The translations under genes were made by a program, and so were the position numbers. The notes under the pieces are model-generated. The model saw only the letters and a program-made list of their open reading frames with translations. It did not search any database and was not told where the DNA came from. Shown here piece after piece: positions 1 to 64,000 of a DNA stretch of 64,000 nt. Source of the DNA: Myxosarcina sp. GA_180221_E-2-1-MAG-40_15 (lineage in GTDB: Bacteria; Cyanobacteriota; Cyanobacteriia; Cyanobacteriales; Xenococcaceae); the NCBI GenBank assembly GCA_020692205.1, contig JAIMKV010000004.1:62001-126000 (forward strand), in the 5' to 3' direction. Every line of letters starts with the position of its first letter. Position 1 is the first letter of the stretch.

Positions 1-321
1 CCAAGCTTGAGGTTCAGGGGAAAATTTCATGATCACTTGCGCCACCAAGAATAAAACCAGCGTCGGGATCAATAGATAATACTCGTTGCCCAATTGCGGT
101 GGCATCAACCATTGAGGAGGATTTGACTGAATTAAATGTAGCTGGACAAATAATTCTGTAACATGACTGTTGCCCAACAGCCAAGAAATTGCGATCGCAG
201 CCAAAAAACCTAACACCGACAAAATCAGCAAAGTAGGAATGTAAATCGGGAATTTTTGCCCAAATTTCTGAGTATTATATACTCCTCTTCTGTTCCCTGA
301 CGCTGGCTTAATAGTTTGCAT
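1..321 (-). CDS. N-terminal part of an unrecognised membrane protein (partial)
   Basis: An open frame runs from an ATG at 319-321 off the left edge, giving 107 N-terminal residues. A basic N-terminus (about residues 1-25, with RR at 11-12) is followed by a hydrophobic segment at about 26-48 and a second at about 81-99, the pattern of a membrane protein with its first loop rich in Q, P and W. The rest of the gene is outside the window and I do not recognise the family from this part. It lies downstream of clpB on the same strand, but a terminator and about 450 bases separate them, so it probably has its own promoter. Confidence 0.6.
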   Translation of the reverse strand, partial: MQTIKPASGNRRGVYNTQKFGQKFPIYIPTLLILSVLGFLAAIAISWLLGNSHVTELFVQLHLIQSNPPQWLMPPQLGNEYYLLIPTLVLFLVAQVIMKFSPEPQAW

Positions 322-500
322 TATTTAGTTAGAATTATCCTACCTGTCCGAGTAGAGCCAGCTTAACAAAAGATATGTAAATTTCTCGTTAACATAAGCT
401 TCTATTTCTGGTGTATTACAATGCCTCACTAAAATATTAACTATCAAAAATTTAATTCGTCTAGTTATCGTAAATAAATAAATTTGTGCTACATAATACA

Positions 501-612
501 TTTATTCTCGGGCATATATTGCCGAAAATATTAATGTTAGCTGTTAACGGTTAGCCGATTAACTAATTAAATGCCAGTTATTTATATGTAAACTTAATTG
601 CCTGAGAATAAA
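501..612. repeat. Fold-back element with 14-base inverted ends and a central hairpin
   Basis: TTTATTCTCGGGCA at 501-514 is the inverse of TGCCTGAGAATAAA at 599-612 apart from one G-T wobble. In the middle, GTTAACGG (543-550) pairs with CCGATTAAC (555-563) around a TTAG loop with one bulged A. Outer inverted repeat plus inner hairpin suggests a miniature fold-back element or a structured leader; there is no obvious target-site duplication. Confidence 0.4.
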
Positions 613-726
613 TTAGCTTTTAGCTTTTAAATCACTGATATTAATAGACATAAGATCAAAACATTACACATTCAGCAACACTCAATTTTAAGTTTACTCT
701 AAAGTTACCGTTGATTGAAAAACAGA

Positions 727-760
727 CAAAAAAAGGCAGGTTCTCTTTTAATCTGCCTGA
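727..760 (-). terminator. Intrinsic terminator of clpB
   Basis: On the minus strand AGGCAG (rc of 753-758) pairs with CTGCCT (rc of 734-739) around a 13-base loop and is followed by a run of T (the A-run at 728-734 on the + strand). It starts 16 bases after the clpB stop codon. Confidence 0.8.
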
Positions 761-776
761 ATAACTTGCCACTTAT

Positions 777-3395
777 TTACTTGGTTAACATTTCGGCGGA
801 AAGTTTTTTAAACACCAATCTTTCTCCTTCGACATCAACAAAAATGGTATCGCCGCCTTGATATTCTCCCCGCAGAATCGATTTAGCGATCGCTGTTTCT
901 AAATATCGCGAGATCGCCCGTTTTAATGGTCTGGCACCATATACGGGGTCGTAACCCAAATCAGCGAGATAGTCTAAAGCAGCATCGGATATTTTCAAAG
1001 CCAGTTTTTGATCTGACAAACGTTGTTCTAAACCTCTAATCTGTAACTGAACAATCTGGCGTAACTGTTCTTTGACTAAGGCATGGAAGATGATAATCTC
1101 GTCAATACGGTTAAGGAATTCAGGACGGAAGCTATCCCGCATTGCCGCCATGACTCGCGATCGCATTTCTTCGTACTGGGTATCATCACCGGAGACATCT
1201 AAAATGTATTGCGAACCAATATTACTAGTCATAATAATAATGGTATTAGTGAAGTCTACAGTACGACCCTGAGAATCTGTGAGTCTGCCATCATCGAGAA
1301 CTTGCAGCATCAGGTTGAAAACATCAGGATGCGCTTTTTCAATTTCGTCAAACAAAATTACTGAGTAAGGACGACGACGAATTGCTTCGGTTAATTGTCC
1401 TCCTTCGTCGTAACCAACATATCCTGGAGGCGCACCAACTAGACGAGATACGGAATGTTTCTCCATATATTCTGACATATCGATGCGGACAATCGCTGCT
1501 TCGGTATCAAACAGACTTTGTGCCAAAGCCTTAGCAAGTTCGGTTTTACCAACTCCAGTCGGGCCTAAAAAGATAAAGCTAGCGGTGGGACGCTGAGGAT
1601 CTGCTAATCCAGCGCGCGATCGCTGAATTGAATCCGCTACGGCGATTACAGCTTCTTCTTGTCCGATGACTCGCTCGTGTAATTCTGACTCTAAATTAAG
1701 CAGCTTAGATTTTTCCGACTCAATCAGTTTCCTGAGCGGAATCCCCGTCCATTTGGCGATAATTTCGGCGATATCTGACTCTAAGACTTCTTCTCGTAAC
1801 AAAGATTTACCTGTGGTTTGCCTTTGGGCTAGTTTTTGCTCAATTGCTATCACTTCTTCTTGAAGTTTGGGCAATTTACCATGACGCAGTTCAGCAGCAC
1901 GATTAAGGTCGTAAGCTCGTTCTGCCTGTTCAATTTCCAGGTTGACTGCGTTTATTTCTTCTTTTAGGGTACGAATTTGCTCGATTACTTCTTTTTCCGA
2001 CTGCCATTGAGCGTTTATTTCTGATTGTTCTTCTTTAAGGTTAGCCAGTTCTTTTTCTAACTTTTCTAACCTTTCTTTTGAGATTGGATCGTCTTCTTTT
2101 TCTAAAGACAGTCTTTCCATTTCCAACTGAAGAATTTTGCGATCAACTTCATCTAACTCTTCAGGCTTAGAAGTAATCTCCATTTTTAATTTAGCTGCTG
2201 CTTCGTCCACCAGATCGATCGCCTTATCGGGTAAAAAGCGATCGCTTATATAGCGATTAGACAAAGTTGCAGCAGCAACCAAGGCGGTATCGGTAATCGA
2301 CACCCCATGGTGTGCTTCGTAACGTTCTTTTAGTCCCCGCAGAATCGAGATTGTATCGACTACATTGGGTTCACCAACTAGCACTGACTGAAACCGCCTT
2401 TCTAAAGCTGCGTCTTTTTCAATATACTTGCGATACTCATCTAGGGTAGTTGCGCCAATACAGCGTAGTTCACCTCGCGCTAACATCGGCTTGAGTAAGT
2501 TTCCTGCGTCCATCGAACCCTGTGCCGCACCCGCACCAACAACTGTATGGATTTCATCAACAAACAAGATCACATTACCTTTGGATTCGGTAACTTCTTT
2601 TAAGACAGCCTTAAGACGTTCTTCAAACTCGCCTCTTAGCTTAGCACCAGCAATCAAAGCACCCATGTCAAGGGCAACTAAGGTGCGATCGCGCAGAGAT
2701 TCAGGTACATCTCGATTAATGATCCGTTGCGCTAATCCTTCGACAATCGCTGTTTTACCCACCCCTGGTTCACCAATCAATACGGGGTTATTCTTGGTAC
2801 GGCGGGATAAGATTTGAATAGTACGGCGGATTTCTTCGTCTCGGCCAATTACTGGATCTAGTTTTCCTTCTCTGGCTAGTTGAGTTAATTCTCGACCGTA
2901 TTTTTCCAGCGCTTGATACTTCCCTTCAGGATTTTGATCGGTTACTTTTTGGTTTCCACGCACCTGTTTAATAATATCCTTAAGTTTGTTTTGGTTTAAA
3001 CCAACATCTTGTAGTAGTTTACGTCCAAAACGCTCATCTTGAGCAAAGCCTAAGACGAGATGCTCAATGGAAATATAGTCATCACCAAATTCAGTGCGAT
3101 ATTGTTCGGCACGATCTAACAGACTATCTAAGCTACGTCCTAAAAAGACGCTGCCGTTAGAATTGCTAACTTTAGGTTGACTGCTAATAAAGCGATCAAC
3201 TCGATCGCGCAATAACTGCACGCTGACATCAGCTTTGTTGAAAATGCTGCTGGCTAACCCTTCTTCAGCAATTAAAGACTTGAATAGGTGTTCTGTCTCT
3301 ACCTGTTGCTGTTGGTTTTGCTTAGCGATATCTTGAACATTGGCGATCGCTTGCCAAGCCTTTTCAGTGAATTTTTGGGGATTGTTTGGTTGCAT
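777..3395 (-). CDS. clpB: ATP-dependent disaggregase ClpB (Hsp100)
   Basis: A hexameric AAA+ chaperone that, with DnaK/DnaJ, pulls polypeptides out of aggregates in the cytosol. The 872 residues match the usual length. Order: Clp-N double repeat (about 1-150), first AAA+ module with Walker A GEPGVGKT near residue 208 and Walker [10 protein letters not shown], the long coiled-coil M domain rich in E, K and Q (about 410-530) that separates ClpB from ClpA and ClpC, second AAA+ module with GPTGVGKT near 610, and the small C-terminal domain. No ClpP-docking tripeptide is evident. It starts with [14 protein letters not shown], typical of cyanobacterial ClpB. No CIRCE heat-shock element is visible upstream. 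Cyanobacteria often have two ClpB copies; which one this is cannot be told from the window. Confidence 0.97.
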
Positions 3396-3830
3396 ATTAT
3401 CTTCTCGCTTAACTGAAATATAAAAAACTTGCTGTGATAATTTGATTTATTGATTAGTAATATTGATTTAATTCAGCCATTACTGAGCGTAATCTTCCAT
3501 TTACATCAATAAGACAAAATTTTGTTCGCGTTCTTCATTAATTCAATTGTAATTGTAGCGACAACCGAACTAGCTAGTTAGGTAGGATACCCCAACCACT
3601 CAATTCTGGTTTCCCCGATTTTGGTAGCTCTAGTTTTAAAATGCTTTTCGATTGCGCAGCCAGCTTAAAATTAACAACTATCTAGATTTATTCATTGAAT
3701 TGATCTCAGATAAATATTCATAATCTAGTCAAGCGAACGTTGACTGAATATTACTTGTTTAGATATTTTCCGCTCTAATTGGGAAATATAACCGTGATTT
3801 ATGAATAAAATTACTGAAAAAAGTTTTGTT

Positions 3831-4015
3831 ACAATGGTTCGGACAGTTTTATTAACGAACTTGTAAGCCTTACAGGACAATAGTTATCAAAATTTGGCTT
3901 TTTTCTCAAGTTAGCTATAAAGCTAACTTTGATTAAATTAAGTTTGCTGATGATAAATGCGAATTCTCTAGGCTTTCAGTCTTTGAAATTATTCAAATTT
4001 TGTCCGAACCATTGT
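3831..4015. mobile_element. MITE-like element with perfect 15-base terminal inverted repeats
   Basis: ACAATGGTTCGGACA at 3831-3845 is the exact reverse complement of TGTCCGAACCATTGT at 4001-4015. TGTT lies immediately outside both ends (3827-3830 and 4016-4019) and could be a 4-base target duplication. Inside, AAGTTAGCT (3908-3916) and AGCTAACTT (3921-3929) make a perfect 9-base stem with an ATAA loop. There is no coding capacity, so it would be non-autonomous; no matching transposase is in the window. Confidence 0.5.
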
Positions 4016-4193
4016 TGTTAGTAAATAATCATAAATATTGAATTGTAGTTTTGCTAAACATTAAATATCAATAGTTGGTTTAATCAATATCTAAACTAAA
4101 ATATAAGTCTTAAGATTGAATATAATTAATTCTTATATAACTATTATTATTATTAAATAGTAGCTTTGTCACCTACTCAATGCTTATGTATTT

Positions 4194-4241
4194 CTCAGAC
4201 ATTTTTCAGACATTTCTCGAACATTTCTTAGACATTCCTCA
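4194..4241. repeat. Degenerate tandem repeat, about 12 bases x 4
   Basis: Variants of CAGACATTTCT occur four times in succession (cagacattttt, cagacatttctc, gaacatttctt, agacattcctc), ending about 43 bases before the start of the receiver gene. This could be slippage-prone sequence or a cluster of regulator sites. Confidence 0.4.
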
Positions 4242-4284
4242 ATCTCTCAAAATTTTGTTTGTGACAAATAATGTTTAGCTAATT

Positions 4285-5001
4285 ATGATTACCTTAGTAG
4301 TAGCAAATGCTCAGCAGCCTATGATTAACAATCTGGCCTTACACTTCGAGCGTGTTCCAGATATTTCTTTGATTTCCTGGGCTGACAATGGCATTGAAGC
4401 AATTAAATCAGTAGAAAAACATCAGCCAAATGTGGTTTTGATGGATCTCAATTTACCTATGATGAATGGCATTGAAGCTTCCATGATTATTACTCACCGT
4501 TTTCCCCATACTAACGTTGTCTTACTAACTAATCAAAATAATAGACAGATATTAAGTCTGGCCTTAGAAGCGGGAGCAAAAAGCTTAATTTTCAACAACA
4601 CAAGATCGAATGATATAGAACAAATTATCCGTTTAGTGACCAAAGGCTTTTATCAATTTGGTCCAATATTCGGCGAATATAATCAGATTAAATCTATAGC
4701 AATATTGTCAAATAATGATGTTACCAAGATTGTTAGTGGCATTAATGATATTAAACAAAATATTGCTTTAAATCAAGAAAAAATTGCGAAGATGATCAAA
4801 GGGCAAAAAAGCAATAGTACTAATCATAATTCTAATTACAGTCTTTTTAACCATTCAACATCTAATAGATATAATTATCGTCGCAGATATTTGATTGATT
4901 TAGCTCAATTAGGAAATGATTCTTTCTTTATCACGGGTTTTATGATGGGAGTATTCTGTTGTGCGATCGCATTTTACATTTTATTTGGTTTGGTAAATTA
5001 G
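4285..5001 (+). CDS. Degenerate receiver-domain protein with C-terminal membrane anchor
   Basis: The 238 residues begin with a response-regulator receiver fold (about 1-120): beta-1 (ITLVVANA), the phosphoacceptor-like Asp54 in VVLMDLNLP, and the T loop VVLLTN. The acidic pair normally following beta-1 is replaced by A7-N8, and the conserved Lys (in YLLKD) is replaced by Asn in LIFNN, so ordinary Mg-dependent phosphorylation is doubtful. Instead of a DNA-binding domain there is a polar linker (about 140-205, rich in N, K and S) and one strong hydrophobic segment at the very C-terminus (about 212-236). The likely topology is a cytosolic receiver tethered by a C-terminal tail. No kinase gene is adjacent and its partner is unknown. 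Confidence 0.75.
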   Translation: MITLVVANAQQPMINNLALHFERVPDISLISWADNGIEAIKSVEKHQPNVVLMDLNLPMMNGIEASMIITHRFPHTNVVLLTNQNNRQILSLALEAGAKSLIFNNTRSNDIEQIIRLVTKGFYQFGPIFGEYNQIKSIAILSNNDVTKIVSGINDIKQNIALNQEKIAKMIKGQKSNSTNHNSNYSLFNHSTSNRYNYRRRYLIDLAQLGNDSFFITGFMMGVFCCAIAFYILFGLVN

Positions 5002-5157
5002 ATCTGAGTCAAAATTAGTTTTTAAGTTTTTATTTATATATATAAATCAGCTTCTCACTTCGTTTATGGCGATCGCTATTACCAAAATTAATGATTTACC
5101 TATTAATTTAGTCTTTCTGTCAATAAAATTGATTGTTAATTTATGTAACAAAGTTAT

Positions 5158-5199
5158 GTAAGCAATTACTTACGATTTTGGTTAAGGTTTGTTACGTAA
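5158..5199. promoter_or_regulatory. Cluster of GTAA/TTAC dyads upstream of chlH
   Basis: GTAAG (5158-5162) and CTTAC (5169-5173) form an inverted repeat with a 6-base spacer, and the perfect palindrome TTACGTAA sits at 5192-5199, all 64-105 bases upstream of the proposed -35 box. The spacing does not fit the NtcA consensus GTA-N8-TAC. A regulator site for chlorophyll synthesis is inferred from position only. Confidence 0.35.
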
Positions 5200-5262
5200 T
5201 GTTTAGTTATTGTTATCGAATTGTGTCAAATCAGGCTTAAGCAGGATTTTAAGCAGCGTTTT

Positions 5263-5291
5263 TTGATAAAAATACTTTACATACATAATTT
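5263..5291 (+). promoter_or_regulatory. Putative sigma-70-type promoter of chlH
   Basis: TTGATA (5263-5268) and TAATTT (5286-5291) are separated by 17 bases, close to the bacterial consensus. Transcription would begin near 5298, leaving a leader of about 74 bases before the chlH ATG. Confidence 0.45.
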
Positions 5292-5371
5292 TATTGTTTG
5301 AGTAAGTAAAGAGCGAAACTTGCTTGGAATAACCCGTTCAAATCGCCATTCATAAAGGAGAGTCTAATTAT

Positions 5372-8300
5372 ATGTTCACCCAGGTTAAGTCCACGGTTCG
5401 TCACGTTAAGCCAGATACCGTTAACGGACGCGATCTACTTAGGGTGGTCTATGTCGTGCTAGAGCCTCAGTATCAAAGCACCCTGACTGAAGCAGCTAGA
5501 TCGATTAATAGTAATAATCCCCATTTAGCCATTGAACTAAGTGGCTATTTAATTGAAGAATTAAGAAACGAAGAAAACTATAGTAACTTCAAGAACGATG
5601 TTGCTCAAGCTAATATTTTTATTGCCTCTTTGATCTTTGTCGAAGATCTAGCTCAAAAAGTTGTCGAGGCAGTTCAACCTCATCGCGATAGTTTAAATGC
5701 AGCGGTAGTTTTTCCTTCGATGCCAGAAGTAATGCGTCTCAACAAAATGGGTAGCTTCTCGATGGCGCAGTTGGGTCAGTCAAAAAGCGCGATCGCCCAA
5801 TTTATGCGTAAGCGTAAAGAAAAGTCGGGAAGTTCTTTCCAGGATGCGATGCTCAAGCTATTGCGCACTCTGCCCAAAGTCTTAAAATATCTACCCGTAG
5901 AGAAGGCACAGGATGCGCGCAACTTTATGCTGAGTTTTCAGTATTGGCTGGGTGGTAATGCCGATAACCTAGAAAACTTTTTATTAATGTTGTCGGATAA
6001 ATATGTCTATCCAAATCAGCAAAATAAAGAGGTTCAATATGCAGAACCAATCGTTTATCCTGACATGGGTATCTGGCATCCCCTGGCAGCTAAAATGTTT
6101 GAGGATCTCCAAGAATACCTCGATTGGTTCAACAGCCGTGGCGATATTGCTGATGAGCTTAAAGATCCCCTAGCCCCCTGTGTTGGATTAGTATTACAAC
6201 GTACTCATCTAGTTACCCAAGATCATGCTCATTATGTGGCGATGGTGCAGGAGCTAGAATGTATGGGTGCTAGAGTTATTCCCGTTTTTGCGGGGGGATT
6301 AGACTTTTCAAAACCAGTAGATGCTTATTTTTGGCAAGAAAATCAAAATCAAGCCATAGTTGATGTGGTAGTTTCCTTAACAGGTTTTGCCCTAGTTGGT
6401 GGCCCAGCCAGACAAGACCATCCCAAAGCAGTAGAGACTCTAAAACGCCTCAATCGTCCCTACATGGTAGCTTTGCCTTTGGTTTTCCAAACTACTGAAG
6501 AATGGGAAGAAAGTGAATTAGGTCTACACCCGATCCAGGTAGCACTACAAATTGCCATTCCCGAACTAGACGGCGCGATCGAGCCGATTATCGCCTCGGG
6601 TAGAGATGGTGCAACGGGTAGATCGATCGCCCTACAGGATCGAGTAGAAGCGATCGCCAGACGAGCGATGAAGTGGGGTAGCTTACGTAAAAAGCCCAAG
6701 CTAGACAAAAAAGTAGCCATTACTGTCTTTAGCTTCCCTCCTGACAAAGGAAATGTCGGTACTGCGGCCTATCTAGACGTATTTGGCTCGATCTACGAAG
6801 CCATGAAAGGCTTAAGAGATAACGGCTACGATATTCAAGACTTGCCCGACTCGCCCAAAGAATTAATGGAGGCGGTAATTCATGATGCTCAAGCACAGTA
6901 TGCTTCTCCCGAACTCAATATTGCCTATCGCATGTCGGTAGAACAGTACGAACGTCTGACACCCTATTCCGTGAAGCTAGAAGAAAACTGGGGGCCACCT
7001 CCAGGACACCTCAATAGCGACGGCCAAAACCTGTTAATTTACGGTAAGGAATTCGGCAATGTCTTCATCGGCGTACAGCCTACCTTTGGTTACGAAGGCG
7101 ACCCCATGCGTTTATTGTTCTCTCGTTCAGCGAGTCCGCATCATGGTTTTGCTGCTTATTACACTTATTTAGAACAAATCTGGCAAGCCGATGCCGTACT
7201 GCACTTTGGTACTCATGGCTCACTAGAATTTATGCCAGGAAAACAAATGGGTATGTCAGGGGACTGTTATCCTGATAGCTTAATTGGTAGTATTCCCAAC
7301 ATTTATTACTACGCAGCCAATAACCCTTCTGAAGCGACTATTGCCAAACGTCGTAGTTACGCTGCAACTATTTCTTACCTAACTCCCCCCGCCGAAAACG
7401 CTGGACTGTATAAAGGTTTAAAAGAACTAGGCGAATTAATCGGTTCTTACCAAAGCCTCAAAGATAGCGGACGGGGTATTCAAATTGTCGATACCGTAAT
7501 GGATCAGGCGCGGCTCGTCAATCTTGACCAAGATATTGCTTTTCCTGATTATTCTGCCAAAGAGATGACCCAGGATCAACGAGATACGATCATTGGCTTA
7601 GTATATAAAAAGCTAATGGAAATTGAGTCTCGTTTACTTCCCTGTGGTCTGCACGTCATTGGTAAACCGCCGACTGCTGAAGAAGCGATCGCCACTTTAG
7701 TTAATATCTCTAACCTTGATCGTGAAGAAGAAGGCATTATTTCTCTGCCTCGGATTATTGCTAATAGCATCAACAGGGATATTGATGAAGTTTATGCCAA
7801 CAATGATCGCGGTGTATTAGAAGATGTGCAATTGTTCCAAGATATTACCCAAGCAACTCGGGCTGCGGTATCGGCTTTAGTTCAGGCACAAATAGATGCA
7901 GACGGTAGAGTATCAATGGTGTCTAAACTTAACTTCTTCAACATTGGCAAAAAAGAGCCTTGGCTTGAAGCTTTGAGCGCACATGGCTACAACAAAATTG
8001 ACAATGAAACACTCAAACCCTTAGTAGAATACCTTGAGTTCTGTTTGGAACAGATATGTGCCGATAACGAACTTGGTGGCTTGCTGCAAGCTTTAGAAGG
8101 AGAGTATGTCTTACCTGGGCCAGGTGGAGATCCGATTCGTAATCCTAATGTACTGCCTACTGGCAAAAACATTCACGCTTTAGATCCGCAGTCTATTCCT
8201 ACTTTGGCTGCGGTTAAATCAGCCAAAATTGTCGTAGATCGTTTAATAGATCGCCAGAAGCTAGATAACGGTGGGAACTATCCCGAAAGTATCGCCTGTG

Positions 8301-9349
8301 TACTTTGGGGAACAGATAACATTAAGACCTACGGTGAGTCTTTAGCCCAAATCATGTGGATGATTGGTGTACGTCCTGTCCCAGATGCTTTAGGTCGAGT
8401 TAACAAATTAGAGCTGATTTCTTTAGAAGAATTAGGTCGTCCTCGTCTTGACGTAGTAGTTAACTGTTCTGGTGTATTCCGTGACCTGTTCATCAACCAA
8501 ATGAACCTCTTAGATCGCGGTGTCAAAATGGCAGCCGAAGCCGATGAACCTATCGAAATGAACTTTGTGCGCAAACACGCCTTAGAACAAGCCGCCGAAA
8601 TGGGTATTAATGTGCGTCAAGCTGCGACTCGTATTTTCTCCAACGCTTCGGGTTCGTATTCTTCTAACATCAACCTGGCAGTAGAAAACAGCAGTTGGGA
8701 AGAGGAAAAAGAACTACAGGATATGTACCTTAACCGTAAATCTTTTGCTTTTAATTCCGATAACCCAGGAGTAATGGATGAAAGTCGTGGTCTGTTTGAA
8801 TCTTCTTTGAAAAAAGCCGACGTTACTTTCCAAAACTTAGATTCATCTGAGATTAGTCTGACTGACGTATCTCATTACTTCGATTCTGACCCCACCAAAA
8901 TTGTGTCTAGTCTGCGGGATGACGGTAGAAAACCTACTGCATATATCGCTGACACCACTACTGCTAACGCTCAAGTGCGCACCCTGTCCGAAACTGTCCG
9001 TTTGGATGCTCGTACTAAGCTACTTAACCCTAAATGGTACGAAGGTATGCTAAGTCACGGTTACGAAGGTGTTCGTGAACTTTCTAAGCGTTTAGTTAAC
9101 ACTATGGGTTGGTCAGCCACAGCCGATGCAGTCGATAACTGGGTCTATGAAGATGTTAATACTACTTTCATTGATGACCCCCAAATGTGCCAACGTCTGA
9201 TGGATATGAACCCTAATTCTTTCCGTAAGATTGTCGGTACTTTACTCGAAGTCAATGGTCGCGGTTACTGGGAAACAGATGAAGAAAACCTCGATAGACT
9301 ACGGGAATTGTATCAAGAAGTGGAAGATAAGATTGAAGGTATTGATTAA
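5372..9349 (+). CDS. chlH: Magnesium chelatase subunit H (ChlH)
   Basis: The porphyrin-binding subunit of Mg-chelatase. With ChlI and ChlD it inserts Mg2+ into protoporphyrin IX, the first committed step to chlorophyll. The 1325 residues fit the CobN/magnesium chelatase family at normal ChlH length. An N-terminal domain (about 1-170) precedes the large catalytic region with the family stretches [18 protein letters not shown] and [13 protein letters not shown], and the C-terminal part ends with the usual acidic tail. The start is supported by a Shine-Dalgarno AAAGGAGAG at 5354-5362, nine bases before the ATG. No chlI or chlD is nearby, so the gene appears to stand alone with its own promoter. 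The protein is soluble, with membrane association during pigment synthesis. Confidence 0.97.
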
Positions 9350-9364
9350 TAGTTAATCTAATCT

Positions 9365-9413
9365 GGGCAATTTAATAATGTAACTCGTAGGGACGTTTCA
9401 TGGAACGTCCCTA
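9365..9413. repeat. REP-like palindrome, copy 1
   Basis: Contains GTAGGGACGTT (9386 onward) pairing with AACGTCCCTA around a TCATGG loop. It shares its whole left flank (GGGCAATTTAATAATGTA) with the copy at 9738-9787. It lies just after chlH, where the hairpin could also act as a terminator or RNA-stabilising structure. Confidence 0.65.
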
Positions 9414-9458
9414 TACTTTTCTTACTTTTCTTTTGTAGCAGTTTCATTAAAACCTGCT

Positions 9459-9653
9459 ATGTTATTGGTGTTCAAACCTGTATTAGCAATCATAACTTTT
9501 GTTTCAGCGTCAGTTATGGGTTTTGTTGGATTTATGAGTCAATCTGTAGCTAGTGAAATAAGCGATGTTACATCAAGTGAAATAGCAGAAGAATCAGGAG
9601 GTAATATTTTAGAAATATTATTAGATTTTTTCTGGTTAAATTTTTTTAATTGA
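9459..9653 (+). CDS. Small hypothetical membrane or exported peptide
   Basis: An ORF of 64 codons between two copies of the REP-like repeat. The N-terminal half (about 3-30) is hydrophobic and could be a signal peptide or a membrane segment ending at SVA. The middle is acidic and Ser-rich, and the C-terminus is hydrophobic and aromatic (EILLDFFWLNFFN). I recognise no family and see no strong ribosome-binding site. It may be a chance ORF. Confidence 0.3.
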   Translation: MLLVFKPVLAIITFVSASVMGFVGFMSQSVASEISDVTSSEIAEESGGNILEILLDFFWLNFFN

Positions 9654-9737
9654 TTAATATTGATGCCAATTTTATTTTTTTCAGTCAGAGCGATCTCAAT
9701 TACATAGCAGATAAATATTCAATTTATTTCAAAATTT

Positions 9738-9787
9738 GGGTAATTTAATAATGTAGCCCGTAGGGACTTTCCATGGAATGTCCCTAC
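9738..9787. repeat. REP-like palindrome, copy 2, just before the RAYT
   Basis: GTAGGGAC (9750-9757) and GTCCCTAC (9779-9786) frame a CCATGG core. It is a near-direct repeat of copy 1, including the flank GGGTAATTTAATAATGTA, and ends about 20 bases before the preferred RAYT start, the position typical of RAYT-associated REP sequences. Confidence 0.7.
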
Positions 9788-9807
9788 GGTATTTGTGGAC
9801 AAATATC

Positions 9808-10365
9808 ATGACCTTAAATGGAAAATTTTGTCGTAAATCCATCAGATTAAAAAATTATAATTATGCTGCCAATGGCTATTATTTCGTAACCATTTGCACT
9901 CATGAAAAACAATGTTTTTTCGGCAATATAACCAACGGAAAAATACAATTATCTACCGTAGGAAAAATTGCCCAACAATATTGGTCGAAAATACCCCAAC
10001 ATTCAAAACATACGTATTTGGATGAATTTATAATTATGCCCAATCACGTCCACGGCATAATTATTATTGACAATCCAGATAATTCCCGTAGGGTCGTTCC
10101 ATGGAACAACCCTACTGATGTTGAACGGGATCTGTCACAAACAATGTCCAAATTATCGCCGAAATCAGGCACATTGAGCGTAATCATTCGTTCCTATAAA
10201 TCATCAGTCACACGATGGTGTCGCCAAAATGGTGATACTGTTTTCCAATGGCAATCTAGATTTTACGAAAATATTATTCGGGATGAAAAATCCTTAAACA
10301 ATATCCGTCGATACATTATTAATAATCCTGCAAAATGGACAAAAGATAGGAATTATGTAAATTAA
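9808..10365 (+). CDS. REP-associated tyrosine transposase (RAYT, Y1/IS200-like)
   Basis: A single-strand DNA nuclease of the Y1 (HUH) transposase superfamily that acts on REP palindromes. The family pattern is clear: RLKNYNY..NGYYFVTICT at the N-terminus, the metal-binding HxH in MPNHVHGII, and the catalytic Tyr in RFYENIIRDEKSL, followed by RRYIINNPAKW. I choose the ATG at 9808 (185 aa) because family members begin shortly before RKSIRLK; the upstream ATG at 9778 lies inside the palindrome. The coding sequence itself contains a third copy of the palindrome at 10088-10115, read through in frame as RRVVPWNNP between the HUH and Tyr motifs. Whether the protein is still active is open. Confidence 0.88.
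   Translation: MTLNGKFCRKSIRLKNYNYAANGYYFVTICTHEKQCFFGNITNGKIQLSTVGKIAQQYWSKIPQHSKHTYLDEFIIMPNHVHGIIIIDNPDNSRRVVPWNNPTDVERDLSQTMSKLSPKSGTLSVIIRSYKSSVTRWCRQNGDTVFQWQSRFYENIIRDEKSLNNIRRYIINNPAKWTKDRNYVN
10088..10115. repeat. REP-like palindrome, copy 3, inside the RAYT gene
   Basis: GTAGGG (10088-10093) and CCCTAC (10110-10115) frame TTCCATGGAA. It is the same palindrome family as copies 1 and 2. It adds codons in frame rather than breaking the gene. Confidence 0.7.
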
Positions 10366-10418
10366 AAAATGCGATCGCCATACTGAATAACCTATCAAAT
10401 AAAATTAACCTAAATTAA

Positions 10419-11846
10419 TTAATCTTCTTCACGTCTTCTGCTTTCCTCTGGCAAATCGATAAATACTTTTTGATTAGCATCAATTCCTTCAAGGATTTGA
10501 GTTTGATCGCCCAGATACAAGCCAATCTTGACAGGCTGAAACTGTGGTTGATTATTTTCATCTGGTACCATCACTCCCTGTTCACCATCTTCGGTAAAGA
10601 TTGCCACCGTAGGAACGACTAAACTATCAGTTAATTCTTTGCCGATAAAGGTAACATCGACGTTCATTTTAGAGCGTAATAAATCTTGTCCAGTAATCAG
10701 GTTAATTCTGACCTCAAAAGAAGTAACGTTTTCTTCAATCACTGCTTCAGGAGCAATCCGCTTGATTTCTCCTTCAAATTCACGATCTGGATAAGCATCG
10801 GCAACAATCTTGACTTTCTGTCCTGGCTGTAGTTGTCCGATATCTAATTCTGTAACTTTGGCAATAACTTCCAATCCTTGAGCCAAGGCCAAAATAGACG
10901 TAGCCGAGGCCGATGCGGTGCTAGAGCCTGAAGTACTAGGCGCAACAAAAGAGCCTTCGACAGCATATCTTTGAGTCACAATGCCATCGAATGGAGCTTT
11001 GACAATGCTGTCGTCATATTGAATTTTGGCTCGCTGTAGGGATACCTCTGCTTGCTCCAATGCAGCTTCTAACGCGGCAATTTCGTCGGGTGCAGTTGTC
11101 TGCTTTTGCTCTAGGGCAATTCTAGCCTCGTTTATTTCTGCCTTAATTTGTTCGACCTCACCGCCGCCGGTGCTTTGAAGCTGTTGTAGTCGTTGACGTA
11201 GCTCATTGATACTAGACTGAGCGCCTTGAAAATCATTACTAACTTCATCAAAGGCATCTTGCGTAATTGCTCCTTGCTGTAAAAGATATTCGTTTCGTTT
11301 AACTCTTTCCTGCACCAATCTTAGCTGAGATTCAGCAGCGTTAATTTGTGCTTTAGTTTGATCGATATCCCTGGGAATTCTATTTTGAACCTGGTCTAAC
11401 TTAGCTTCTAATTGCGTTAATCTAGACTGAGCTTGAGCAATTTCGGCATTAATCTTAGCTTTGCCTTCAGCAAGACTGGCTCGACTTTGCTTTAACTCTG
11501 CTGTTGCTTGAGAGGTTTGGGTAGACAGTTCCTCATTCTCCATAATAGCTAAGGTTTGCCCGACGGTAACGCGATCGCCTTGTTCCACCAGTAACTCCAC
11601 TAACCGCGCTGGGTCTTTGGGGCTAACGTTAACGCTCTTGATTGGCTCTACTCTACCACTGGCTTCGATCTCGGCATTGAGATCTGCTTTTTCAACCGGT
11701 ACAGTCAGTGCTTCTATGTCTACTTGCGATCTCGATCTTGTGACCACCGTATAAGTAGCAAACCCGATTAAAGCTAGACATAATGCCAAGAATCCTGTGG
11801 CTAAAACAGAATTACGCTTAGACTGACGATTTATCAATAGTTTCAT
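10419..11846 (-). CDS. Efflux membrane-fusion (periplasmic adaptor) protein, HlyD/MacA-like
   Basis: The adaptor subunit linking an inner-membrane efflux pump or ABC exporter to an outer-membrane channel. The 475 residues include an N-terminal membrane anchor (about 16-37), a lipoyl half-motif (ASGRVEPI..VSP), a long coiled-coil hairpin rich in Q, E, L and A (about 105-275), the second lipoyl half (IVKAPFDGIVTQRYAVEGSFV), then beta-barrel and membrane-proximal domains ending in an acidic-basic tail. A Ser/Thr/Ala-rich insert (TSGSSTASASATS) sits in the lipoyl/barrel link. No pump gene is adjacent; the nearest possible partner is the MacB-like permease at 16458-17675, which is on the opposite strand. 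Confidence 0.9.
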   Translation of the reverse strand: MKLLINRQSKRNSVLATGFLALCLALIGFATYTVVTRSRSQVDIEALTVPVEKADLNAEIEASGRVEPIKSVNVSPKDPARLVELLVEQGDRVTVGQTLAIMENEELSTQTSQATAELKQSRASLAEGKAKINAEIAQAQSRLTQLEAKLDQVQNRIPRDIDQTKAQINAAESQLRLVQERVKRNEYLLQQGAITQDAFDEVSNDFQGAQSSINELRQRLQQLQSTGGGEVEQIKAEINEARIALEQKQTTAPDEIAALEAALEQAEVSLQRAKIQYDDSIVKAPFDGIVTQRYAVEGSFVAPSTSGSSTASASATSILALAQGLEVIAKVTELDIGQLQPGQKVKIVADAYPDREFEGEIKRIAPEAVIEENVTSFEVRINLITGQDLLRSKMNVDVTFIGKELTDSLVVPTVAIFTEDGEQGVMVPDENNQPQFQPVKIGLYLGDQTQILEGIDANQKVFIDLPEESRRREED

Positions 11847-12178
11847 CTACGTGTATATATTATTTTCTAACCTAGAAGTGCGGACTGACCATCCAGTTAT
11901 TGATTAATAAGGTAATGCGAATAGTAATTAAGCAAATTGCTGGTTGAGCAATTTAGATCTGGAACTAAGTGTTTGATTTGCGATTCTTTCTAACTTCATG
12001 GTAACGTTGTTAATTATCAAAAAGCTGTACCTCCTTAGAAAGACGAGCGTTGGTCATCCTGGTGATGACAATTTTATGACAACAGAGAAACAAAATAACT
12101 CTGAAAAAGCATCAAAGGTTTTGAGCCGTTAAGCAATCTATCACTACCTTATATAGTTCCCAGAAAAATTCTTGATGT
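11847..12178. other. 332-base spacer upstream of the adaptor gene
   Basis: No gene is seen. It holds the presumed adaptor promoter and a small hairpin, GTCATC (12053-12058) with GATGAC (12064-12069) around CTGGT, of unknown role. Confidence 0.5.
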
Positions 12179-13021
12179 TTAGATTTTATGAGCTATTTGC
12201 AATAGAGAAAGATAAGAAAGTTTTAAATCATTGCCGTAATTAAGCTCCAGCACTCGTTTTAATTCAGCCAACAGAAGAGCGCGCTGTTTGGATTCGAGGT
12301 TGATATATGGGGATAGAGTACTTAGCAAGGTGAGATAATCATCGATAGAGTAAGTGACCTTGCTAATTAATTGTTCAGAAGTCAAATTTTGGAAATAGCC
12401 TGAATTAATTACTTCTTCGCCTATTTTCGCCAAATTTTTCGCATAGTTTTGATGTTCTTCATATTTAGCTAATTCTGGAGCGTAATTTTGATATACTTGC
12501 ACCAGACTCTGAAACACCTCGTAACTGGGTTGAGGTGGGGTATTCCACAGCAAGATCAGTAAACCGTTGTCCTTCAAAGCTGCTGCGGCTTTTTGATGTC
12601 TGACTTCTGGTGATACCCAATGAAAAGAGGTTGCTGCAACAACTGCATCAAATTTTTTGCTACTCAGCTCATATTCTTCCAAAGTCGTATTAACCAGCTC
12701 AACTTTCGGATAAGCAGCGCATTTAAGTCGAGCCAATTCACAAGCAGACAAACTAGGTTCAAGACAGACTAATTGCGCACCCAATTTAGCTAATTCAATA
12801 CTGGCAATACCTGGCCCCGCACCGATTTCTAAAACTGATTTACCTGGCTGTAACTGAGCTAGTTCCTGCATTCGAGCCAGAATTTCGACAGGATACCTCG
12901 GTCTGGTGCGATCATAAGCTTCCGCAACAGAATTGTACCAGCTACTTTTATCAGCACAACGGTAAATATTTTTCAAGAGACTTAATATTTCTCCATCCCA
13001 GCTTCTGAAAGGCTCATTCAT
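12179..13021 (-). CDS. SAM-dependent class I methyltransferase
   Basis: A Rossmann-fold methyltransferase of 280 residues. Motif I (VLEIGAGPGIASIELA) is at about residues 59-75, followed by the acidic end of beta-2 (LVCLEPS), the post-motif FDAVVAATSFHWV and the motif III-like LLILLWNTPP. It resembles the UbiE/MenG-like group (Methyltransf_11/25) but the substrate cannot be told. It begins with MNEPFRSWDGEILSLL, and the helices before motif I probably form a substrate cap. It stands alone, with the putative small RNA promoter just upstream on the opposite strand. Confidence 0.88.
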   Translation of the reverse strand: MNEPFRSWDGEILSLLKNIYRCADKSSWYNSVAEAYDRTRPRYPVEILARMQELAQLQPGKSVLEIGAGPGIASIELAKLGAQLVCLEPSLSACELARLKCAAYPKVELVNTTLEEYELSSKKFDAVVAATSFHWVSPEVRHQKAAAALKDNGLLILLWNTPPQPSYEVFQSLVQVYQNYAPELAKYEEHQNYAKNLAKIGEEVINSGYFQNLTSEQLISKVTYSIDDYLTLLSTLSPYINLESKQRALLLAELKRVLELNYGNDLKLSYLSLLQIAHKI

Positions 13022-13068
13022 CTCGAACTTGCTTCACACAAAATGTTCTTCAGATAAAATGAGTTTAC

Positions 13069-13098
13069 TTTACATAATTTAATATATCTTGCTATACT
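13069..13098 (+). promoter_or_regulatory. Strong + strand promoter with no protein gene downstream
   Basis: TTTACA (13069-13074), an 18-base spacer and TATACT (13093-13098) each match the sigma-70 consensus at five of six positions. Transcription would start near 13105, reading toward the terminator at 13271-13298. Confidence 0.55.
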
Positions 13099-13104
13099 TA
13101 TCTA

Positions 13105-13298
13105 CATAAGTTAACAAAGCTTTACTAAAAGTTTAGTTTGAAGCCCGATCAACTTATGGCAATAGTTTTAGATGCAATCAACAGCTTATATATTTAGTTT
13201 TTATATCGAATTACTAGATTATTTTTTCGTCGATAGTAACATCTAGAGCAAAACAGTCTTCTCATAGTCAACCTCAGTCTGGTAGCTGAGGTTTTTTT
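13105..13298 (+). ncRNA. Putative small RNA, about 190 nt
   Basis: Bracketed by a good promoter (13069-13098) and an intrinsic terminator (13271-13298) on the + strand. Both flanking genes are on the minus strand and no ORF of note lies between. The part before the terminator is largely single-stranded looking (GAGCAAAACAGTCTTCTCA). I cannot assign it to a known family; comparison with cyanobacterial Yfr families would be informative. Confidence 0.5.
13271..13298 (+). terminator. Orphan intrinsic terminator on the + strand
   Basis: ACCTCAG (13271-13277) pairs with CTGAGGT (13286-13292) around TCTGGTAG and runs into seven T. Read on the minus strand there is no T-run, so it does not serve pth or the methyltransferase gene. 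Confidence 0.8.
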
Positions 13299-13306
13299 GT
13301 CAGTAA

Positions 13307-13921
13307 TTAATTATTAAGGTCAACTGAAAATCCATTGTAGCGACTCATAGATTTTTCGATGCCTTCCTTAAGACTTAATTCAATTGCCTTGACCGATACA
13401 TATAAAATTTCCTCGATGGTTTTGCTTTCTTCTGGGGCAAATTTACCTAAAACGTGGCTGATAGTTTCCTTATTGCCGTCAGATTTGCCGATGCCTATTC
13501 TCAAACGGGGAAAGTCCTGACCGCCCAAGTGAGCAATAATTGATTTCATGCCGTTATGTCCTCCTGCCGAGCCTGAGAGGCGCATTCGTAATTTACCCAC
13601 AGGTAGATCCAAATCATCATAAATCACCAACAAAGACTGAGGCTTAACCTTATACCAGTCTGTCACTGCTCTTACAGATTGACCTGAACGATTCATATAG
13701 GTTAGGGGTTTTAGCAAACGGACTTTTTGCCCCCCTGGTGCAACACCTTCAGCAAATAACCCCTGAAAACGTCTATTTTCTTTTAAAGGCATACGCCAGA
13801 CTTGCGCTAATTCATCAACTGCTGCAAAGCCGATGTTATGCCTAGTTTGGTCATATTTCGGTTCGGGATTTCCCAAACCGACAATTACTTCAGGGATTAA
13901 AACAGTTGAATCAGAAGTCAC
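13307..13921 (-). CDS. pth: Peptidyl-tRNA hydrolase
   Basis: Releases tRNA from peptidyl-tRNAs that drop off the ribosome. The 204 residues match the Pth family: VGLGNPEPKYDQTRHNIGF carries Asn18 and the catalytic His28 (His20 in E. coli), followed by PLTYMNRSG, the YDDLDLPVGKLR stretch and GSAGGHNGMKSI, then LRIGIGK. It starts a dozen residues ahead of the E. coli start, common in cyanobacteria. It lies about 70 bases downstream of the DUF2811 gene on the same strand, so the two may be co-transcribed. Confidence 0.96.
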   Translation of the reverse strand: MTSDSTVLIPEVIVGLGNPEPKYDQTRHNIGFAAVDELAQVWRMPLKENRRFQGLFAEGVAPGGQKVRLLKPLTYMNRSGQSVRAVTDWYKVKPQSLLVIYDDLDLPVGKLRMRLSGSAGGHNGMKSIIAHLGGQDFPRLRIGIGKSDGNKETISHVLGKFAPEESKTIEEILYVSVKAIELSLKEGIEKSMSRYNGFSVDLNN

Positions 13922-13992
13922 AGGAAATTAATAAGCAGTGAATATTAGAAGACTGGTAGCTTTTTTAGGGATTAGACCTCAGCTAACTAGCT

Positions 13993-14214
13993 TTAGTTAG
14001 ATTGAAACAAAGCCTCTAAATAAACTTTGGCACAGGCGCGATGACTTTGATCGGCTTCAATAGTTTGCTTACTGTTATTTTGCAATAAAAATAAAGACAA
14101 AGCAGCAGCAAAAACGCGGTCTTGATCCCAGTGGGGATGAGTTTCTAAATAGCTTTTTAAAGAAAAATGGAGTTCTTCAGGAATGTCTGCCAGGATGCTT
14201 ACGGTTGAGTTCAT
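13993..14214 (-). CDS. DUF2811-family small protein
   Basis: A 73-residue cyanobacterial protein of unknown function. The pattern SILADIPEELHFSLKSYLETHP and WDQDRVFAAALSLFLLQN agrees with the DUF2811 family as I remember it. It looks like a small helical protein with a ribbon-helix-helix-like beginning (beta strand SILADIPEEL, then two helices), which could mean DNA or protein binding, but this is inference. It lies just upstream of pth. Confidence 0.72.
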   Translation of the reverse strand: MNSTVSILADIPEELHFSLKSYLETHPHWDQDRVFAAALSLFLLQNNSKQTIEADQSHRACAKVYLEALFQSN

Positions 14215-14383
14215 GGTTAGTTAAATGCTCCTTGATAAATATATTTTGTGGTTGTGTGATTTAACATAATGGCTTCCTTTGAATATGTTGAAGCATCATG
14301 TTTTTCGCGGTTAAGCAAACCTTCTGTGTAAAGGTGATGACCAAGAATTGCTTGAGAGATACGTTAGTTTACAGATTAAAATT

Positions 14384-14412
14384 CAGATCTAGTGTGGTGC
14401 CACTGAGATCTG
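14384..14412. promoter_or_regulatory. Strong hairpin, 11-base stem with one bulge
   Basis: CAGATCTAGTG (14384-14394) pairs with CACTGAGATCTG (14401-14412), one G bulged, around TGGTGC. There is no T-run, so it is not a terminator. It lies about 170 bases upstream of the DUF2811 start and could be an operator or leader structure. Confidence 0.4.
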
Positions 14413-14641
14413 ATCTGACTGATGCTTGTTGATACATTGTCGTCTTAAAAGGGGGCAGTTTGTCAATGCTACAAAATATTAAGAAGACTGATAAATTTTT
14501 TGTTAAGCTACGCAATAGATATGGTTACACCCTCTTTTTTGTTACATTTGTTCATTAAACTGGGTTATTAAACGGTTAATGACAGGTAAATAATCAAAAT
14601 CCACTACTCGATACTCAAGACTTGATTGCTGCGTAACTGCC

Positions 14642-14712
14642 TGTGGAAAAACCTGGGAAAAATGGGGAAAACTTAAAAATACTTGTGGAAATCGTGGGGA
14701 ATCTGTGGGGTA
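14642..14712. repeat. Helically spaced TGTGGAAA / TGGGGAA motifs (DnaA-box-like)
   Basis: TGTGGAAAA (14642-14650) is the reverse complement of TTTTCCACA, a form of DnaA box used in cyanobacteria. TGTGGAAAT (14684-14692), TGTGGGGTA (14704-14712) and three weaker TGGGRAA motifs lie between, with the TGG cores about 10 bases apart within each half. It could be a DnaA-binding or regulatory cluster; an origin is not supported by neighbouring genes. Confidence 0.35.
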
Positions 14713-14827
14713 AATCAGCAGCTTTAAATAAGAAATAATAACTTTTCCTTGACTTTTTTAGAAAAGTTCAAAGGTACTAAAAAATGCTCGGAAGACAAAA
14801 GTATCATCTCTTCTATCCCTCGGCTAC

Positions 14828-16348
14828 TTAGTAATCCTTAGATCCTTGAGTTGCCCACCATTGTTTAGCTAAGAAGGTTATTTGAGCTAATTCCTCATCC
14901 GAAATTCGTTTGAGGTGACTTAAAACTAGGTTCATTCTGCCCAAAGATTTTAACCGCTCGCGATGACGATTAAGAAAATCCCAGTAGAAGAAGTTGAACG
15001 GACAGGCTTGATCGCCTGTGCGATCGCTTTTGTTATATTTACAATTACGACAATAATCGCTCATCTTGTTGATATAGTTTGCCGAAGCAGCATAGGGTTT
15101 AGAAGCCAAAACACCCCCATCAGCAAACTGTCCCATGCCCAAGACGTTAGTTTGCATCACCCAGTCATAAGCGTCAATAAAAGCACTATGAAACCAGTTT
15201 TCAATTGACTGAGGCGAAATTCCCGCAATCAGAGCAAAGTTATTTAATACCATCAGCCTTTGAATATGATGAGCGTATGCCGTCTCTTCAACCTGGGTTA
15301 AAGTTTGGTGTAAACAGTTCATCTCAGTTTGGTTAGCATTCCAATAAAATTCGGGTAGGGGTTGATGATGTTCAAACCAGTTATTGTGAGCGTAATCTTC
15401 ATCTTGATAATCATAAATACCGTGCATATATTCACGCCATCCCATTACCTGACGAATAAAACCTTCAACACTATTGAGAGGTAATTTCTGCTGATAATAA
15501 GCATGTTCGATCGCATCAATTACCTCCATCGGCTCAAGTAATCCTAAATTGAGATATGGAGAAATTAAGCTGTGCCACATCGTGTATTCCCCTGTGATCA
15601 TGGCATCTTGATATGTACCAAACTGGGGCAAACATTCCTGCACAAAATGAGTCAGAACCGCTTGAGCTTGCCCTCTGGTGACTCCCCAATTAAAAGGTTC
15701 AATCTTGCCGTAATTAGCCAACTTTTCCTGCTTAATCAAATCAATTACTGATCGGGTAATCGCATCAGGTTTAAAAGTCAAAGGCTGAGGTGTTTGGAGA
15801 CTTTTTTGGGGCGGCTTACGGTTTTGCTGGTCATAATTCCACTTTCCACCCAGAGGTTTTTTGCCATCCATCAAAATATTAAACCGCTTTCTACCTTCGC
15901 GATAAAAATCTTCCATCAGGAGTCGCTGACGCGATTTTACCCAGGTGATAAACTCATCTCTACTCCAGAGAAAATGTTGATCGGGTAAGAATGTTACGGC
16001 GCAGTTTAGATCGAGACTTTGAATATATTTCAAAAAAGGGCGATCGCAGGGAGTAGTAATTTGCAATTCGGTAATTTGCTGATCTTTAATCCACTTGTTT
16101 AAGGGAGTCAAAAAATCGCTGGCAGTCTCATAAGTTATCTGCCAATTATCTGTCTTTAACTCTTGAGCAAAATGACGCATCGCCGACCAAACCAAAACCA
16201 ACTTTTGCCGATGATATGGTCGTTGTCTAACATAGTTACTAGACTCGATCATAATCACTGGTGTTTGCTGCTTGTTATCTTGATTGTTTTGCAGGCTTAA
16301 CTGTTTCGTCGTCAGGCGATCGCCCAAAATCCAAATGCCAAGTGCCAT
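14828..16348 (-). CDS. FeS-type cryptochrome/photolyase (PhrB-like, DPRP family)
   Basis: A flavoprotein of the deoxyribodipyrimidine photolyase-related family (FeS-BCP), whose studied members repair (6-4) photoproducts with light. The 506 residues start with the Rossmann-type antenna domain (LGIWILGDRLT..PVIMIES) and continue with the helical FAD domain (FIRQVMGWREYMHGIY, MVLNNFALIAGISPQ, WFHSAFIDAYDWVMQTNVLGMGQFADGG). Cysteines for the [4Fe-4S] cluster are visible in DYCRNCKYN and GDQACPFNFFYWDFL. Start: ATG at 16348, with LGIWILGDRL close behind as in the family. It is divergent from the MacB-like permease with about 110 bases between. Confidence 0.93.
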   Translation of the reverse strand: MALGIWILGDRLTTKQLSLQNNQDNKQQTPVIMIESSNYVRQRPYHRQKLVLVWSAMRHFAQELKTDNWQITYETASDFLTPLNKWIKDQQITELQITTPCDRPFLKYIQSLDLNCAVTFLPDQHFLWSRDEFITWVKSRQRLLMEDFYREGRKRFNILMDGKKPLGGKWNYDQQNRKPPQKSLQTPQPLTFKPDAITRSVIDLIKQEKLANYGKIEPFNWGVTRGQAQAVLTHFVQECLPQFGTYQDAMITGEYTMWHSLISPYLNLGLLEPMEVIDAIEHAYYQQKLPLNSVEGFIRQVMGWREYMHGIYDYQDEDYAHNNWFEHHQPLPEFYWNANQTEMNCLHQTLTQVEETAYAHHIQRLMVLNNFALIAGISPQSIENWFHSAFIDAYDWVMQTNVLGMGQFADGGVLASKPYAASANYINKMSDYCRNCKYNKSDRTGDQACPFNFFYWDFLNRHRERLKSLGRMNLVLSHLKRISDEELAQITFLAKQWWATQGSKDY

Positions 16349-16457
16349 ATTTGAAGAGATAGATAAATAATAAATAATAGATGATGAGGTAAGAAACTAT
16401 TCCTCTTGCTTAAGATTAAACACAAATATTTAAACCCAATAAAAATAATTAATCACC

Positions 16458-17675
16458 ATGAACCTAATTGAAAGTTTTAAAATGGCGACTTCTACCTTAG
16501 TTGCCAATAAGATGCGTAGCAGTCTAACTATGCTGGGCATTATTATCGGCAATGCTTCGGTAATTACCATGGTAGGAGTAGGACAAGGGGCAAAAAACTT
16601 AGCTTCAGAACAGTTTGAATCCCTTGGCCCTAACGTAATTTTTGTAGTTCCAGGTTCAGAAGAAGAACGCCGCACCACCTTTAACACTCCGAAAACTCTA
16701 GTTTGGTCAGATGCGATCGCCATAGCGGAACAAGTACCTAGCATTAACGAAGTTGCGCCCGAACTTTCGGGCAATCAATTGATTACCTACCGCAATAGCA
16801 ACGCTAACGAACAGGTAGTTGGCACAACTCCTGAATATCTAACCGTCAGAAGTTTTCAAATAGCACAGGGCAGGTTTTTTAGCGATGTTGATGTCCAACG
16901 CAACCAAAAAGTTATCGTGCTGGGTGCGGAAATAGCTGAGAAGTTTTTTCCCCGACAAAGTCCTTTGGGCAAGAAAGTTAGAGTTAAAAATACCAACCTA
17001 GAGGTTATTGGTGTATTAGAAACCAAGGGAGCATTTTTGGGCAACAATCAAGATCGAAACGTATATGTACCTCTGACTACCATGGCAAATCAGATTGTCG
17101 GCGAGACTTCTCCCTACGGTACAGGAATTGGCTTGATCTCTATTGCTGCTAAAGATGAACAAAGCATTCGTGCCGCTCGTTTACAAATTGAAAATCTGCT
17201 GCGTCTGCGACACCAAATTGTTGGTCAAGATGACTTTAGTGTTCGTACTCAACAAGATGTACTACAAATTGTTGGCACTATTACCAGTGGTTTAACGGTG
17301 TTGCTGGCGGCGATCGCTGGTATCTCTCTTCTGGTAGGTGGTATTGGCGTAATGAATATTATGCTGGTGGCGGTTACCGAAAGAACCAAAGAAATTGGCT
17401 TGCGTAAGGCGATTGGCGCAAAATCAGGGGATATTCTGTGGCAATTTTTAATTGAGGCAACGATTCTTTCTGCTGCGGGTGGTGTGATCGGAACAGTGAT
17501 TGGCATTACAGGAATTATTATTGTGGGAGCAGTTTCTCCCCTAGCTCCCACCATCTCTCCTGTAGCAATTGTTTTGGCGGTAGGAGTTTCTGGCGCGATC
17601 GGTCTTACTTTTGGGGTTTTCCCTGCCAAAGCAGCAGCAAAATTAGACCCCATTGTTGCCTTAAGAAGTATTTAA
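16458..17675 (+). CDS. MacB-like ABC transporter permease
   Basis: The membrane subunit of a MacB/FtsX-type (type VII) exporter. The 405 residues show an N-terminal membrane segment with the family sequence NKMRSSLTMLGIIIGNASVI, a large periplasmic domain (about 50-270) and three C-terminal membrane helices with VGGIGVMNIMLVAVTERTKEIGLRKAIGA and a FPAKAAAKLDPIVALR tail. There is no fused ATPase, so it needs a separate MacB-type ATP-binding subunit not found in the window. The adaptor at 10419-11846 is the natural partner class but is not in the same operon. It ends in its own terminator. Confidence 0.93.
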   Translation: MNLIESFKMATSTLVANKMRSSLTMLGIIIGNASVITMVGVGQGAKNLASEQFESLGPNVIFVVPGSEEERRTTFNTPKTLVWSDAIAIAEQVPSINEVAPELSGNQLITYRNSNANEQVVGTTPEYLTVRSFQIAQGRFFSDVDVQRNQKVIVLGAEIAEKFFPRQSPLGKKVRVKNTNLEVIGVLETKGAFLGNNQDRNVYVPLTTMANQIVGETSPYGTGIGLISIAAKDEQSIRAARLQIENLLRLRHQIVGQDDFSVRTQQDVLQIVGTITSGLTVLLAAIAGISLLVGGIGVMNIMLVAVTERTKEIGLRKAIGAKSGDILWQFLIEATILSAAGGVIGTVIGITGIIIVGAVSPLAPTISPVAIVLAVGVSGAIGLTFGVFPAKAAAKLDPIVALRSI

Positions 17676-17986
17676 TACTAAATCCTGTTATGACTATAGT
17701 TTTAGTCAGATCAAGCTGGCGCAGCAAAATCAAGAACCTCTAACATACGCTATTCAGCGTAAATTTTTTCGGTATTTAAGCTGAGTAATTTATTAGTAAT
17801 TACTAGTAAATTCTGGAAAAATGTATTGGTTGATACAAAAACAAGCTAATGTTATTTAGATTACAAAGAAATACTAAAATAACTATAATCTTAAAGATTT
17901 CCCAGTTAATCTACAGCTTAGTTATTTGATTATAAAATATTTAATACTGCTTCGGCTTTATCTGCATAATAGACTTAAAATCATCA
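17676..17986. other. 311-base spacer before the histidine kinase gene
   Basis: Contains the permease terminator (17746-17770). The rest is AT-rich and presumably carries the kinase promoter; no further structure is seen. Confidence 0.5.
17746..17770 (+). terminator. Intrinsic terminator of the MacB-like permease
   Basis: TACGCT (17746-17751) pairs with AGCGTA (17756-17761) around ATTC and runs into AATTTTTTC. It lies 70 bases past the stop codon. Confidence 0.7.
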
Positions 17987-20746
17987 ATGAATCATGTAAA
18001 ACCAAATTTAGCAAAAACAGAAATTATTAAACAGTTAGGCTATTTTCCAGCCTTTTTAATTCCCGCAATCAACTCCTCGCTAATTTACCGTAGCCTAGCC
18101 CAGCAAACTTTGTTTGCCTATATTAATAATCCTTTGCCTGCCCAATTTAAAGAAAAGCTATTTATCATCCTTTCCCGCTATTTTGGAATTAGTTATTTTA
18201 CCATCTGTCATAGTTGTACTTTGCGATCGCTAGGAATATCCCCAGCAGAAATATTAGAACTTGAGAAAATTAAATATCCACAAACAGAAATAGAGGTTGC
18301 AGCAGATCTTCAAATACTAAGTCGTCAATGGCATCGAGAAAAAGACTGGCAAAATAATCTTCAGCTGGAAGCAAGTTTGCTGCGATGCTGTAGCCTAATT
18401 TTTTTGCAGCCAGAACGAACGACTAGTTTGTCTGCTGAATTAAAAGAGTTATTAGGAATAGTTTATTATCATTATTTAGTTGTTCTATTAGGCTACATAA
18501 AGCTATGTCATCAATGGCTGCTAAGCAATCCAGATATTTCTCATCAACAGGATCGTCGCTCCCAACTGCATCTTGGATCACTGTTATTAGAAGAAATTAG
18601 ACTTGCCCAGTTTTTTACAGCTCAAGTAAAATCGGTAATTCAATTAGAAACTATTCTTCCCTCAGCCACAGTGTCGCAGAATAGTTTATTAACCCAAATA
18701 AAAAATCATCAGCTATCAATTGAAGCTTATTTTCCCCAGCTGAAACATCAAACTCTTACTGCTTGTTTAGCAAATGCGCCCTTTCCAGTTATGATTCACA
18801 GCCGCTCAGGGCAAATTGTTCATCTCAATCGAAATTGGTTAGAAGCAACAGGTTACGATGCGCCAGAAATAGCTACGATCAGCGAGTGGAATCAGAAGGC
18901 TGAGGTTAAACAGCGCGAAATTGTCAGGCTACCAGCAGTAACTTCTGAAAAATTATTGAGAAAGTATGTTACTCCCGCACATCAAACAGCGATCGAAACC
19001 ACCGCCTCGCTGCAACAGATTATTAATTCCTTAATCGATCTCGCTCCCAGTACAGCCAAAATTAAAACTGCTCACCAACCTGCGGATACGATTCGTAGCG
19101 AAGTCACTATTTCTACTAAAAGCGGCGAACGGCTTTTTTGGGAATTATATTCAGCAGCATTACGTCTTGACCAGTGTGAGGAAGAATTAACTATTTCTAT
19201 TGCCAAAGATATTACCGATGTTGTCCAACACGAAACTAAATTAGCCGAATTAGAAGCCAAACTGAGATTAGTTTTAGAAGCAACTAAGACTGGTAACTGG
19301 AGTTGGAATTTAGCGACTAATCAGGTTGATATTTGTCATCGAAGTCGTACTATTCTAGGCTTAAATGACTTTGATGGCAGTTATGCTAGTTTTTTGCAAA
19401 CAATTCACCCTAACGAAAGAGAATCCGTAGATTTAGAGACAGCCAGGGTAATTCAAGCCAATCAAGATTTGGATTTAAAATATCGTATTATCAAATCTAA
19501 CCAAGAAATTGCTCGGATTCATACTAAAGGCAAACTACACTACAACTCTCAAGGGCAGCCAATTCGCCTCACTGGGGTAGTTACCGATGTTACCGTACCA
19601 GAACTAGAGAGGAAAAGAAAATCCTATACTCATGGTGTCAGTATAAATCAGCCTTTTGTGGAGCAAAACACTGCGCAATCTCTCGAAAAGTTAGAAACTG
19701 TAATTAATTTGCTTCCTTACTATCTTTTCGTAGTAGACATTAAGACTCAAAACATCTCTTTAATCAATTCTGGATTGGCTCGAAGCCTATATCTGTCTGA
19801 TTATGAAGCTACTGGCAAAACCCTCGCCGAATGTTTTTCACCAGAATATGTCAAACAGATTGCTTGGCAACATCAACAGGCAATCACCAATAAACAAGTG
19901 CTGCACATCCAAGAAGAGGTAACACTACCTGATGGAATTCATTATTTTGATACGGTAATTACTCCTCTGTATGATCATCAAGGCAAAATTTATGCTTTGC
20001 TCCACACTTCTAGCGATATCCCTGACTTAGCTGCTACTCAGGAGGCTCTTTCCCAACGTACCCTACAGTTGGAAGCAGCCAATCGAGAATTGGAATCTTT
20101 TTCCTATTCTGTATCCCACGATTTGCAAGCACCTTTGAGGGTGATCAACGGTTTTAGCCAAGTGCTATGGGAAAACTATCAGCCCAATTTAGACGATCGC
20201 GGTAGGCACTATCTACAAAGAATCCAGGCAAACAGCAAGCGCATGAGCGATTTAATAGATGCTCTGTTGCAGTTATCGCGGGTAACTCGCAGCCAGATGA
20301 ATTCGGTTAATGTTAATTTAAGTGCGATCGCCTTAGATATTGTTGAAGAATTACGGGTCGATCACCCCAAACGCCAAGTAGAGGTAACGGTTACTCCCAA
20401 CCTACAAACTAAAGGAGATCCTCAGCTATTGAGGATTGTCTTGAGTAATTTACTCAATAATGCCTGGAAATATACCTCCAAGCGATCGCAGGCAAAAATT
20501 GAGTTTGGTCTTTTCAGCCAAAATAAGCGTCAATCAACCTATTTTCTGCGGGATAATGGCGCAGGATTTGACTTAGAGTATGCAGATAAATTATTTACTG
20601 CTTTTCAACGACTTCACTCTCATGCTGAGTTTCCCGGTACAGGCATTGGACTAGCCACCGTACAGCGCATTATTTACCGTCATGGTGGCAAAGTTTGGGC
20701 AGAGGGAGAATGCGATCGTGGGGCAACAATCTATTTTTCGCTTTAA
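17987..20746 (+). CDS. Multi-PAS sensor histidine kinase with AhpD-like N-terminal domain
   Basis: A soluble-looking 919-residue hybrid. Residues about 40-100 resemble an AhpD/carboxymuconolactone-decarboxylase unit (FIILSRYFGISYFTICHSC then LRSLGIS), with the redox-type CxxC at Cys74/Cys77. A linker follows, then PAS-like regions near 250-300, 420-535 (ending RLTGVVTDVT, a PAC motif) and 560-675. The HisKA domain has the phosphoacceptor His711 in SYSVSHDLQAPLRVI, and the catalytic domain shows LSNLLNNAWKYT (N box), DNGAGFD and GTGIGLATVQRII. The sequence around His711 belongs to the phytochrome-like HisKA group. No receiver gene is adjacent. No membrane segment is evident, so it should sense something in the cytosol; a thiol or peroxide signal is inference. 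Confidence 0.85.
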   Translation: MNHVKPNLAKTEIIKQLGYFPAFLIPAINSSLIYRSLAQQTLFAYINNPLPAQFKEKLFIILSRYFGISYFTICHSCTLRSLGISPAEILELEKIKYPQTEIEVAADLQILSRQWHREKDWQNNLQLEASLLRCCSLIFLQPERTTSLSAELKELLGIVYYHYLVVLLGYIKLCHQWLLSNPDISHQQDRRSQLHLGSLLLEEIRLAQFFTAQVKSVIQLETILPSATVSQNSLLTQIKNHQLSIEAYFPQLKHQTLTACLANAPFPVMIHSRSGQIVHLNRNWLEATGYDAPEIATISEWNQKAEVKQREIVRLPAVTSEKLLRKYVTPAHQTAIETTASLQQIINSLIDLAPSTAKIKTAHQPADTIRSEVTISTKSGERLFWELYSAALRLDQCEEELTISIAKDITDVVQHETKLAELEAKLRLVLEATKTGNWSWNLATNQVDICHRSRTILGLNDFDGSYASFLQTIHPNERESVDLETARVIQANQDLDLKYRIIKSNQEIARIHTKGKLHYNSQGQPIRLTGVVTDVTVPELERKRKSYTHGVSINQPFVEQNTAQSLEKLETVINLLPYYLFVVDIKTQNISLINSGLARSLYLSDYEATGKTLAECFSPEYVKQIAWQHQQAITNKQVLHIQEEVTLPDGIHYFDTVITPLYDHQGKIYALLHTSSDIPDLAATQEALSQRTLQLEAANRELESFSYSVSHDLQAPLRVINGFSQVLWENYQPNLDDRGRHYLQRIQANSKRMSDLIDALLQLSRVTRSQMNSVNVNLSAIALDIVEELRVDHPKRQVEVTVTPNLQTKGDPQLLRIVLSNLLNNAWKYTSKRSQAKIEFGLFSQNKRQSTYFLRDNGAGFDLEYADKLFTAFQRLHSHAEFPGTGIGLATVQRIIYRHGGKVWAEGECDRGATIYFSL

Positions 20747-20991
20747 AATTGTAAAATTGTGCCAATTAGTCTGATTGAGGATCTAGAATCCGAATCGGTA
20801 AGGCGATCGCTCTTTAAGCAGCTAAAAAAGCCATGACTTCAAAGACAAGTCTAATTTTTACGCTTAACTATAAATTTAAGTAACATTCTGATCTGTTTCG
20901 CCGATTTAATCCGCGTAAATTGAATTTGTAGTCTAAAATTTTTAATAAATATAGATAAATATAAAGTTTTATTAAAAGAGGGTTTTAATTT

Positions 20992-22479
20992 ATGTACATC
21001 GTGCAGATTGCCTCTGAATGCGCTCCTGTAATTAAAGCGGGCGGATTAGGGGATGTTGTCTACGGATTGAGCAGAGAATTAGAAAATCGCCAACACTGCG
21101 TCGAGCTAATTCTGCCCATGTATGACTGCATGAGATATGACCATATTTGGGGCTTGCACGATGCCTATCTCGATCTTGGTGTACCTTGGTATGGCGGGGA
21201 AATCAAATGTGATGTTTTTTGTGGCTGGGTACATGGTAGGCTTTGTTTCTTTATTCAACCAAAAAGCCAAGACCAATTTTTTAATCGGGGTTATGTCTAT
21301 GGCGGTAGCGACGATCCCATGCGGTTTGCTTTCTTTAGTAAAGCAGCCATGGAATTCTTGCTTAAAAGCAACAAACGTCCCGACATTATTCATTGCCATG
21401 ATTGGCAAACTGGCTTAGTTCCCGTAATGCTCTACGAGATGTACCAGTACTACGGAATGGAACGTCAAAGAGTTTGCTACACTATTCACAACTTCAGACA
21501 TCAAGGCAATTGCGGTAACGAAGTTTTAGAGGCGACAGGTTTAAACCGACCAGAATATTATTTTGATTATTCTCGTTTACAAGATAACTTTAATCCTTTT
21601 GCGCTTAACCTGATGAAAGGAGGAATTGTTTATTCCAACTATATTAATACTGTTTCTCCCCACCATGCCTGGGAAGCTCGTTTTACCGATGTAGGGTATG
21701 GTTTGGGTCATACCCTAGCAATCCATCAGGATAAATTTAGTGGAATCCTCAATGGTGTAGATTACAAGCTATGGAATCCAGAGCTAGATGAACTGATTCC
21801 TTTTCAGTACAGCTTAGACAAGCCTGAAAACAAAGCTAAGAATAAACAAGCGCTGCGTGAAACACTGCTGCTGCAAAATGCCGAAAAACCGATAATTGCT
21901 TATATTGGTCGTTTAGATGAGCAAAAGGGAGTACATTTAGTACACCATGCTATTTATTATGCTCTTGATCGCAATGCCCAGTTTGTGCTGTTGGGTTCGG
22001 GAACTTCGCCTGAGGTGAATCACAAATTCCTCCACGAAAAATATTTTCTCAACGATAATCCCGACGTACATCTAGAGATTGGTTTTAATGAAGAATTAGC
22101 CCACCTTATTTATGCAGGGGCAGACATGATCATTGTCCCCAGTAACTTTGAACCCTGTGGCTTAACCCAGTTAATTAGCCTAAAATACGGCACTGTGCCT
22201 ATTGTTAGAGGAGTAGGCGGTTTGCTCAGTACTGTCTTTGACCGCGACTATGATCAAGATCACGCCCCCGAAAAGCGTAATGGCTATGTTTTTTATCAAA
22301 TGGATCATCATGCTTTAGAATCGGCGATGGAAAGAGCGCTCGGGCTGTATTACGAATATCCTAAAGAATTTGAGCAATTAATCCAGCAAGGCATGGAATA
22401 TGACTATTCTTGGAAAAGTGCGGGGTCACAGTATCTCAATGTTTATGAACATATTAAATATAAACCAGCTATTAGCTAG
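20992..22479 (+). CDS. glgA2: Glycogen/starch synthase, GlgA2 type
   Basis: A GT5 ADP-glucose:alpha-1,4-glucan glucosyltransferase that elongates glycogen. The 495 residues begin YIVQIASECAPVIKAGGLGDVVYGLSREL, whose KAGGLGD binds ADP-glucose. The C-terminal GT-B half has IAYIGRLDEQKG, PSNFEPCGLTQLISLKYG (E-x7-E type) and RGVGGLLSTVFD. The beginning and the RNGYVFYQ region match the GlgA2 class (sll0945-like in Synechocystis) rather than GlgA1, from memory of those sequences. The ribosome-binding site is AAGAGGG just before the ATG. It overlaps the convergent M28 peptidase gene by four bases at the stop codons. No other glycogen genes are adjacent. Confidence 0.93.
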   Translation: MYIVQIASECAPVIKAGGLGDVVYGLSRELENRQHCVELILPMYDCMRYDHIWGLHDAYLDLGVPWYGGEIKCDVFCGWVHGRLCFFIQPKSQDQFFNRGYVYGGSDDPMRFAFFSKAAMEFLLKSNKRPDIIHCHDWQTGLVPVMLYEMYQYYGMERQRVCYTIHNFRHQGNCGNEVLEATGLNRPEYYFDYSRLQDNFNPFALNLMKGGIVYSNYINTVSPHHAWEARFTDVGYGLGHTLAIHQDKFSGILNGVDYKLWNPELDELIPFQYSLDKPENKAKNKQALRETLLLQNAEKPIIAYIGRLDEQKGVHLVHHAIYYALDRNAQFVLLGSGTSPEVNHKFLHEKYFLNDNPDVHLEIGFNEELAHLIYAGADMIIVPSNFEPCGLTQLISLKYGTVPIVRGVGGLLSTVFDRDYDQDHAPEKRNGYVFYQMDHHALESAMERALGLYYEYPKEFEQLIQQGMEYDYSWKSAGSQYLNVYEHIKYKPAIS

Positions 22480-23339
22480 CTGAGGGTTCTCAAAGCTGCG
22501 ATTAAACTTTGACAAGTATTAGTTAAAAAATCTAAATCCAGAGTTTCAATTGTATCGCTAGCCTGATGATAATGAGGATTACGTAGCATTGCCGTGTCAG
22601 TTACCATAATGGCGCGGTATTTTTGTTGCCAAAACGGAAGATGATCGCTAAACCCAGTAATCGGCAGCAGCTTGCCAGCGCTAGGATCAGGCAACACTTC
22701 AATCGGCGTACCGTTTCGTTTCATCTGCCGACTAAAATGAATTAAATCGGGAATTGCGACTAAGTTACCGACTAAGGCAATAAAGTCAGCGCGATCACTA
22801 TAAAATCGCTTGATAATATCAGGATAAGTTTGAGAACCTTCAGCCTGATCACGATAGCCTAACATTTCTAGCGACAGCATTAACCTTAATTTCTGTTTAG
22901 CTTGTTTAAGTTGTTGAGCATAAGCCGTACTCCCTAGCAAGCCATATTCTTCGAGATCGAAAGCAACCAGACGTACAGGATATTTTAGGGGACTAATCGC
23001 TAAAACTGCTGCTAACTCTAACAAAACAGCCACTCCCGTAGCATTATCATCTGCCCCAGGAGTTCCAGGTACAGCATCATAATGTGCGCCAATAATGATC
23101 GGCGGTAAATCCGATTGGCAGTCCAAATTAAGATTAAGAATTAAGTTCTGATGGACTTTCCCATTAAATTCAAACTCATGGTTTGCTACCTGTCCCCATT
23201 GTGATAAAGATTCGCGGATATATTCCCGCACCAAAAAATGCCCTCCAGAAGCCAAATAAGGATCTCGCTCTCGCACAATTTGGCTTAAATGAGCCTGAAG
23301 TTGTTGTTTCAATTCAGTCGTTGCTGGTTGATTGTTCAT
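22476..23339 (-). CDS. M28-family zinc peptidase
   Basis: A co-catalytic zinc exopeptidase-like protein (aminopeptidase or glutaminyl-cyclase branch), 287 residues. Metal ligands are visible: His86 in IIGAHYDAVPG, Asp98 in GADDNATG, the Glu pair in DLEEYGLLGS and the His in NPHYHQASDT; the second Asp ligand is probably in the FIALVGN region. It has no signal peptide, so it is likely cytosolic. Substrate unknown. It is convergent and overlapping with glgA2. Confidence 0.9.
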   Translation of the reverse strand: MNNQPATTELKQQLQAHLSQIVRERDPYLASGGHFLVREYIRESLSQWGQVANHEFEFNGKVHQNLILNLNLDCQSDLPPIIIGAHYDAVPGTPGADDNATGVAVLLELAAVLAISPLKYPVRLVAFDLEEYGLLGSTAYAQQLKQAKQKLRLMLSLEMLGYRDQAEGSQTYPDIIKRFYSDRADFIALVGNLVAIPDLIHFSRQMKRNGTPIEVLPDPSAGKLLPITGFSDHLPFWQQKYRAIMVTDTAMLRNPHYHQASDTIETLDLDFLTNTCQSLIAALRTLS

Positions 23340-23372
23340 GTTTGATCGATTTTTAAATCTGAGGATATGCGA

Positions 23373-23519
23373 TTAGTCTTCACTTTGATTATTTTGTTCA
23401 ATTACGTCTTGAGGTAATATTGGACTAGCTAATTGCGCCTGACAATTGGCGATCGCAGCTAAATTGATCAAATGATCTTCAATACCAGAATTTACCAAAA
23501 CATCAGCTAGATCTATTCC
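23373..23519 (-). pseudogene. Possible remnant of a C-terminal coding region
   Basis: Read on the minus strand from just after a TGA at 23520-23522 there is an open frame of 48 codons, beginning GIDLADVLVNSGIEDHLINL and ending VIEQNNQSED-stop. The composition and a HIP1 site in frame look like real protein, but there is no ATG start. It may be the decayed tail of a gene once located between the M28 and hypothetical genes. I do not recognise a family. Confidence 0.3.
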
Positions 23520-23588
23520 TCAATGATTAAATTCTTGGTGCGGCAAAAATAGTACAATAATATTGAATTTTTCAGATTTTTACTTAAA

Positions 23589-24188
23589 ATGACAAAAACT
23601 CCAGCAGTTGCTCATTTTGTGGCAGTCAGCGATCTTTCTAAGCCAGCAGCAGAGCAAGAAGGTATTTTGGTTGAAGTATCAGGAACAGGAGATACTAAGA
23701 AAAATCGTGCCAAAGCTTTAGATATTGTGCAAGAGATGTGGGAAAAAGAAGAGATCGATCTCAATCGTTTTCCCGACGGGTTAACCCCAGAACACATTTT
23801 TTATGTACCCTCAGATAGTCCTCAAGTAAAATCTAGTCAAGCCGTGTCAGATAGTTCAGATAGTCAGGAATTGTTGCCCATTGTTCAGGGAGCGCAGGAA
23901 ATTATTCAGCTAACCAAGCTACAGCTGGAGGTTCAGGAAGCATCAGAACAAGCAGAACAATACATACCAATTATTAAAGTTGTCCTAGAGCGATCGCGTC
24001 CCTTAACTGCCGAAGAAAAAGAACTAGCTAAAGATAAAAAATACGGCAAAACTATTGAAAGGCTAGGCTCGATAGTCGCAGCTCAAGAAGAATTCCAGGA
24101 GACTTGTTCGGGTAATGGTAATTTGGTTTTAAATGCGATCGCTTGGCAGCTAAGCCAGGGGGCTGAACCCCAAGCAGAGAAAAATTAA
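23589..24188 (+). CDS. Conserved hypothetical protein (C-terminal part duplicated at 30.9 kb)
   Basis: 199 residues, no family recognised. The N-terminal part (about 1-75) looks like a compact alpha/beta domain (AHFVAVSDLSKPAAEQEGILVEV..KALDIVQEMWEKEEIDLNRFPDG). A Ser/Asp-rich linker (about 76-95) follows, then a mainly helical, charged C-terminal part (about 96-199). It is soluble, with no signal peptide. The last 79 codons are nearly identical to the truncated copy at 30910-31148. The neighbour downstream on the other strand is only a remnant of an MBL-fold gene, whereas the second copy sits next to the intact MBL gene. Confidence 0.75.
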   Translation: MTKTPAVAHFVAVSDLSKPAAEQEGILVEVSGTGDTKKNRAKALDIVQEMWEKEEIDLNRFPDGLTPEHIFYVPSDSPQVKSSQAVSDSSDSQELLPIVQGAQEIIQLTKLQLEVQEASEQAEQYIPIIKVVLERSRPLTAEEKELAKDKKYGKTIERLGSIVAAQEEFQETCSGNGNLVLNAIAWQLSQGAEPQAEKN

Positions 24189-24192
24189 TCAA
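23950..24192. repeat. Duplicated 243-base block, copy A
   Basis: Matches 30910-31152 at 239 of 243 positions by my alignment, no gaps. It covers the 3' end of the hypothetical gene. Similarity resumes, weaker, in 24193-24275 against 31190-31274. Confidence 0.9.
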
Positions 24193-24198
24193 TAAAGC

Positions 24199-24275
24199 TC
24201 ATGAAGTATAATTAAAAACTTTCACCAAAGTGCGATCGCCATTTAAATAAGATTTTTTTACCGTAAAGCGATCGC
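24199..24275 (-). pseudogene. Remnant of the 3' end of an MBL-fold gene
   Basis: In one frame the minus strand reads CDRFTVKKSYLNGDRTLVKV and then FNYTS-stop, the counterpart of the last 25 residues of the MBL protein at 31198-31974 (SDRFTVKKSYLNGDRTLVRV then LNYSS). The homology stops abruptly at the HIP1 octamer GCGATCGC (24268-24275), beyond which trehalase-like sequence begins. Confidence 0.8.
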
Positions 24276-24520
24276 AACCATTGCTTGTCTGGCCTAGATG
24301 CTTGAAGACGCGAGTTTTTTAGACTTTCGTAAACTTTCACAATTGCCGCAGTAAAGATTGACGGCTGCGATCGCGTCAAGAAATAGGTACGATTAGCATT
24401 AAGAATCATTCCATAATGTTCGATTTCATAAGCTAACTGAGCGACCATATTTTTAGCTAGGGTAATTTCTCCATCTTGCAACAATCCTAAAATAATAAAA
24501 TAACTGTCCCAACTATACAT
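24276..24520 (-). pseudogene. Internal fragment of a trehalase (GH37-like) gene
   Basis: The minus strand encodes MYSWDSYFIILGLLQDGEI, AKNMVAQLAYEIEHYGMILN, ANRTYFLTRSQPSIF and DKQWLR, the order found in the middle of alpha,alpha-trehalases (signature E-x-Y-x-W-D-x-Y-F, then G-NRTYYLSRSQPP). The N-terminal half with the PGGRF signature and the whole catalytic C-terminal half are missing. An ATG at 24541 makes it formally a 109-codon ORF that runs out of frame into the MBL remnant, but a functional enzyme is not possible. Confidence 0.8.
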
Positions 24521-24674
24521 TTTGTTACTAAGATTTGGCATTGCATATATTGTTTACTACAGACAAATCATTGAATAGCGCTCAAACATCTATACTTTAC
24601 TTTACAGTGAACCAACACTCTTAATCTTCTATTAAACTGAGCGTGTTTTTATGTATTGATCTACAAAAAGAGCT

Positions 24675-25526
24675 ATGGTCACAGATATACAAAACCAGTT
24701 TGTCAGTGACTCCAAAAATATTAACATGACTATTACCTGGACGACTTTTGCTATTCGCTTACTTGTGGGGTTTTTTCTCGCGGTGGGAATTGGCATTGAA
24801 AGACAATGGCTGAAAACCAGAGCGGTTTTAAAAACTAATGTACTGGTAACTCTGGGATCGGCAATGTTTGTCATGCTTTCGATTATGACTCCAGGAGACG
24901 CTAGCCCAACTAGAATTGCCGCCCAAATAGTCTCTGGAGTTGGTTTTTTGGGTGGTGGCGTAATTTTAAGAGAAGGAGCAAGTGTCAAAGGAATAAATAC
25001 CGCAGCCACTCTTTGGTGCGCAGCAGCAATCGGTTCACTAGTCGGTTCAGGGTTTTTAGTACAGGCTTATGTTAGTACTTTGGCAGTGGTTGGAGCTAAT
25101 TTACTATTACGACCTTTAGTAGAAGCCTTCAAACAGCAAGAAGATCGAGACGCTCCCTCGTTTTTAGATGATACGAAGCAAATGAATGATGCTATTAGTC
25201 CCTTATCTTCAATAGATTCTTTGGCATTAGCTACTTCAAAAAATTCTAATCGATATGATTGCCATTTATTGTGTTCTCTGGCAAAGGAGTCTCAAGTTTT
25301 AGAGTTAGTCCTAAAATTTGCTAGAGAACAAGAACTAGTTATAGTGGGAATGCAGAGTGAAAATCTTGATAATCGGACAAAAACTGGAGCAGTAGAAGTA
25401 GAAATTAAGATAAGCTTTGCTGCTCAAAGTTCTCAAGCCAATTTAGGCAACTTAAATGAAATTATTAGACTGCTTAAAACCGAAGCTCAAGTAAATTCAA
25501 TTAGCTGGCAGTCTTCACTAAAATAA
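24675..25526 (+). CDS. MgtC/SapB-family membrane protein
   Basis: 283 residues. The N-terminal half has the MgtC pattern: FAIRLLVGFFLAVGIGIERQ, LVTLGSAMFVMLS, RIAAQIVSGVGFLGGGVILRE, then VKGINTAATLWCAAAIGSLVG and a further helix, five membrane segments in all. The C-terminal cytosolic part (about 160-283) resembles the ACT-like tail of the longer members. Members take part in growth at low Mg2+ or phosphate balance; the exact role here is unknown. The start could also be the ATG at 24726, since the first 17 residues precede the first family motif. Confidence 0.9.
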   Translation: MVTDIQNQFVSDSKNINMTITWTTFAIRLLVGFFLAVGIGIERQWLKTRAVLKTNVLVTLGSAMFVMLSIMTPGDASPTRIAAQIVSGVGFLGGGVILREGASVKGINTAATLWCAAAIGSLVGSGFLVQAYVSTLAVVGANLLLRPLVEAFKQQEDRDAPSFLDDTKQMNDAISPLSSIDSLALATSKNSNRYDCHLLCSLAKESQVLELVLKFAREQELVIVGMQSENLDNRTKTGAVEVEIKISFAAQSSQANLGNLNEIIRLLKTEAQVNSISWQSSLK

Positions 25527-26120
25527 ACTTGTTGTCTTGATAGTGATGTAATTATTTTGTGTCGCAAACATCTACTCGTTGAGCAACAACTATAGCGATC
25601 GCTTGATAAGTCAGTAAAAACTAGATAAATCAATTCAAAGCATCTCTGCTATTAGGTTTTCGATAATCAGGAGCGGGTAATCTTCGTAAGTTTCTTGTTT
25701 TAAGTAAAACTTTGGTATTAAAATTAATCCATGGTTAATTCGCTTATATTAAGCTTTCATTGTGAATCTATTTTTTAATTTAGATCATTAAATGCTTAAC
25801 TGCCAGCTTTAACAATATAGGTTTGTATGATTACGAAGCCAAGAACCAGAAAATCCGATTTATCTTAAGCGAATTTGCGGTTGACTAAGCAGAATAATTA
25901 GAGATAGCTTTATGTAGTTGAAAAATTTTCTAAATTTTTTTAGTTTAAATGGCAATATTGCTTAGTTATTTTTGATTTAATTTATAATTTTTATTGCCTC
26001 GAATATCATCAATTATATTCAGCAAAATACTTGCTAAAAGTAAGATATATAATTTTACTTTTAGCAACTTGCGTTTGATTTCAAAATACAGTTACTTTGG
26101 CAAATACTTTTATCTAAATA
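25527..26120. other. 594-base AT-rich spacer
   Basis: No supported gene. A 34-codon open stretch without a start on the minus strand (25634-25735) has coding-like composition (LRRLPAPDYRKPNSRDALN) but is too short to call. The right end must carry the promoter of the binding-protein gene. Confidence 0.5.
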
Positions 26121-27527
26121 ATGCTCAAAAAAATAACCACTCTCAATCAAAAAAACTTTTTGCTTTTATTGTATATTGTTACTTTATGTGTGTTTGCACC
26201 AGCTGTTTATTGGTTAATCAACTCTGATAGCCAGTTTTTTCCTGAAGCAAAAACAGATAGCAATACTGTTCAAAAGCGGATTAGTATTGGAGATAAAATA
26301 TTAGTTACTGCTCATAGTAATGTATCCAAGCAAGCGGGAGTTGAAGCTTTTGCCGATGGAGATTATGTTAATGCTATTGAAAAATTTAATGCTGCTCTGT
26401 TAAGCGATCGCAATGATCCAGAATCTCGTATTTACCTTAATAATACTGTTGCTGCTAAAACAGAAGATCCTTACATCATTGGAGTTAGTGTTCCTGTTGG
26501 AGGAAACCTTGATGTAGCGCAAGAAATCTTGAGGGGTGTAGCTCAAGCTCAAGATGAAATTAACCATCGAGGTGGTATCAATGGCAGATTGATGATGATT
26601 AAAATTGCCAATGATGATAACGATTCTAAGATTGCTCAAGAGATTGCTGAAAGGTTTGTTAAAGACAAAAAAGTTTTAGCAGTAGTAGGACACAATGATA
26701 GCAATACCTCCATTGCTGCTGCTCCCATTTATCAAAGGAGTGGTTTAGTCATGATTACTCCCACAAGTTCAGCCGAAATGTTAGCGACAATGGGCAGTTA
26801 TATTTTTCGTACTACCCCTAGCACCAGAGATTTAGCTCAAACGCTGGCGGAATATGCGGTAGAAATGGCTGGAAAAAAGAACATCGCCATATGTGCCGAT
26901 TCTGAAGCTGAAGTTAGTGTCTCGTTTAAAGACAACTTTACCTGGGCTGTTTATAATTATGGCGGTAAAATTGCTCCTCTTGATTGCGATTTAGCAGCAG
27001 CCGATTTTTCGCCGACAGAAATTCCTTCTCAAGCAGTTAGTCAGGGTGCAGATGCCTTGCTACTTGCTCCTTCGGTTCGTAAAGTGGACAAAGCGATAGA
27101 AATTGTTGAAGCTAATGAGGATCGCCTTACCCTACTGGGCAACCATTCTATGACCACCTATAAAACTCTGCAAGAGGGGAAAAAAGATGCTAACGGTATG
27201 GTTCTTTCGGTAGCTTGGTATCCCTCCTTAGCTAATTCATTTACCAAAAATGCCCAAGAACTATGGGGTGGAGGAGTAAATTGGCGAACTGCAATGGCTT
27301 ATGATGCTACTCAAGCTTTGTCTAAAGCGATTGCTTCTGGTTCAGAAAGAGAAAAGATCCAGCAAGTCTTAGCCAATCCTGAATTTTCGTCTCAGGGAGC
27401 ATCTTCAAGCATTACTTTCCTGCCATCAGGCGATCGCAATTCAAGAGGAACTTTAGTTAAGGTTTATCCTGGTAAGACATCAGGAACTGGCTATGATTTT
27501 GTGGCTTTGGAAAGCAAGGTTAAATAA
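26121..27527 (+). CDS. Periplasmic ligand-binding protein, branched-chain amino acid (LivJ) type, with TPR-like N-terminus
   Basis: 468 residues. A signal anchor (about 13-34) is followed by a TPR-like stretch (KQAGVEAFADGDYVNAIEKF and AALLSDRNDPESRIYLNN), then a type I periplasmic binding fold (Peripla_BP_6; YIIGVSVPVGGNLDVAQEIL, GINGRLMMIKIANDD, VLAVVGHNDSNTSIAAAP, TPTSSA). No permease or ATPase genes are near, so it may act as a sensor or stand-alone binder rather than in a LIV transporter. TPR plus binding fold is a layout I associate with cyanobacterial receptors fused to kinases; here the kinase part is absent. It overlaps the convergent DASS gene by eight bases. Confidence 0.85.
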   Translation: MLKKITTLNQKNFLLLLYIVTLCVFAPAVYWLINSDSQFFPEAKTDSNTVQKRISIGDKILVTAHSNVSKQAGVEAFADGDYVNAIEKFNAALLSDRNDPESRIYLNNTVAAKTEDPYIIGVSVPVGGNLDVAQEILRGVAQAQDEINHRGGINGRLMMIKIANDDNDSKIAQEIAERFVKDKKVLAVVGHNDSNTSIAAAPIYQRSGLVMITPTSSAEMLATMGSYIFRTTPSTRDLAQTLAEYAVEMAGKKNIAICADSEAEVSVSFKDNFTWAVYNYGGKIAPLDCDLAAADFSPTEIPSQAVSQGADALLLAPSVRKVDKAIEIVEANEDRLTLLGNHSMTTYKTLQEGKKDANGMVLSVAWYPSLANSFTKNAQELWGGGVNWRTAMAYDATQALSKAIASGSEREKIQQVLANPEFSSQGASSSITFLPSGDRNSRGTLVKVYPGKTSGTGYDFVALESKVK

Positions 27528-29151
27528 ACCCTAGCATTTGCCACCACCAACCTCCAATTACTGTCCAAATAAATAAATAAGCCAGACTGAGATAAAATCC
27601 CAGTCTGCACCAGGTGGCAGCATCTACATATCCCTCACCATAATAAATTGGTGCTTCAGCAGTAGCGTAATGGGTTAAACACCCTGATAAGTTAACTAAA
27701 AAAGCCAAAACCAAAGCAGCATAAGTTGGTGGCACTCCCAAAGAAATAGCCACAGACAAAAAGGCGGGATAAGTCGTACTGGCAAGTGCTGCTTTGCTAG
27801 CAAAGAAGTAAGCGCTATAAAAATAAACTATGGTTAAACAAGCAAAAGCTAATTGCCACCATAAATCTTGAATGGCACTGCCAACTTCATTGGTTATCCA
27901 ATCAATCAAGCCAAACTGGCTCAAAAAAGTCGCCATCATCAATAACATCGAAAACCAAATAAATATATCCCAGGTTTTATGTTCCTGGGTAATATCTTTC
28001 CAGGTTAATACTCTAGTAATTAATAGCAAAACAATTCCCATCAAACCCGTAGTCACGCTTTCTATGCCCCAAAGCTGTTTACCCCACCCCCAAAGCAGCA
28101 GCAACACTAAAAATATGCCGATCATTGACCATTCTTGCTGATTGAGTTTGCCCATTGCACGCAAATTTTTTTTAGCTAGTTTTGGAGCTTCTGGGGTAGA
28201 TTTTAACTGTGGCGGATAAAACCAATAAACTATTAAGGGCATAACTAACAGGCTAAGGCATCCAGGTAATAAAGCTGCCAAAGCCCAAGTTAGCCAATCT
28301 AGATCTACGCCAGCAAGTTGCTGAGCCAGCTCTGCCATCAAAGGATTGGCTACCATCGCCGTTAAAAACAAGGTAGTGGTAATTTGAGTTCCCTGGTAAG
28401 CAGTTGTCATCAAAAAAGCACCAATTTTACGTTCAGTACCATCCCGAGGATCGCTACAATAAGCTATTGATAAGGATTTTACAATGGGAAAAATTACACC
28501 ACCACATCTGGCATTGCCGCTAGGCATTACAGGGGATAAGATTACATCCGTCATTAATAGACCATAGCTCACTAGCAAACTATTTCTGCCCAAAAGAGCA
28601 ATAAAAATATAGGCAATGCGTGTGCCTAAACCAGTTTTGATAATTGCTCTGGCAACCAGAAAAGAGCTAACGGTAAGCCATACAGTTTTGTTACTAAATC
28701 CACTCAACCCTTGCTCGATGGTTAAGGTATTGCTAATAACCAAGATGGTTAAAGCAATTATTGCTACAGCGCCGATCGGCAACGGTTTGGTAATAAAGCT
28801 AATGATCGTAGCCAAAAAAATTGCCAACAAATGCCATGCTTGTTCATTGACTCCTGTGGGAGATGGCAACAACCAAATAATACTGCCGATGAATAATGGC
28901 AACAACCAAGATTTAGATTGTTTAATTTTTTTGTTGATCTTGCCTAATTTTAGCCGGTAACAAATAAGCCAATAAAAGCTCGGCACGATAAATAATAAAC
29001 ACTTAGTACAGGAATACTTTTTGAGTCTGTAGCGATCTTTAGTACTTTGCAAAGAAGCGACTTTTATTTGACCAGAGTTGTGCCATGATTGGTGACGCTG
29101 ACTTGTTAAAGATGAATTATTTTGATTAGACTGCTTAAATACAAATCTCAT
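27520..29151 (-). CDS. DASS/SLC13-family anion symporter
   Basis: A membrane transporter of the divalent anion:sodium symporter family (dicarboxylate or sulfate), nearest in feel to the plastid 2-oxoglutarate/malate translocator group. About 12 hydrophobic segments start at about residue 84, with the family pieces TKPLPIGAVAIIALT, GFSNKTVWLTVSSFLVARAI, MPSGNARCGGVIFPI and, near the C-terminus, LSGCLTHYATAEAPIYYGEGY. The first 70 or so residues (polar, with SCTKCLLF) are not typical; a GTG at Val55 is an alternative start. The substrate cannot be fixed from sequence. Convergent with the binding-protein gene. Confidence 0.88.
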   Translation of the reverse strand: MRFVFKQSNQNNSSLTSQRHQSWHNSGQIKVASLQSTKDRYRLKKYSCTKCLLFIVPSFYWLICYRLKLGKINKKIKQSKSWLLPLFIGSIIWLLPSPTGVNEQAWHLLAIFLATIISFITKPLPIGAVAIIALTILVISNTLTIEQGLSGFSNKTVWLTVSSFLVARAIIKTGLGTRIAYIFIALLGRNSLLVSYGLLMTDVILSPVMPSGNARCGGVIFPIVKSLSIAYCSDPRDGTERKIGAFLMTTAYQGTQITTTLFLTAMVANPLMAELAQQLAGVDLDWLTWALAALLPGCLSLLVMPLIVYWFYPPQLKSTPEAPKLAKKNLRAMGKLNQQEWSMIGIFLVLLLLWGWGKQLWGIESVTTGLMGIVLLLITRVLTWKDITQEHKTWDIFIWFSMLLMMATFLSQFGLIDWITNEVGSAIQDLWWQLAFACLTIVYFYSAYFFASKAALASTTYPAFLSVAISLGVPPTYAALVLAFLVNLSGCLTHYATAEAPIYYGEGYVDAATWCRLGFYLSLAYLFIWTVIGGWWWQMLGFI

Positions 29152-29290
29152 CAGTACTCCGCTACGATGATGTTGAAAAGCTCAAGAGAAGTATGAGGAA
29201 TCATTAGAGCTTATGATTTGGAACATTATCAAAAAAGTTTAAAGTTTAAGTTGAAACTCAATCAAATTTTCTTTTAGAGTAAAAACAACA

Positions 29291-30505
29291 CTAACTATTT
29301 AGTGCCGATACATTTACCTGAAGGAGATGAGTTAGTAAATTAGATATCTGCCACTTATTGACAACGCTGCTTTGACAAACATCATTAGTTAACATACAGT
29401 AGCCAGAAGAATGATCTAAGGTGAGAATATGGGACCTACCGTTAGAGCTTTGAAGACTATAGGTTTGACATAGCTGTAGTAATTTACTCAGACTATAAAG
29501 GGTTGGTACCTTGAGCTGGGCGATTTTTGCCATTTCTACAGGCGCTGTAATTAAGCTAACCTCTCCTGGTTTATGTTGAGAAAAATCTTGGGCGAGAGAA
29601 GGAAGATGACTTTGGCTACCTGGAGTTTTGATGTAGGCATAAATTTGTTGTTCGGTGGGTAAATCTTCTGGTTTAATACCATAACGAACAAAAATAGAGT
29701 TTACTTCGGCAATTACAGTTTTAATGAGGCTGTTAGTGCGAGAATTTGTGGTTAAGTCGGCAATTACCTTTCCAGTTAAAGCCGACAAAACATTAGTAGT
29801 GAGGTTAATGGCTAGTTTATTACATACTGCCGCACGTATTTTGCTTGTATAGGTAGCGGTTACGCCATGCTGAGAAAACAAATCGCATAAGTGCTTAACC
29901 ATGGTTTGTTGTTTTGAATTGCAATTAGCATTTTTGGTTAAACCCAAGATCAATTGAGGAGGCTTTCTGACTTCAATTTCCGCCTGTGCTGTTTTTCGGC
30001 AAGGAGCTTTTACTACACAGCCTACCAAAGTAAATTTACTCAAATTTCTATAGAGATAGCCATTTTGGTCAACACTATCTAGATAGCGACAAGAACTTAA
30101 CTTATTAAATAGGTTTTGGCTCAGTAAATTTAAATAGCTATCATCATCAAACCACCAGTAGGGAATTCCATTTTGGGCATGAATTAATATTGTATTTGGG
30201 TTAGAATGAGCTTGAATATAAGAAACAACATCATGTAGATGATTGCTTTTAATAGCAACAATAATTAGGTCAAACTTTTCAGCGAGATACGTTGTCGTAT
30301 CGATAAATCTAACTTGAGGATTTAATGGTGAAATCCATAATCTTTCTCCGTTGGCATAATGTATTTTTAAACCCTGTTCTTGTAGCTGATGAGTGTAGTT
30401 GCTGTGAGGTTTACTAGCAAAAGTAATTTTCAAATTAGCTTTAACTAGAGAAGCTCCCAATAACGCCCCGACTGATCCAGCACCAATTACTAAAATGTTA
30501 TCCAT
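29291..30505 (-). CDS. PanE/ApbA-family reductase (ketopantoate reductase-like)
   Basis: 404 residues. The N-terminal Rossmann fold begins ILVIGAGSVGALLGASLVKA, followed by DLIIVAIKSNHLHDV and ILIHAQNGI, as in 2-dehydropantoate 2-reductase. The helical C-terminal domain has IRAAVCNKLAINLTTNVLSALTG, whose Lys is the catalytic one in PanE, and a Glu further on. It is about 100 residues longer than E. coli PanE and lacks panBC neighbours, so it may act on another 2-keto acid. It belongs to the NADPH-dependent 2-hydroxyacid dehydrogenase superfamily. Confidence 0.85.
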   Translation of the reverse strand: MDNILVIGAGSVGALLGASLVKANLKITFASKPHSNYTHQLQEQGLKIHYANGERLWISPLNPQVRFIDTTTYLAEKFDLIIVAIKSNHLHDVVSYIQAHSNPNTILIHAQNGIPYWWFDDDSYLNLLSQNLFNKLSSCRYLDSVDQNGYLYRNLSKFTLVGCVVKAPCRKTAQAEIEVRKPPQLILGLTKNANCNSKQQTMVKHLCDLFSQHGVTATYTSKIRAAVCNKLAINLTTNVLSALTGKVIADLTTNSRTNSLIKTVIAEVNSIFVRYGIKPEDLPTEQQIYAYIKTPGSQSHLPSLAQDFSQHKPGEVSLITAPVEMAKIAQLKVPTLYSLSKLLQLCQTYSLQSSNGRSHILTLDHSSGYCMLTNDVCQSSVVNKWQISNLLTHLLQVNVSALNS

Positions 30506-30830
30506 TAAAAATTTTATCGACTTTCTGCCAATAACTGTTTAAAACTACAAATAAAGTTTGATAACTGTCAAAATCTGTCAACTTATTTTTCTGTAAAAAT
30601 ATTGTGCCAAAATTTGTTGCTTCAATTAATTAATGATTTTGCCTAGTAGCTACCGCGATCGCAAAATGAGCATTAAACTCCTAAATAGAAAAAAGTAAAA
30701 AATTTCTGCACCGATTTATCATCGTAAAGTTAATAGATTAAAATTAAATTAAGCTTTTAATATGAGCTGAGTAAGGTAATTTATTTAACAGTTTATTGTT
30801 GATTTAGTGTGTCGTTAATTTTTTGACAAT
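30506..30830. other. 325-base spacer
   Basis: AT-rich, with one HIP1 site (30657-30664). No gene or clear structure is seen. It would carry the promoter of the reductase gene. Confidence 0.5.
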
Positions 30831-30909
30831 TTGAGCGTAAATAGACAGCTAAATTTTTGGGTCAAATTCTGTCTTTTATTCTACTTCTGGCAAATTTTTT
30901 CAGGGGGAA

Positions 30910-31148
30910 AAGCAGAACAATATATACCAATTATTAAAGTTGTCCTAGAGCGATCGCGTCCCTTAACTGCCGAAGAAAAAGAACTAGCTAAAGATAAAAA
31001 ATACGGCAAAACCATTGAAAGGCTAGGCTCGATAGTCGCAGCTCAAGAAGAATTCCAGGAAACTTGTTCGGGTAATGGTAATTTGGTTTTAAATGCGATC
31101 GCTTGGCAGCTAAGCAAGGGGGCTGAACCCCAAGCAGAGAAAAATTAA
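30910..31148 (+). pseudogene. 5'-truncated second copy of the hypothetical gene
   Basis: Encodes the last 79 residues of the protein at 23589-24188 (AEQYIPIIKVVLERSRPLTA onward, ending AEPQAEKN) with one amino-acid change (Q to K). The N-terminal domain is missing; an unrelated 26-codon lead-in makes an ORF from 30831. Close conservation suggests a recent event or gene conversion. The block 30910-31152 is copy B of the 243-base repeat. Confidence 0.85.
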
Positions 31149-31197
31149 TCAGTTGGGGAGTAGAGCAGTTTAATAATTAATAATTGATAAACAAAGC

Positions 31198-31974
31198 TCA
31201 TGAGCTGTAATTAAGAACTCTAACTAAAGTGCGATCGCCATTTAAATAAGATTTTTTCACCGTAAAGCGATCGCTTCCTACCTGAGCAACTTCAAGATCC
31301 TCTACCAAGCCCAAAAACTCTTCCACAGGTGCTAAATCGCAATTGTCTTTATTTGAGGCATTAGTCTGATAATGAGTCGGGATCACCATCTTAGGATTGA
31401 GAACCTTGACTACTTGTCTTGCTTCTTGAGCGTTATAGGCTTTTATTCCTCCACCAACAGGAGCGAGTAAGATATCTGCACCACTTAAGAGAATTTTATC
31501 TTCCGTAGCTAAAGGAGCAGCCGCACCACCTAAATGCAGGATGTTAACACCTCCTTGATTCCATCGCCAGGCAATATTCTCGCCAAAGCGACGGCCTTGT
31601 TCGCGATCGTGAGCTAAAGCAAATCCCTGAAATTTGATGTCGCCAAACTGATGAACACCACGTTGAGTGATGACTTCGGGATTCCCTGCGACTGATTCAA
31701 CTGCTCCTTCGTCTAACAGAAAACTGCTGACTAACACCACGTCAGGTTGCAAATCGGGCAAAGTATAGCCTGCAGTACAGCCAACCGATTCGTAGGGATT
31801 GACTAGCACTTTTAAACCACTACCTGAGAACAAGAAACAGGTATGTCCCAAATATTGAATGCTTACTCCATCCGAGCTATTTTGAGCCAGAAGAGTTCTG
31901 CGGGGCATTAGACTTGTAGCGATCGCCGTTGTTAAACCTATCCCACCGTAGCGGATTAATTCTCGCCGTTTCAT
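31198..31974 (-). CDS. Exported MBL-fold protein with degenerate metal site
   Basis: 258 residues of the UlaG-like/L-ascorbate-lactonase-like MBL branch. A twin-arginine-like leader (KRRELIRYGGIGLTTAIATS) suggests export or thylakoid-lumen targeting by Tat. The fold markers are SIQYLGHTCFLFSGSGLKVL at the start, NILHLGG, ADILLAPVGG and MVIPTHY. The usual metal motif HxHxDH after VLVS is replaced by SFLLDE, so at most one metal site remains. It lies two bases downstream of trpG/pabA and is surely co-transcribed. Its 3' end is the parent of the remnant at 24199-24275. Function unknown. Confidence 0.85.
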   Translation of the reverse strand: MKRRELIRYGGIGLTTAIATSLMPRRTLLAQNSSDGVSIQYLGHTCFLFSGSGLKVLVNPYESVGCTAGYTLPDLQPDVVLVSSFLLDEGAVESVAGNPEVITQRGVHQFGDIKFQGFALAHDREQGRRFGENIAWRWNQGGVNILHLGGAAAPLATEDKILLSGADILLAPVGGGIKAYNAQEARQVVKVLNPKMVIPTHYQTNASNKDNCDLAPVEEFLGLVEDLEVAQVGSDRFTVKKSYLNGDRTLVRVLNYSS

Positions 31975-31976
31975 GT

Positions 31977-32573
31977 TTATTTACTACTTAAAGACTGCAA
32001 AAAATTGCGTAATAATGATTTACCATTATCCGTCAAAATGCTTTCAGGATGAAACTGTACTCCCTGAAGATGATGATAGTCTCGATGACGAACACCCATA
32101 ATCGTACCGTCCTCTACCCAGGCTGTAACTTCTAGGGTATTGGGAATGGTCTGAGGCTCAATGACCAAACTGTGATATCTCGTAGCGGTAAAAGGAGATG
32201 CTAATCCAGCAAATACGCCCACATTTCGATGATGTATCATCGATGTCTTACCGTGCATTAGCACAGGTGCAGCAACTATCTGACCACCAAAAACTTGACC
32301 AATACTCTGATGACCCAAACAAACACCCAAAATAGGAATCTGAGAACCCAGTTTTTCGATTAATTGAAGCGATATTCCGGCATCTTCTGGACGACCAGGA
32401 CCTGGCGAAATCAAGATGCCATCTGGCTTAAGCTGATTTATAAGCTCGATATCAATAGCGTCGTTGCGATAAACCTGAATATCTGATGCTACAGGTAATT
32501 CCTGAGCCAGTTCTCCCAAATACTGCACCAAATTATAGGTAAAGCTATCGTAGTTATCAATAACTATAATCAA
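31977..32573 (-). CDS. trpG: Glutamine amidotransferase of anthranilate/aminodeoxychorismate synthase
   Basis: Component II that delivers ammonia from glutamine to the TrpE or PabB partner, for tryptophan or folate synthesis. 198 residues with the class I triad: nucleophile Cys in ILGVCLGHQSIG, and His and Glu in LQGVQFHPESILT. The oxyanion loop ISPGPGRPEDAG and VMHGKTS are also present. The start at IIVIDNYDSFTYN is exact for the family. It lies between dgkA (12 bases) and the MBL gene (2 bases). TrpG and PabA cannot be told apart here and cyanobacteria may use one for both. Confidence 0.94.
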   Translation of the reverse strand: MIIVIDNYDSFTYNLVQYLGELAQELPVASDIQVYRNDAIDIELINQLKPDGILISPGPGRPEDAGISLQLIEKLGSQIPILGVCLGHQSIGQVFGGQIVAAPVLMHGKTSMIHHRNVGVFAGLASPFTATRYHSLVIEPQTIPNTLEVTAWVEDGTIMGVRHRDYHHLQGVQFHPESILTDNGKSLLRNFLQSLSSK

Positions 32574-32585
32574 GTTAAATCTCCA

Positions 32586-33038
32586 TTACACTATCAGCAT
32601 CATACGCTGAAACAAAGGCGGAAGCAAGATAAACGCAGCTACGATCACTGCGGCGATCGCGCTAATCAAGACTGCCCCAGCAGCACAATCTTTGGCTATT
32701 TTCGCTAGCTCATGATAACTCTGTTTAACTGTTAGATCAACAACGGCTTCAATTGCCGTATTGATCAACTCTAAGACCATGACAATCGCACAGGTCATGC
32801 TAATTATTGCCATTTCTATAGCTTCAATTCTCAAAATAGCACCCAAACTTACTGCGAAGATGCCGATAAAAGTATGAATGCGGAAGTTTCTTTGTGTTGA
32901 AAAAGCATAACCTACCCCAGCCCAAGCATATTTAAAACTTAAGAATAAGTTTGGTGCTACTTGCCAAGCTAAGTTACGAATAATTTTTTGATTAGCTCTA
33001 GATGATTCTTGAGTAGGGGCAATAGTAGAAGATTTCAT
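32586..33038 (-). CDS. dgkA: Diacylglycerol/undecaprenol kinase, DgkA family
   Basis: A small integral-membrane lipid kinase of 150 residues. An N-terminal amphipathic part (NLFLSFKYAWAGVGYAFSTQ, RNFRIHTF) precedes three membrane helices. The family signature ELINTAIEAVVDLTV carries the catalytic Glu, followed by AKDCAAGAVL. Cyanobacterial and Gram-positive members often phosphorylate undecaprenol rather than diacylglycerol. It is part of the minus-strand series ybeY-dgkA-trpG common in cyanobacteria. Confidence 0.93.
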   Translation of the reverse strand: MKSSTIAPTQESSRANQKIIRNLAWQVAPNLFLSFKYAWAGVGYAFSTQRNFRIHTFIGIFAVSLGAILRIEAIEMAIISMTCAIVMVLELINTAIEAVVDLTVKQSYHELAKIAKDCAAGAVLISAIAAVIVAAFILLPPLFQRMMLIV

Positions 33039-33217
33039 ATTTAGATCGATTAAAGACAGCTTCGGATTGTTTTTTTTACTTTGATTAAATCATAAGGATC
33101 GACTCAATTTTAATCCGTATACGTGCTTATTTATAACCTCATAATAACCCAATGATTACTAAGCAGAATGTTCAAATAGGACAGTATAAATATTTGCAAT
33201 TGCCAGATATTTTTTGG

Positions 33218-33733
33218 TTAAATATTGATTAATTGAATTAGCTTAGACTGTTGCTCCAACATCTGTTCTAGACTGCGGTCGTCGGGATGATCCCAACCAA
33301 GAAGGTGCAACAAGCCGTGGCTAGCTAACCAAGCCAACTCTACTCTCAAAGGATGCTGTTGTTCCCTTGCCTGTCGAGCAGCAGTATCTAGGGAGATAAT
33401 AATATCGCCTAAGTATAAAGGTTCAGCCAGATCTGGAGGCAGAGTAATATTTGCTTCGGTAGCAGCAAAAGCTAAAACATCTGTAGGTTGGTCTAATGAG
33501 CGATATTGATGATTAAATGTCTGAATTTGGCGATCGCTAGTTAGGCGGAGACTCAGCTCGCAACTTTTGGCTAATTTAGTCGGAGTCGAACCTAATAACT
33601 GCAACCAAGCTTCAAACCAGTTAACCCATGGAATCGAATCAATTTCGAGCAAATCTGCTGCAGACAAATCCCCTTGCTCAACATGTTCGACATAAATAAT
33701 GGCATCTATAGATTGTTCAACAGTTATATTCAT
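33218..33733 (-). CDS. ybeY: Endoribonuclease YbeY
   Basis: A zinc-dependent endoribonuclease for 16S rRNA 3'-end maturation and ribosome quality control. 171 residues; the UPF0054 signature HGLLHLLGWDHP carries the three His ligands near residue 140, and TDVLAFAA and LGDIIISLD are the usual upstream motifs. The start is upstream of VEQSIDAIIYVEHV, a slightly longer N-terminus than in E. coli. It lies 12 bases after the DUF3285 gene. Confidence 0.95.
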   Translation of the reverse strand: MNITVEQSIDAIIYVEHVEQGDLSAADLLEIDSIPWVNWFEAWLQLLGSTPTKLAKSCELSLRLTSDRQIQTFNHQYRSLDQPTDVLAFAATEANITLPPDLAEPLYLGDIIISLDTAARQAREQQHPLRVELAWLASHGLLHLLGWDHPDDRSLEQMLEQQSKLIQLINI

Positions 33734-33745
33734 ACATAGTTTAGT

Positions 33746-33961
33746 TTATGGTTTGGTTAAATAAGCTAGACCGATTAAAAGACCTACTAGACCAACGGTA
33801 GTCAGAAAAAAGTGCCATAAAGACTGTCTTCCCTTGCGAACCATATTCCGCATCGCCAATTTGACATAGCTATCTTTGGGTCGAGGGGCTTGGCTAAGAT
33901 CTTCTACCGCTTGATCCTGAGCAATAAGTTCTTCAACTGGTTCAGGAGCAGAATTTGTCAT
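33746..33961 (-). CDS. DUF3285-family small membrane protein
   Basis: 71 residues: an acidic N-terminus, then PKDSYVKLAMRNMVRKGRQSL and a C-terminal membrane helix (about 50-68). This agrees with the cyanobacterial DUF3285 family as I recall it. A C-terminally anchored protein of unknown function, placed between the phytol kinase and ybeY genes and likely co-transcribed. Confidence 0.78.
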   Translation of the reverse strand: MTNSAPEPVEELIAQDQAVEDLSQAPRPKDSYVKLAMRNMVRKGRQSLWHFFLTTVGLVGLLIGLAYLTKP

Positions 33962-34015
33962 GATTAAAAATAATCTAGCTAAATATAAAGTTTATGGGGT
34001 CGATATTTAACTTAA

Positions 34016-34720
34016 TCATAGTGCCTGAACCGCAAAAAAACACAAGAATCCGCTAGCTAAAGGAACGGTGAGATTATCTATACCTAGCTTAGAAAAAGCT
34101 TCAGCAATTGTGGAGACTAGGGCAACCACTAGCGAAATTGTCCACGTTTGCCAATTGTTTCCCTCAACCAAACCTAAAATCGCTCCCGTAACGATGAAAG
34201 CTGCTACTGCCATTGCCAGAGAACCTTCCCAGCTTTTAGTTATCTGTCCGATCTGATATTGATGTTGACCAAAACGCTGACCAATAATTGCCGCCATCCC
34301 ATCTCCCCATGCCATGACTAAAATACCGATTACTGCATACTGAGGACTATTTTGCCAGAAACAGGCGGTTAATATACCCATACTGATCGCGTAAAACAGC
34401 GTGCCAAAACTTTTACGTCCTACACTCTCAATGCTAGGTAAAATCGGGATGATGTAGGATATAACTGCGATCGCCGCAGCAATAATCGCTGCGCTGACGA
34501 TGACGCTTGAAGATATATCTAGCCACCAAGCTAATAAAATTACATTGCCGCTACCGATATGAACTACTTTGCGAGTCAGTTCAGGATCCTCGGTAAGTAT
34601 CCGACTTAAAACCTCCGCCAAAATCACCAGCATTGCTAGATAAGCGAAAATAGCACCCAAAGGAAAAGCAAGATTGAGCAGGATACTATTTACAGAAAAT
34701 GAGAGTTCTGGATTACTCAT
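34016..34720 (-). CDS. Phytol kinase-like protein (VTE5/dolichol-kinase family)
   Basis: A CTP-dependent lipid alcohol kinase family member. In plants and cyanobacteria VTE5 phosphorylates phytol released from chlorophyll for tocopherol synthesis. 234 residues with about seven membrane segments. Family pieces are ELTRKVVHIGSGNVILLAW, the AWGDGMAAIIGQRFG motif, KSWEGSLAMAVAAF and STIAEAFSKLGIDNLTVPL. First gene of the minus-strand series down to 31198. Confidence 0.88.
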   Translation of the reverse strand: MSNPELSFSVNSILLNLAFPLGAIFAYLAMLVILAEVLSRILTEDPELTRKVVHIGSGNVILLAWWLDISSSVIVSAAIIAAAIAVISYIIPILPSIESVGRKSFGTLFYAISMGILTACFWQNSPQYAVIGILVMAWGDGMAAIIGQRFGQHQYQIGQITKSWEGSLAMAVAAFIVTGAILGLVEGNNWQTWTISLVVALVSTIAEAFSKLGIDNLTVPLASGFLCFFAVQAL

Positions 34721-34912
34721 AGATATGCGTTCAAGAGATAAAAATATTTAAACAGTGAAGTAAAACGAATGTAATTACAAGGTATACAGCCAATAGTACT
34801 AAAAAGACATATTTAGATTTTGGCAACTTTTGTAGTTCACTCTAAGGAATTTAACTTTCCGAAACTATGATTAGTTTTAGATTGCGCTAGTTAAGATCAA
34901 GTCGTCAGTTAT

Positions 34913-36628
34913 ATGCTCAGAAAAAAGCTTTTGGTAACTTTATTGGTTGTGATTGCAGGAATTACAGTCTGGGTTTCCCCTGTCACAGCCGTACAGCTAC
35001 CCTTTGTTCAAGACATAGCAATTTATTCCCGTTTGCTACGTCAAGTACAAGAAAACTCACTCAATTCTGCTTGTATTCAATTAGATGGACGTTGTTTATT
35101 TAAACTAGCTGCTACGGATAATGAATTATTGTCTGACCGAATTCGTGAAATTCAAGAGCGTTTTGGCGAAGTGACGGCAGAATACTTAGCGAACCGAGAT
35201 CGTGAAATTGAAGTTACTATAAGTCCCAATGGCAATTTACAGGATCTATATCTTACTATTAGCGAGCAACTTAACCAAGAGGGCGATACGTCTCCCGAAT
35301 TCAACGCGCCTCTAGAGGAGGCTTGTGACGCTCAAGACTGTAGTTCGCTACGCTCTGAACGTTTATTTACCGTCACCGATATTGATGCTCGGGCTAACGA
35401 TGTTGGTGTACCCGTCAGGGCGCGACAGCTTCAGCTTACCATTGAGCGGGGTCTAGAAACAGCCAGACAAGAGCGATCGCACCAGTATTTAAGAAAACAA
35501 ATAATTACTGGACTGTGTGTTTTTGCCTCAATCTTGCTGGTTAATTTTCCACTGAATCGGGGAGTGAAAAAATTACGTAGGTTGGCTAAAGAACTTGCCC
35601 CCTCTGCCAACTTAAAGACTTTATCTGTAGCCGATCAGTTAACCCGTCGTCAAAAATGGAATTTAATTGAGATTCAATATCGGCTGCTGCAATTAGTTCA
35701 GGTCTTTATGTGGTGTGGCGGAAGTTTATTTATTTTAACTTTGTATCCGCAGACGCGCATCATCCCTTACCTCCTAATTGCTGCCTTGAGAATTCCTTTC
35801 CGTGTTAGCATCGTGGCTTTGATTGTTTATTTGTTGATTCGTTGGACTTATTTTCTGATCGCTAAACTTAGTTCAGCAGCGATCGCTAGCCAGACTGCTG
35901 ATTTAAAAATCAATCAGCGCGGGAAATTACGGATTAATACTACAACTAGAATTATACGTAGTGCCGTAACCATCGCTTGGGTTGGAGTCGGCATTCTGGC
36001 TGCTTTTTGGGTCAATGGAGTTAACTTAGCACCTCTATTGACTGGTGCCGGTATTTTTGGTTTGGGTTTATCCTTAGCCTCACAAAACCTAATTAAAGAT
36101 GCGATTAACGGCTTTATTATTATTTGGGACGATCGCTATGCTGTCGGCGATATTGTTGATATTGGTGCGGTTAGTGGCTTGGTCGAAAATATTAATCTGC
36201 GTATTACTCAATTAAGAGATGCCGAAGGACGATTAATTACTGTACCCAATAGTGTCATTGAGATTGTGGCAAACCGTTCTAGCCAGTGGTCTAGAGCCGA
36301 CATTAATATTCCTGTGGCTTATCAAACCGATATTGACCGAGCTTTGGGAGTGATTGATCGAGTAGCTCAAGCCATAACTAAAGATCCCCAGTGGCAAGAG
36401 CGCATTTGGGAATTTCCGAATATTTTGGGTATAGAACAGTTTAGCGATCGCGGTATCTTAATTCGCGTCTGGATTAAAACCGAACCTCTACAACAATGGG
36501 ATGTAGCCAGAGAATTTCGTCGTCGAGTCAAAATTGCCTTTGATCGAGCTGGAATTCCGATACCTGTGCCACAACAACAAATATTGATCGACAATCAAAA
36601 AACATTTAGTAATCTAGAGCAAAATTAG
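34913..36628 (+). CDS. MscS-type mechanosensitive channel with periplasmic N-terminal domain
   Basis: 571 residues. A signal peptide (about 1-26) is followed by a periplasmic domain (about 27-195), then membrane segments near 199-217, 258-280, 295-315 and 345-365. The pore helix with small residues is APLLTGAGIFGLGLSLASQN, and the beta domain has DDRYAVGDIVDIGAVSGLVENI, ITVPNSVI. Opening relieves osmotic pressure. An acidic, Cys-bearing stretch (EEACDAQDCSSLRSER, about 138-153) in the periplasmic domain looks like an insertion. Convergent with the GDH gene, 17 bases between the stop codons. Confidence 0.92.
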   Translation: MLRKKLLVTLLVVIAGITVWVSPVTAVQLPFVQDIAIYSRLLRQVQENSLNSACIQLDGRCLFKLAATDNELLSDRIREIQERFGEVTAEYLANRDREIEVTISPNGNLQDLYLTISEQLNQEGDTSPEFNAPLEEACDAQDCSSLRSERLFTVTDIDARANDVGVPVRARQLQLTIERGLETARQERSHQYLRKQIITGLCVFASILLVNFPLNRGVKKLRRLAKELAPSANLKTLSVADQLTRRQKWNLIEIQYRLLQLVQVFMWCGGSLFILTLYPQTRIIPYLLIAALRIPFRVSIVALIVYLLIRWTYFLIAKLSSAAIASQTADLKINQRGKLRINTTTRIIRSAVTIAWVGVGILAAFWVNGVNLAPLLTGAGIFGLGLSLASQNLIKDAINGFIIIWDDRYAVGDIVDIGAVSGLVENINLRITQLRDAEGRLITVPNSVIEIVANRSSQWSRADINIPVAYQTDIDRALGVIDRVAQAITKDPQWQERIWEFPNILGIEQFSDRGILIRVWIKTEPLQQWDVAREFRRRVKIAFDRAGIPIPVPQQQILIDNQKTFSNLEQN

Positions 36629-36645
36629 CTGAGATTTAATGATCT

Positions 36646-37971
36646 TTAACGATTAACAAAGTAATTCCTGGTTCCTTTGGCATCTAAGGCTGTTCCTAAT
36701 CGTTTAAGAGCCTGAACATAGGCTGCGGTGCGGATATTGATGTTTAAATCTTTGCTAAGATCCCAAACCTGTTCCGCTTCTAGCTGCATTTTTGCTTGGA
36801 GGCGCTGATTTACTTCTGATAACGTCCAATACCAGCCACTGCGATTTTGAACCCATTCAAAATAACTAACGGTAACGCCTCCCGCATTGACTAAAATATC
36901 AGGAAAAACATAAATTCCTTTTTGACCGAGTATTTGATCCGCAGCGGAATTTATCGGACCATTGGCGACTTCAAAGATATATTTGGCTTTGATCTCCGCT
37001 GCATTATCTTCAGTTATTTGATTTTCTAAAGCAGCAGGAATTAAGACATCGACATCTAAAGCCAACAATTCTTGATTAGAGATAGTTTGGTGTTCGACAA
37101 TGCTACATACAGTACCTTGGCAATATAAGGCTTTCATCTCACGATCTTGATCTTTGTGTTTTTTAACGCTAGCAATATCTAAACCCTGTGGTGCATAAAT
37201 ACCGCCCTTGGAATCGCTCACGGCAACTATTTTATATCCTGCTTCAGCTAATAACCCAGCCAAAGTTGAACCCGCATTACCAAAACCCTGAATTGCCACG
37301 GTGGTTTCAGCGGGAATTAACTGAAATTTGGGTGACATAGCTTGAATTACGGTAAACGCTCCCATTGCCGTAGCCGTATCCCTGCCTTTGCTTCCACCCA
37401 AAGCTAAGGGCTTACCCGTGACAACGCCGCGACATAATTTGCGTTGAATCGTGCTGTATTGATCCATCATCCACCCCATAATTGTGGCATTAGTATAAAC
37501 ATCAGGGGCAAGACTATCAATATCTGCACCAATAGCATCAGCGATCGCATCGATGTAACCCCGACTCAATCTTTCTAACTCGGCTTTAGATAATTCTTTA
37601 GGATTTACGGTAATGCCTCCTTTTGCGCCTCCAAAAGGCAAATCCAGTAAGGCACACTTAAATGTCATCCAAAAAGCCAAAGACTGCACCTCATCCAAAC
37701 TGACATGGGGATGATAACGGACTCCACCTTTTCCTGCGCCTCTAGTATCGTCGTAACGCACCCGATAACCTGAAAACACTTTCAACCTGCCATCGTCCAT
37801 TCTTACGGGTATGGAAACACTCAAGCTAGTCTTGGGATGTTGTAAACGGGCGATCGCATCTTCAGAGATATCGACGTGTTTTAAAGCCTGTTCTAATCGT
37901 TTACCAGCATCAGACAGCAGGGAATTAGAGTCGTCTGTATATTGCATCGCTATCTCTATCATTATCGACAA
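36646..37971 (-). CDS. gdhA: Glutamate dehydrogenase
   Basis: Reversible reductive amination of 2-oxoglutarate to glutamate with NAD(P)H, a secondary route of ammonium assimilation in cyanobacteria beside GS-GOGAT. 441 residues. Substrate region GGVRYHPHVSLDEVQSLAFW and the catalytic Lys motif DLPFGGAKGGI are near 105-130; the nucleotide-binding region is TVAIQGFGNAGSTLAGLLAE, and PDILVNAGGVTVSYFEW follows. The first eight residues may not be translated, since an ATG at residue 9 precedes the usual start. Divergent from the RND gene. Confidence 0.94.
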   Translation of the reverse strand: MSIMIEIAMQYTDDSNSLLSDAGKRLEQALKHVDISEDAIARLQHPKTSLSVSIPVRMDDGRLKVFSGYRVRYDDTRGAGKGGVRYHPHVSLDEVQSLAFWMTFKCALLDLPFGGAKGGITVNPKELSKAELERLSRGYIDAIADAIGADIDSLAPDVYTNATIMGWMMDQYSTIQRKLCRGVVTGKPLALGGSKGRDTATAMGAFTVIQAMSPKFQLIPAETTVAIQGFGNAGSTLAGLLAEAGYKIVAVSDSKGGIYAPQGLDIASVKKHKDQDREMKALYCQGTVCSIVEHQTISNQELLALDVDVLIPAALENQITEDNAAEIKAKYIFEVANGPINSAADQILGQKGIYVFPDILVNAGGVTVSYFEWVQNRSGWYWTLSEVNQRLQAKMQLEAEQVWDLSKDLNINIRTAAYVQALKRLGTALDAKGTRNYFVNR

Positions 37972-38151
37972 GTACGTTCTTAATGTACGGTTTGACGGTA
38001 GCTTATGGCGCAGATGATGCTGGTTTTTAATCTTTATTAATAACCGTTTACTGATTGCTCAGAGTGAAATCGACAATCTGCTTCAAACTTCAAACTCCAT
38101 AATTTGGTGAACAAGATAATGCTCTTTCTGTGAAAATAGGAATTAGACTCT

Positions 38152-40812
38152 GTGTTTGATCTTTTGATGTTTAAGAAGCAGTTTAATCTTTCCCGTCTGG
38201 CAATTGAATATTCTCGTCTGACGATTTGTCTCTGGTTAGCGATCGCAGTGGCTGGCTTATTTGCCTTTAGTTCGCTGAAATATTCTTTATTTCCAGCGGT
38301 TAACTTCCCTGTCTTGGTCATTCGCGCTCAGGCTGATACAACGTCGATTTTAGCAACGGAAGCTAAAGTAACTAATCCCTTAGAAGCGGCATTAGCCGAA
38401 ACTTCTGGATTAGCGCAGCTATTTTCTGCTACATATCCTGGACAGACGGTAGTTAATCTCTTATTAGACACCAATATCAACATTGAAGAAGCGACAGCTA
38501 GGGTTGAAGCTAATCTTCAGCAACTATCTTTACCCTTCAACACAGATTTAGCCATAATTCCGTTCAATCTCAACGAAACGAGCGCGATTAGCTATATTGT
38601 GACCAATAAAGAGCGCGATTTAGCAAAATTAACTAGTCTTGCCTCTACCGAAATTATTCCCGCGATTAAACAACTATCAGGAGTTCAACGGGTGGATATT
38701 TTGGGTAGTCTCAATAATGAGGTTAATCAGGAGATTCCCACCGCTAACAGCAATAGTCTGATTCACTTTAATGGAGAGGAGGCGATCGCTTTTCAGGTCA
38801 TCAAACAAGCCGATGCTAACACACTAGAAGTTGTTAGGCAGGTGGAACAGCAAGTAGATCAACTACAATCTCGGTTGCCCAATGTAGAGTTGATTTTAGC
38901 CGAAACTCCCGCTGGCTATATCCGCGACAGCACTAAAGCCACAATCGAAACCTTATTAAGTTCCGTAGTTTTAGCAATTCTAGTGATTTTTCCATTTCTG
39001 CGTAATTTCAAAGCAACGTTAATTACGGCGATCGCCATTCCTGTTTCTCTCTTGGGTACGTTTATTGTCATGGCGTTAGCGGGATTTAATTTTGAAACCT
39101 TGACTCTGTTGGCTTTAGCTTTAGCCATCGGCATTATTGTTGATGATGCGATCGTGGAAACGGAAAACATTATGCGGCACCTAGAAGCAGGTGAGACTCC
39201 TCGCCAGGCTGCTTTATCCGCCACTCGGGAAATTGGCTTTACTGCATCCATTTCTACTCTAACTATCGTCGCCGTATTTTTGCCTATCGGCTTGATGGGA
39301 GGCACTCTAGGACAATTTTTTCGTCCCTTTGGTTTAACTATTTCCGCAGCGGTGTTAACTTCGCTTTTAGCAGCACGAACCTTAGTTCCTGTATTGGCTG
39401 TATACTGGCTGACACGTCAAGATATTAGTAGGCAAAGGAATCATCAACCAGGATTTATAGTCAACGGTTATCATAATTTGCTGCAATGGTCATTAACTCA
39501 TCGTCAACAGATAGTTGGCATAGCGATCGCCAGTTTTGTGGCGGGTATTGCTTTGATTCCCTTAATTCCTCAAGGTTTTGTTCCTCAGCTAGATCGAGGC
39601 GAATTTAAGATTGTTTATACTACCTCGTTACCAAAATTAGCAGGTTCTTTACCAGAAGCAGGGGCAAACCGCGGTTCGCCCTCTGAAAAGGAACAAACAA
39701 GCAGTTTTAGCTGGCTAAAAAATCTAGCGCGATCGCCTGAACGTATCTTATTACGCCGAACTCTCAGCGTCGGACAACAGATAGAATCAACAATTTTAAC
39801 TCACCCTGCTGTGGAATCTGTTTACACGATTGCAGGAGTTAGGGGTGAACCGAATAAAGGTCAGCTTTATATAAAATTAAAAGACGATCGCGATGTAAAT
39901 ACTAGTCAGGTACAAGAATCTGTACGTCAAAATTTACCAGAAATACCTAATGTAATTGTCAGTGTCGAAGATCTACCCTTTGTGGAAACAGGAGAAGATC
40001 CCTCGTTTAAAGTTTCTTTAGAAGGGGAAAATTTAACTCGATTGAGCCAGAGTGCGATCGCTTTTCAAGCGCAAATCCAACAGTTACCAGGTTTTAATGA
40101 TGTTCGCATAGATGGGATTAGTGAACCTTTAAGTAAAATCATCCATTTAGATCGCCAAAGAGTCGCCTATATTAACGCTAACTTGACTGCCGATCTAGGC
40201 ATTGGCGATGCCACAGAACAAGCTAAGGCGATCGCGAATAAAATACTACCTGCTGATATTAATTTCGATTTGGAAGGAGATTCGGCTAGATCTAACAAGA
40301 TTCTAGGGGAATTTGCCATTACGCTAACTTTAGCGGTAATTTGTATGATGATAGTTCTCTATCTGCCTTTTCACCGCTGGCTAGAACCACTGGTAATTGG
40401 GTTATCTTTACCATTGTCGATTGTGGGTGCAATGTTGGCATTACTAATTACCCAGAGCGATTTTGGCATGATTTCTTTGATTGGCTTAATTTTCCTGTTG
40501 GGATTATTGGATAAAAACGCTATTTTACTTCTAGACTATATCAATCAATTACGCCTTTCTGGGATGGATCGCACTCAAGCCATCTTAAATACGGGGATGG
40601 TACGTTTACGCCCGATTATTATGACTACCTTCTCCACAATCTTGGGCATGCTGCCGATTGCTTTAGGCTGGGGTGCAGGTTCGGAATTACGTCAACCGAT
40701 GGCTGTTGGTATTATTGGTGGTTTGATTACTTCTTCTCTACTAAGTTTAATCGTTGTTCCTGTACTTTATACCTTGTTAGAAGATAACAGTCTGAAAAAG
40801 CGATCGCTCTAG
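38152..40812 (+). CDS. RND-family efflux permease, short form
   Basis: A proton-driven inner-membrane exporter of the AcrB/HAE-1 superfamily. 886 residues against about 1030 usual; both periplasmic loops are about 70 residues short. Twelve membrane helices are recognisable. The proton relay is intact: Asp331-Asp332 in IGIIVDDAIVETENIM and Lys788 in LLDKNAILLLDY. The GTG at 38152 is preferred because AGGAA at 38138-38142 lies nine bases upstream; an ATG at 38167 is possible. A 20-base palindrome (39662-39681) is read through in frame in the second periplasmic loop. No adaptor or outer-membrane gene is adjacent, but the gene for a lipoprotein follows. Confidence 0.9.
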   Translation: MFDLLMFKKQFNLSRLAIEYSRLTICLWLAIAVAGLFAFSSLKYSLFPAVNFPVLVIRAQADTTSILATEAKVTNPLEAALAETSGLAQLFSATYPGQTVVNLLLDTNINIEEATARVEANLQQLSLPFNTDLAIIPFNLNETSAISYIVTNKERDLAKLTSLASTEIIPAIKQLSGVQRVDILGSLNNEVNQEIPTANSNSLIHFNGEEAIAFQVIKQADANTLEVVRQVEQQVDQLQSRLPNVELILAETPAGYIRDSTKATIETLLSSVVLAILVIFPFLRNFKATLITAIAIPVSLLGTFIVMALAGFNFETLTLLALALAIGIIVDDAIVETENIMRHLEAGETPRQAALSATREIGFTASISTLTIVAVFLPIGLMGGTLGQFFRPFGLTISAAVLTSLLAARTLVPVLAVYWLTRQDISRQRNHQPGFIVNGYHNLLQWSLTHRQQIVGIAIASFVAGIALIPLIPQGFVPQLDRGEFKIVYTTSLPKLAGSLPEAGANRGSPSEKEQTSSFSWLKNLARSPERILLRRTLSVGQQIESTILTHPAVESVYTIAGVRGEPNKGQLYIKLKDDRDVNTSQVQESVRQNLPEIPNVIVSVEDLPFVETGEDPSFKVSLEGENLTRLSQSAIAFQAQIQQLPGFNDVRIDGISEPLSKIIHLDRQRVAYINANLTADLGIGDATEQAKAIANKILPADINFDLEGDSARSNKILGEFAITLTLAVICMMIVLYLPFHRWLEPLVIGLSLPLSIVGAMLALLITQSDFGMISLIGLIFLLGLLDKNAILLLDYINQLRLSGMDRTQAILNTGMVRLRPIIMTTFSTILGMLPIALGWGAGSELRQPMAVGIIGGLITSSLLSLIVVPVLYTLLEDNSLKKRSL
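39662..39681. repeat. GC-rich palindrome inside the RND gene
   Basis: GGGCAAACC and GGTTCGCCC flank a central GC with one mismatch. The codons (GANRGSPS) fall in a region of the protein that looks inserted. It is GC-rich against an AT-rich gene, suggesting a small mobile palindrome. Confidence 0.45.
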
Positions 40813-40851
40813 ATCAATAATTTGATGACAATTGCCGCGATCATTGTATAT

Positions 40852-41880
40852 ATGAATAAAAGTAAATTATTACTATTACTGAGCGGATTTTTGATCAGCT
40901 TAGTATTAACTATTAGCTGTTCTCAAGCTCCTCAAACATCAAAGCCAAATAATCCAACTCCAGAAGCAGCGATCGTGATCGGCTATAGTAACTGGGCTGG
41001 ATGGTTGCCTTGGGCGATCGCGGAACAAGAGGGTATGTTTGCCAAAAATAACGTCAACGTTGTATTAAAGTGGTTTGATGGCTATTTAGACTCAGTGGAA
41101 GCCTTGGCTGCTGGTCAACTAGATGGTAATTGCCAGACTTTTAACGACACTATATCTTTTGCTGCTGATGCGATTAATGGAGAAGTGGCTATTTTAGTCA
41201 ACGATAATTCGGCAGGAAATGACAAGATTATTGTTGCCCAAGAAATTAATACTATGGAAGATTTAAAAGGTAAAAAAGTTGCCGTAGAAGCGGGAATAGT
41301 CAATGATTTTTTGTTAACTTTAGCGTTGGAATCTGAGGGCATGAAGCGGGAAGATGTAGAAATTATGCCTCTAGAGACTGCTGCTGCCGTTGCTGCTTTT
41401 GCTTCGGGGCAAGTTGATGCGGTTGGTGCGTTTTCTCCTTTTTGGTTAACTGCACTCAAAAGGGAAGGTGCTAAAGAATTAATTTCTTCAGCGGAATTTC
41501 CTGGAGCAATTCCCGACTTATTAGTGGTAAGTCAAAAGATGATTGACGAGCAGCCGAAGCAAGCTCAAGCACTTGTAAATACCTGGTACGATGTTATGGA
41601 TTTTATAGCGCAAAATCCTGAACGAGCCGATAAAATTATGGCAGCTAGAGCAGATGTCACTATAGATGAACTACAGCTTTTCCAAGCAGGAACCAAAATG
41701 TTTACTATTGAAGACAATCTGGAGGCATTTAGTGATGGCGAGAGTATGAAACATCTGCCCTATGCTGCCCTACAAATAGCTGAATTTATGATTGAGGTAG
41801 GTTTTATTCCTCAAGCTCCAGATTTGACTAAGATTCTAGATAAACAGTTTGTTCAAGCTTATGCAGCTGCGGCAAAGTGA
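40852..41880 (+). CDS. Substrate-binding lipoprotein, NMT1/SsuA-TauA type
   Basis: 342 residues from the ATG at 40852; that start puts the lipobox LTISC with Cys23 at the normal place, while the upstream ATG at 40822 would add ten residues. The binding fold starts VIGYSNWAGWLPWAIAEQEGMF, as in nitrate/sulfonate/taurine-type proteins, and continues LAAGQLDGNCQTFNDTI, MEDLKGKKVAVEAG and AFASGQVDAVGAFSPFW. The ligand could be a sulfonate, urea-like, pyrimidine or similar compound. No permease or ATPase gene is adjacent; the RND gene ends 39 bases before. Confidence 0.88.
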   Translation: MNKSKLLLLLSGFLISLVLTISCSQAPQTSKPNNPTPEAAIVIGYSNWAGWLPWAIAEQEGMFAKNNVNVVLKWFDGYLDSVEALAAGQLDGNCQTFNDTISFAADAINGEVAILVNDNSAGNDKIIVAQEINTMEDLKGKKVAVEAGIVNDFLLTLALESEGMKREDVEIMPLETAAAVAAFASGQVDAVGAFSPFWLTALKREGAKELISSAEFPGAIPDLLVVSQKMIDEQPKQAQALVNTWYDVMDFIAQNPERADKIMAARADVTIDELQLFQAGTKMFTIEDNLEAFSDGESMKHLPYAALQIAEFMIEVGFIPQAPDLTKILDKQFVQAYAAAAK

Positions 41881-41939
41881 CCTTAAAGGACGATACTCGC
41901 TTGTTGTAATATAAAGCAAGACAATAACTTGCTATAGTT

Positions 41940-43679
41940 TCAATGATCTATTTTATTTAAAGAGTCTCTAATGCCAAGATAACGATCTGTACGAATCTCT
42001 TGGATTGCTAAATTTATTCTGTCTCGATCTTCTCCTAAAGTATCAAGAATTTGTCTGCCCATTTCTAAAGCTGCTTCAAACTCTGGCTGTACTACCTCCG
42101 TTGCACCCAATTTAGTCAAAAGGTCGATTTCGCGATCGTTATGGGAACGAGCAACTATGTTTATCTCTGGAGCAAAATTTAAAGCTCGCTGAAGTAAAAT
42201 ACGGGAACTAGAAGGATCAGGAAGGGCAATAGCGATCGCTTTAGCTTGATTCAAGTGTGCTTTTTCTAAGACTAATTCTGCATCAGCATCACCATAAATA
42301 TAAGGAATTTTCTCTCGCCGTAAACTTCTAATTGCCGCCTCGCTATTTTCGATGACTAATACTGAATAGTTATGAGCGCGCAATACTTTAACTACGACTC
42401 GTCCTACTCTACCGTAACCCGCCACCACGACATGATTACAGATAGTTGCAGGAATGGCGATACCTCGATTCTGTTGTCGCTGTTTTAGATAGTGGGCAAC
42501 AAATGGCAATGTTGCCAGTCGTTGAGCTATTTCGGGCGAACATCTCATGCCAATGGGAGTTAATACTAAAGTAATTGCCGTAGTCCCAATTAATAAATCG
42601 TATTGATCTTGATTAATAAATCCTAATTGTTCTCCTAAAACAGCTAAGACAAAGGAAAACTCCCCAATTTGATTTAGTCCCAAACTACTAATGATTGAGG
42701 TTTTAAAAGAATAGCCAAACTGCCAAATGATTGGCAGAACAATGCCTGCTTTGCCAATCATTACTAAAGCAACTAGACCAATAATTACGCCAAAGTTTTG
42801 CCAGAGGGTATTAGGATTAATTAACATACCGATTGAGGCAAAAAATAAGCAGGCAAAAGTATCTCGCAAGGGAATTATTTTAGCTAAAGCATGATCGGCA
42901 TAATCAATTTCAGAGATAGTCAATCCTGCAACAAAAGCACCCATCGCGATCGACAAGCCTAATTTAGCCGTAACTAATGCCACCCCTAAACATATAGCAA
43001 TCACCGTCAATAAAAACAATTCACTGTTTTCAGTTTTCGCTACGGTAGACATCACGTAGGGAACCAACCAATATCCTGCCGCGATCGCGCCAGCAAAAAA
43101 CAACACGGCTTTAATTAATGCTGCCATCAAGGCAGGAACTAAATTATCTGGCTGATTTAGTGCTGGTAATACCGCCAACATTAACCCTAGAGCTAGATCT
43201 TGAGCAATTAAGATTGCCAACATGACTTGACCATGGACAGTATTAACTTCTCCTCTTTCAGTAAGAGTCTTTAACACCACTGCTGTTGAAGAAAGAGATA
43301 AAACTGCACCCATGAAAATGCCTTCGACGGGAGTTTGTACCCAACCCCATCGGGTGGTTAAAGCTGCAACTAGAGTAATCGTCAAACCAATCTGTAAAAT
43401 GCTGCCAGCGATCGCAATATCTCTGACTCGTTTCAATTCAGCCAGAGAAAATTCAACTCCTAATGCAAAGAGTAAAAAAGCCACCCCGATTTCTGCTAAA
43501 GCCTTGATGTCTTCGATTTGACTAATTAGCCCTAATCCAAAAGGGCCGATTACCAAACCAGAGACAAGATAGCCCAATAAAACAGGCTGGCGCAAACGAT
43601 AAGCGATAAAACCACCTAATGCAGATGCTCCCAACACAGTAGTAATATCAATGATGAAGGTATAGTTTGCTCCTGCCAT
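41940..43679 (-). CDS. KefB/C-like cation:proton antiporter (CPA2) with TrkA-N domain
   Basis: 579 residues: a Na+/H+-exchanger domain of about 12 helices (YRLRQPVLLGYLVSGLVIGP, LFALGVEFSL, LSLSSTAVVLKTL, IAMGAFVAGLTISE), then a cytosolic RCK/TrkA-N domain from about 410 (HVVVAGYGRVGRVVVKVLRA, then YIYGDADAELVLEKAHL). No RCK_C domain follows. The likely job is K+ or Na+ efflux coupled to protons, gated by NAD(H) or nucleotide; the ion cannot be told from sequence. Stands alone. Confidence 0.93.
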   Translation of the reverse strand: MAGANYTFIIDITTVLGASALGGFIAYRLRQPVLLGYLVSGLVIGPFGLGLISQIEDIKALAEIGVAFLLFALGVEFSLAELKRVRDIAIAGSILQIGLTITLVAALTTRWGWVQTPVEGIFMGAVLSLSSTAVVLKTLTERGEVNTVHGQVMLAILIAQDLALGLMLAVLPALNQPDNLVPALMAALIKAVLFFAGAIAAGYWLVPYVMSTVAKTENSELFLLTVIAICLGVALVTAKLGLSIAMGAFVAGLTISEIDYADHALAKIIPLRDTFACLFFASIGMLINPNTLWQNFGVIIGLVALVMIGKAGIVLPIIWQFGYSFKTSIISSLGLNQIGEFSFVLAVLGEQLGFINQDQYDLLIGTTAITLVLTPIGMRCSPEIAQRLATLPFVAHYLKQRQQNRGIAIPATICNHVVVAGYGRVGRVVVKVLRAHNYSVLVIENSEAAIRSLRREKIPYIYGDADAELVLEKAHLNQAKAIAIALPDPSSSRILLQRALNFAPEINIVARSHNDREIDLLTKLGATEVVQPEFEAALEMGRQILDTLGEDRDRINLAIQEIRTDRYLGIRDSLNKIDH

Positions 43680-43769
43680 GTAATTAAGTTAAGCGTTAGT
43701 GCTTTTGTTTAACGATACTATATCGGGTAAGACAAAAACTTTATTGTGATGGCAATAATTTGAAATAGC

Positions 43770-43804
43770 AAAAAAATGAGAGAGGTAAAGTTCAAATACC
43801 TCTC
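43770..43804 (-). terminator. Intrinsic terminator of the GT4 gene
   Basis: GAGAGGTA (43780-43787) and TACCTCTC (43797-43804) form an 8-base stem; on the minus strand it is followed by TCATTTTTTT. It lies 47 bases beyond the GT4 stop codon. Confidence 0.8.
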
Positions 43805-43850
43805 CAGCAAACCGAATAACTTAAAAAAATATGTTTAAGCAGCAAATGAA

Positions 43851-45125
43851 CTAGACCGCAGGTTCGAGCAATCCTAGTTTTGACCACAGCTGATTTAACT
43901 CGGACATATACTGTTGATCTAACTGGCTGGCAACGCCGTCCCAACTAAATTTAGCTTCGACTCTAGTTCTCGCATTTGTACCCAACTTTTGGCGCCACTG
44001 TTGATCAGACAAGAGCGAGTCAATTGCCTCAGCAAAAGCTACCTCATCTTGAGGCGGTACCAGCAATCCTGTTTCACCATTTACTACGGAGAATTTTAAT
44101 CCTCCCACGTTAGAGGCAATTACGGGAGTACGTGAAGCCATCGCTTCGATCGCTACTAAGCCAAAAGGTTCATAATGGCTGGGAACAACGCAGACATCCG
44201 CAGCAGCGTAGTAGTAGGCTAATTCTTCGTGTTCAACTCGACCAGCAAATTGGGTTATGTTTTCAATACCTACTTCTTTGACAATCTCAGCAATCCGATT
44301 CTTTTCAATACCGTCGCTTTCTCCAGGCGTACTGCCGCCAACAATGATCAACCTAAGGTTTTCGTGGCGTTTAAAGCGATCTTTGGCGATCGCTCTAACT
44401 AGTGTTTCAATTCCTTTGCGTTCATCAAAACGTCCTGCATACATAACTATCTTGGTGTCGGGACTTACGCCGATTTTTGCTCTTCCCTCGTCGCGATTAA
44501 CACTACCAAAACAGTCGATATTTGTCCCACAGGGAATAACTATAACATTACCTTTGTTGGATAAGAGCGATCGCATATGTTCTGCTTCTTGGGGAGAAGT
44601 CGCAATGACTGTATCTGCTGTTTCTAAACACTTTTTCTCTACCCGTAAACGTGTTTTAGCGATTAAAGGAATAGTATTAACTGAACGATACTTAACTGCT
44701 CCTAATGAATGATATGTATGCAGATGCTGAACGGTTTGAAGTTTTTTGATCTCCATTCCCACCCATCCAGAAAGCCAGTAATTTGTATGGATTAAGGGAT
44801 ATATAGTTTTCTGTTGATGCTGATAGTCAAAAAAGGCTTGGACAAACTCTGGCAAATAATTAAAAATTTTTTGCCGGGCAACAAACCTTTGAGGCCCTGC
44901 AGTTAAACGAATTGTTCGACAATTAGGATTATGTTCAATAATTTTTTCCTGATTAGCACCACTGCAACGAGTGAACATATCTACTTGCCAACCCTGACGA
45001 GCTAAAGCTTCTCCTACCTGTCTGACGTAGACATTCTGCCCACCCGCCTCTTCTTTACCAATATCGATAGCAGGGTCTCCATGAACAGAGATTAAAGCAA
45101 CCTTTCCTCTACTTTTGGGTAACAT
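43851..45125 (-). CDS. GT4-family glycosyltransferase (sucrose-phosphate-synthase-like)
   Basis: A retaining GT-B glycosyltransferase of 424 residues. The N-terminal domain has ISVHGDP and GKEEAGGQNVYVRQVGEAL, the acceptor/donor loop typical of the sucrose synthase, SPS and MshA-like group. The C-terminal domain has IVMYAGRFDERKGIETLVRA, IIVGGSTPGESDG and the E-x7-E motif HYEPFGLVAIEAM. It lacks the extra domains of a full sucrose-phosphate synthase, so a role in sucrose, glycolipid or exopolysaccharide synthesis is open. It has its own terminator. Confidence 0.9.
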   Translation of the reverse strand: MLPKSRGKVALISVHGDPAIDIGKEEAGGQNVYVRQVGEALARQGWQVDMFTRCSGANQEKIIEHNPNCRTIRLTAGPQRFVARQKIFNYLPEFVQAFFDYQHQQKTIYPLIHTNYWLSGWVGMEIKKLQTVQHLHTYHSLGAVKYRSVNTIPLIAKTRLRVEKKCLETADTVIATSPQEAEHMRSLLSNKGNVIVIPCGTNIDCFGSVNRDEGRAKIGVSPDTKIVMYAGRFDERKGIETLVRAIAKDRFKRHENLRLIIVGGSTPGESDGIEKNRIAEIVKEVGIENITQFAGRVEHEELAYYYAAADVCVVPSHYEPFGLVAIEAMASRTPVIASNVGGLKFSVVNGETGLLVPPQDEVAFAEAIDSLLSDQQWRQKLGTNARTRVEAKFSWDGVASQLDQQYMSELNQLWSKLGLLEPAV

Positions 45126-45454
45126 GATTGTGGTTTTTTTTACCTATCAAAGACTACGATTTGTACGATTTATTGGTCTGTTAAATATCTTATTTCAATG
45201 TTTTTCATACTGCATCTTCCCTCAGTTATAAATCTGTAGCTAGAGTTGCGCCGTATAACTTAATACTTTTTTAATCTTTATTAAGATATTATAAAAGTGA
45301 ATTAAATAATTCGATTTATTAGCTAAAAAAATCAAGATAAACAATAACTAAAAAGCACTAAGCTGCTTCGTAAGCTGCTTTTGTCTAAATTAAGCCTAGT
45401 TTTAAATCAAAAACCAATGGTTTAGCAATAATCAAAATATAATTATTATTATAA
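45126..45454. other. 329-base AT-rich spacer
   Basis: No gene is seen. AGCTGCTTCGTAAGCTGCTT near 45360-45380 is a small direct repeat of AGCTGCTT. It carries the GT4 promoter region. Confidence 0.45.
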
Positions 45455-45892
45455 CTACTGCTCTATTAATCCTGTAGATCCAAACCCTTGGCTATTCCTT
45501 GAGGTGCGATCTAATTTGTCTACTACTGTTATTTTAGTCTGGATAATTGAAGCGACTACCATTTGAGCAACTTTCATTCCTGGAACAACTTGAAATAATT
45601 TTTTCCCATGATTAATTAAAATAATCCCAATTTCACCTCTGTACCCAGCATCAATTGTGCCAGGAGAATTTAAGACAGTAACTGAATATTTCAAGGCTAG
45701 TCCGCTACGGGGTCGTATTTGTGCTTCTATACCAGTAGGGAGAGCGATCGCAATACCAGTATTAATTAACTGAGTCTCGCCTGGTAAAATCTCTTGTTCT
45801 TCAATAGCAAACAAGTCTAGTCCTGCATCTCCAGCATGAGCGTAGTGAGGAATAATCGCAGCTTGATTGAGTTTTAAAATTTTGATTTCCAT
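45455..45892 (-). CDS. dut: dUTP diphosphatase (dUTPase)
   Basis: Hydrolyses dUTP to dUMP, keeping uracil out of DNA. I use the ATG at 45892 (145 aa, starting MEIKILKL), which matches the usual length; the frame is open to 45964 but that would overlap the divergent gene. Trimeric dUTPase motifs in order: [43 protein letters not shown] and the C-terminal [11 protein letters not shown]. All active-site residues look intact. Confidence 0.95.
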
Positions 45893-45954
45893 AGTTGCGT
45901 AGTGAAAGTATTGTTTAATGATTAGAATTATTTTAAAGGAGACAGAGGAGACAA

Positions 45955-46371
45955 ATGAACGCATCAGAGAGAGCGAAAGGTTTAGATCTTGCCACTAAAA
46001 TTGCCTCTGTCGTTACTTTGTTTAAAGTACAATTTCCTGATGCTAAAGCTGACCTCAAACCCTGGAAAAACGACCCAGATACGCGTGAACTAGTCGATCC
46101 CGACTCAATTGATATCGGATTTCATTTTCCTGGCTGGAGTAGACGCTACCAAAGTAACAGTATTTTAGTGCAGATTCGTTTTTACAAAGACCCTGCCGAA
46201 GCAGAGGAAAAATTTATCGGCGTAGAAACCTGTGGTTTTAGTCATATAGGTCAGGCTTGGAAATTTTCCACCATAGAAAGTTGGCAGTGTGTCGGTCAAT
46301 GCCAACCAGCGCAGGATGCCCAAAAGCAATTAAAACTGTTTTGTCGTCAGGTATTTGAATTATTTAATTGA
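45955..46371 (+). CDS. Conserved hypothetical protein
   Basis: 138 residues, soluble, family not recognised. An N-terminal helix ([20 protein letters not shown]) is followed by [20 protein letters not shown] and an alpha/beta core with repeated aromatic residues ([40 protein letters not shown]) and three cysteines near the end. A good ribosome-binding site (GGAGACA) precedes the ATG. It abuts the convergent thioredoxin-like gene with no spacer. Confidence 0.7.
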
Positions 46372-46713
46372 CTAATTTATCAAAATTGGCGTATTACCCA
46401 TTAGTCTTTCTAAACCAAGTCGAAGGCGATCGCGACTATCAAAGTTATCTAGCTTCTCAATCAGCTTGCCATTATGAAATAGCATGATTGTCGGTAAATT
46501 TCTTAGACGATAATAGTTAGTTAGTTTAAAATTGTCGTCAGCGTTGATTGAAACCAATTTAATTGGTTCATTGTTGTCTGACTGAAGTGTTTCCAACATG
46601 GGGTTAATTAGTCGACATAAACCACACCAGGGACTCCAAAAATGCACCAATACCGGGTGGGATGCTTCTAATACCTCGATCTGAAAATTGGCTTCATTGA
46701 CTGCGGATATCAT
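46372..46713 (-). CDS. Thioredoxin-family protein with CGLC active site
   Basis: 113 residues of thioredoxin length. The redox site is WCGLC (Trp29, Cys30, Cys33) in place of the canonical WCGPC, which shifts the redox potential in related enzymes. The cis-Pro is in RNLPTIMLFHNGK. No signal peptide, so it should act in the cytosol. It resembles the cyanobacterial atypical thioredoxins; its partners are unknown. Confidence 0.9.
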   Translation of the reverse strand: MISAVNEANFQIEVLEASHPVLVHFWSPWCGLCRLINPMLETLQSDNNEPIKLVSINADDNFKLTNYYRLRNLPTIMLFHNGKLIEKLDNFDSRDRLRLGLERLMGNTPILIN

Positions 46714-46812
46714 ATAAATATAAACGCCTTTTAATCTACTTTAGATACTTTGTGCTTATGCTACATCTAATCGGGATCATCTTAAAAGACTGTATTGAAC
46801 AATATCGCCAAT

Positions 46813-47529
46813 TCACCAGTAAATTCTCGAAGTCGCCTGCATGAGCCAAGGATGCCCCCACCAAAATAACATGACAAAAGCAGCCACCCCCAAATAAGCA
46901 GGACGAAAATATTCTTGCCACTTAATTGTTTGACGACCATCAATAATAGCTAAAAAGGGAATAATTGAGGTGCGAGCCTTAACTTTCTCGAAAGCCTCGC
47001 CATATCTTTGACTCAAGCGGAGATCGCCATGCCAGACGGCAAATAAATGATGGGCAATTAACCCCAATGATGTAACTAAAGTAAAGCTTGTTCCCAACCA
47101 GAGAGTATGAGCAATGCACCAAATCACCTGACCGACCATTTGTGGATGACGAGTAATGCGAATGATCCCTGTTTCAAATAAATATACCTGAGGTTTTTGC
47201 ACCGCAGCAATCTCTAAGAGGTTAAAAGTGGCTGGATAAAGAAAGATAAAAGATATAGCTGATAAAATCCAGACGACAGATTTAACTCCTGGCACTCCTT
47301 GCACCTGCCATAGTTGCAGCCCATCGTAACGGTGATTAAAAAAATAAATAATTAAAATAGTGGCAAAAGGAATACTGACTAAGGCAAAGATTACTCGAAA
47401 TAATCTGGCTCCAATCTTAGTTTCTGCCCAGGGGCGTAATGCAGCTAAACCACTGTGAGCAATGGCAAATCCTAACAGTAAACTCACCATGATCCAGTGG
47501 CTATTAATTGACCAGCTAACTTCTGTCAT
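46813..47529 (-). CDS. NnrU-family membrane protein, possibly 15-cis-zeta-carotene isomerase-like
   Basis: 238 residues from the ATG at 47529 (MTEVSWSIN); the frame is open to 47574 but the upstream part is charged and unlike the family. Five or six membrane segments. Family markers are FAIAHSGLAALRP, GIIRITRHPQMVGQVIWCIAHTLWLG and HHLFAVWHGDLRLSQRYGEAF. Plant Z-ISO, the heme-dependent isomerase of carotenoid synthesis, belongs to this family; conserved His are present in the candidate heme-binding regions. The assignment to Z-ISO is inference. Divergent from rbcR. Confidence 0.82.
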   Translation of the reverse strand: MTEVSWSINSHWIMVSLLLGFAIAHSGLAALRPWAETKIGARLFRVIFALVSIPFATILIIYFFNHRYDGLQLWQVQGVPGVKSVVWILSAISFIFLYPATFNLLEIAAVQKPQVYLFETGIIRITRHPQMVGQVIWCIAHTLWLGTSFTLVTSLGLIAHHLFAVWHGDLRLSQRYGEAFEKVKARTSIIPFLAIIDGRQTIKWQEYFRPAYLGVAAFVMLFWWGHPWLMQATSRIYW

Positions 47530-47718
47530 CGAAATATTAATATAGGTATTATTAATCACTTTTGATCTTAGCAATAATTAAAAGTTAATTACGCGCCCCA
47601 ATCATGATACTCTGCAAATAAAGAACACGAAAATTATTAAAGATTAAGCACTATTAATAATACGTTTAAATAACACCCCAATAACTGACTATTTTTATCA
47701 ACCCGTTAATGGAATTTT

Positions 47719-48693
47719 ATGTCTGATATTCCTTTTACACTGGATCAACTTCGGATACTTAAGGCAATTTCCACAGAAGGAAGCTTTAAGCGGGCTGCGG
47801 ACAGTCTTTATGTGTCTCAACCCGCAGTCAGCCTACAGGTACAAAATTTGGAAAAGCAGTTAAATGTACCTTTGTTTGACCGTGGCGGACGTAGAGCGCA
47901 GTTAACTGAAGCAGGGCATTTACTGTTAAGCTATGGCGAGAGAATAATCTCATTATGCCAAGAAACCTGTCGGGCGATCGAGGATTTGCAAAATCTCCAG
48001 GGTGGTACTCTAATCGTCGGCGCGTCCCAAACTACGGGAACTTATCTAATTCCTCGGATGATCGGTCTATTCCGGGAAAAATATTCTGATGTATCGGTAC
48101 AGCTGCAAGTACACTCAACACGACGTACTTCTTGGGCGGTAGCCAATGGACAGGTAGACCTGGCAATTATTGGGGGAGAAGTTCCAACAGAATTGCAGGA
48201 TGTACTCAACATTATCCCTTATGCTGATGATGAGCTAGCTTTAATCTTGCCTCCCAATCATACGTTAGCGCAGGAAAATGCAATTCAAAAAGAAGATTTG
48301 TATAAGCTAAAGTTTATTACCTTAGACTCTCAATCGACAATTCGTAAGGTAATTGATAAAGTTTTAAGTCATTATGAAATTGACCCCAAACGATTAAAAA
48401 TTGAAATGGAGCTAAACTCTATTGAGGCAATTAAAAATGCAGTGCAGTCTGGTTTAGGCGCTGCTTTTGTCTCAACTACGGCGATTGAAAAAGAGTTAGA
48501 GATGGGAATATTGCATCGAGCCAAAATCAAAGAGGTTGATGTGGGGAGGACTTTAGCAGTAATTGTTAATCCAAATCGCTATTGCTCTAAAGCAGCAGAA
48601 GCATTTAGCAGGGAAATCTTACCTAAATTTTCTACCAGAGAAGAATTTAAACACCTTGACAGTCTTTACAACAACACCGTAGAGATTAGCTAA
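47719..48693 (+). CDS. rbcR: LysR-type regulator RbcR (Ycf30)
   Basis: A LysR-family regulator of carbon-fixation genes in cyanobacteria and red-lineage plastids. 324 residues. The winged HTH is [20 protein letters not shown] (about residues 19-38) with [20 protein letters not shown]. The effector domain begins [20 protein letters not shown] and carries [20 protein letters not shown] and [19 protein letters not shown], all very close to RbcR as I remember it. Divergent from the NnrU-like gene, with about 190 bases that should carry the operator. Confidence 0.93.
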
Positions 48694-48826
48694 ATATAAC
48701 TATAGACAAATAACGCTCTTGGCGATTAATTTAGTTTGGATAATAAATTAAAGATACACGTCTCGTTTTTCAGAATAGTCCGTGACTTTTGACTTTTCTT
48801 TAGTATCTAGCTGTACTAACTATTTG

Positions 48827-49108
48827 CTACTTGCCGCCGTAATAAAAAGCAATTTCTCGCTCTTTCAACGGTGTCAATTTGGCATCAAGCAACATTTGAT
48901 TTAATTCATCTTGAGCTAAATGTTTAGCACCAATACGAACAATGCGCGATCGCATGGTGTTGGTAACTCCGCTGCGCTGTCTTCCTGCCTCAAAACCCAT
49001 GACCTTGTTATATAGCTCTAGTTGAGCAGCGGGAATTGGTGAACCGTCTAAATCTATGCCTTGGGCGATCGCTTGATCTACTGCTTCTGCACCTTTTGTA
49101 TCTGCCAT
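48827..49108 (-). CDS. DUF4090-family protein
   Basis: 93 residues, cyanobacterial, function unknown. The stretches GAEAVDQAIAQGIDLDGSPI and AGRQRSGVTNTMRSRIVRIG and the ending EIAFYYGGK agree with DUF4090. A helical, basic-centred, soluble protein. Convergent with rbcR. Confidence 0.78.
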   Translation of the reverse strand: MADTKGAEAVDQAIAQGIDLDGSPIPAAQLELYNKVMGFEAGRQRSGVTNTMRSRIVRIGAKHLAQDELNQMLLDAKLTPLKEREIAFYYGGK

Positions 49109-49440
49109 GTTGCTATTTTTCTTGATAACTTGAGTGCATTTTATCAGAGTTTAAGTCGATATATGGCGAGGATTAGGGTTAACCGTATTTCAGGTAGCAG
49201 AAGGCGACTTTTAAACTACTTAGATTGCCAACTATAATTAATTCACACCATGAATTTGTTTACAAATCGAAGTAGAAGCTTACATAAAATATATTTATAC
49301 ATATAATAATAAAGAGTTATTAGAGTGAGCGATTCTAGAAGTAATTATTCTAAAATTATAGTTAATTAGTAATTTTAGGCACTATTGCTGCCTGACGGTT
49401 TGAGTTAAACATAGGAAACAGTTAAGGAAGGATTGCCATA
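49109..49440. other. 332-base spacer before the DnaJ-pentapeptide gene
   Basis: No gene is seen. AT-rich, with a strong Shine-Dalgarno sequence at its right end (49424-49432). The divergent promoters cannot be pinned down. Confidence 0.5.
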
Positions 49441-49443
49441 GTG
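49424..49443 (+). promoter_or_regulatory. Ribosome-binding site that fixes a GTG start
   Basis: AAGGAAGGA (49424-49432) lies eight bases before GTG at 49441. No nearby in-frame ATG exists, so the GTG is the start of the DnaJ-pentapeptide gene. Confidence 0.7.
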
Positions 49444-50373
49444 ATTCACAACCTAGAACAACACTATAAAGTCTTGGGATTACAACCAGGCGCATCTATT
49501 GAAGAAGTTAATCAAGCATACAAAGACTTGGTGTTTATTTGGCATCCTGACCGTGTTCCCCAAGAAAATGCCAGATTAATCAAAAAATCGGTGGAAAAAA
49601 TCCAGCAGATCAATGAAGCGCGGGATTCTTTGCGCTCATACCATCGCCAATACCAGAAAGCACCAGCGAAAAAGCAGCCTGAACCTCAATATGCTGAACG
49701 CGCAGCCTATTCGCCACCGAGTAATCATCAAGCCTATCGCCAGGAAGCTCGTTCAGGCAGTGATCGGTCATATCGCGATCGCCATGACTATCGTTCTGCT
49801 TACGCCGATACTAGCAACCGCCAGCAAACCTATAATCGAACCAATTATGAACAGACTCAGACTCGGCACTGGAATTATCGCAACTACTATTCAACGCCTA
49901 GTAATCCTGAACCAAGTTCTAAACAAGATGGCTATCGAGATTTCCGTGAATCTAGCAAAAGCTACGGTTCTAGTCGCCAAGCCGAAAGTAACTATCAAAG
50001 ACCATACTATAAAGATCTTAGAGGCGCGGATCTGAGCCACTCTAACTTCAAAGAAAGAGACTTTTCTGGTAGAGATTTATCACAGGCGAATTTATCCTAC
50101 GCTGACTTGAGTGATACTTTCTTACATAAAATTGTTTTAGAAGCAGCTAATCTTCAAGGAGCAAATTTAAAAGGTGCTAACCTGCTGCAAGCAAATCTCC
50201 GCAATGCCAATTTAAAGGGTGCCAATTTGATTGGCGCCGACTTAAGTGGTTCAGATCTCAGTGGTGCAGACTTAAGGGGGGCAAAAGTCGGCTTCAACAA
50301 CAAAATTATGGTTAAAATAACTGCCGTTAAGCTTACTGGCGCAATCCTTCCCGATGGCTCGATTCATCCCTAG
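49441..50373 (+). CDS. J-domain protein with Tyr/Arg-rich linker and pentapeptide repeats
   Basis: 310 residues from a GTG start. Residues 6-70 are a J domain with the HPD motif at 35-37, which should stimulate a DnaK ATPase. A low-complexity linker (about 75-190) rich in Y, R, S, Q, N and P follows, then pentapeptide repeats A(D/N)LXX (about 195-290: YADLSDTFLHKIVLEAANLQ, GANLKGANLLQANLRNANLK), which form a right-handed beta helix. J domain plus pentapeptide repeats is a recurring cyanobacterial layout; client unknown. It ends in a shared terminator. Confidence 0.88.
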   Translation: MIHNLEQHYKVLGLQPGASIEEVNQAYKDLVFIWHPDRVPQENARLIKKSVEKIQQINEARDSLRSYHRQYQKAPAKKQPEPQYAERAAYSPPSNHQAYRQEARSGSDRSYRDRHDYRSAYADTSNRQQTYNRTNYEQTQTRHWNYRNYYSTPSNPEPSSKQDGYRDFRESSKSYGSSRQAESNYQRPYYKDLRGADLSHSNFKERDFSGRDLSQANLSYADLSDTFLHKIVLEAANLQGANLKGANLLQANLRNANLKGANLIGADLSGSDLSGADLRGAKVGFNNKIMVKITAVKLTGAILPDGSIHP

Positions 50374-50374
50374 A

Positions 50375-50409
50375 GAAAAAGCTAATAGCTTTTGGTTATT
50401 AGCTTTTTC
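50375..50409. terminator. Bidirectional terminator
   Basis: A perfect 13-base stem, GAAAAAGCTAATA (50375-50387) with TATTAGCTTTTTC (50397-50409), lies between the convergent DnaJ-pentapeptide and ABC-2 permease genes. T-rich arms on both strands allow termination both ways. Confidence 0.7.
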
Positions 50410-50452
50410 AATTAATCAATCAAGTTGAGTCACAGATTACTCCTGACTCAAT

Positions 50453-51286
50453 TTAATCTCGTTGATGGGAAAACTGATAAGCGCCGAGCGCCGAAAAAAT
50501 GATCGCAAAGGCCAATAAAATAGGGATGGCATACCAGGGAAACTCCGCAATAGGTAAATACGCCGCCGCTCTTAGTCCAATACTAGTATAAGTAAGCGGT
50601 AAGCAATAAACCACTACTTTTAAAACAGCAGGTAAGTTAGTTGGATCGAAAAAAGTTCCCCCGAGGAAAGACATGGGAACAATTAAAAAGTTGTTATACA
50701 AACCAACGCTTTCTAAAGATTTAACCCGTAAACCGATAATCACGCCCAACCCTGCAAATACGGCGCAGTTGAGGATTAAGAGGATCAAAAACAAAGGGTT
50801 AAGAAAACTAGCAATCTTGCCCGTAAATAAAATCGCCACTAAGATTACCGAAGCAGCAGTCATCATTCCTCGTAAGATCCCCGCCAGCATTTTACCCAAG
50901 TGCAATGCCAAAGGATGAACTGGCAGTAATAGTAATTCTTCAAAAGTTTGGTTAAACAAGCGATCGCCACAGATGGAAAAGGTGGTGCCGCCAAAGCTAA
51001 TTGTCATTGAAGAAAGAGCAACCATACCAGGCAAGATAAACTGAAGATAGTTTGCTCCCGCACTAGGTTCAATGGAACGGTCAATCGTACTACCTAGTCC
51101 CAAACCAAAAGCAAAAATATAAATCAGAGGAGAAATTAATCCTGTCGCTGCTATCTGAGCTACCCTAGCTCTTAAATCTAGCCACTCACCCCAAAAGATA
51201 GTCAAGGTGTCGTCTAAAATAGTTTTGAACTTGGGCAAAAAATTATTGTTACTGTGATCACTTTCAGTCGAAGATTGCACTTTCAC
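50453..51286 (-). CDS. ABC-2 type transporter permease
   Basis: 277 residues. Six membrane helices follow a cytosolic N-terminus ending WGEWLDLRARVAQIA. The family signature is ILPGMVALSSMTISFGG, then FEELLLLPVHPLALHLGKML, VIIGLRVKSLESVGLYNNFL and SFLGGTFFDPTNLP. Such permeases export polysaccharides, lipids or drugs with a separate ATPase, absent here. Confidence 0.9.
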   Translation of the reverse strand: MKVQSSTESDHSNNNFLPKFKTILDDTLTIFWGEWLDLRARVAQIAATGLISPLIYIFAFGLGLGSTIDRSIEPSAGANYLQFILPGMVALSSMTISFGGTTFSICGDRLFNQTFEELLLLPVHPLALHLGKMLAGILRGMMTAASVILVAILFTGKIASFLNPLFLILLILNCAVFAGLGVIIGLRVKSLESVGLYNNFLIVPMSFLGGTFFDPTNLPAVLKVVVYCLPLTYTSIGLRAAAYLPIAEFPWYAIPILLAFAIIFSALGAYQFSHQRD

Positions 51287-51416
51287 CCTTTAAAACTTTT
51301 AAAATATAAATATATAAACAACTAATACTATTTAATATTTAATACTCTACCAGCGATCGGTAAAGGCATCTTTTGTTCTTACCGAAATCTCTAACCCCTA
51401 ATCCTTAAAAAATCTT

Positions 51417-51998
51417 ATGGCTCGCAGAAACCGCAACGATAATTATCGAGAGAATAGAGACCGAACCGAGCGTTATGATCCTCCGAACAGTTATCGCCCA
51501 AACCCTACTCCGCCTCAGAAAAAAAGCCCAATTGATATAGCCAAAGCGGCAATCTTGGCTAGCGTCTTTATTGTCGGCATTGTGGTTGGACTTGGTTTAA
51601 ACTTGACCACCAGTTCCAATCCCAGCACAATTGATTCCAGCTTGCAAATTGACCGTCAAGCACCCAATCCAGAACTCTGTCAGCAGTTTGGTGCCAGTGC
51701 GATCGTCACCGATATGCGAGTATTTTTGACCTTAAGTCCTTTTAGTGTCTATCTGACTCAACCCAGTATGCAGCCTGGGTGTGTTTTGCGACGAACCAAC
51801 TGGTCAATTTTGGAACAGCAAAAACTAGTAAGTTCTGAACAGGTAAGAGATTGTAAACGGCGCATGAACACTTTTGGTTTTATTGGCCCTTTGGAAGGAA
51901 AACCAAAAATCGACTGTGTTTATCAAAATGATGCTGCTGGTAATTTATTTTTGGATCGCACAGGAGTTGCGCCAACACCAGAATCGGATAATTTTTAA
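51417..51998 (+). CDS. DUF3172-family membrane protein
   Basis: 193 residues: an Arg/Asn/Pro-rich cytosolic N-terminus (1-40), one membrane helix (about 42-62), then a folded domain with four Cys (PELCQQFGASAIVTDMRVFL, SMQPGCVLRRTNWSILEQQK, VRDCKRRMNTFGFIGPLEG, KIDCVY). This agrees with DUF3172, found in cyanobacteria and plastids; function unknown. It lies 66 bases upstream of glmS and may be co-transcribed. Confidence 0.8.
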   Translation: MARRNRNDNYRENRDRTERYDPPNSYRPNPTPPQKKSPIDIAKAAILASVFIVGIVVGLGLNLTTSSNPSTIDSSLQIDRQAPNPELCQQFGASAIVTDMRVFLTLSPFSVYLTQPSMQPGCVLRRTNWSILEQQKLVSSEQVRDCKRRMNTFGFIGPLEGKPKIDCVYQNDAAGNLFLDRTGVAPTPESDNF

Positions 51999-52064
51999 CC
52001 GCGACGATTTTGATAATTTGATATACACTTAAGGCGATCGATCTAGTTTTAAAACTGATTAAAT

Positions 52065-53948
52065 ATGTGCGGAATCGTCGGTTATATTGGCACTCAAGCA
52101 GCTACAGACATTTTAATATCTGGTTTGGAAAGATTAGAATATCGAGGATACGACTCAGCAGGAGTAGCCACTGTTGAAGAGGGTCAAGTTAACTGCGTTA
52201 AAGCTAAAGGTAAGCTACTCAAGTTAAGAGAAAAGTTAGAACACGTCGTCAGTAAAGCTCAAATCGGTATCGGACATACTCGCTGGGCAACTCATGGTAA
52301 GCCAGAAGAACATAATGCCCATCCTCATCTAAATTCCGCTCGAACTCTGGCTGTAGTGCAAAATGGCATTATTGAGAACTATCTAGAGCTAAAAGAAGAA
52401 TTGATTAGTAATGGGGTTGAATTTATTTCTGAAACCGATACCGAGGTAATTCCGCATTTAATTTCTCAGTTTTTGGCTAACTCTACTTCTTTATTAGAAG
52501 CTGTACAGCAAACAATTGCCAAGCTAGAAGGGGCATTTGCGATCGCCGTTGTCAGTGCTGATCATCCTTATGAATTAATTGTTGCCCGTCAACAAGCACC
52601 TCTAGTCTTAGGGTTTGGACAGGGTGAGTTTTTCTGTGCTTCTGATATGACAGCAATTTTGCCTCATACTCGGACTATTCTTACGTTAGACAATGAAGAA
52701 ATAGCTAAACTTACGCCTCTGGGAGTAGAAATTTATAATTTTGCCGGCGATCGCGTTTCGCGTTTTCCTCGTACCCTTGACTGGAATCCTGTACAAGTAG
52801 AAAAGCAGGGTTTTCGCCACTATATGCTCAAAGAAATATATGAGCAGCCTGCGGTAGTCAGAATTTGTTTGGATAACTACCTCAATCCCAATTGGCACGC
52901 CGATGAAGATCCTGATTATAGTCCCATAAATCTTGGTTTGTCGCCAAATCTGACTGATAATTTGGAACATATTCAGATTTTAGCCTGTGGTACTAGCTGG
53001 CACGCTGCTTTGGTGGGTAAGTATTTATTAGAACAGGTAGCCGATATTCCGACTACCGTAGACTACGCTTCCGAGTTTCGCTACTCCCCCAAGCCGATAA
53101 TTGCTAACACCTTAACTGTTGGTGTAACCCAGTCGGGAGAAACCGCCGATACTATTGCCGCCTTAGAATCAGAAAGAGCGAGAAGAGCTAATTTAGAACC
53201 AAAAAGACAAGCCAAACTAATTGGGATTACTAATCGTCCAGAAAGCACCATTGCACAAATAGTCGATCGCGTAATTGATACCCATGCTGGTATCGAAATC
53301 GGCGTTGCAGCCACTAAAACCTTTATTGCTCAGGTAATGGGTTTCTATTTCTTAGCTTTAGATCTAGCTTATCGCCGTAAGACTATATCCAACAGCAAAA
53401 TCGGCGAGATAATTGCTGGGTTACGCCATATTCCTAGCCAGATCGAAACCATCCTCGATACTCAAGCAGATGCGATCGAAGAATTAGCTCACGACTTTAC
53501 TACCGAAACCGAAGACTTTATTTTTATTGGACGCGGTATTAACTTCCCCATTGCCTTAGAAGGTGCATTAAAGCTCAAAGAAATTTCTTATATCCATGCA
53601 GAAGCTTATCCCGCAGGCGAAATGAAGCATGGGCCGATCGCTTTATTAGATAATAAAGTGCCAGTCGTCGCTGTTGCCATGCCAGGAAGCGTCTATGAGA
53701 AAGTGATTTCTAATGCCCAAGAAGCCAAAGCCAGAGATGCGCGTTTAATTGGTGTTACCACTGCGATGAATGCCACCGAAGCAGCCCACACTTTTGATGA
53801 TGTCTTAACTGTACCAGAGGTAGATGAGTTGATTTCCCCTGTACTAGCAGTTATACCCCTACAGATGTTGTCGTATCATATTGCAGCAATTAAAGGGCTA
53901 GATGTCGATCAACCAAGAAATCTTGCGAAAAGCGTTACCGTTGAGTAG
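52065..53948 (+). CDS. glmS: Glutamine--fructose-6-phosphate aminotransferase (isomerizing)
   Basis: Makes glucosamine-6-phosphate from fructose-6-phosphate and glutamine, the entry to peptidoglycan and surface amino sugars. 627 residues. The class II glutaminase domain starts MCGIVGYIG with nucleophile Cys2, followed by RLEYRGYDSAGVA, HTRWATHGKP and NGIIENY. Two SIS domains follow, with ACGTSWHAALVGKYLLE, TQSGETADTIAAL, GVAATKTFIAQ and, at the C-terminus, IAAIKGLDVDQPRNLAKSVT(V)E. The GT2 gene after it is convergent. Confidence 0.96.
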   Translation: MCGIVGYIGTQAATDILISGLERLEYRGYDSAGVATVEEGQVNCVKAKGKLLKLREKLEHVVSKAQIGIGHTRWATHGKPEEHNAHPHLNSARTLAVVQNGIIENYLELKEELISNGVEFISETDTEVIPHLISQFLANSTSLLEAVQQTIAKLEGAFAIAVVSADHPYELIVARQQAPLVLGFGQGEFFCASDMTAILPHTRTILTLDNEEIAKLTPLGVEIYNFAGDRVSRFPRTLDWNPVQVEKQGFRHYMLKEIYEQPAVVRICLDNYLNPNWHADEDPDYSPINLGLSPNLTDNLEHIQILACGTSWHAALVGKYLLEQVADIPTTVDYASEFRYSPKPIIANTLTVGVTQSGETADTIAALESERARRANLEPKRQAKLIGITNRPESTIAQIVDRVIDTHAGIEIGVAATKTFIAQVMGFYFLALDLAYRRKTISNSKIGEIIAGLRHIPSQIETILDTQADAIEELAHDFTTETEDFIFIGRGINFPIALEGALKLKEISYIHAEAYPAGEMKHGPIALLDNKVPVVAVAMPGSVYEKVISNAQEAKARDARLIGVTTAMNATEAAHTFDDVLTVPEVDELISPVLAVIPLQMLSYHIAAIKGLDVDQPRNLAKSVTVE

Positions 53949-54092
53949 TAAAACCTAGATTATGGGTATTTGTGTTGATTAATCATCAAATGCGCCAAGA
54001 AGCCTACAGCTAACCTAACCGATCAATAAAAAATGCAGCTAGCGATCGCTTCTTGCTAATTTGAACAGACTCTTTCCAAAATAACGCTTAAT

Positions 54093-55034
54093 TCATGCTA
54101 TTGGTTTCTTGAAAAACTGTACAGGAATAATCAAATATAATTCCCATAAAATTAGTTTAATTAATAATCTTTGAGTGTCAATCTTAAGTAACATCTGAGG
54201 AGCTAATAAAATAGACATTTTGAGATTTTGCTTAGCACTAACTAAACTTTTGCGATGATCGGCACTAATTTTTTTGCGATACAGATCTGCACAATATAAA
54301 TACAAAATACTGTAACTTCTATTTTTTTGCAGTTTTAGCTCATCTGTTGCTGTTTGATAAACTCGATCTAGGAACAATATGCTTTCTTGCTTCAGCTGTT
54401 CAATTTTAGTAGACATAGAATTGGCAGACTGACGATAATAAATCTGGAACTTAGGAACAACTGCAAAATCAAAATTTTTGGCTAACCGCAAATAAAAATC
54501 CCAATCTGCGGTGTAGGCAAGTTCAGGATTAAAACCTGTCACTAAGTCTAAGACATCGCGATGAATCAGAATATTTGAAGCATTGGTTAAAAAGTTGGTT
54601 TGGAGAAGTTGTTGATAAATATTCCCTCGGTAAGAATAACGAGTTCCTGAAAATAAAGCTTTTCCCTGTTCATCAATATACTTAGTCCAGCTGTAAACTA
54701 CTTTAGCTTCAGGATTTTGGTACAATGCTTCAACTTGGGATGCTAACTTATCAGTACTCCATAAGTCGTCTGCATCTAAAAAAGCAATAAATTCTCCTGT
54801 AGCATGAGAAATACCACGATTTCGCGCCGTAGCTACGCCTCCATTTTCATAAACAAACAGTTGAAGACGAGGTTCGACTATATTATTGACTACTGTGATA
54901 GTATTATCTTGTGAACCATCATCAATTACAATTATCTCATAGTCAGTAAAAGTTTGTTGCTGTACTGAAGTAATAGTTTCTTCTATCGTCTTTTCGGAGT
55001 TATAAGTCGGAATAATTATTGATACTTTGGACAT
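54093..55034 (-). CDS. Family 2 glycosyltransferase
   Basis: 313 residues of GT-A type. The N-terminal catalytic half shows VSIIIPTYNSEKTIEETITS, IIVIDDGSQDNT and the metal-binding DxD-like FLDADDLW, then TADWDFYLRLAKNF. The C-terminal region (about 225-313) is basic and lacks strong membrane helices except a short one near 290-305. The substrate is unknown. It opens the accessory-looking block at 54-60 kb, though on the opposite strand. Confidence 0.9.
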   Translation of the reverse strand: MSKVSIIIPTYNSEKTIEETITSVQQQTFTDYEIIVIDDGSQDNTITVVNNIVEPRLQLFVYENGGVATARNRGISHATGEFIAFLDADDLWSTDKLASQVEALYQNPEAKVVYSWTKYIDEQGKALFSGTRYSYRGNIYQQLLQTNFLTNASNILIHRDVLDLVTGFNPELAYTADWDFYLRLAKNFDFAVVPKFQIYYRQSANSMSTKIEQLKQESILFLDRVYQTATDELKLQKNRSYSILYLYCADLYRKKISADHRKSLVSAKQNLKMSILLAPQMLLKIDTQRLLIKLILWELYLIIPVQFFKKPIA

Positions 55035-55585
55035 CTGCGAAAATTTTTAGGTTGAGTTGCAAGGATTATCTCTAGAGAAATGAGGAGACAGGCAAGAAAA
55101 TTTTAAGATGTTTATGATTTAGTTAAGACTTAAAATTAAATGATTTCAAAAATACGGTACTGGCTCTTTTGAATTCTTATCAATAAGATACTCAAAAATC
55201 TAAATCATGATTAATTAAAAATATGTTGGATTACTAAAAGTATGAATAAACAATACAATAGCATAAAAAACTCACAAAAAAATTTTTTAAAACGTCACCC
55301 TGTTTTTTTTTGTGCAAAATTTTAGCAAAATCTGGTATATTAATTTTTTAGCATACAGTTTTTTCAGGTTTTTCAAGATATAAGCAATGCTTTGAGCCAT
55401 AATTATTTTTGATAAAACCAAGTGATTTTTACTAATATTTAATAGCTTAAATAAAGCTATCAAGTAAGCTTTATTTATTTTGTAGTATGCTGATTAAAAA
55501 TTAATTTATGGCAGCACCTAAAGAACATCTAGCCCGATGCTGCTAAAGGTTTATTGAGCAATATTTTCAGCTTTTAAAAGTAATT
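55035..55585. other. 551-base very AT-rich spacer
   Basis: No gene is seen. Long T- and A-runs, and one terminator-like hairpin (55448-55477). It must carry the promoters of the divergent GT2 and PhyH genes. Confidence 0.5.
55448..55480 (+). terminator. Terminator-like hairpin in the PhyH leader
   Basis: TAAATAAAGCT (55448-55458) pairs with AGCTTTATTTA (55467-55477) around an 8-base loop and runs into TTTTG. No + strand gene precedes it, so it could be an attenuator in the PhyH leader or the end of a short RNA. Confidence 0.45.
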
Positions 55586-56377
55586 ATGAACGAAAAAGAA
55601 ATTAAAACTGCATTTGACAGAGATGGCTTTTTGATATGTAAAGGACTTTTCTCTTCAGAAGAAATGCAGAGCTTACTTCAAGACATTAAAAATTCTCAAA
55701 GAAGATATGGACAAGATGATTTAACCAAGGGGTCGATGACCTTTAAAAGTAGTGTCTTTTATCATAGTCCAACAATTCAGCAATTTGTTAGTCAACAGAA
55801 AATCGTCGATTTGCTCAAAGTGTTGATTGGTCCAGATATTTGGGTGCGTTGGGATCAAGCCGTTGCCAAAGGTCCAAATTCCGATACCTTTCCTTGGCAT
55901 CAAGATAACAACTATAGTAAGTTAAAAGACCCCCACTATCAGTTTTGGGTAGCCTTAACCGAATCGAATGCGAACAATGGTGGTCTACTTCTGCAACCAG
56001 GTTCACATAAGCAGAATTTGCCTTATCGATATGATGGATATGAAGTTGTTTATGATGGAGTACCGTCAAACCCTACCTTAATTACAGCAGAACCTGGTGA
56101 TGTCGTAATTTTTTCGTCGTTTACACTCCATAGTACGACTCCCAATATTACTCAGAATACCAGATGGGCGTATGTGATTGAATATATGTCTCTTGACCAC
56201 TACGATCCTTATGTAGAGCCTCCTTACTTTGTAGTTGCTCGAAATGGTAAATCTAGCCCAGAGTTTGTTCATTCATATCGCGGCAAAAACAATCCAATAT
56301 CTCGTTTGAAATACTATATTTCTGACTTCAAACAACCTCAAAAAATACTGAGTAAATTAGCTCAAAGCAAGAGTTAG
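55586..56377 (+). CDS. PhyH-type Fe(II)/2-oxoglutarate dioxygenase
   Basis: 263 residues of the phytanoyl-CoA dioxygenase family. Iron ligands: His105 and Asp107 in FPWHQDNNY and His182 in FTLHSTTPN, with the 2-oxoglutarate-binding Arg following in NTRWAYVIEY. The N-terminus (FDRDGFLICKGLFSSEEMQS) is typical. Members hydroxylate or otherwise oxidise small molecules, often in natural-product or sugar pathways. It stands before the aminotransferase gene, separated by a palindromic terminator. Confidence 0.88.
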   Translation: MNEKEIKTAFDRDGFLICKGLFSSEEMQSLLQDIKNSQRRYGQDDLTKGSMTFKSSVFYHSPTIQQFVSQQKIVDLLKVLIGPDIWVRWDQAVAKGPNSDTFPWHQDNNYSKLKDPHYQFWVALTESNANNGGLLLQPGSHKQNLPYRYDGYEVVYDGVPSNPTLITAEPGDVVIFSSFTLHSTTPNITQNTRWAYVIEYMSLDHYDPYVEPPYFVVARNGKSSPEFVHSYRGKNNPISRLKYYISDFKQPQKILSKLAQSKS

Positions 56378-56502
56378 ACATCCCTGAGAGTCCAAAATAA
56401 CCGTATCAAGATAGTCAAGTTGATCACCCAATCGCGGATGACCAGCAATACATAATATTTAATTATCTTCGGTTATGACGGATACTATTTTTACCTAAAT
56501 TT

Positions 56503-56540
56503 AATAATAATCTGATTAATCAGATTATTATTTTTTATTA
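56503..56540 (+). terminator. Perfect 30-base palindrome, likely terminator
   Basis: The sequence from 56503 to 56532 is its own reverse complement (core TCTGATTAATCAGA) and is followed by TTTTATTATTTTG. It lies after PhyH and before the DegT gene. Confidence 0.6.
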
Positions 56541-56580
56541 TTTTGAATTTAACCTACGAATAATTCTTTTGAATATTGCT

Positions 56581-57765
56581 ATGCAGACTATTATCCACGA
56601 TCAATTTCCGATTCGTTCTCCAAAAGATTTCTTAGTCTTCGGCTCACCTCCGATTGAAATGGATGAGATTGAAGAAGTTGTTGCTAGTATGACATCTGGT
56701 TGGCTAGGGACAGGGCCGAAAGTAGCAAAATTTGAAGAAGATTTTAAAAGCTATAAAGAAGCAGATTATGCGGTTGCAGTTAATTCTTGTACGGCGGCAA
56801 TACATTTAGGTATTTTAGCGACGGGGATTAAGCCTGGGGATGAGGTCATTACTACTCCCTTGACCTTCTGCGCTACAGTAAATGCCATTATCCACGCTGG
56901 AGCAACTCCTGTATTAGCAGATGTCAACCCAGTGACGATGAACATCGACCCTGAAAGAGTAGCAGCAAAGATAACCGACAAAACAAAAGTTATTCTTCCA
57001 GTTCATTTCGCTGGTCGTCCTTGCGATATGGATGCTCTTTCTGCCTTGGTAGTAGACCACGATCTCAAAATGATTGAAGATTGCGCTCATGCGATTGAGA
57101 CAGAATATAAAGGTCGTAAAGCTGGGACGTTTGGTGACTTTGGCTCTTTTAGTTTTTATGTAACTAAAAATATTACCACTGGGGAAGGGGGAATGATTCT
57201 GGCTCGCCAACAATCTGCGGCGGCTCGGATTAAAACACTAGCACTACATGGAATGAGTAAAGATGCCTGGAAACGTTTTGGTGACGATGGCTATAAACAT
57301 TATTATGTAGAAGAGTGTGGCTACAAATATAACATGATGGATCTCCAAGCTGCGATCGGCATTCATCAGCTAGCGAGAGTAGAAACATATTGGCGTAAAA
57401 GACAAGCAATATGGCAACGATATTTGGAAGCTTTTAGTGATTTACCTATAGGTTTACCTGCCAGCCCTGAAGCAAATACTAGGCATGGTTATCATTTGTT
57501 TACTATTCTGGTGGATGAAGAAAAAGCAGGAATTAGTCGCGACAATTTTCTAAATGCAATGACGGCTCACAATATCGGCGTGGGTGTACATTATTTGAGT
57601 ATTCCCGAACATCCTTATTATCAAAAAACCTTTGGTTGGAAACCAGAAGATTATCCCCAGGCGATGCGGATAGGAAGACAAACGGTCAGTTTGCCATTAT
57701 CGCCAAAGTTAACAGATAAAGATGTTGAAGATGTAATTTTAGCGGTTAAACAAATCTTTAAGTGA
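56581..57765 (+). CDS. DegT/DnrJ/EryC1-type sugar aminotransferase
   Basis: A PLP-dependent aminotransferase that installs an amino group on nucleotide keto-sugars. From the ATG at 56581 it has 394 residues; a TTG at 56569 would add four. Family motifs: FLVFGSPPIEMDEIEEV, TGPKVAKFEEDF, VNSCTAAIHLGILA, EVITTPLTF, IEDCAHAI and the PLP Lys196 in FSFYVTKNITTGEGGM. The C-terminus (GVGVHYLSIPEHPYY) is also standard. It points to an aminodeoxysugar on a surface glycan or metabolite. Confidence 0.93.
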   Translation: MQTIIHDQFPIRSPKDFLVFGSPPIEMDEIEEVVASMTSGWLGTGPKVAKFEEDFKSYKEADYAVAVNSCTAAIHLGILATGIKPGDEVITTPLTFCATVNAIIHAGATPVLADVNPVTMNIDPERVAAKITDKTKVILPVHFAGRPCDMDALSALVVDHDLKMIEDCAHAIETEYKGRKAGTFGDFGSFSFYVTKNITTGEGGMILARQQSAAARIKTLALHGMSKDAWKRFGDDGYKHYYVEECGYKYNMMDLQAAIGIHQLARVETYWRKRQAIWQRYLEAFSDLPIGLPASPEANTRHGYHLFTILVDEEKAGISRDNFLNAMTAHNIGVGVHYLSIPEHPYYQKTFGWKPEDYPQAMRIGRQTVSLPLSPKLTDKDVEDVILAVKQIFK

Positions 57766-57993
57766 ACACAGCACAGATAAAAGCATCTACTTGAAAGGCT
57801 CTATGTCAAAACTTTGAATTATCTTGTAGTGGTATTTAGTTACTAATAAACTTGATTTAAAGTTCCAATAAAGTTCGTAGCCAGTATTGAGCAGTTATTT
57901 TGAAATTTCGGTGAACACTGCCTTAAATCGCACTAACAGACATATAATCAACGGATTAATAGCTTTGATTCCGTCGCGAAAGGCAGAACCGTT

Positions 57994-59223
57994 ATGAAAC
58001 TAGAAAATCTGCGAACTGAGACTAGAGAAAACCGAGTTAGAGTAGTTGTTACCGTAATTTGGGAAAATTGCGATCGCCCTACTCAAGATGTATATTTTGA
58101 AACTACGACTGAATTTAGTCAAGACCTCTACGCTAACCCCAACGCTTTTCTCTTAGCTTGCGCTCTTCCTGCAATGCGCTATGGAGAAACAAGAATTGCG
58201 CTGGATGCTCCTATCTGTCCAGAAATCAGAGATGGCTTGATTAATGCCATGAAATGTTTAATTGCTTGGTATGGGGGCGATCGCCAGATCATTCCTATTG
58301 AAGCTCCAATTCAGTCAGAAGCTTTATTTGCCGAGAAATCCCCCAGAAGTGGTTGTTTATTTTCTGGCGGCATTGATTCTTTAGCAATGTTGCGAGATAA
58401 CCATCTTAATTTTGCTCCTGGACATCCTCGTTACATTCAAGATGGCATCTTAGTTTATGGACTTCTTCAGGGAGAAAATGAGTTCGATCCTCAATTCCAA
58501 AATGTGATCGATGCTGCAAGCAAAATGGCAACCGATGCGGGAATTAATTTAATTCCAGTCAATACTAATGCTTATGCTCATTTAACCGATTTAGACCGCG
58601 ACTTTAGCTTTTGGCGATATGAATATCATGGCTCTCTCTTGTCAGCGATCGCTCATGCTTTGGCACCTCGTTTTACAGTTGCGTCAATCGCTTCTACCTA
58701 CGATCTGGCTCATCTAGAACCTTGGGGTTCTCATCCCTTAATCGATCCTTTGTACAGTAATATTAACTTGCAGATTCGTCACGAAAATGCTGCTCTATCT
58801 CGATTAGAAAAAACTCAATTGGTTGGCGAATGGGATGTAGCGGTACAGCAACTACGAGTTTGTAACCAAAAAGACAGCTATAGCACAGGCAATTATAACT
58901 GCGGTAAATGTGAAAAATGTGTCCGAACTATGACCGCATTGTTATCGCTAAATTTATTAGACCGAGCGACTACTTTTGTCGAAAAAAATGTTACTAAGGA
59001 AATGTTAATCAATACCTGTTACCTGAGTGACTCTTATGAAGTTAATTGTTATCGAGAACTAATTGAACCTCTTGCTAAACTAAGTCGCGATGATCTCATA
59101 GCTGGAATTGAACAAATTATTGCTCGCTATTACGAAAAAGACTTAAAAGGATTAATTAAGCGTTTGGATCGCACTTTATTTAAAGGTAATATTCTCAAAC
59201 TAACTCAAAGTCGTATGCTTTAG
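57994..59223 (+). CDS. QueC-like PP-loop ATPase with a four-cysteine site
   Basis: 409 residues. The N-terminal domain (about 1-110) is not recognised. Residues 123-129, FSGGIDS, are the PP-loop of the N-type ATP pyrophosphatases, which adenylate a carbonyl and transfer nitrogen or sulfur to it. Cys290, Cys303, Cys306 and Cys309 (CGKCEKCVRT) resemble the zinc site of QueC, the preQ0 synthase, but overall length and the N-terminal domain differ and no que genes are nearby. Position between a DegT aminotransferase and an acyltransferase suggests amide, nitrile or thio chemistry on a sugar or metabolite; this is inference. It starts at the ATG at 57994 after GAAAGGCAG. Confidence 0.75.
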   Translation: MKLENLRTETRENRVRVVVTVIWENCDRPTQDVYFETTTEFSQDLYANPNAFLLACALPAMRYGETRIALDAPICPEIRDGLINAMKCLIAWYGGDRQIIPIEAPIQSEALFAEKSPRSGCLFSGGIDSLAMLRDNHLNFAPGHPRYIQDGILVYGLLQGENEFDPQFQNVIDAASKMATDAGINLIPVNTNAYAHLTDLDRDFSFWRYEYHGSLLSAIAHALAPRFTVASIASTYDLAHLEPWGSHPLIDPLYSNINLQIRHENAALSRLEKTQLVGEWDVAVQQLRVCNQKDSYSTGNYNCGKCEKCVRTMTALLSLNLLDRATTFVEKNVTKEMLINTCYLSDSYEVNCYRELIEPLAKLSRDDLIAGIEQIIARYYEKDLKGLIKRLDRTLFKGNILKLTQSRML

Positions 59224-59330
59224 GCTTGCTTTCTATCCGCCAACCAAGCAAATATGTGGATCAATAAAAAAAGAATTAATTATAACTTGGTCAAATTGCA
59301 AGCGATCGCTCATTATTTTATAACCAAAAA

Positions 59331-60092
59331 ATGAATAGTCTCCAAAAAAATCAATCATCGTTGAGTCAATCAGAGTGGAAAACTTCCATCTTGACAACTT
59401 TCTTAGGCTGGATTCCACTATTACCAGGACTAGGATTGAGATATTTGTTTTATCCTTTAATTTTTAAACAAATGGGTAGTTCTGTCCGAATTTATCCTGA
59501 TGTGAAGTTAAAAGATGGTCAAAATATAGCAATCGGATTTGGAGTTGTTCTGCATCGAGGAGTAGAAATTGATATTAATGCAGGTAATGAACTAAAAATT
59601 GGCGATCGCGTTAATCTTAGTCGAGATGTTGGTATTAGTTGTACCGAGCAGAAAAGCAAGATTGAGTTGGATAATGTAGTTAGTTTAGACCGAGGTGTCG
59701 AACTCAGGACTCATGGTGGCGGTCAGACATACATTGGCGATCGCACTTATATTGGTCCTTATACTTGCATTTCAGGATATGGAAAAATCACCATTGGTAA
59801 AGATTGTTTGATCGCCTCTCATTGCTCTATTTATGCCCATAACTATAAATTTTCTGACCCGAACAAAACGATTAAAGAACAAGGTTTTATCAGCAAAGGT
59901 ATTACCATCGAAGATGATTGCTGGCTAGGTAGTGGTGTTAAGGTAGTTGATGGAGTGACTATTGGTCAGGGTAGCGTCATTGGCGCAGGTGCAGTAGTAA
60001 CGAAAAACATACCTCCTTACTCGATTGCCGTGGGTGTACCAGCTAAAGTAGTTTCTACCCGAGTCAATAAGGCAGTGTTGCAACAACTTTGA
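59331..60092 (+). CDS. Left-handed beta-helix (hexapeptide) acyltransferase
   Basis: 253 residues of the WbbJ/NodL-like O- or N-acetyltransferase group. The N-terminal part (about 20-65) has a hydrophobic stretch (ILTTFLGWIPLLPGLGLRYL), followed by hexapeptide repeats (IAIGFGVVLHRGVEIDINAG, IGPYTCISGYGKITIGKDCL) with the HNY loop (YAHNYKF) and the closing coils GSGVKVVDGVTIGQGSVIGA, AVVTKNIPPYSIAVGVPAKV. It most likely acetylates a sugar; last gene of the + strand series. Confidence 0.92.
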   Translation: MNSLQKNQSSLSQSEWKTSILTTFLGWIPLLPGLGLRYLFYPLIFKQMGSSVRIYPDVKLKDGQNIAIGFGVVLHRGVEIDINAGNELKIGDRVNLSRDVGISCTEQKSKIELDNVVSLDRGVELRTHGGGQTYIGDRTYIGPYTCISGYGKITIGKDCLIASHCSIYAHNYKFSDPNKTIKEQGFISKGITIEDDCWLGSGVKVVDGVTIGQGSVIGAGAVVTKNIPPYSIAVGVPAKVVSTRVNKAVLQQL

Positions 60093-60175
60093 ATTATTGT
60101 GTAGATTGTGTAGTAGGATTTGGTTACCAATCAACTGATCTATTTTTTCTCAAACTAGATCAATTCTGACTAAGC

Positions 60176-60508
60176 TTATTCCAACTTTTCTAGGGCATCT
60201 CGCACATCAACCAAATGGTTGTTGAATACCTCTAAAGCAGCATCGAGTATTTTGAAAATAGCAGAGTCGCGAATGGAATAGAACACAAAATTCCCCTGCT
60301 TGCGGCTTGTAACTAAGTTGCGACTCCTTAATACGGCTAACTGCTGAGATATTGACGAAGGTTCTATTTCTAGCCACTCTGCAATATCGTTAACGCTACG
60401 TTCTCCTGTTCGCAGGGCATCTAGAATCTGAATCCGCACTGGATTAGACAAGATTTTGAATAAATCTGCTTTAAAGTGGCTGGGTTTAAAAGGCATTTTA
60501 CTATTCAA
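60176..60508 (-). CDS. ArsR-type HTH regulator without metal-site cysteines
   Basis: 110 residues. The winged HTH has LFKILSNPVRIQILDALRTG, SVNDIAEWLEIEPSSISQQL and LVTSRKQGNFVFYSI, typical of ArsR/SmtB. There is no cysteine at all, so thiol-based metal or redox sensing in the classical alpha-3/alpha-5 sites is ruled out; the effector may be another small molecule. It lies downstream of the ComEC-like gene on the same strand and may control the nearby SulP and carbonic-anhydrase genes. Confidence 0.9.
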   Translation of the reverse strand: MNSKMPFKPSHFKADLFKILSNPVRIQILDALRTGERSVNDIAEWLEIEPSSISQQLAVLRSRNLVTSRKQGNFVFYSIRDSAIFKILDAALEVFNNHLVDVRDALEKLE

Positions 60509-60594
60509 GCATCATCAAAGCTTTTCAGTTAAATTAACATTTGCATGTTCAGTTACACAAGAAACCTGTTTGACTAAACAGAATGAGAAAATCT

Positions 60595-60630
60595 GTTTCA
60601 GGAGTAAAACCTGAAACAATTTCAAATTGT
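60595..60630. promoter_or_regulatory. Two adjoining inverted repeats upstream of the ArsR gene
   Basis: GTTTCAGG (60595-60602) with CCTGAAAC (60610-60617), and the palindrome ACAATTTCAAATTGT (60616-60630), about 90-120 bases before the ArsR start. They are candidates for its operator; the first could instead be a weak terminator of the gene upstream. Confidence 0.4.
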
Positions 60631-60699
60631 TTTCCGAATCTCATCGTTTTCGACCAGTAGAATTTTCTGAAGCATAAATTTTACTGATCAAAAGGCAAG

Positions 60700-61536
60700 T
60701 TAGTATTGATGAGCTTTGCGTTGAGTTTGTACTTGCCTTAGCCGATCCAAGCACTTTGAAATAGTAATAGTTCCATCATCGTGGGTAGTCAATAGTTTTT
60801 TATCGCAAACTCCGTTTGGAGAACCCTTGGAATGATTTTTATATTGATGTAAGATTTTTGGTGAAATTCGCTGCTTCAATTCATTGGAGACGATAATTAG
60901 TTCGGGTCTACAGTAATCAAACACTTCTGGACAATAGCTTTCCTCTCGTCCATGGTTAGCAGCGACAAACATATTGACCTTGCGAAGATGATGGCAAAAA
61001 TCATCATTCTTGAGTAGTGTTCGCCAACCCTCTGTTTCCAGATCGCTGGGGAAAATAATTTTAATATCTTCGTAGGATACAAACGTTACCAGACTAAGAT
61101 TGTGAGCATCTTGAAAGTCTGGATAATTATTCCAGAAAAAGGAGAAATCGATCCCATGAATTTTCATTGTCTGGCTAACTTTGGAACACCGTGAATTTCG
61201 GTCTGTTGTCAGCACATTGCTAAACCTTTGATTTGCCAGATCTAATTCATGAAATTGGTCGGCAGCAAGCGAGGGATTAGCTACTAAGAAATTAACGGCT
61301 AAGCCATCTATTAAAGTTTGTTTGAGAAAATCAGACAGACCTGCTAAATGTTCTTCACCATAAGCTGGAACGATCACACAATCCAGGGAGGTACAGAGTT
61401 CTTGCAACAGGTATTGCGAAGGATTGAATCCACTGCGAACACTGTAACTAAAATCGATCAGAATTGTATGATGATCACCTGTGCTAACAGCAGCACAAAA
61501 CCCACTATCGACGTTGAAAATTTTAATGTCTAGCAT
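60700..61536 (-). CDS. ComEC/Rec2-like MBL-fold protein with altered metal motif
   Basis: 278 residues of the stand-alone ComEC-type metallo-beta-lactamase domain. Landmarks: MLDIKIFNVDSGFCAAVSTG, the loop VIVPAYGEEHLAGLSDFLKQ, SLVTFVSYEDIKIIFPSDLE and VNMFVAANHGREESYCPEVF followed by RPELIIVSN. The usual TH(P/S)DxDH motif reads PAYGEEH, so only the last His and possibly a Glu are kept, and the normal GD of the fourth motif reads SD. Catalysis of the common kind is doubtful. It overlaps the preceding small gene by 14 bases, so the two are translated together. Confidence 0.8.
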   Translation of the reverse strand: MLDIKIFNVDSGFCAAVSTGDHHTILIDFSYSVRSGFNPSQYLLQELCTSLDCVIVPAYGEEHLAGLSDFLKQTLIDGLAVNFLVANPSLAADQFHELDLANQRFSNVLTTDRNSRCSKVSQTMKIHGIDFSFFWNNYPDFQDAHNLSLVTFVSYEDIKIIFPSDLETEGWRTLLKNDDFCHHLRKVNMFVAANHGREESYCPEVFDYCRPELIIVSNELKQRISPKILHQYKNHSKGSPNGVCDKKLLTTHDDGTITISKCLDRLRQVQTQRKAHQY

Positions 61537-61741
61537 TTGTTTCCTCTTCAGTAAATACTACTTCGTAGCACGCATCAGGTCTTGCTCGTTGCAAAAACCG
61601 CAGATGAGCTTCTGCTTCTGCACGAGAAGAAAATTGAGCTAAAACTGTACTTTGAAAATCTAAAAGATAACGAACTACGCTCCAACAGCCCCATGAAGGT
61701 TCGTTGCAATTGAGAAAATATTGGTTAGTGTCGCTACTCAT
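61523..61741 (-). CDS. Small conserved hypothetical protein
   Basis: 72 residues. The sequence (YFLNCNEPSWGCWSVVRYLL, STVLAQFSSRAEAEAHLRFL, ACYEVVFTEE) looks like a small SPOR-like or ferredoxin-like alpha/beta unit; I recall similar short cyanobacterial proteins but no named family. First gene of the minus-strand set 61741 to 60176, overlapping the MBL gene by 14 bases, and divergent from the SulP gene. Confidence 0.7.
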   Translation of the reverse strand: MSSDTNQYFLNCNEPSWGCWSVVRYLLDFQSTVLAQFSSRAEAEAHLRFLQRARPDACYEVVFTEEETNARH

Positions 61742-61891
61742 TAGGGTTGAAACTCCCTTATCGGTTACTGATTGCCACAGCCTAACATAAGTGTTAATCT
61801 ATATGCAAGACTTAGTAGGTTGCTAGATACAAAGATATACAGATAATTTTTAAACCCAGTTATTTGAAGACAAACTGATGTTGGAAAAAAG

Positions 61892-61914
61892 AAGGAGGTT
61901 TCTCAAATCCAGTG
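61892..61914 (+). promoter_or_regulatory. Ribosome-binding site that supports a GTG start for SulP
   Basis: AAGGAGG (61892-61898) lies 13 bases before GTG at 61912. A full-strength site at long spacing; no in-frame ATG is near. Confidence 0.6.
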
Positions 61915-63579
61915 AAAATAGTAAATAATTTCGACCGCGATTTACCAGTTGGGATCAAACATTCTTTTGCTCACTGGCGGGGTGACTTAACGGGGGGATT
62001 AACCGCCGCTGTGGTTGCCTTGCCACTTGCCCTGGCGTTTGCGGTTGCTAGTGGAGTAGAGCCAAAAGCAGGTCTTTATACAGCCATTGTTGCAGGCATA
62101 ATCGCTGCCGTTTTTGGTGGTTCTCCAGTGCAGATTACAGGGCCGACTGGAGCGATGGCCGTCATCCTAGTGGGGATTGTTGGCAAGTACGGAATTGAGA
62201 AGGTATGGATTGCTGGGGTGATGGCAGGCATCATCCAGGTTGCTTTGGGTATTGCTAAACTCGGTCGATTAGTTAAATTTATTCCTTATCCAGTGACCGC
62301 AGGCTTCACTAATGGCATCGCAGTCATTATTTTTTGCGGACAATTAAATAACTTTTTTGGGTTGCAATTACCCCGTAGTGAACATTTTCTACCAGGATTG
62401 TGGCAAACTTTGACCCATTTGGAAGGTTTAAATTGGGCGGCCGTGGGATTGGCAACAGTGGTAATTGTAACCAAGCTCTTTTGGGCGCGCATTACCACTA
62501 CCATACCTGGGTCACTGGTGGGATTGATCCTAGCAACGGCGATCGCCTCTATTTTCCACCTTAACGTTCCAACCATTGGCTCGATTCCCCAGTCTCTGCC
62601 AATTCCCCAGTGGATTCCTCACTGGAATGATTTTGGCTTGATTCAAGAACTGATTAACCCTGCATTAGCACTGGCCGCATTGGGCAGCATCGAATCATTG
62701 CTTTCGGCGGTAGTGGCAGATGGCATGACTGTAAGCGAAAAACACAACAGCGATCGCGAGTTGATTGGTCAAGGCTTGGCAAATATAATTGTTCCCTTTT
62801 TTGGCGGTATTCCAGCAACGGGGGCAATCGCTCGTACCGCGGTCAATGTGCGCTCAGGGGGTAAAACCAGGCTATCTGGAGTGATTCATGGAATTGCTCT
62901 GGCGATGATTGTTCTCACCCTAGCTCCGTTAGCGTCTCAAGTACCTCTAGCGGCACTGGCAGGCATTCTGATGGTGACAAGTGTGCGCATGATTGAGTGG
63001 GAAGCGATCGGTTTGTTAGTGCGGGCAACCTATTCTGACTTTGGGGTGATGATTCTCACCTGGACAGTGACTATTTTCTTTGACTTAGTACTGGCAGTGG
63101 AAGTAGGACTGATCGCAGCAGGGGCATTGTTCATCAAACGGATGAGTGACCTCAATTTAGCCAGAATTCCTGAAACAGAAGCATTTCCACCAGGAATACC
63201 CCTAGAACTAAGTAAACAAATTGCGGTTTACCGTGTGGACGGCCCAGTGTTTTTTGGGGCAGCCGAGCGATTCGTCACTTTTCTGCGAGATGAGCCTGAA
63301 GTTAAATATCTAGTCTTACGGATGCGGTTTGTACCTAACATAGATACAACTGGACTGGTTGCTCTAGAAGACATTTATCGTGATTTAAAGCGGCATGATT
63401 GTCGCCTCTTTTTAACTGGTTTGCAACCTGAAGTACAAGCCTTGTTAGCACGTAGTGGATTGCTTGACAAAATTGGACCAGAAAACTGCTTTGAGACAAC
63501 GGATGCAGCTATTTGTGCCTTGACTGAGACAGAAATCAGTTGTCCGCTCCCCGCTATCTCGGTTAGCACCACAGACTAA
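61912..63579 (+). CDS. SulP-family anion transporter (BicA-like) with STAS domain
   Basis: 555 residues from a GTG. The SLC26/SulP membrane domain has the family pieces DLTGGLTAAVVALPLALAFA, VQITGPTGAMAVILVG, LVKFIPYPVTAGFTNGIAVI, GSIESLLSAVVADGMTVSEK and NIIVPFFGGIPATGAIARTA. The C-terminal STAS domain (about 435-540) has the switch motif NIDTTGLVALEDI. BicA-type members take up bicarbonate with Na+, others sulfate. The carbonic-anhydrase-like gene three bases downstream favours inorganic carbon, by inference. Confidence 0.93.
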   Translation: MKIVNNFDRDLPVGIKHSFAHWRGDLTGGLTAAVVALPLALAFAVASGVEPKAGLYTAIVAGIIAAVFGGSPVQITGPTGAMAVILVGIVGKYGIEKVWIAGVMAGIIQVALGIAKLGRLVKFIPYPVTAGFTNGIAVIIFCGQLNNFFGLQLPRSEHFLPGLWQTLTHLEGLNWAAVGLATVVIVTKLFWARITTTIPGSLVGLILATAIASIFHLNVPTIGSIPQSLPIPQWIPHWNDFGLIQELINPALALAALGSIESLLSAVVADGMTVSEKHNSDRELIGQGLANIIVPFFGGIPATGAIARTAVNVRSGGKTRLSGVIHGIALAMIVLTLAPLASQVPLAALAGILMVTSVRMIEWEAIGLLVRATYSDFGVMILTWTVTIFFDLVLAVEVGLIAAGALFIKRMSDLNLARIPETEAFPPGIPLELSKQIAVYRVDGPVFFGAAERFVTFLRDEPEVKYLVLRMRFVPNIDTTGLVALEDIYRDLKRHDCRLFLTGLQPEVQALLARSGLLDKIGPENCFETTDAAICALTETEISCPLPAISVSTTD

Positions 63580-63582
63580 AGA

Positions 63583-64000
63583 ATGAAAAACACTCCTAAT
63601 CCAGCACAAATTAATTCTTGTCATTGCGGTCAACTCCATCGAGGCGATCGCCGTTGGTTTTTGCGTTCACTTCTCTCCCAAATAGCGATCTCCTTTCCTC
63701 TTCTGCTAACTGCTCAACCCGCCAAGGCGGGAACCCATAAAGCTAAAGCATTGGTGCTAAGTTGTATTGATTTCCGCTTTTTAGAATCCGAATTTTCCTT
63801 TCTCTCACTTCAACATCTAGATCATCAGTATGACTGGATGGCTTTGGCAGGTGCTTCTTTGGCACTCACGGGTTTTCCCCACACAGCCGAAGCAGACGCT
63901 TTTTGGGATCAACTTGACTTATCGCGCCAACTACACCAGATCGAAAAAGTGATTATTCTCGATCACCAAGATTGCGGAGCGTATGCTAGCAAAATTGACC
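63583..64000 (+). CDS. Exported beta-type carbonic-anhydrase-like protein (partial)
   Basis: 139 codons are visible; the gene runs off the right edge. The N-terminus has a Tat-type leader (GDRRWFLRSLLSQIAISF, cleavage likely after PAKA at about residue 49). The zinc pattern of beta-carbonic anhydrases is present: Cys61-x-Asp63-x-Arg65 in LSCIDFRF and His128-x-x-Cys131 in LDHQDCGAY. The start lies three bases after the SulP stop, so the two genes form an operon. An extracytoplasmic enzyme next to a BicA-like transporter would supply or recycle bicarbonate at the cell surface. Confidence 0.88.
   Translation, partial: MKNTPNPAQINSCHCGQLHRGDRRWFLRSLLSQIAISFPLLLTAQPAKAGTHKAKALVLSCIDFRFLESEFSFLSLQHLDHQYDWMALAGASLALTGFPHTAEADAFWDQLDLSRQLHQIEKVIILDHQDCGAYASKID

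Follow-up and report, generated by a model that had tools for sequence, protein, structure and literature searches.

The window analysed here is a stretch of 64,000 nucleotides from contig C67 of a Myxosarcina genome of 4.87 Mb. It contains a gene for a QueC-like N-type ATP pyrophosphatase with sugar-related genes on both sides (Table 1). The neighbours named in an initial annotation of the locus, i.e. a DegT aminotransferase, an acyltransferase, a PhyH oxygenase and a GT2 glycosyltransferase, were all recovered as Pfam matches (PF01041, PF00132, PF05721 and PF00535). The DegT protein scores 353 bits against the PseC model, which is below the cut-off of 423.5. Gaps of 228 and 107 bp on the two sides of the enzyme gene are no proof of an operon, and scans for promoters and terminators gave results below chance level. 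A 278 aa ORF at window positions 60700-61536 on the minus strand had no Pfam match at E 0.01.

Table 1. Features of the enzyme gene and its neighbours in the window.
Feature	Position	Strand	Evidence
QueC-like N-type ATP pyrophosphatase family gene	57994..59223	+	ORF, 409 aa; family profile E 4.9e-149 (match in the window genome, with a profile that includes the window sequence itself); model pLDDT 88
Family-specific N-terminal region, residues 1-115: three strands, then helix-strand-helix-strand	57994..58338	+	DSSP on model
PP-loop FSGGIDS, residues 123-129	58360..58380	+	sequence; G126 100%, D128 99% of 69 members
N192, family-conserved	58567..58569	+	94% of 69 members
GSHP motif, residues 245-248	58726..58737	+	G245 77%, P248 71% of 69 members
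RxxK motif, R270 and K273	58801..58812	+	96% and 94% of 69 members
C290-x12-C303-x2-C306-x2-C309, probable zinc site	58861..58920	+	four Cys and N302 invariant (69 members); superimposed on the cysteine site of QueC in the profile alignment
C-terminal helical extension, residues 335-408	58996..59217	+	DSSP on model
DegT/DnrJ/EryC1/StrS aminotransferase (PF01041), 228 bp upstream of the enzyme gene	56569..57765	+	nearest PseC
Hexapeptide acyltransferase, 107 bp downstream of the enzyme gene	59331..60092	+	PF00132
PhyH-type 2OG-Fe(II) oxygenase; putative link to the enzyme	55586..56377	+	PF05721
GT2 glycosyltransferase, divergent; putative link to the enzyme	54093..55034	-	PF10111, PF00535

Searches with the window protein gave no Pfam or NCBIfam match up to E 0.01, no match in PADLOC and no relative in a direct sequence search of the PDB. 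Its closest homologues are found in cyanobacteria of the Pleurocapsales/Xenococcaceae, and a paralogue with 68% identity is encoded on another contig of the window genome. Comparison of the window gene with close relatives resulted in pN of ~0.18-0.23 and pS of ~0.65-0.72. Since the divergence is mostly synonymous, the gene is under selection.

For a comparison with known enzymes, an alignment of 69 family members was used; they come from Cyanobacteria, Pseudomonadota, Bacillota and haloarchaea. In hhalign, the resulting profile matched QueC along its core and cysteine site with a probability of 96.7% (E 3.4e-10), whereas an unrelated negative control gave 0.08%. Like QueC (PF06508, 7-cyano-7-deazaguanine synthase), the window protein combines a PP-loop core with a Cys4 site, both aligned at the profile level, and a conserved Lys precedes the cysteine site in both. 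However, it is ~190 residues longer, and its cysteine site reads C-x12-CGKCEKCVRT, so that the first spacing is x12 instead of x8 as in the canonical C(x)8CxxCxxC. Canonical QueC is further defined by the motifs YxQxHxxE, VPxRN and YPDC (PMC13329287). None of these three substrate-pocket motifs is present in the window protein sequence, while the genome's own QueC carries them as YGQRHQKE, VPGRN and YPDC. This true QueC is located on contig C51 and scores 252 bits against PF06508, compared to 11.2 bits for the window protein at a Pfam cut-off of 22. The QueD-type PTPS genes are found on contig C17. For QueC and QueD, this agrees with the earlier remark that queuosine genes are missing from the vicinity.

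The initial annotation had set an ordinary preQ0 synthase beforehand as the case that would speak against a new enzyme. The PP-loop and the cysteine site do look QueC-like, but we rejected this reading because of the Pfam score below the cut-off, the absent motifs and the separate true QueC in the genome; it can be virtually dismissed. Judged by its sequence, the window protein is clearly homologous to QueC and not QueC itself. Two pseudomonadotal carriers (G521 and G612, assemblies of unstated completeness) matched neither full-length QueC nor PTPS/QueD; therefore, the family seems to be independent of 7-deazaguanine. The genomic context of the family likewise differs from that of QueC, with polysaccharide genes in place of queD/queE. 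Owing to the score below the PF06508 cut-off, the family was probably outside the 2026 survey of PF06508 (PMC13329287). Such QueC-like proteins should not be labelled queuosine genes.

The structure prediction and comparison suggested in the initial annotation yielded a confident full-length AlphaFold2 model, built on 17 sequences, with a mean pLDDT of 88.2 and a pTM of 0.87. Its top-ranked fold matches are PP-loop enzymes only. MnmA and NcsA lead the PDB matches, which also include asparagine synthetase, TilS and GMP synthetase; these matches are weak, with none below E 0.001. Among viral proteins, QueC models came first (E 2e-5, probability 1.00). Profile searches of the PDB mainly matched the PP-loop segment, with GMP synthase subunit B as the best match and QatC (9vlk) at E 0.1-0.35. 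The window protein is thus a member of the N-type PP-loop superfamily with an SGGxDS loop on a Rossmann-like core, and the profile alignment agrees with the QueC-like cysteine site ascribed to it.

In the model, the N-terminal ~115 residues stand before the PP-loop core. This region had been described as an unrecognised domain. Modelled by itself it gave a weak model (pTM 0.48), for which solved structures returned designed proteins and RNase H/hexokinase-like folds, none of them significant; QatC was not among the listed matches of this weak model. As a correction to that description, the domain is not peculiar to the window protein. All gathered family members carry the extra region, and it is therefore a mark of the family and not of the window gene alone.

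The FSGGIDS loop and the four cysteines on which the initial annotation was based are present in the sequence. G126, C290, N302, C303, C306 and C309 are invariant in the 69 aligned members, and D128, G156 and K308 are conserved at 99%; the exact SGG is absent in some members. Together with the low pN relative to pS, this conservation shows that the signal did not arise by chance. The features of the family, i.e. the extra N-terminal region, SGGxD, N192, RxxK and C...NCGxCxKC, are all found in the window protein. Among Cyanobacteria, 16 of the 386 genomes (12 of the 142 genera) have members; for Pseudomonadota the figure is 10 of 399 genomes, and for the taxonomic family to which the window belongs it is 14 of 27. 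Plasmid-borne members, annotated as hypothetical proteins, were found in Nostoc, Gloeothece, Azospirillum, Gemmobacter, Paracoccus, Priestia, Pseudobutyrivibrio and several haloarchaea. No dedicated family model was found in Pfam, NCBIfam or PADLOC. Literature searches, with most subscription papers outside their scope, yielded no account of the family, nor of the association with pyruvyl transferases discussed below, in keeping with the claim of an undescribed QueC-like enzyme. It is well supported that the proteins form a new, unnamed family inside a known superfamily and belong neither to QueC nor to the N-acetyl sugar amidotransferases (NASAT). Their chemistry is presumably QueC/NASAT-like.

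GenBank phage records contained no homologue of the window protein. Twelve IMG/VR contigs filed as viral (L039-L050) carry family members, and some of these may be misfiled host DNA. PHROG 1550, a viral family of 418 positions named 'QueC-like queuosine biosynthesis', is matched by 21 of 40 family members (best E 2.8e-6); for the window protein the match is at E 0.002 and confined to the cysteine region. Broken copies with a frameshift or in-frame stop were observed at L008:8001-9241, L051:626-1258 and G793:C224:16308-17518; hence, the gene is under loss in some cyanobacteria. Two candidate relationships were discarded. DUF6395 gave weak matches in 6 of 13 and 6 of 40 members and no relatives in 249 genomes of Pseudomonadota. 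The match to a 'nitrile synthetase' (9lei/9leh) covers a P-loop stretch only, and that protein appears to be argininosuccinate-synthetase-like (reference in PMC13060819).

Gene neighbourhoods were compared at 75 loci with flanks, and pyruvyl transferases were searched with an iterated profile. A polysaccharide pyruvyl transferase (PF04230) is encoded within three genes at 18 of the 75 loci, and GT2 glycosyltransferases at 17. Directly upstream of the QueC-like gene (-1), the pyruvyl transferase is present at 11 of 73 loci (in ten cases with both genes on one strand), as opposed to 1 of 471 slots at a distance of at least 4 (Fisher p 1.4e-9, an approximate value since near-duplicate loci such as two Gloeothece plasmids are included). 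This pairing occurs at a minority of loci, but it is the strongest family-wide partnership, and it appears in separate clades of the tree, including L111, the sister lineage of the window's clade. Export and polymerisation genes of the Wzx, Wzc and Wzy type are found in several clusters. Within the window's clade, the gene directly follows Wzx in a polysaccharide cluster on a Nostoc plasmid (L097) and in genome G048, lies beside a Wzx-PF01663-GT2-Wzc cluster in G792 and ends a GT2-GT2-PF01663-...-FemAB run in G791. Many other copies in Xenococcaceae are lone genes. Taken together, a role of the family in polysaccharide chemistry is fairly well supported.

The initial annotation is thus correct in its outline, but its sugar/metabolite gene block is borne out only in part. 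Polysaccharide context applies to the family as a whole, but the DegT/acyltransferase/PhyH block itself is weakly conserved. It was not found around the Xenococcaceae orthologues examined, many of which are lone genes, or around the in-genome paralogue. The proposed neighbourhood analysis of homologues revealed links to pyruvyl transferase, GT2 and Wzx; no pyruvyl transferase lies beside the window gene. DegT at -1 with a hexapeptide acyltransferase as the next gene on the other side recurs at two loci only, both in a distant alphaproteobacterium, the Hyphomicrobiaceae MAG G386, where the DegT gene overlaps the enzyme gene and the acyltransferase is on the opposite strand. With three loci in two genomes, this gene order is suggestive but not strong.

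In N-type PP-loop enzymes a carbonyl oxygen is adenylated and a nucleophile then displaces AMP, a mechanism that is established in QueC as well as in GMP synthetase and asparagine synthetase. Our computations show the family identity, the homology to QueC, the conserved motifs and the family-wide linkage to polysaccharide genes. We propose, with about even confidence, that the members of this unnamed cross-domain QueC-like family catalyse ATP-dependent amide or amidine formation on a surface-polysaccharide precursor. ATP would be bound at the SGGxDS loop. For the subsequent catalysis we infer that a carboxylate or N-acyl oxygen of the precursor may be adenylated and that ammonia or an amine may displace AMP, so that the glycan would end up carrying an amide or amidine. 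A structural zinc, bound by the four cysteines, would sit beside the active site as it does in QueC, and the terminal regions missing from QueC at either end may form the pocket for the sugar or act as its lid. In the window genome, the likeliest substrate would be an amino-sugar made by the adjacent PseC-like DegT protein and acylated by the hexapeptide acyltransferase. Some observations count against this explanation. The DegT and acyltransferase neighbours of the window gene are not kept in close relatives, and many orthologues as well as the paralogue are lone genes; therefore, a dedicated pathway is not needed. A glutaminase partner was not seen. The lack of a pyruvyl transferase beside the window gene, the small share of loci with that pairing, the intergenic gaps and the members that deviate from SGG weigh against it as well.

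Surface sugars are known to receive acetamidino groups through WbpG/WbuX (PMC10607449) and to be converted to uronamides by the PP-loop enzymes WbpS/WbqG (PMC7468200). WbpG/WbuX (NASAT, TIGR03573) resembles the window protein in its PP-loop, four cysteines and occurrence in polysaccharide clusters, and it provides a model for the chemistry. In contrast to the C-x12-C site of the window protein, however, its cysteines are arranged as CxxC...[GN]xCxxC. In hhalign, WbuX/WbpG reached a probability of 3.8% with the family profile, and TIGR03573 was not matched by the window protein. WbpS/WbqG belongs to the glutamine-dependent asparagine-synthase family, to which the window protein has no match. 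If amidation of surface glycans by the QueC-like family is correct, it would be another PP-loop solution alongside WbpS and WbpG, and the pairing with the pyruvyl transferase would provide a substrate hypothesis for both enzymes. A bolder version, which we regard as not very likely, is that both enzymes form a module. The pyruvyl transferase would install a carboxylate-bearing group, e.g. a pyruvate ketal, which the QueC-like enzyme would then adenylate and amidate or aminoacylate, resulting in a hitherto undescribed glycan modification; the window lineage would have re-used the enzyme for the amino-sugar made by DegT.

Three other functions were considered. The enzyme could introduce a nitrile or amide group into a small secondary metabolite, in which case the sugar genes would be there for a natural product that is glycosylated. 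QueC itself is nitrile-forming, the product of a lone gene could have a small molecule as its substrate, and the members on Gloeothece plasmids adjoin NRPS genes. However, NRPS genes are present within three genes at just 3 of the 75 loci, and the Wzx, Wzc and Wzy-type genes extend to the window clade, which makes this function unlikely. The family could also act as a thio-transferase, adenylating a carbonyl and inserting sulfur as in MnmA, NcsA and LarE. MnmA and NcsA do lead the weak PDB fold matches, but the sole invariant cysteines are the QueC-like four, without a conserved catalytic pair as in MnmA, and sulfur-carrier genes were not recognised nearby. We hold this assignment to be very unlikely.

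Protein modification in defence or regulation would imply that a carboxylate, e.g. 7-carboxy-7-deazaguanine, is activated and joined to a protein N-terminus, as shown for Cap9 and proposed for QatC. QatC from qatABCD defence systems is likewise a QueC relative of ~400 aa that is extended at both termini (PMC12424860, PMC13329287); its N-terminal extension comprises four parallel strands and three helices (PMC12424860). Compared by eye, an HP pair and a Lys ahead of the cysteine site look alike in QatC and the window protein, and the lone genes in Pleurocapsales would fit a self-contained role. On the other hand, the QatC motifs C(x)19CGxCxxRR, with its characteristic spacing, and D(x)4R(x)7WxR are absent from the window protein, and QatC is not among the top 50 PDB fold matches of its model. 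The PADLOC search was negative, and beside the window gene, in place of qatA, qatB or qatD, there are the DegT, acyltransferase, PhyH and GT2 genes. Cap9 (type IV CBASS) has ~185 aa and a CD-NTase beside it, whereas no such neighbour was recognised for the window protein with its 409 aa. Carriers with neither a QueC nor a PTPS match (G521 and G612) and the polysaccharide context also argue against this function, and we consider it quite improbable.

On contig C6 of the window genome, a polysaccharide cluster (L192:8163-14176) encodes a NeuB with a fused TIM barrel, a cytidylyltransferase and a protein in which a methyltransferase is joined to a pyruvyl transferase; the search for homologues of the window DegT protein gave none on this contig. 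NeuB and the cytidylyltransferase prove nothing, but they would fit a nonulosonic acid as target. Adjacent pairs of family genes are frequent (L017, L104, L113, L114, L051 in tandem and L107 divergent), which suggests that two specificities are used jointly. At two loci from cyanobacteria of different families, an HSP90-type gene lies directly 3' of the QueC-like gene (L053:10820-12838 and L054:7208-9199). At the former locus, the gene for an asparagine-synthase-like PF00733 protein, a second PP-loop enzyme in the run, separates the QueC-like gene from that of the pyruvyl transferase (L053:7681-9486). FemAB/GNAT-like (PF13480) and ATP-grasp (PF14397, PF02222) genes adjoin the QueC-like gene at L107, L112, L096 and L150, hinting at multiple amide-forming enzymes in such clusters.
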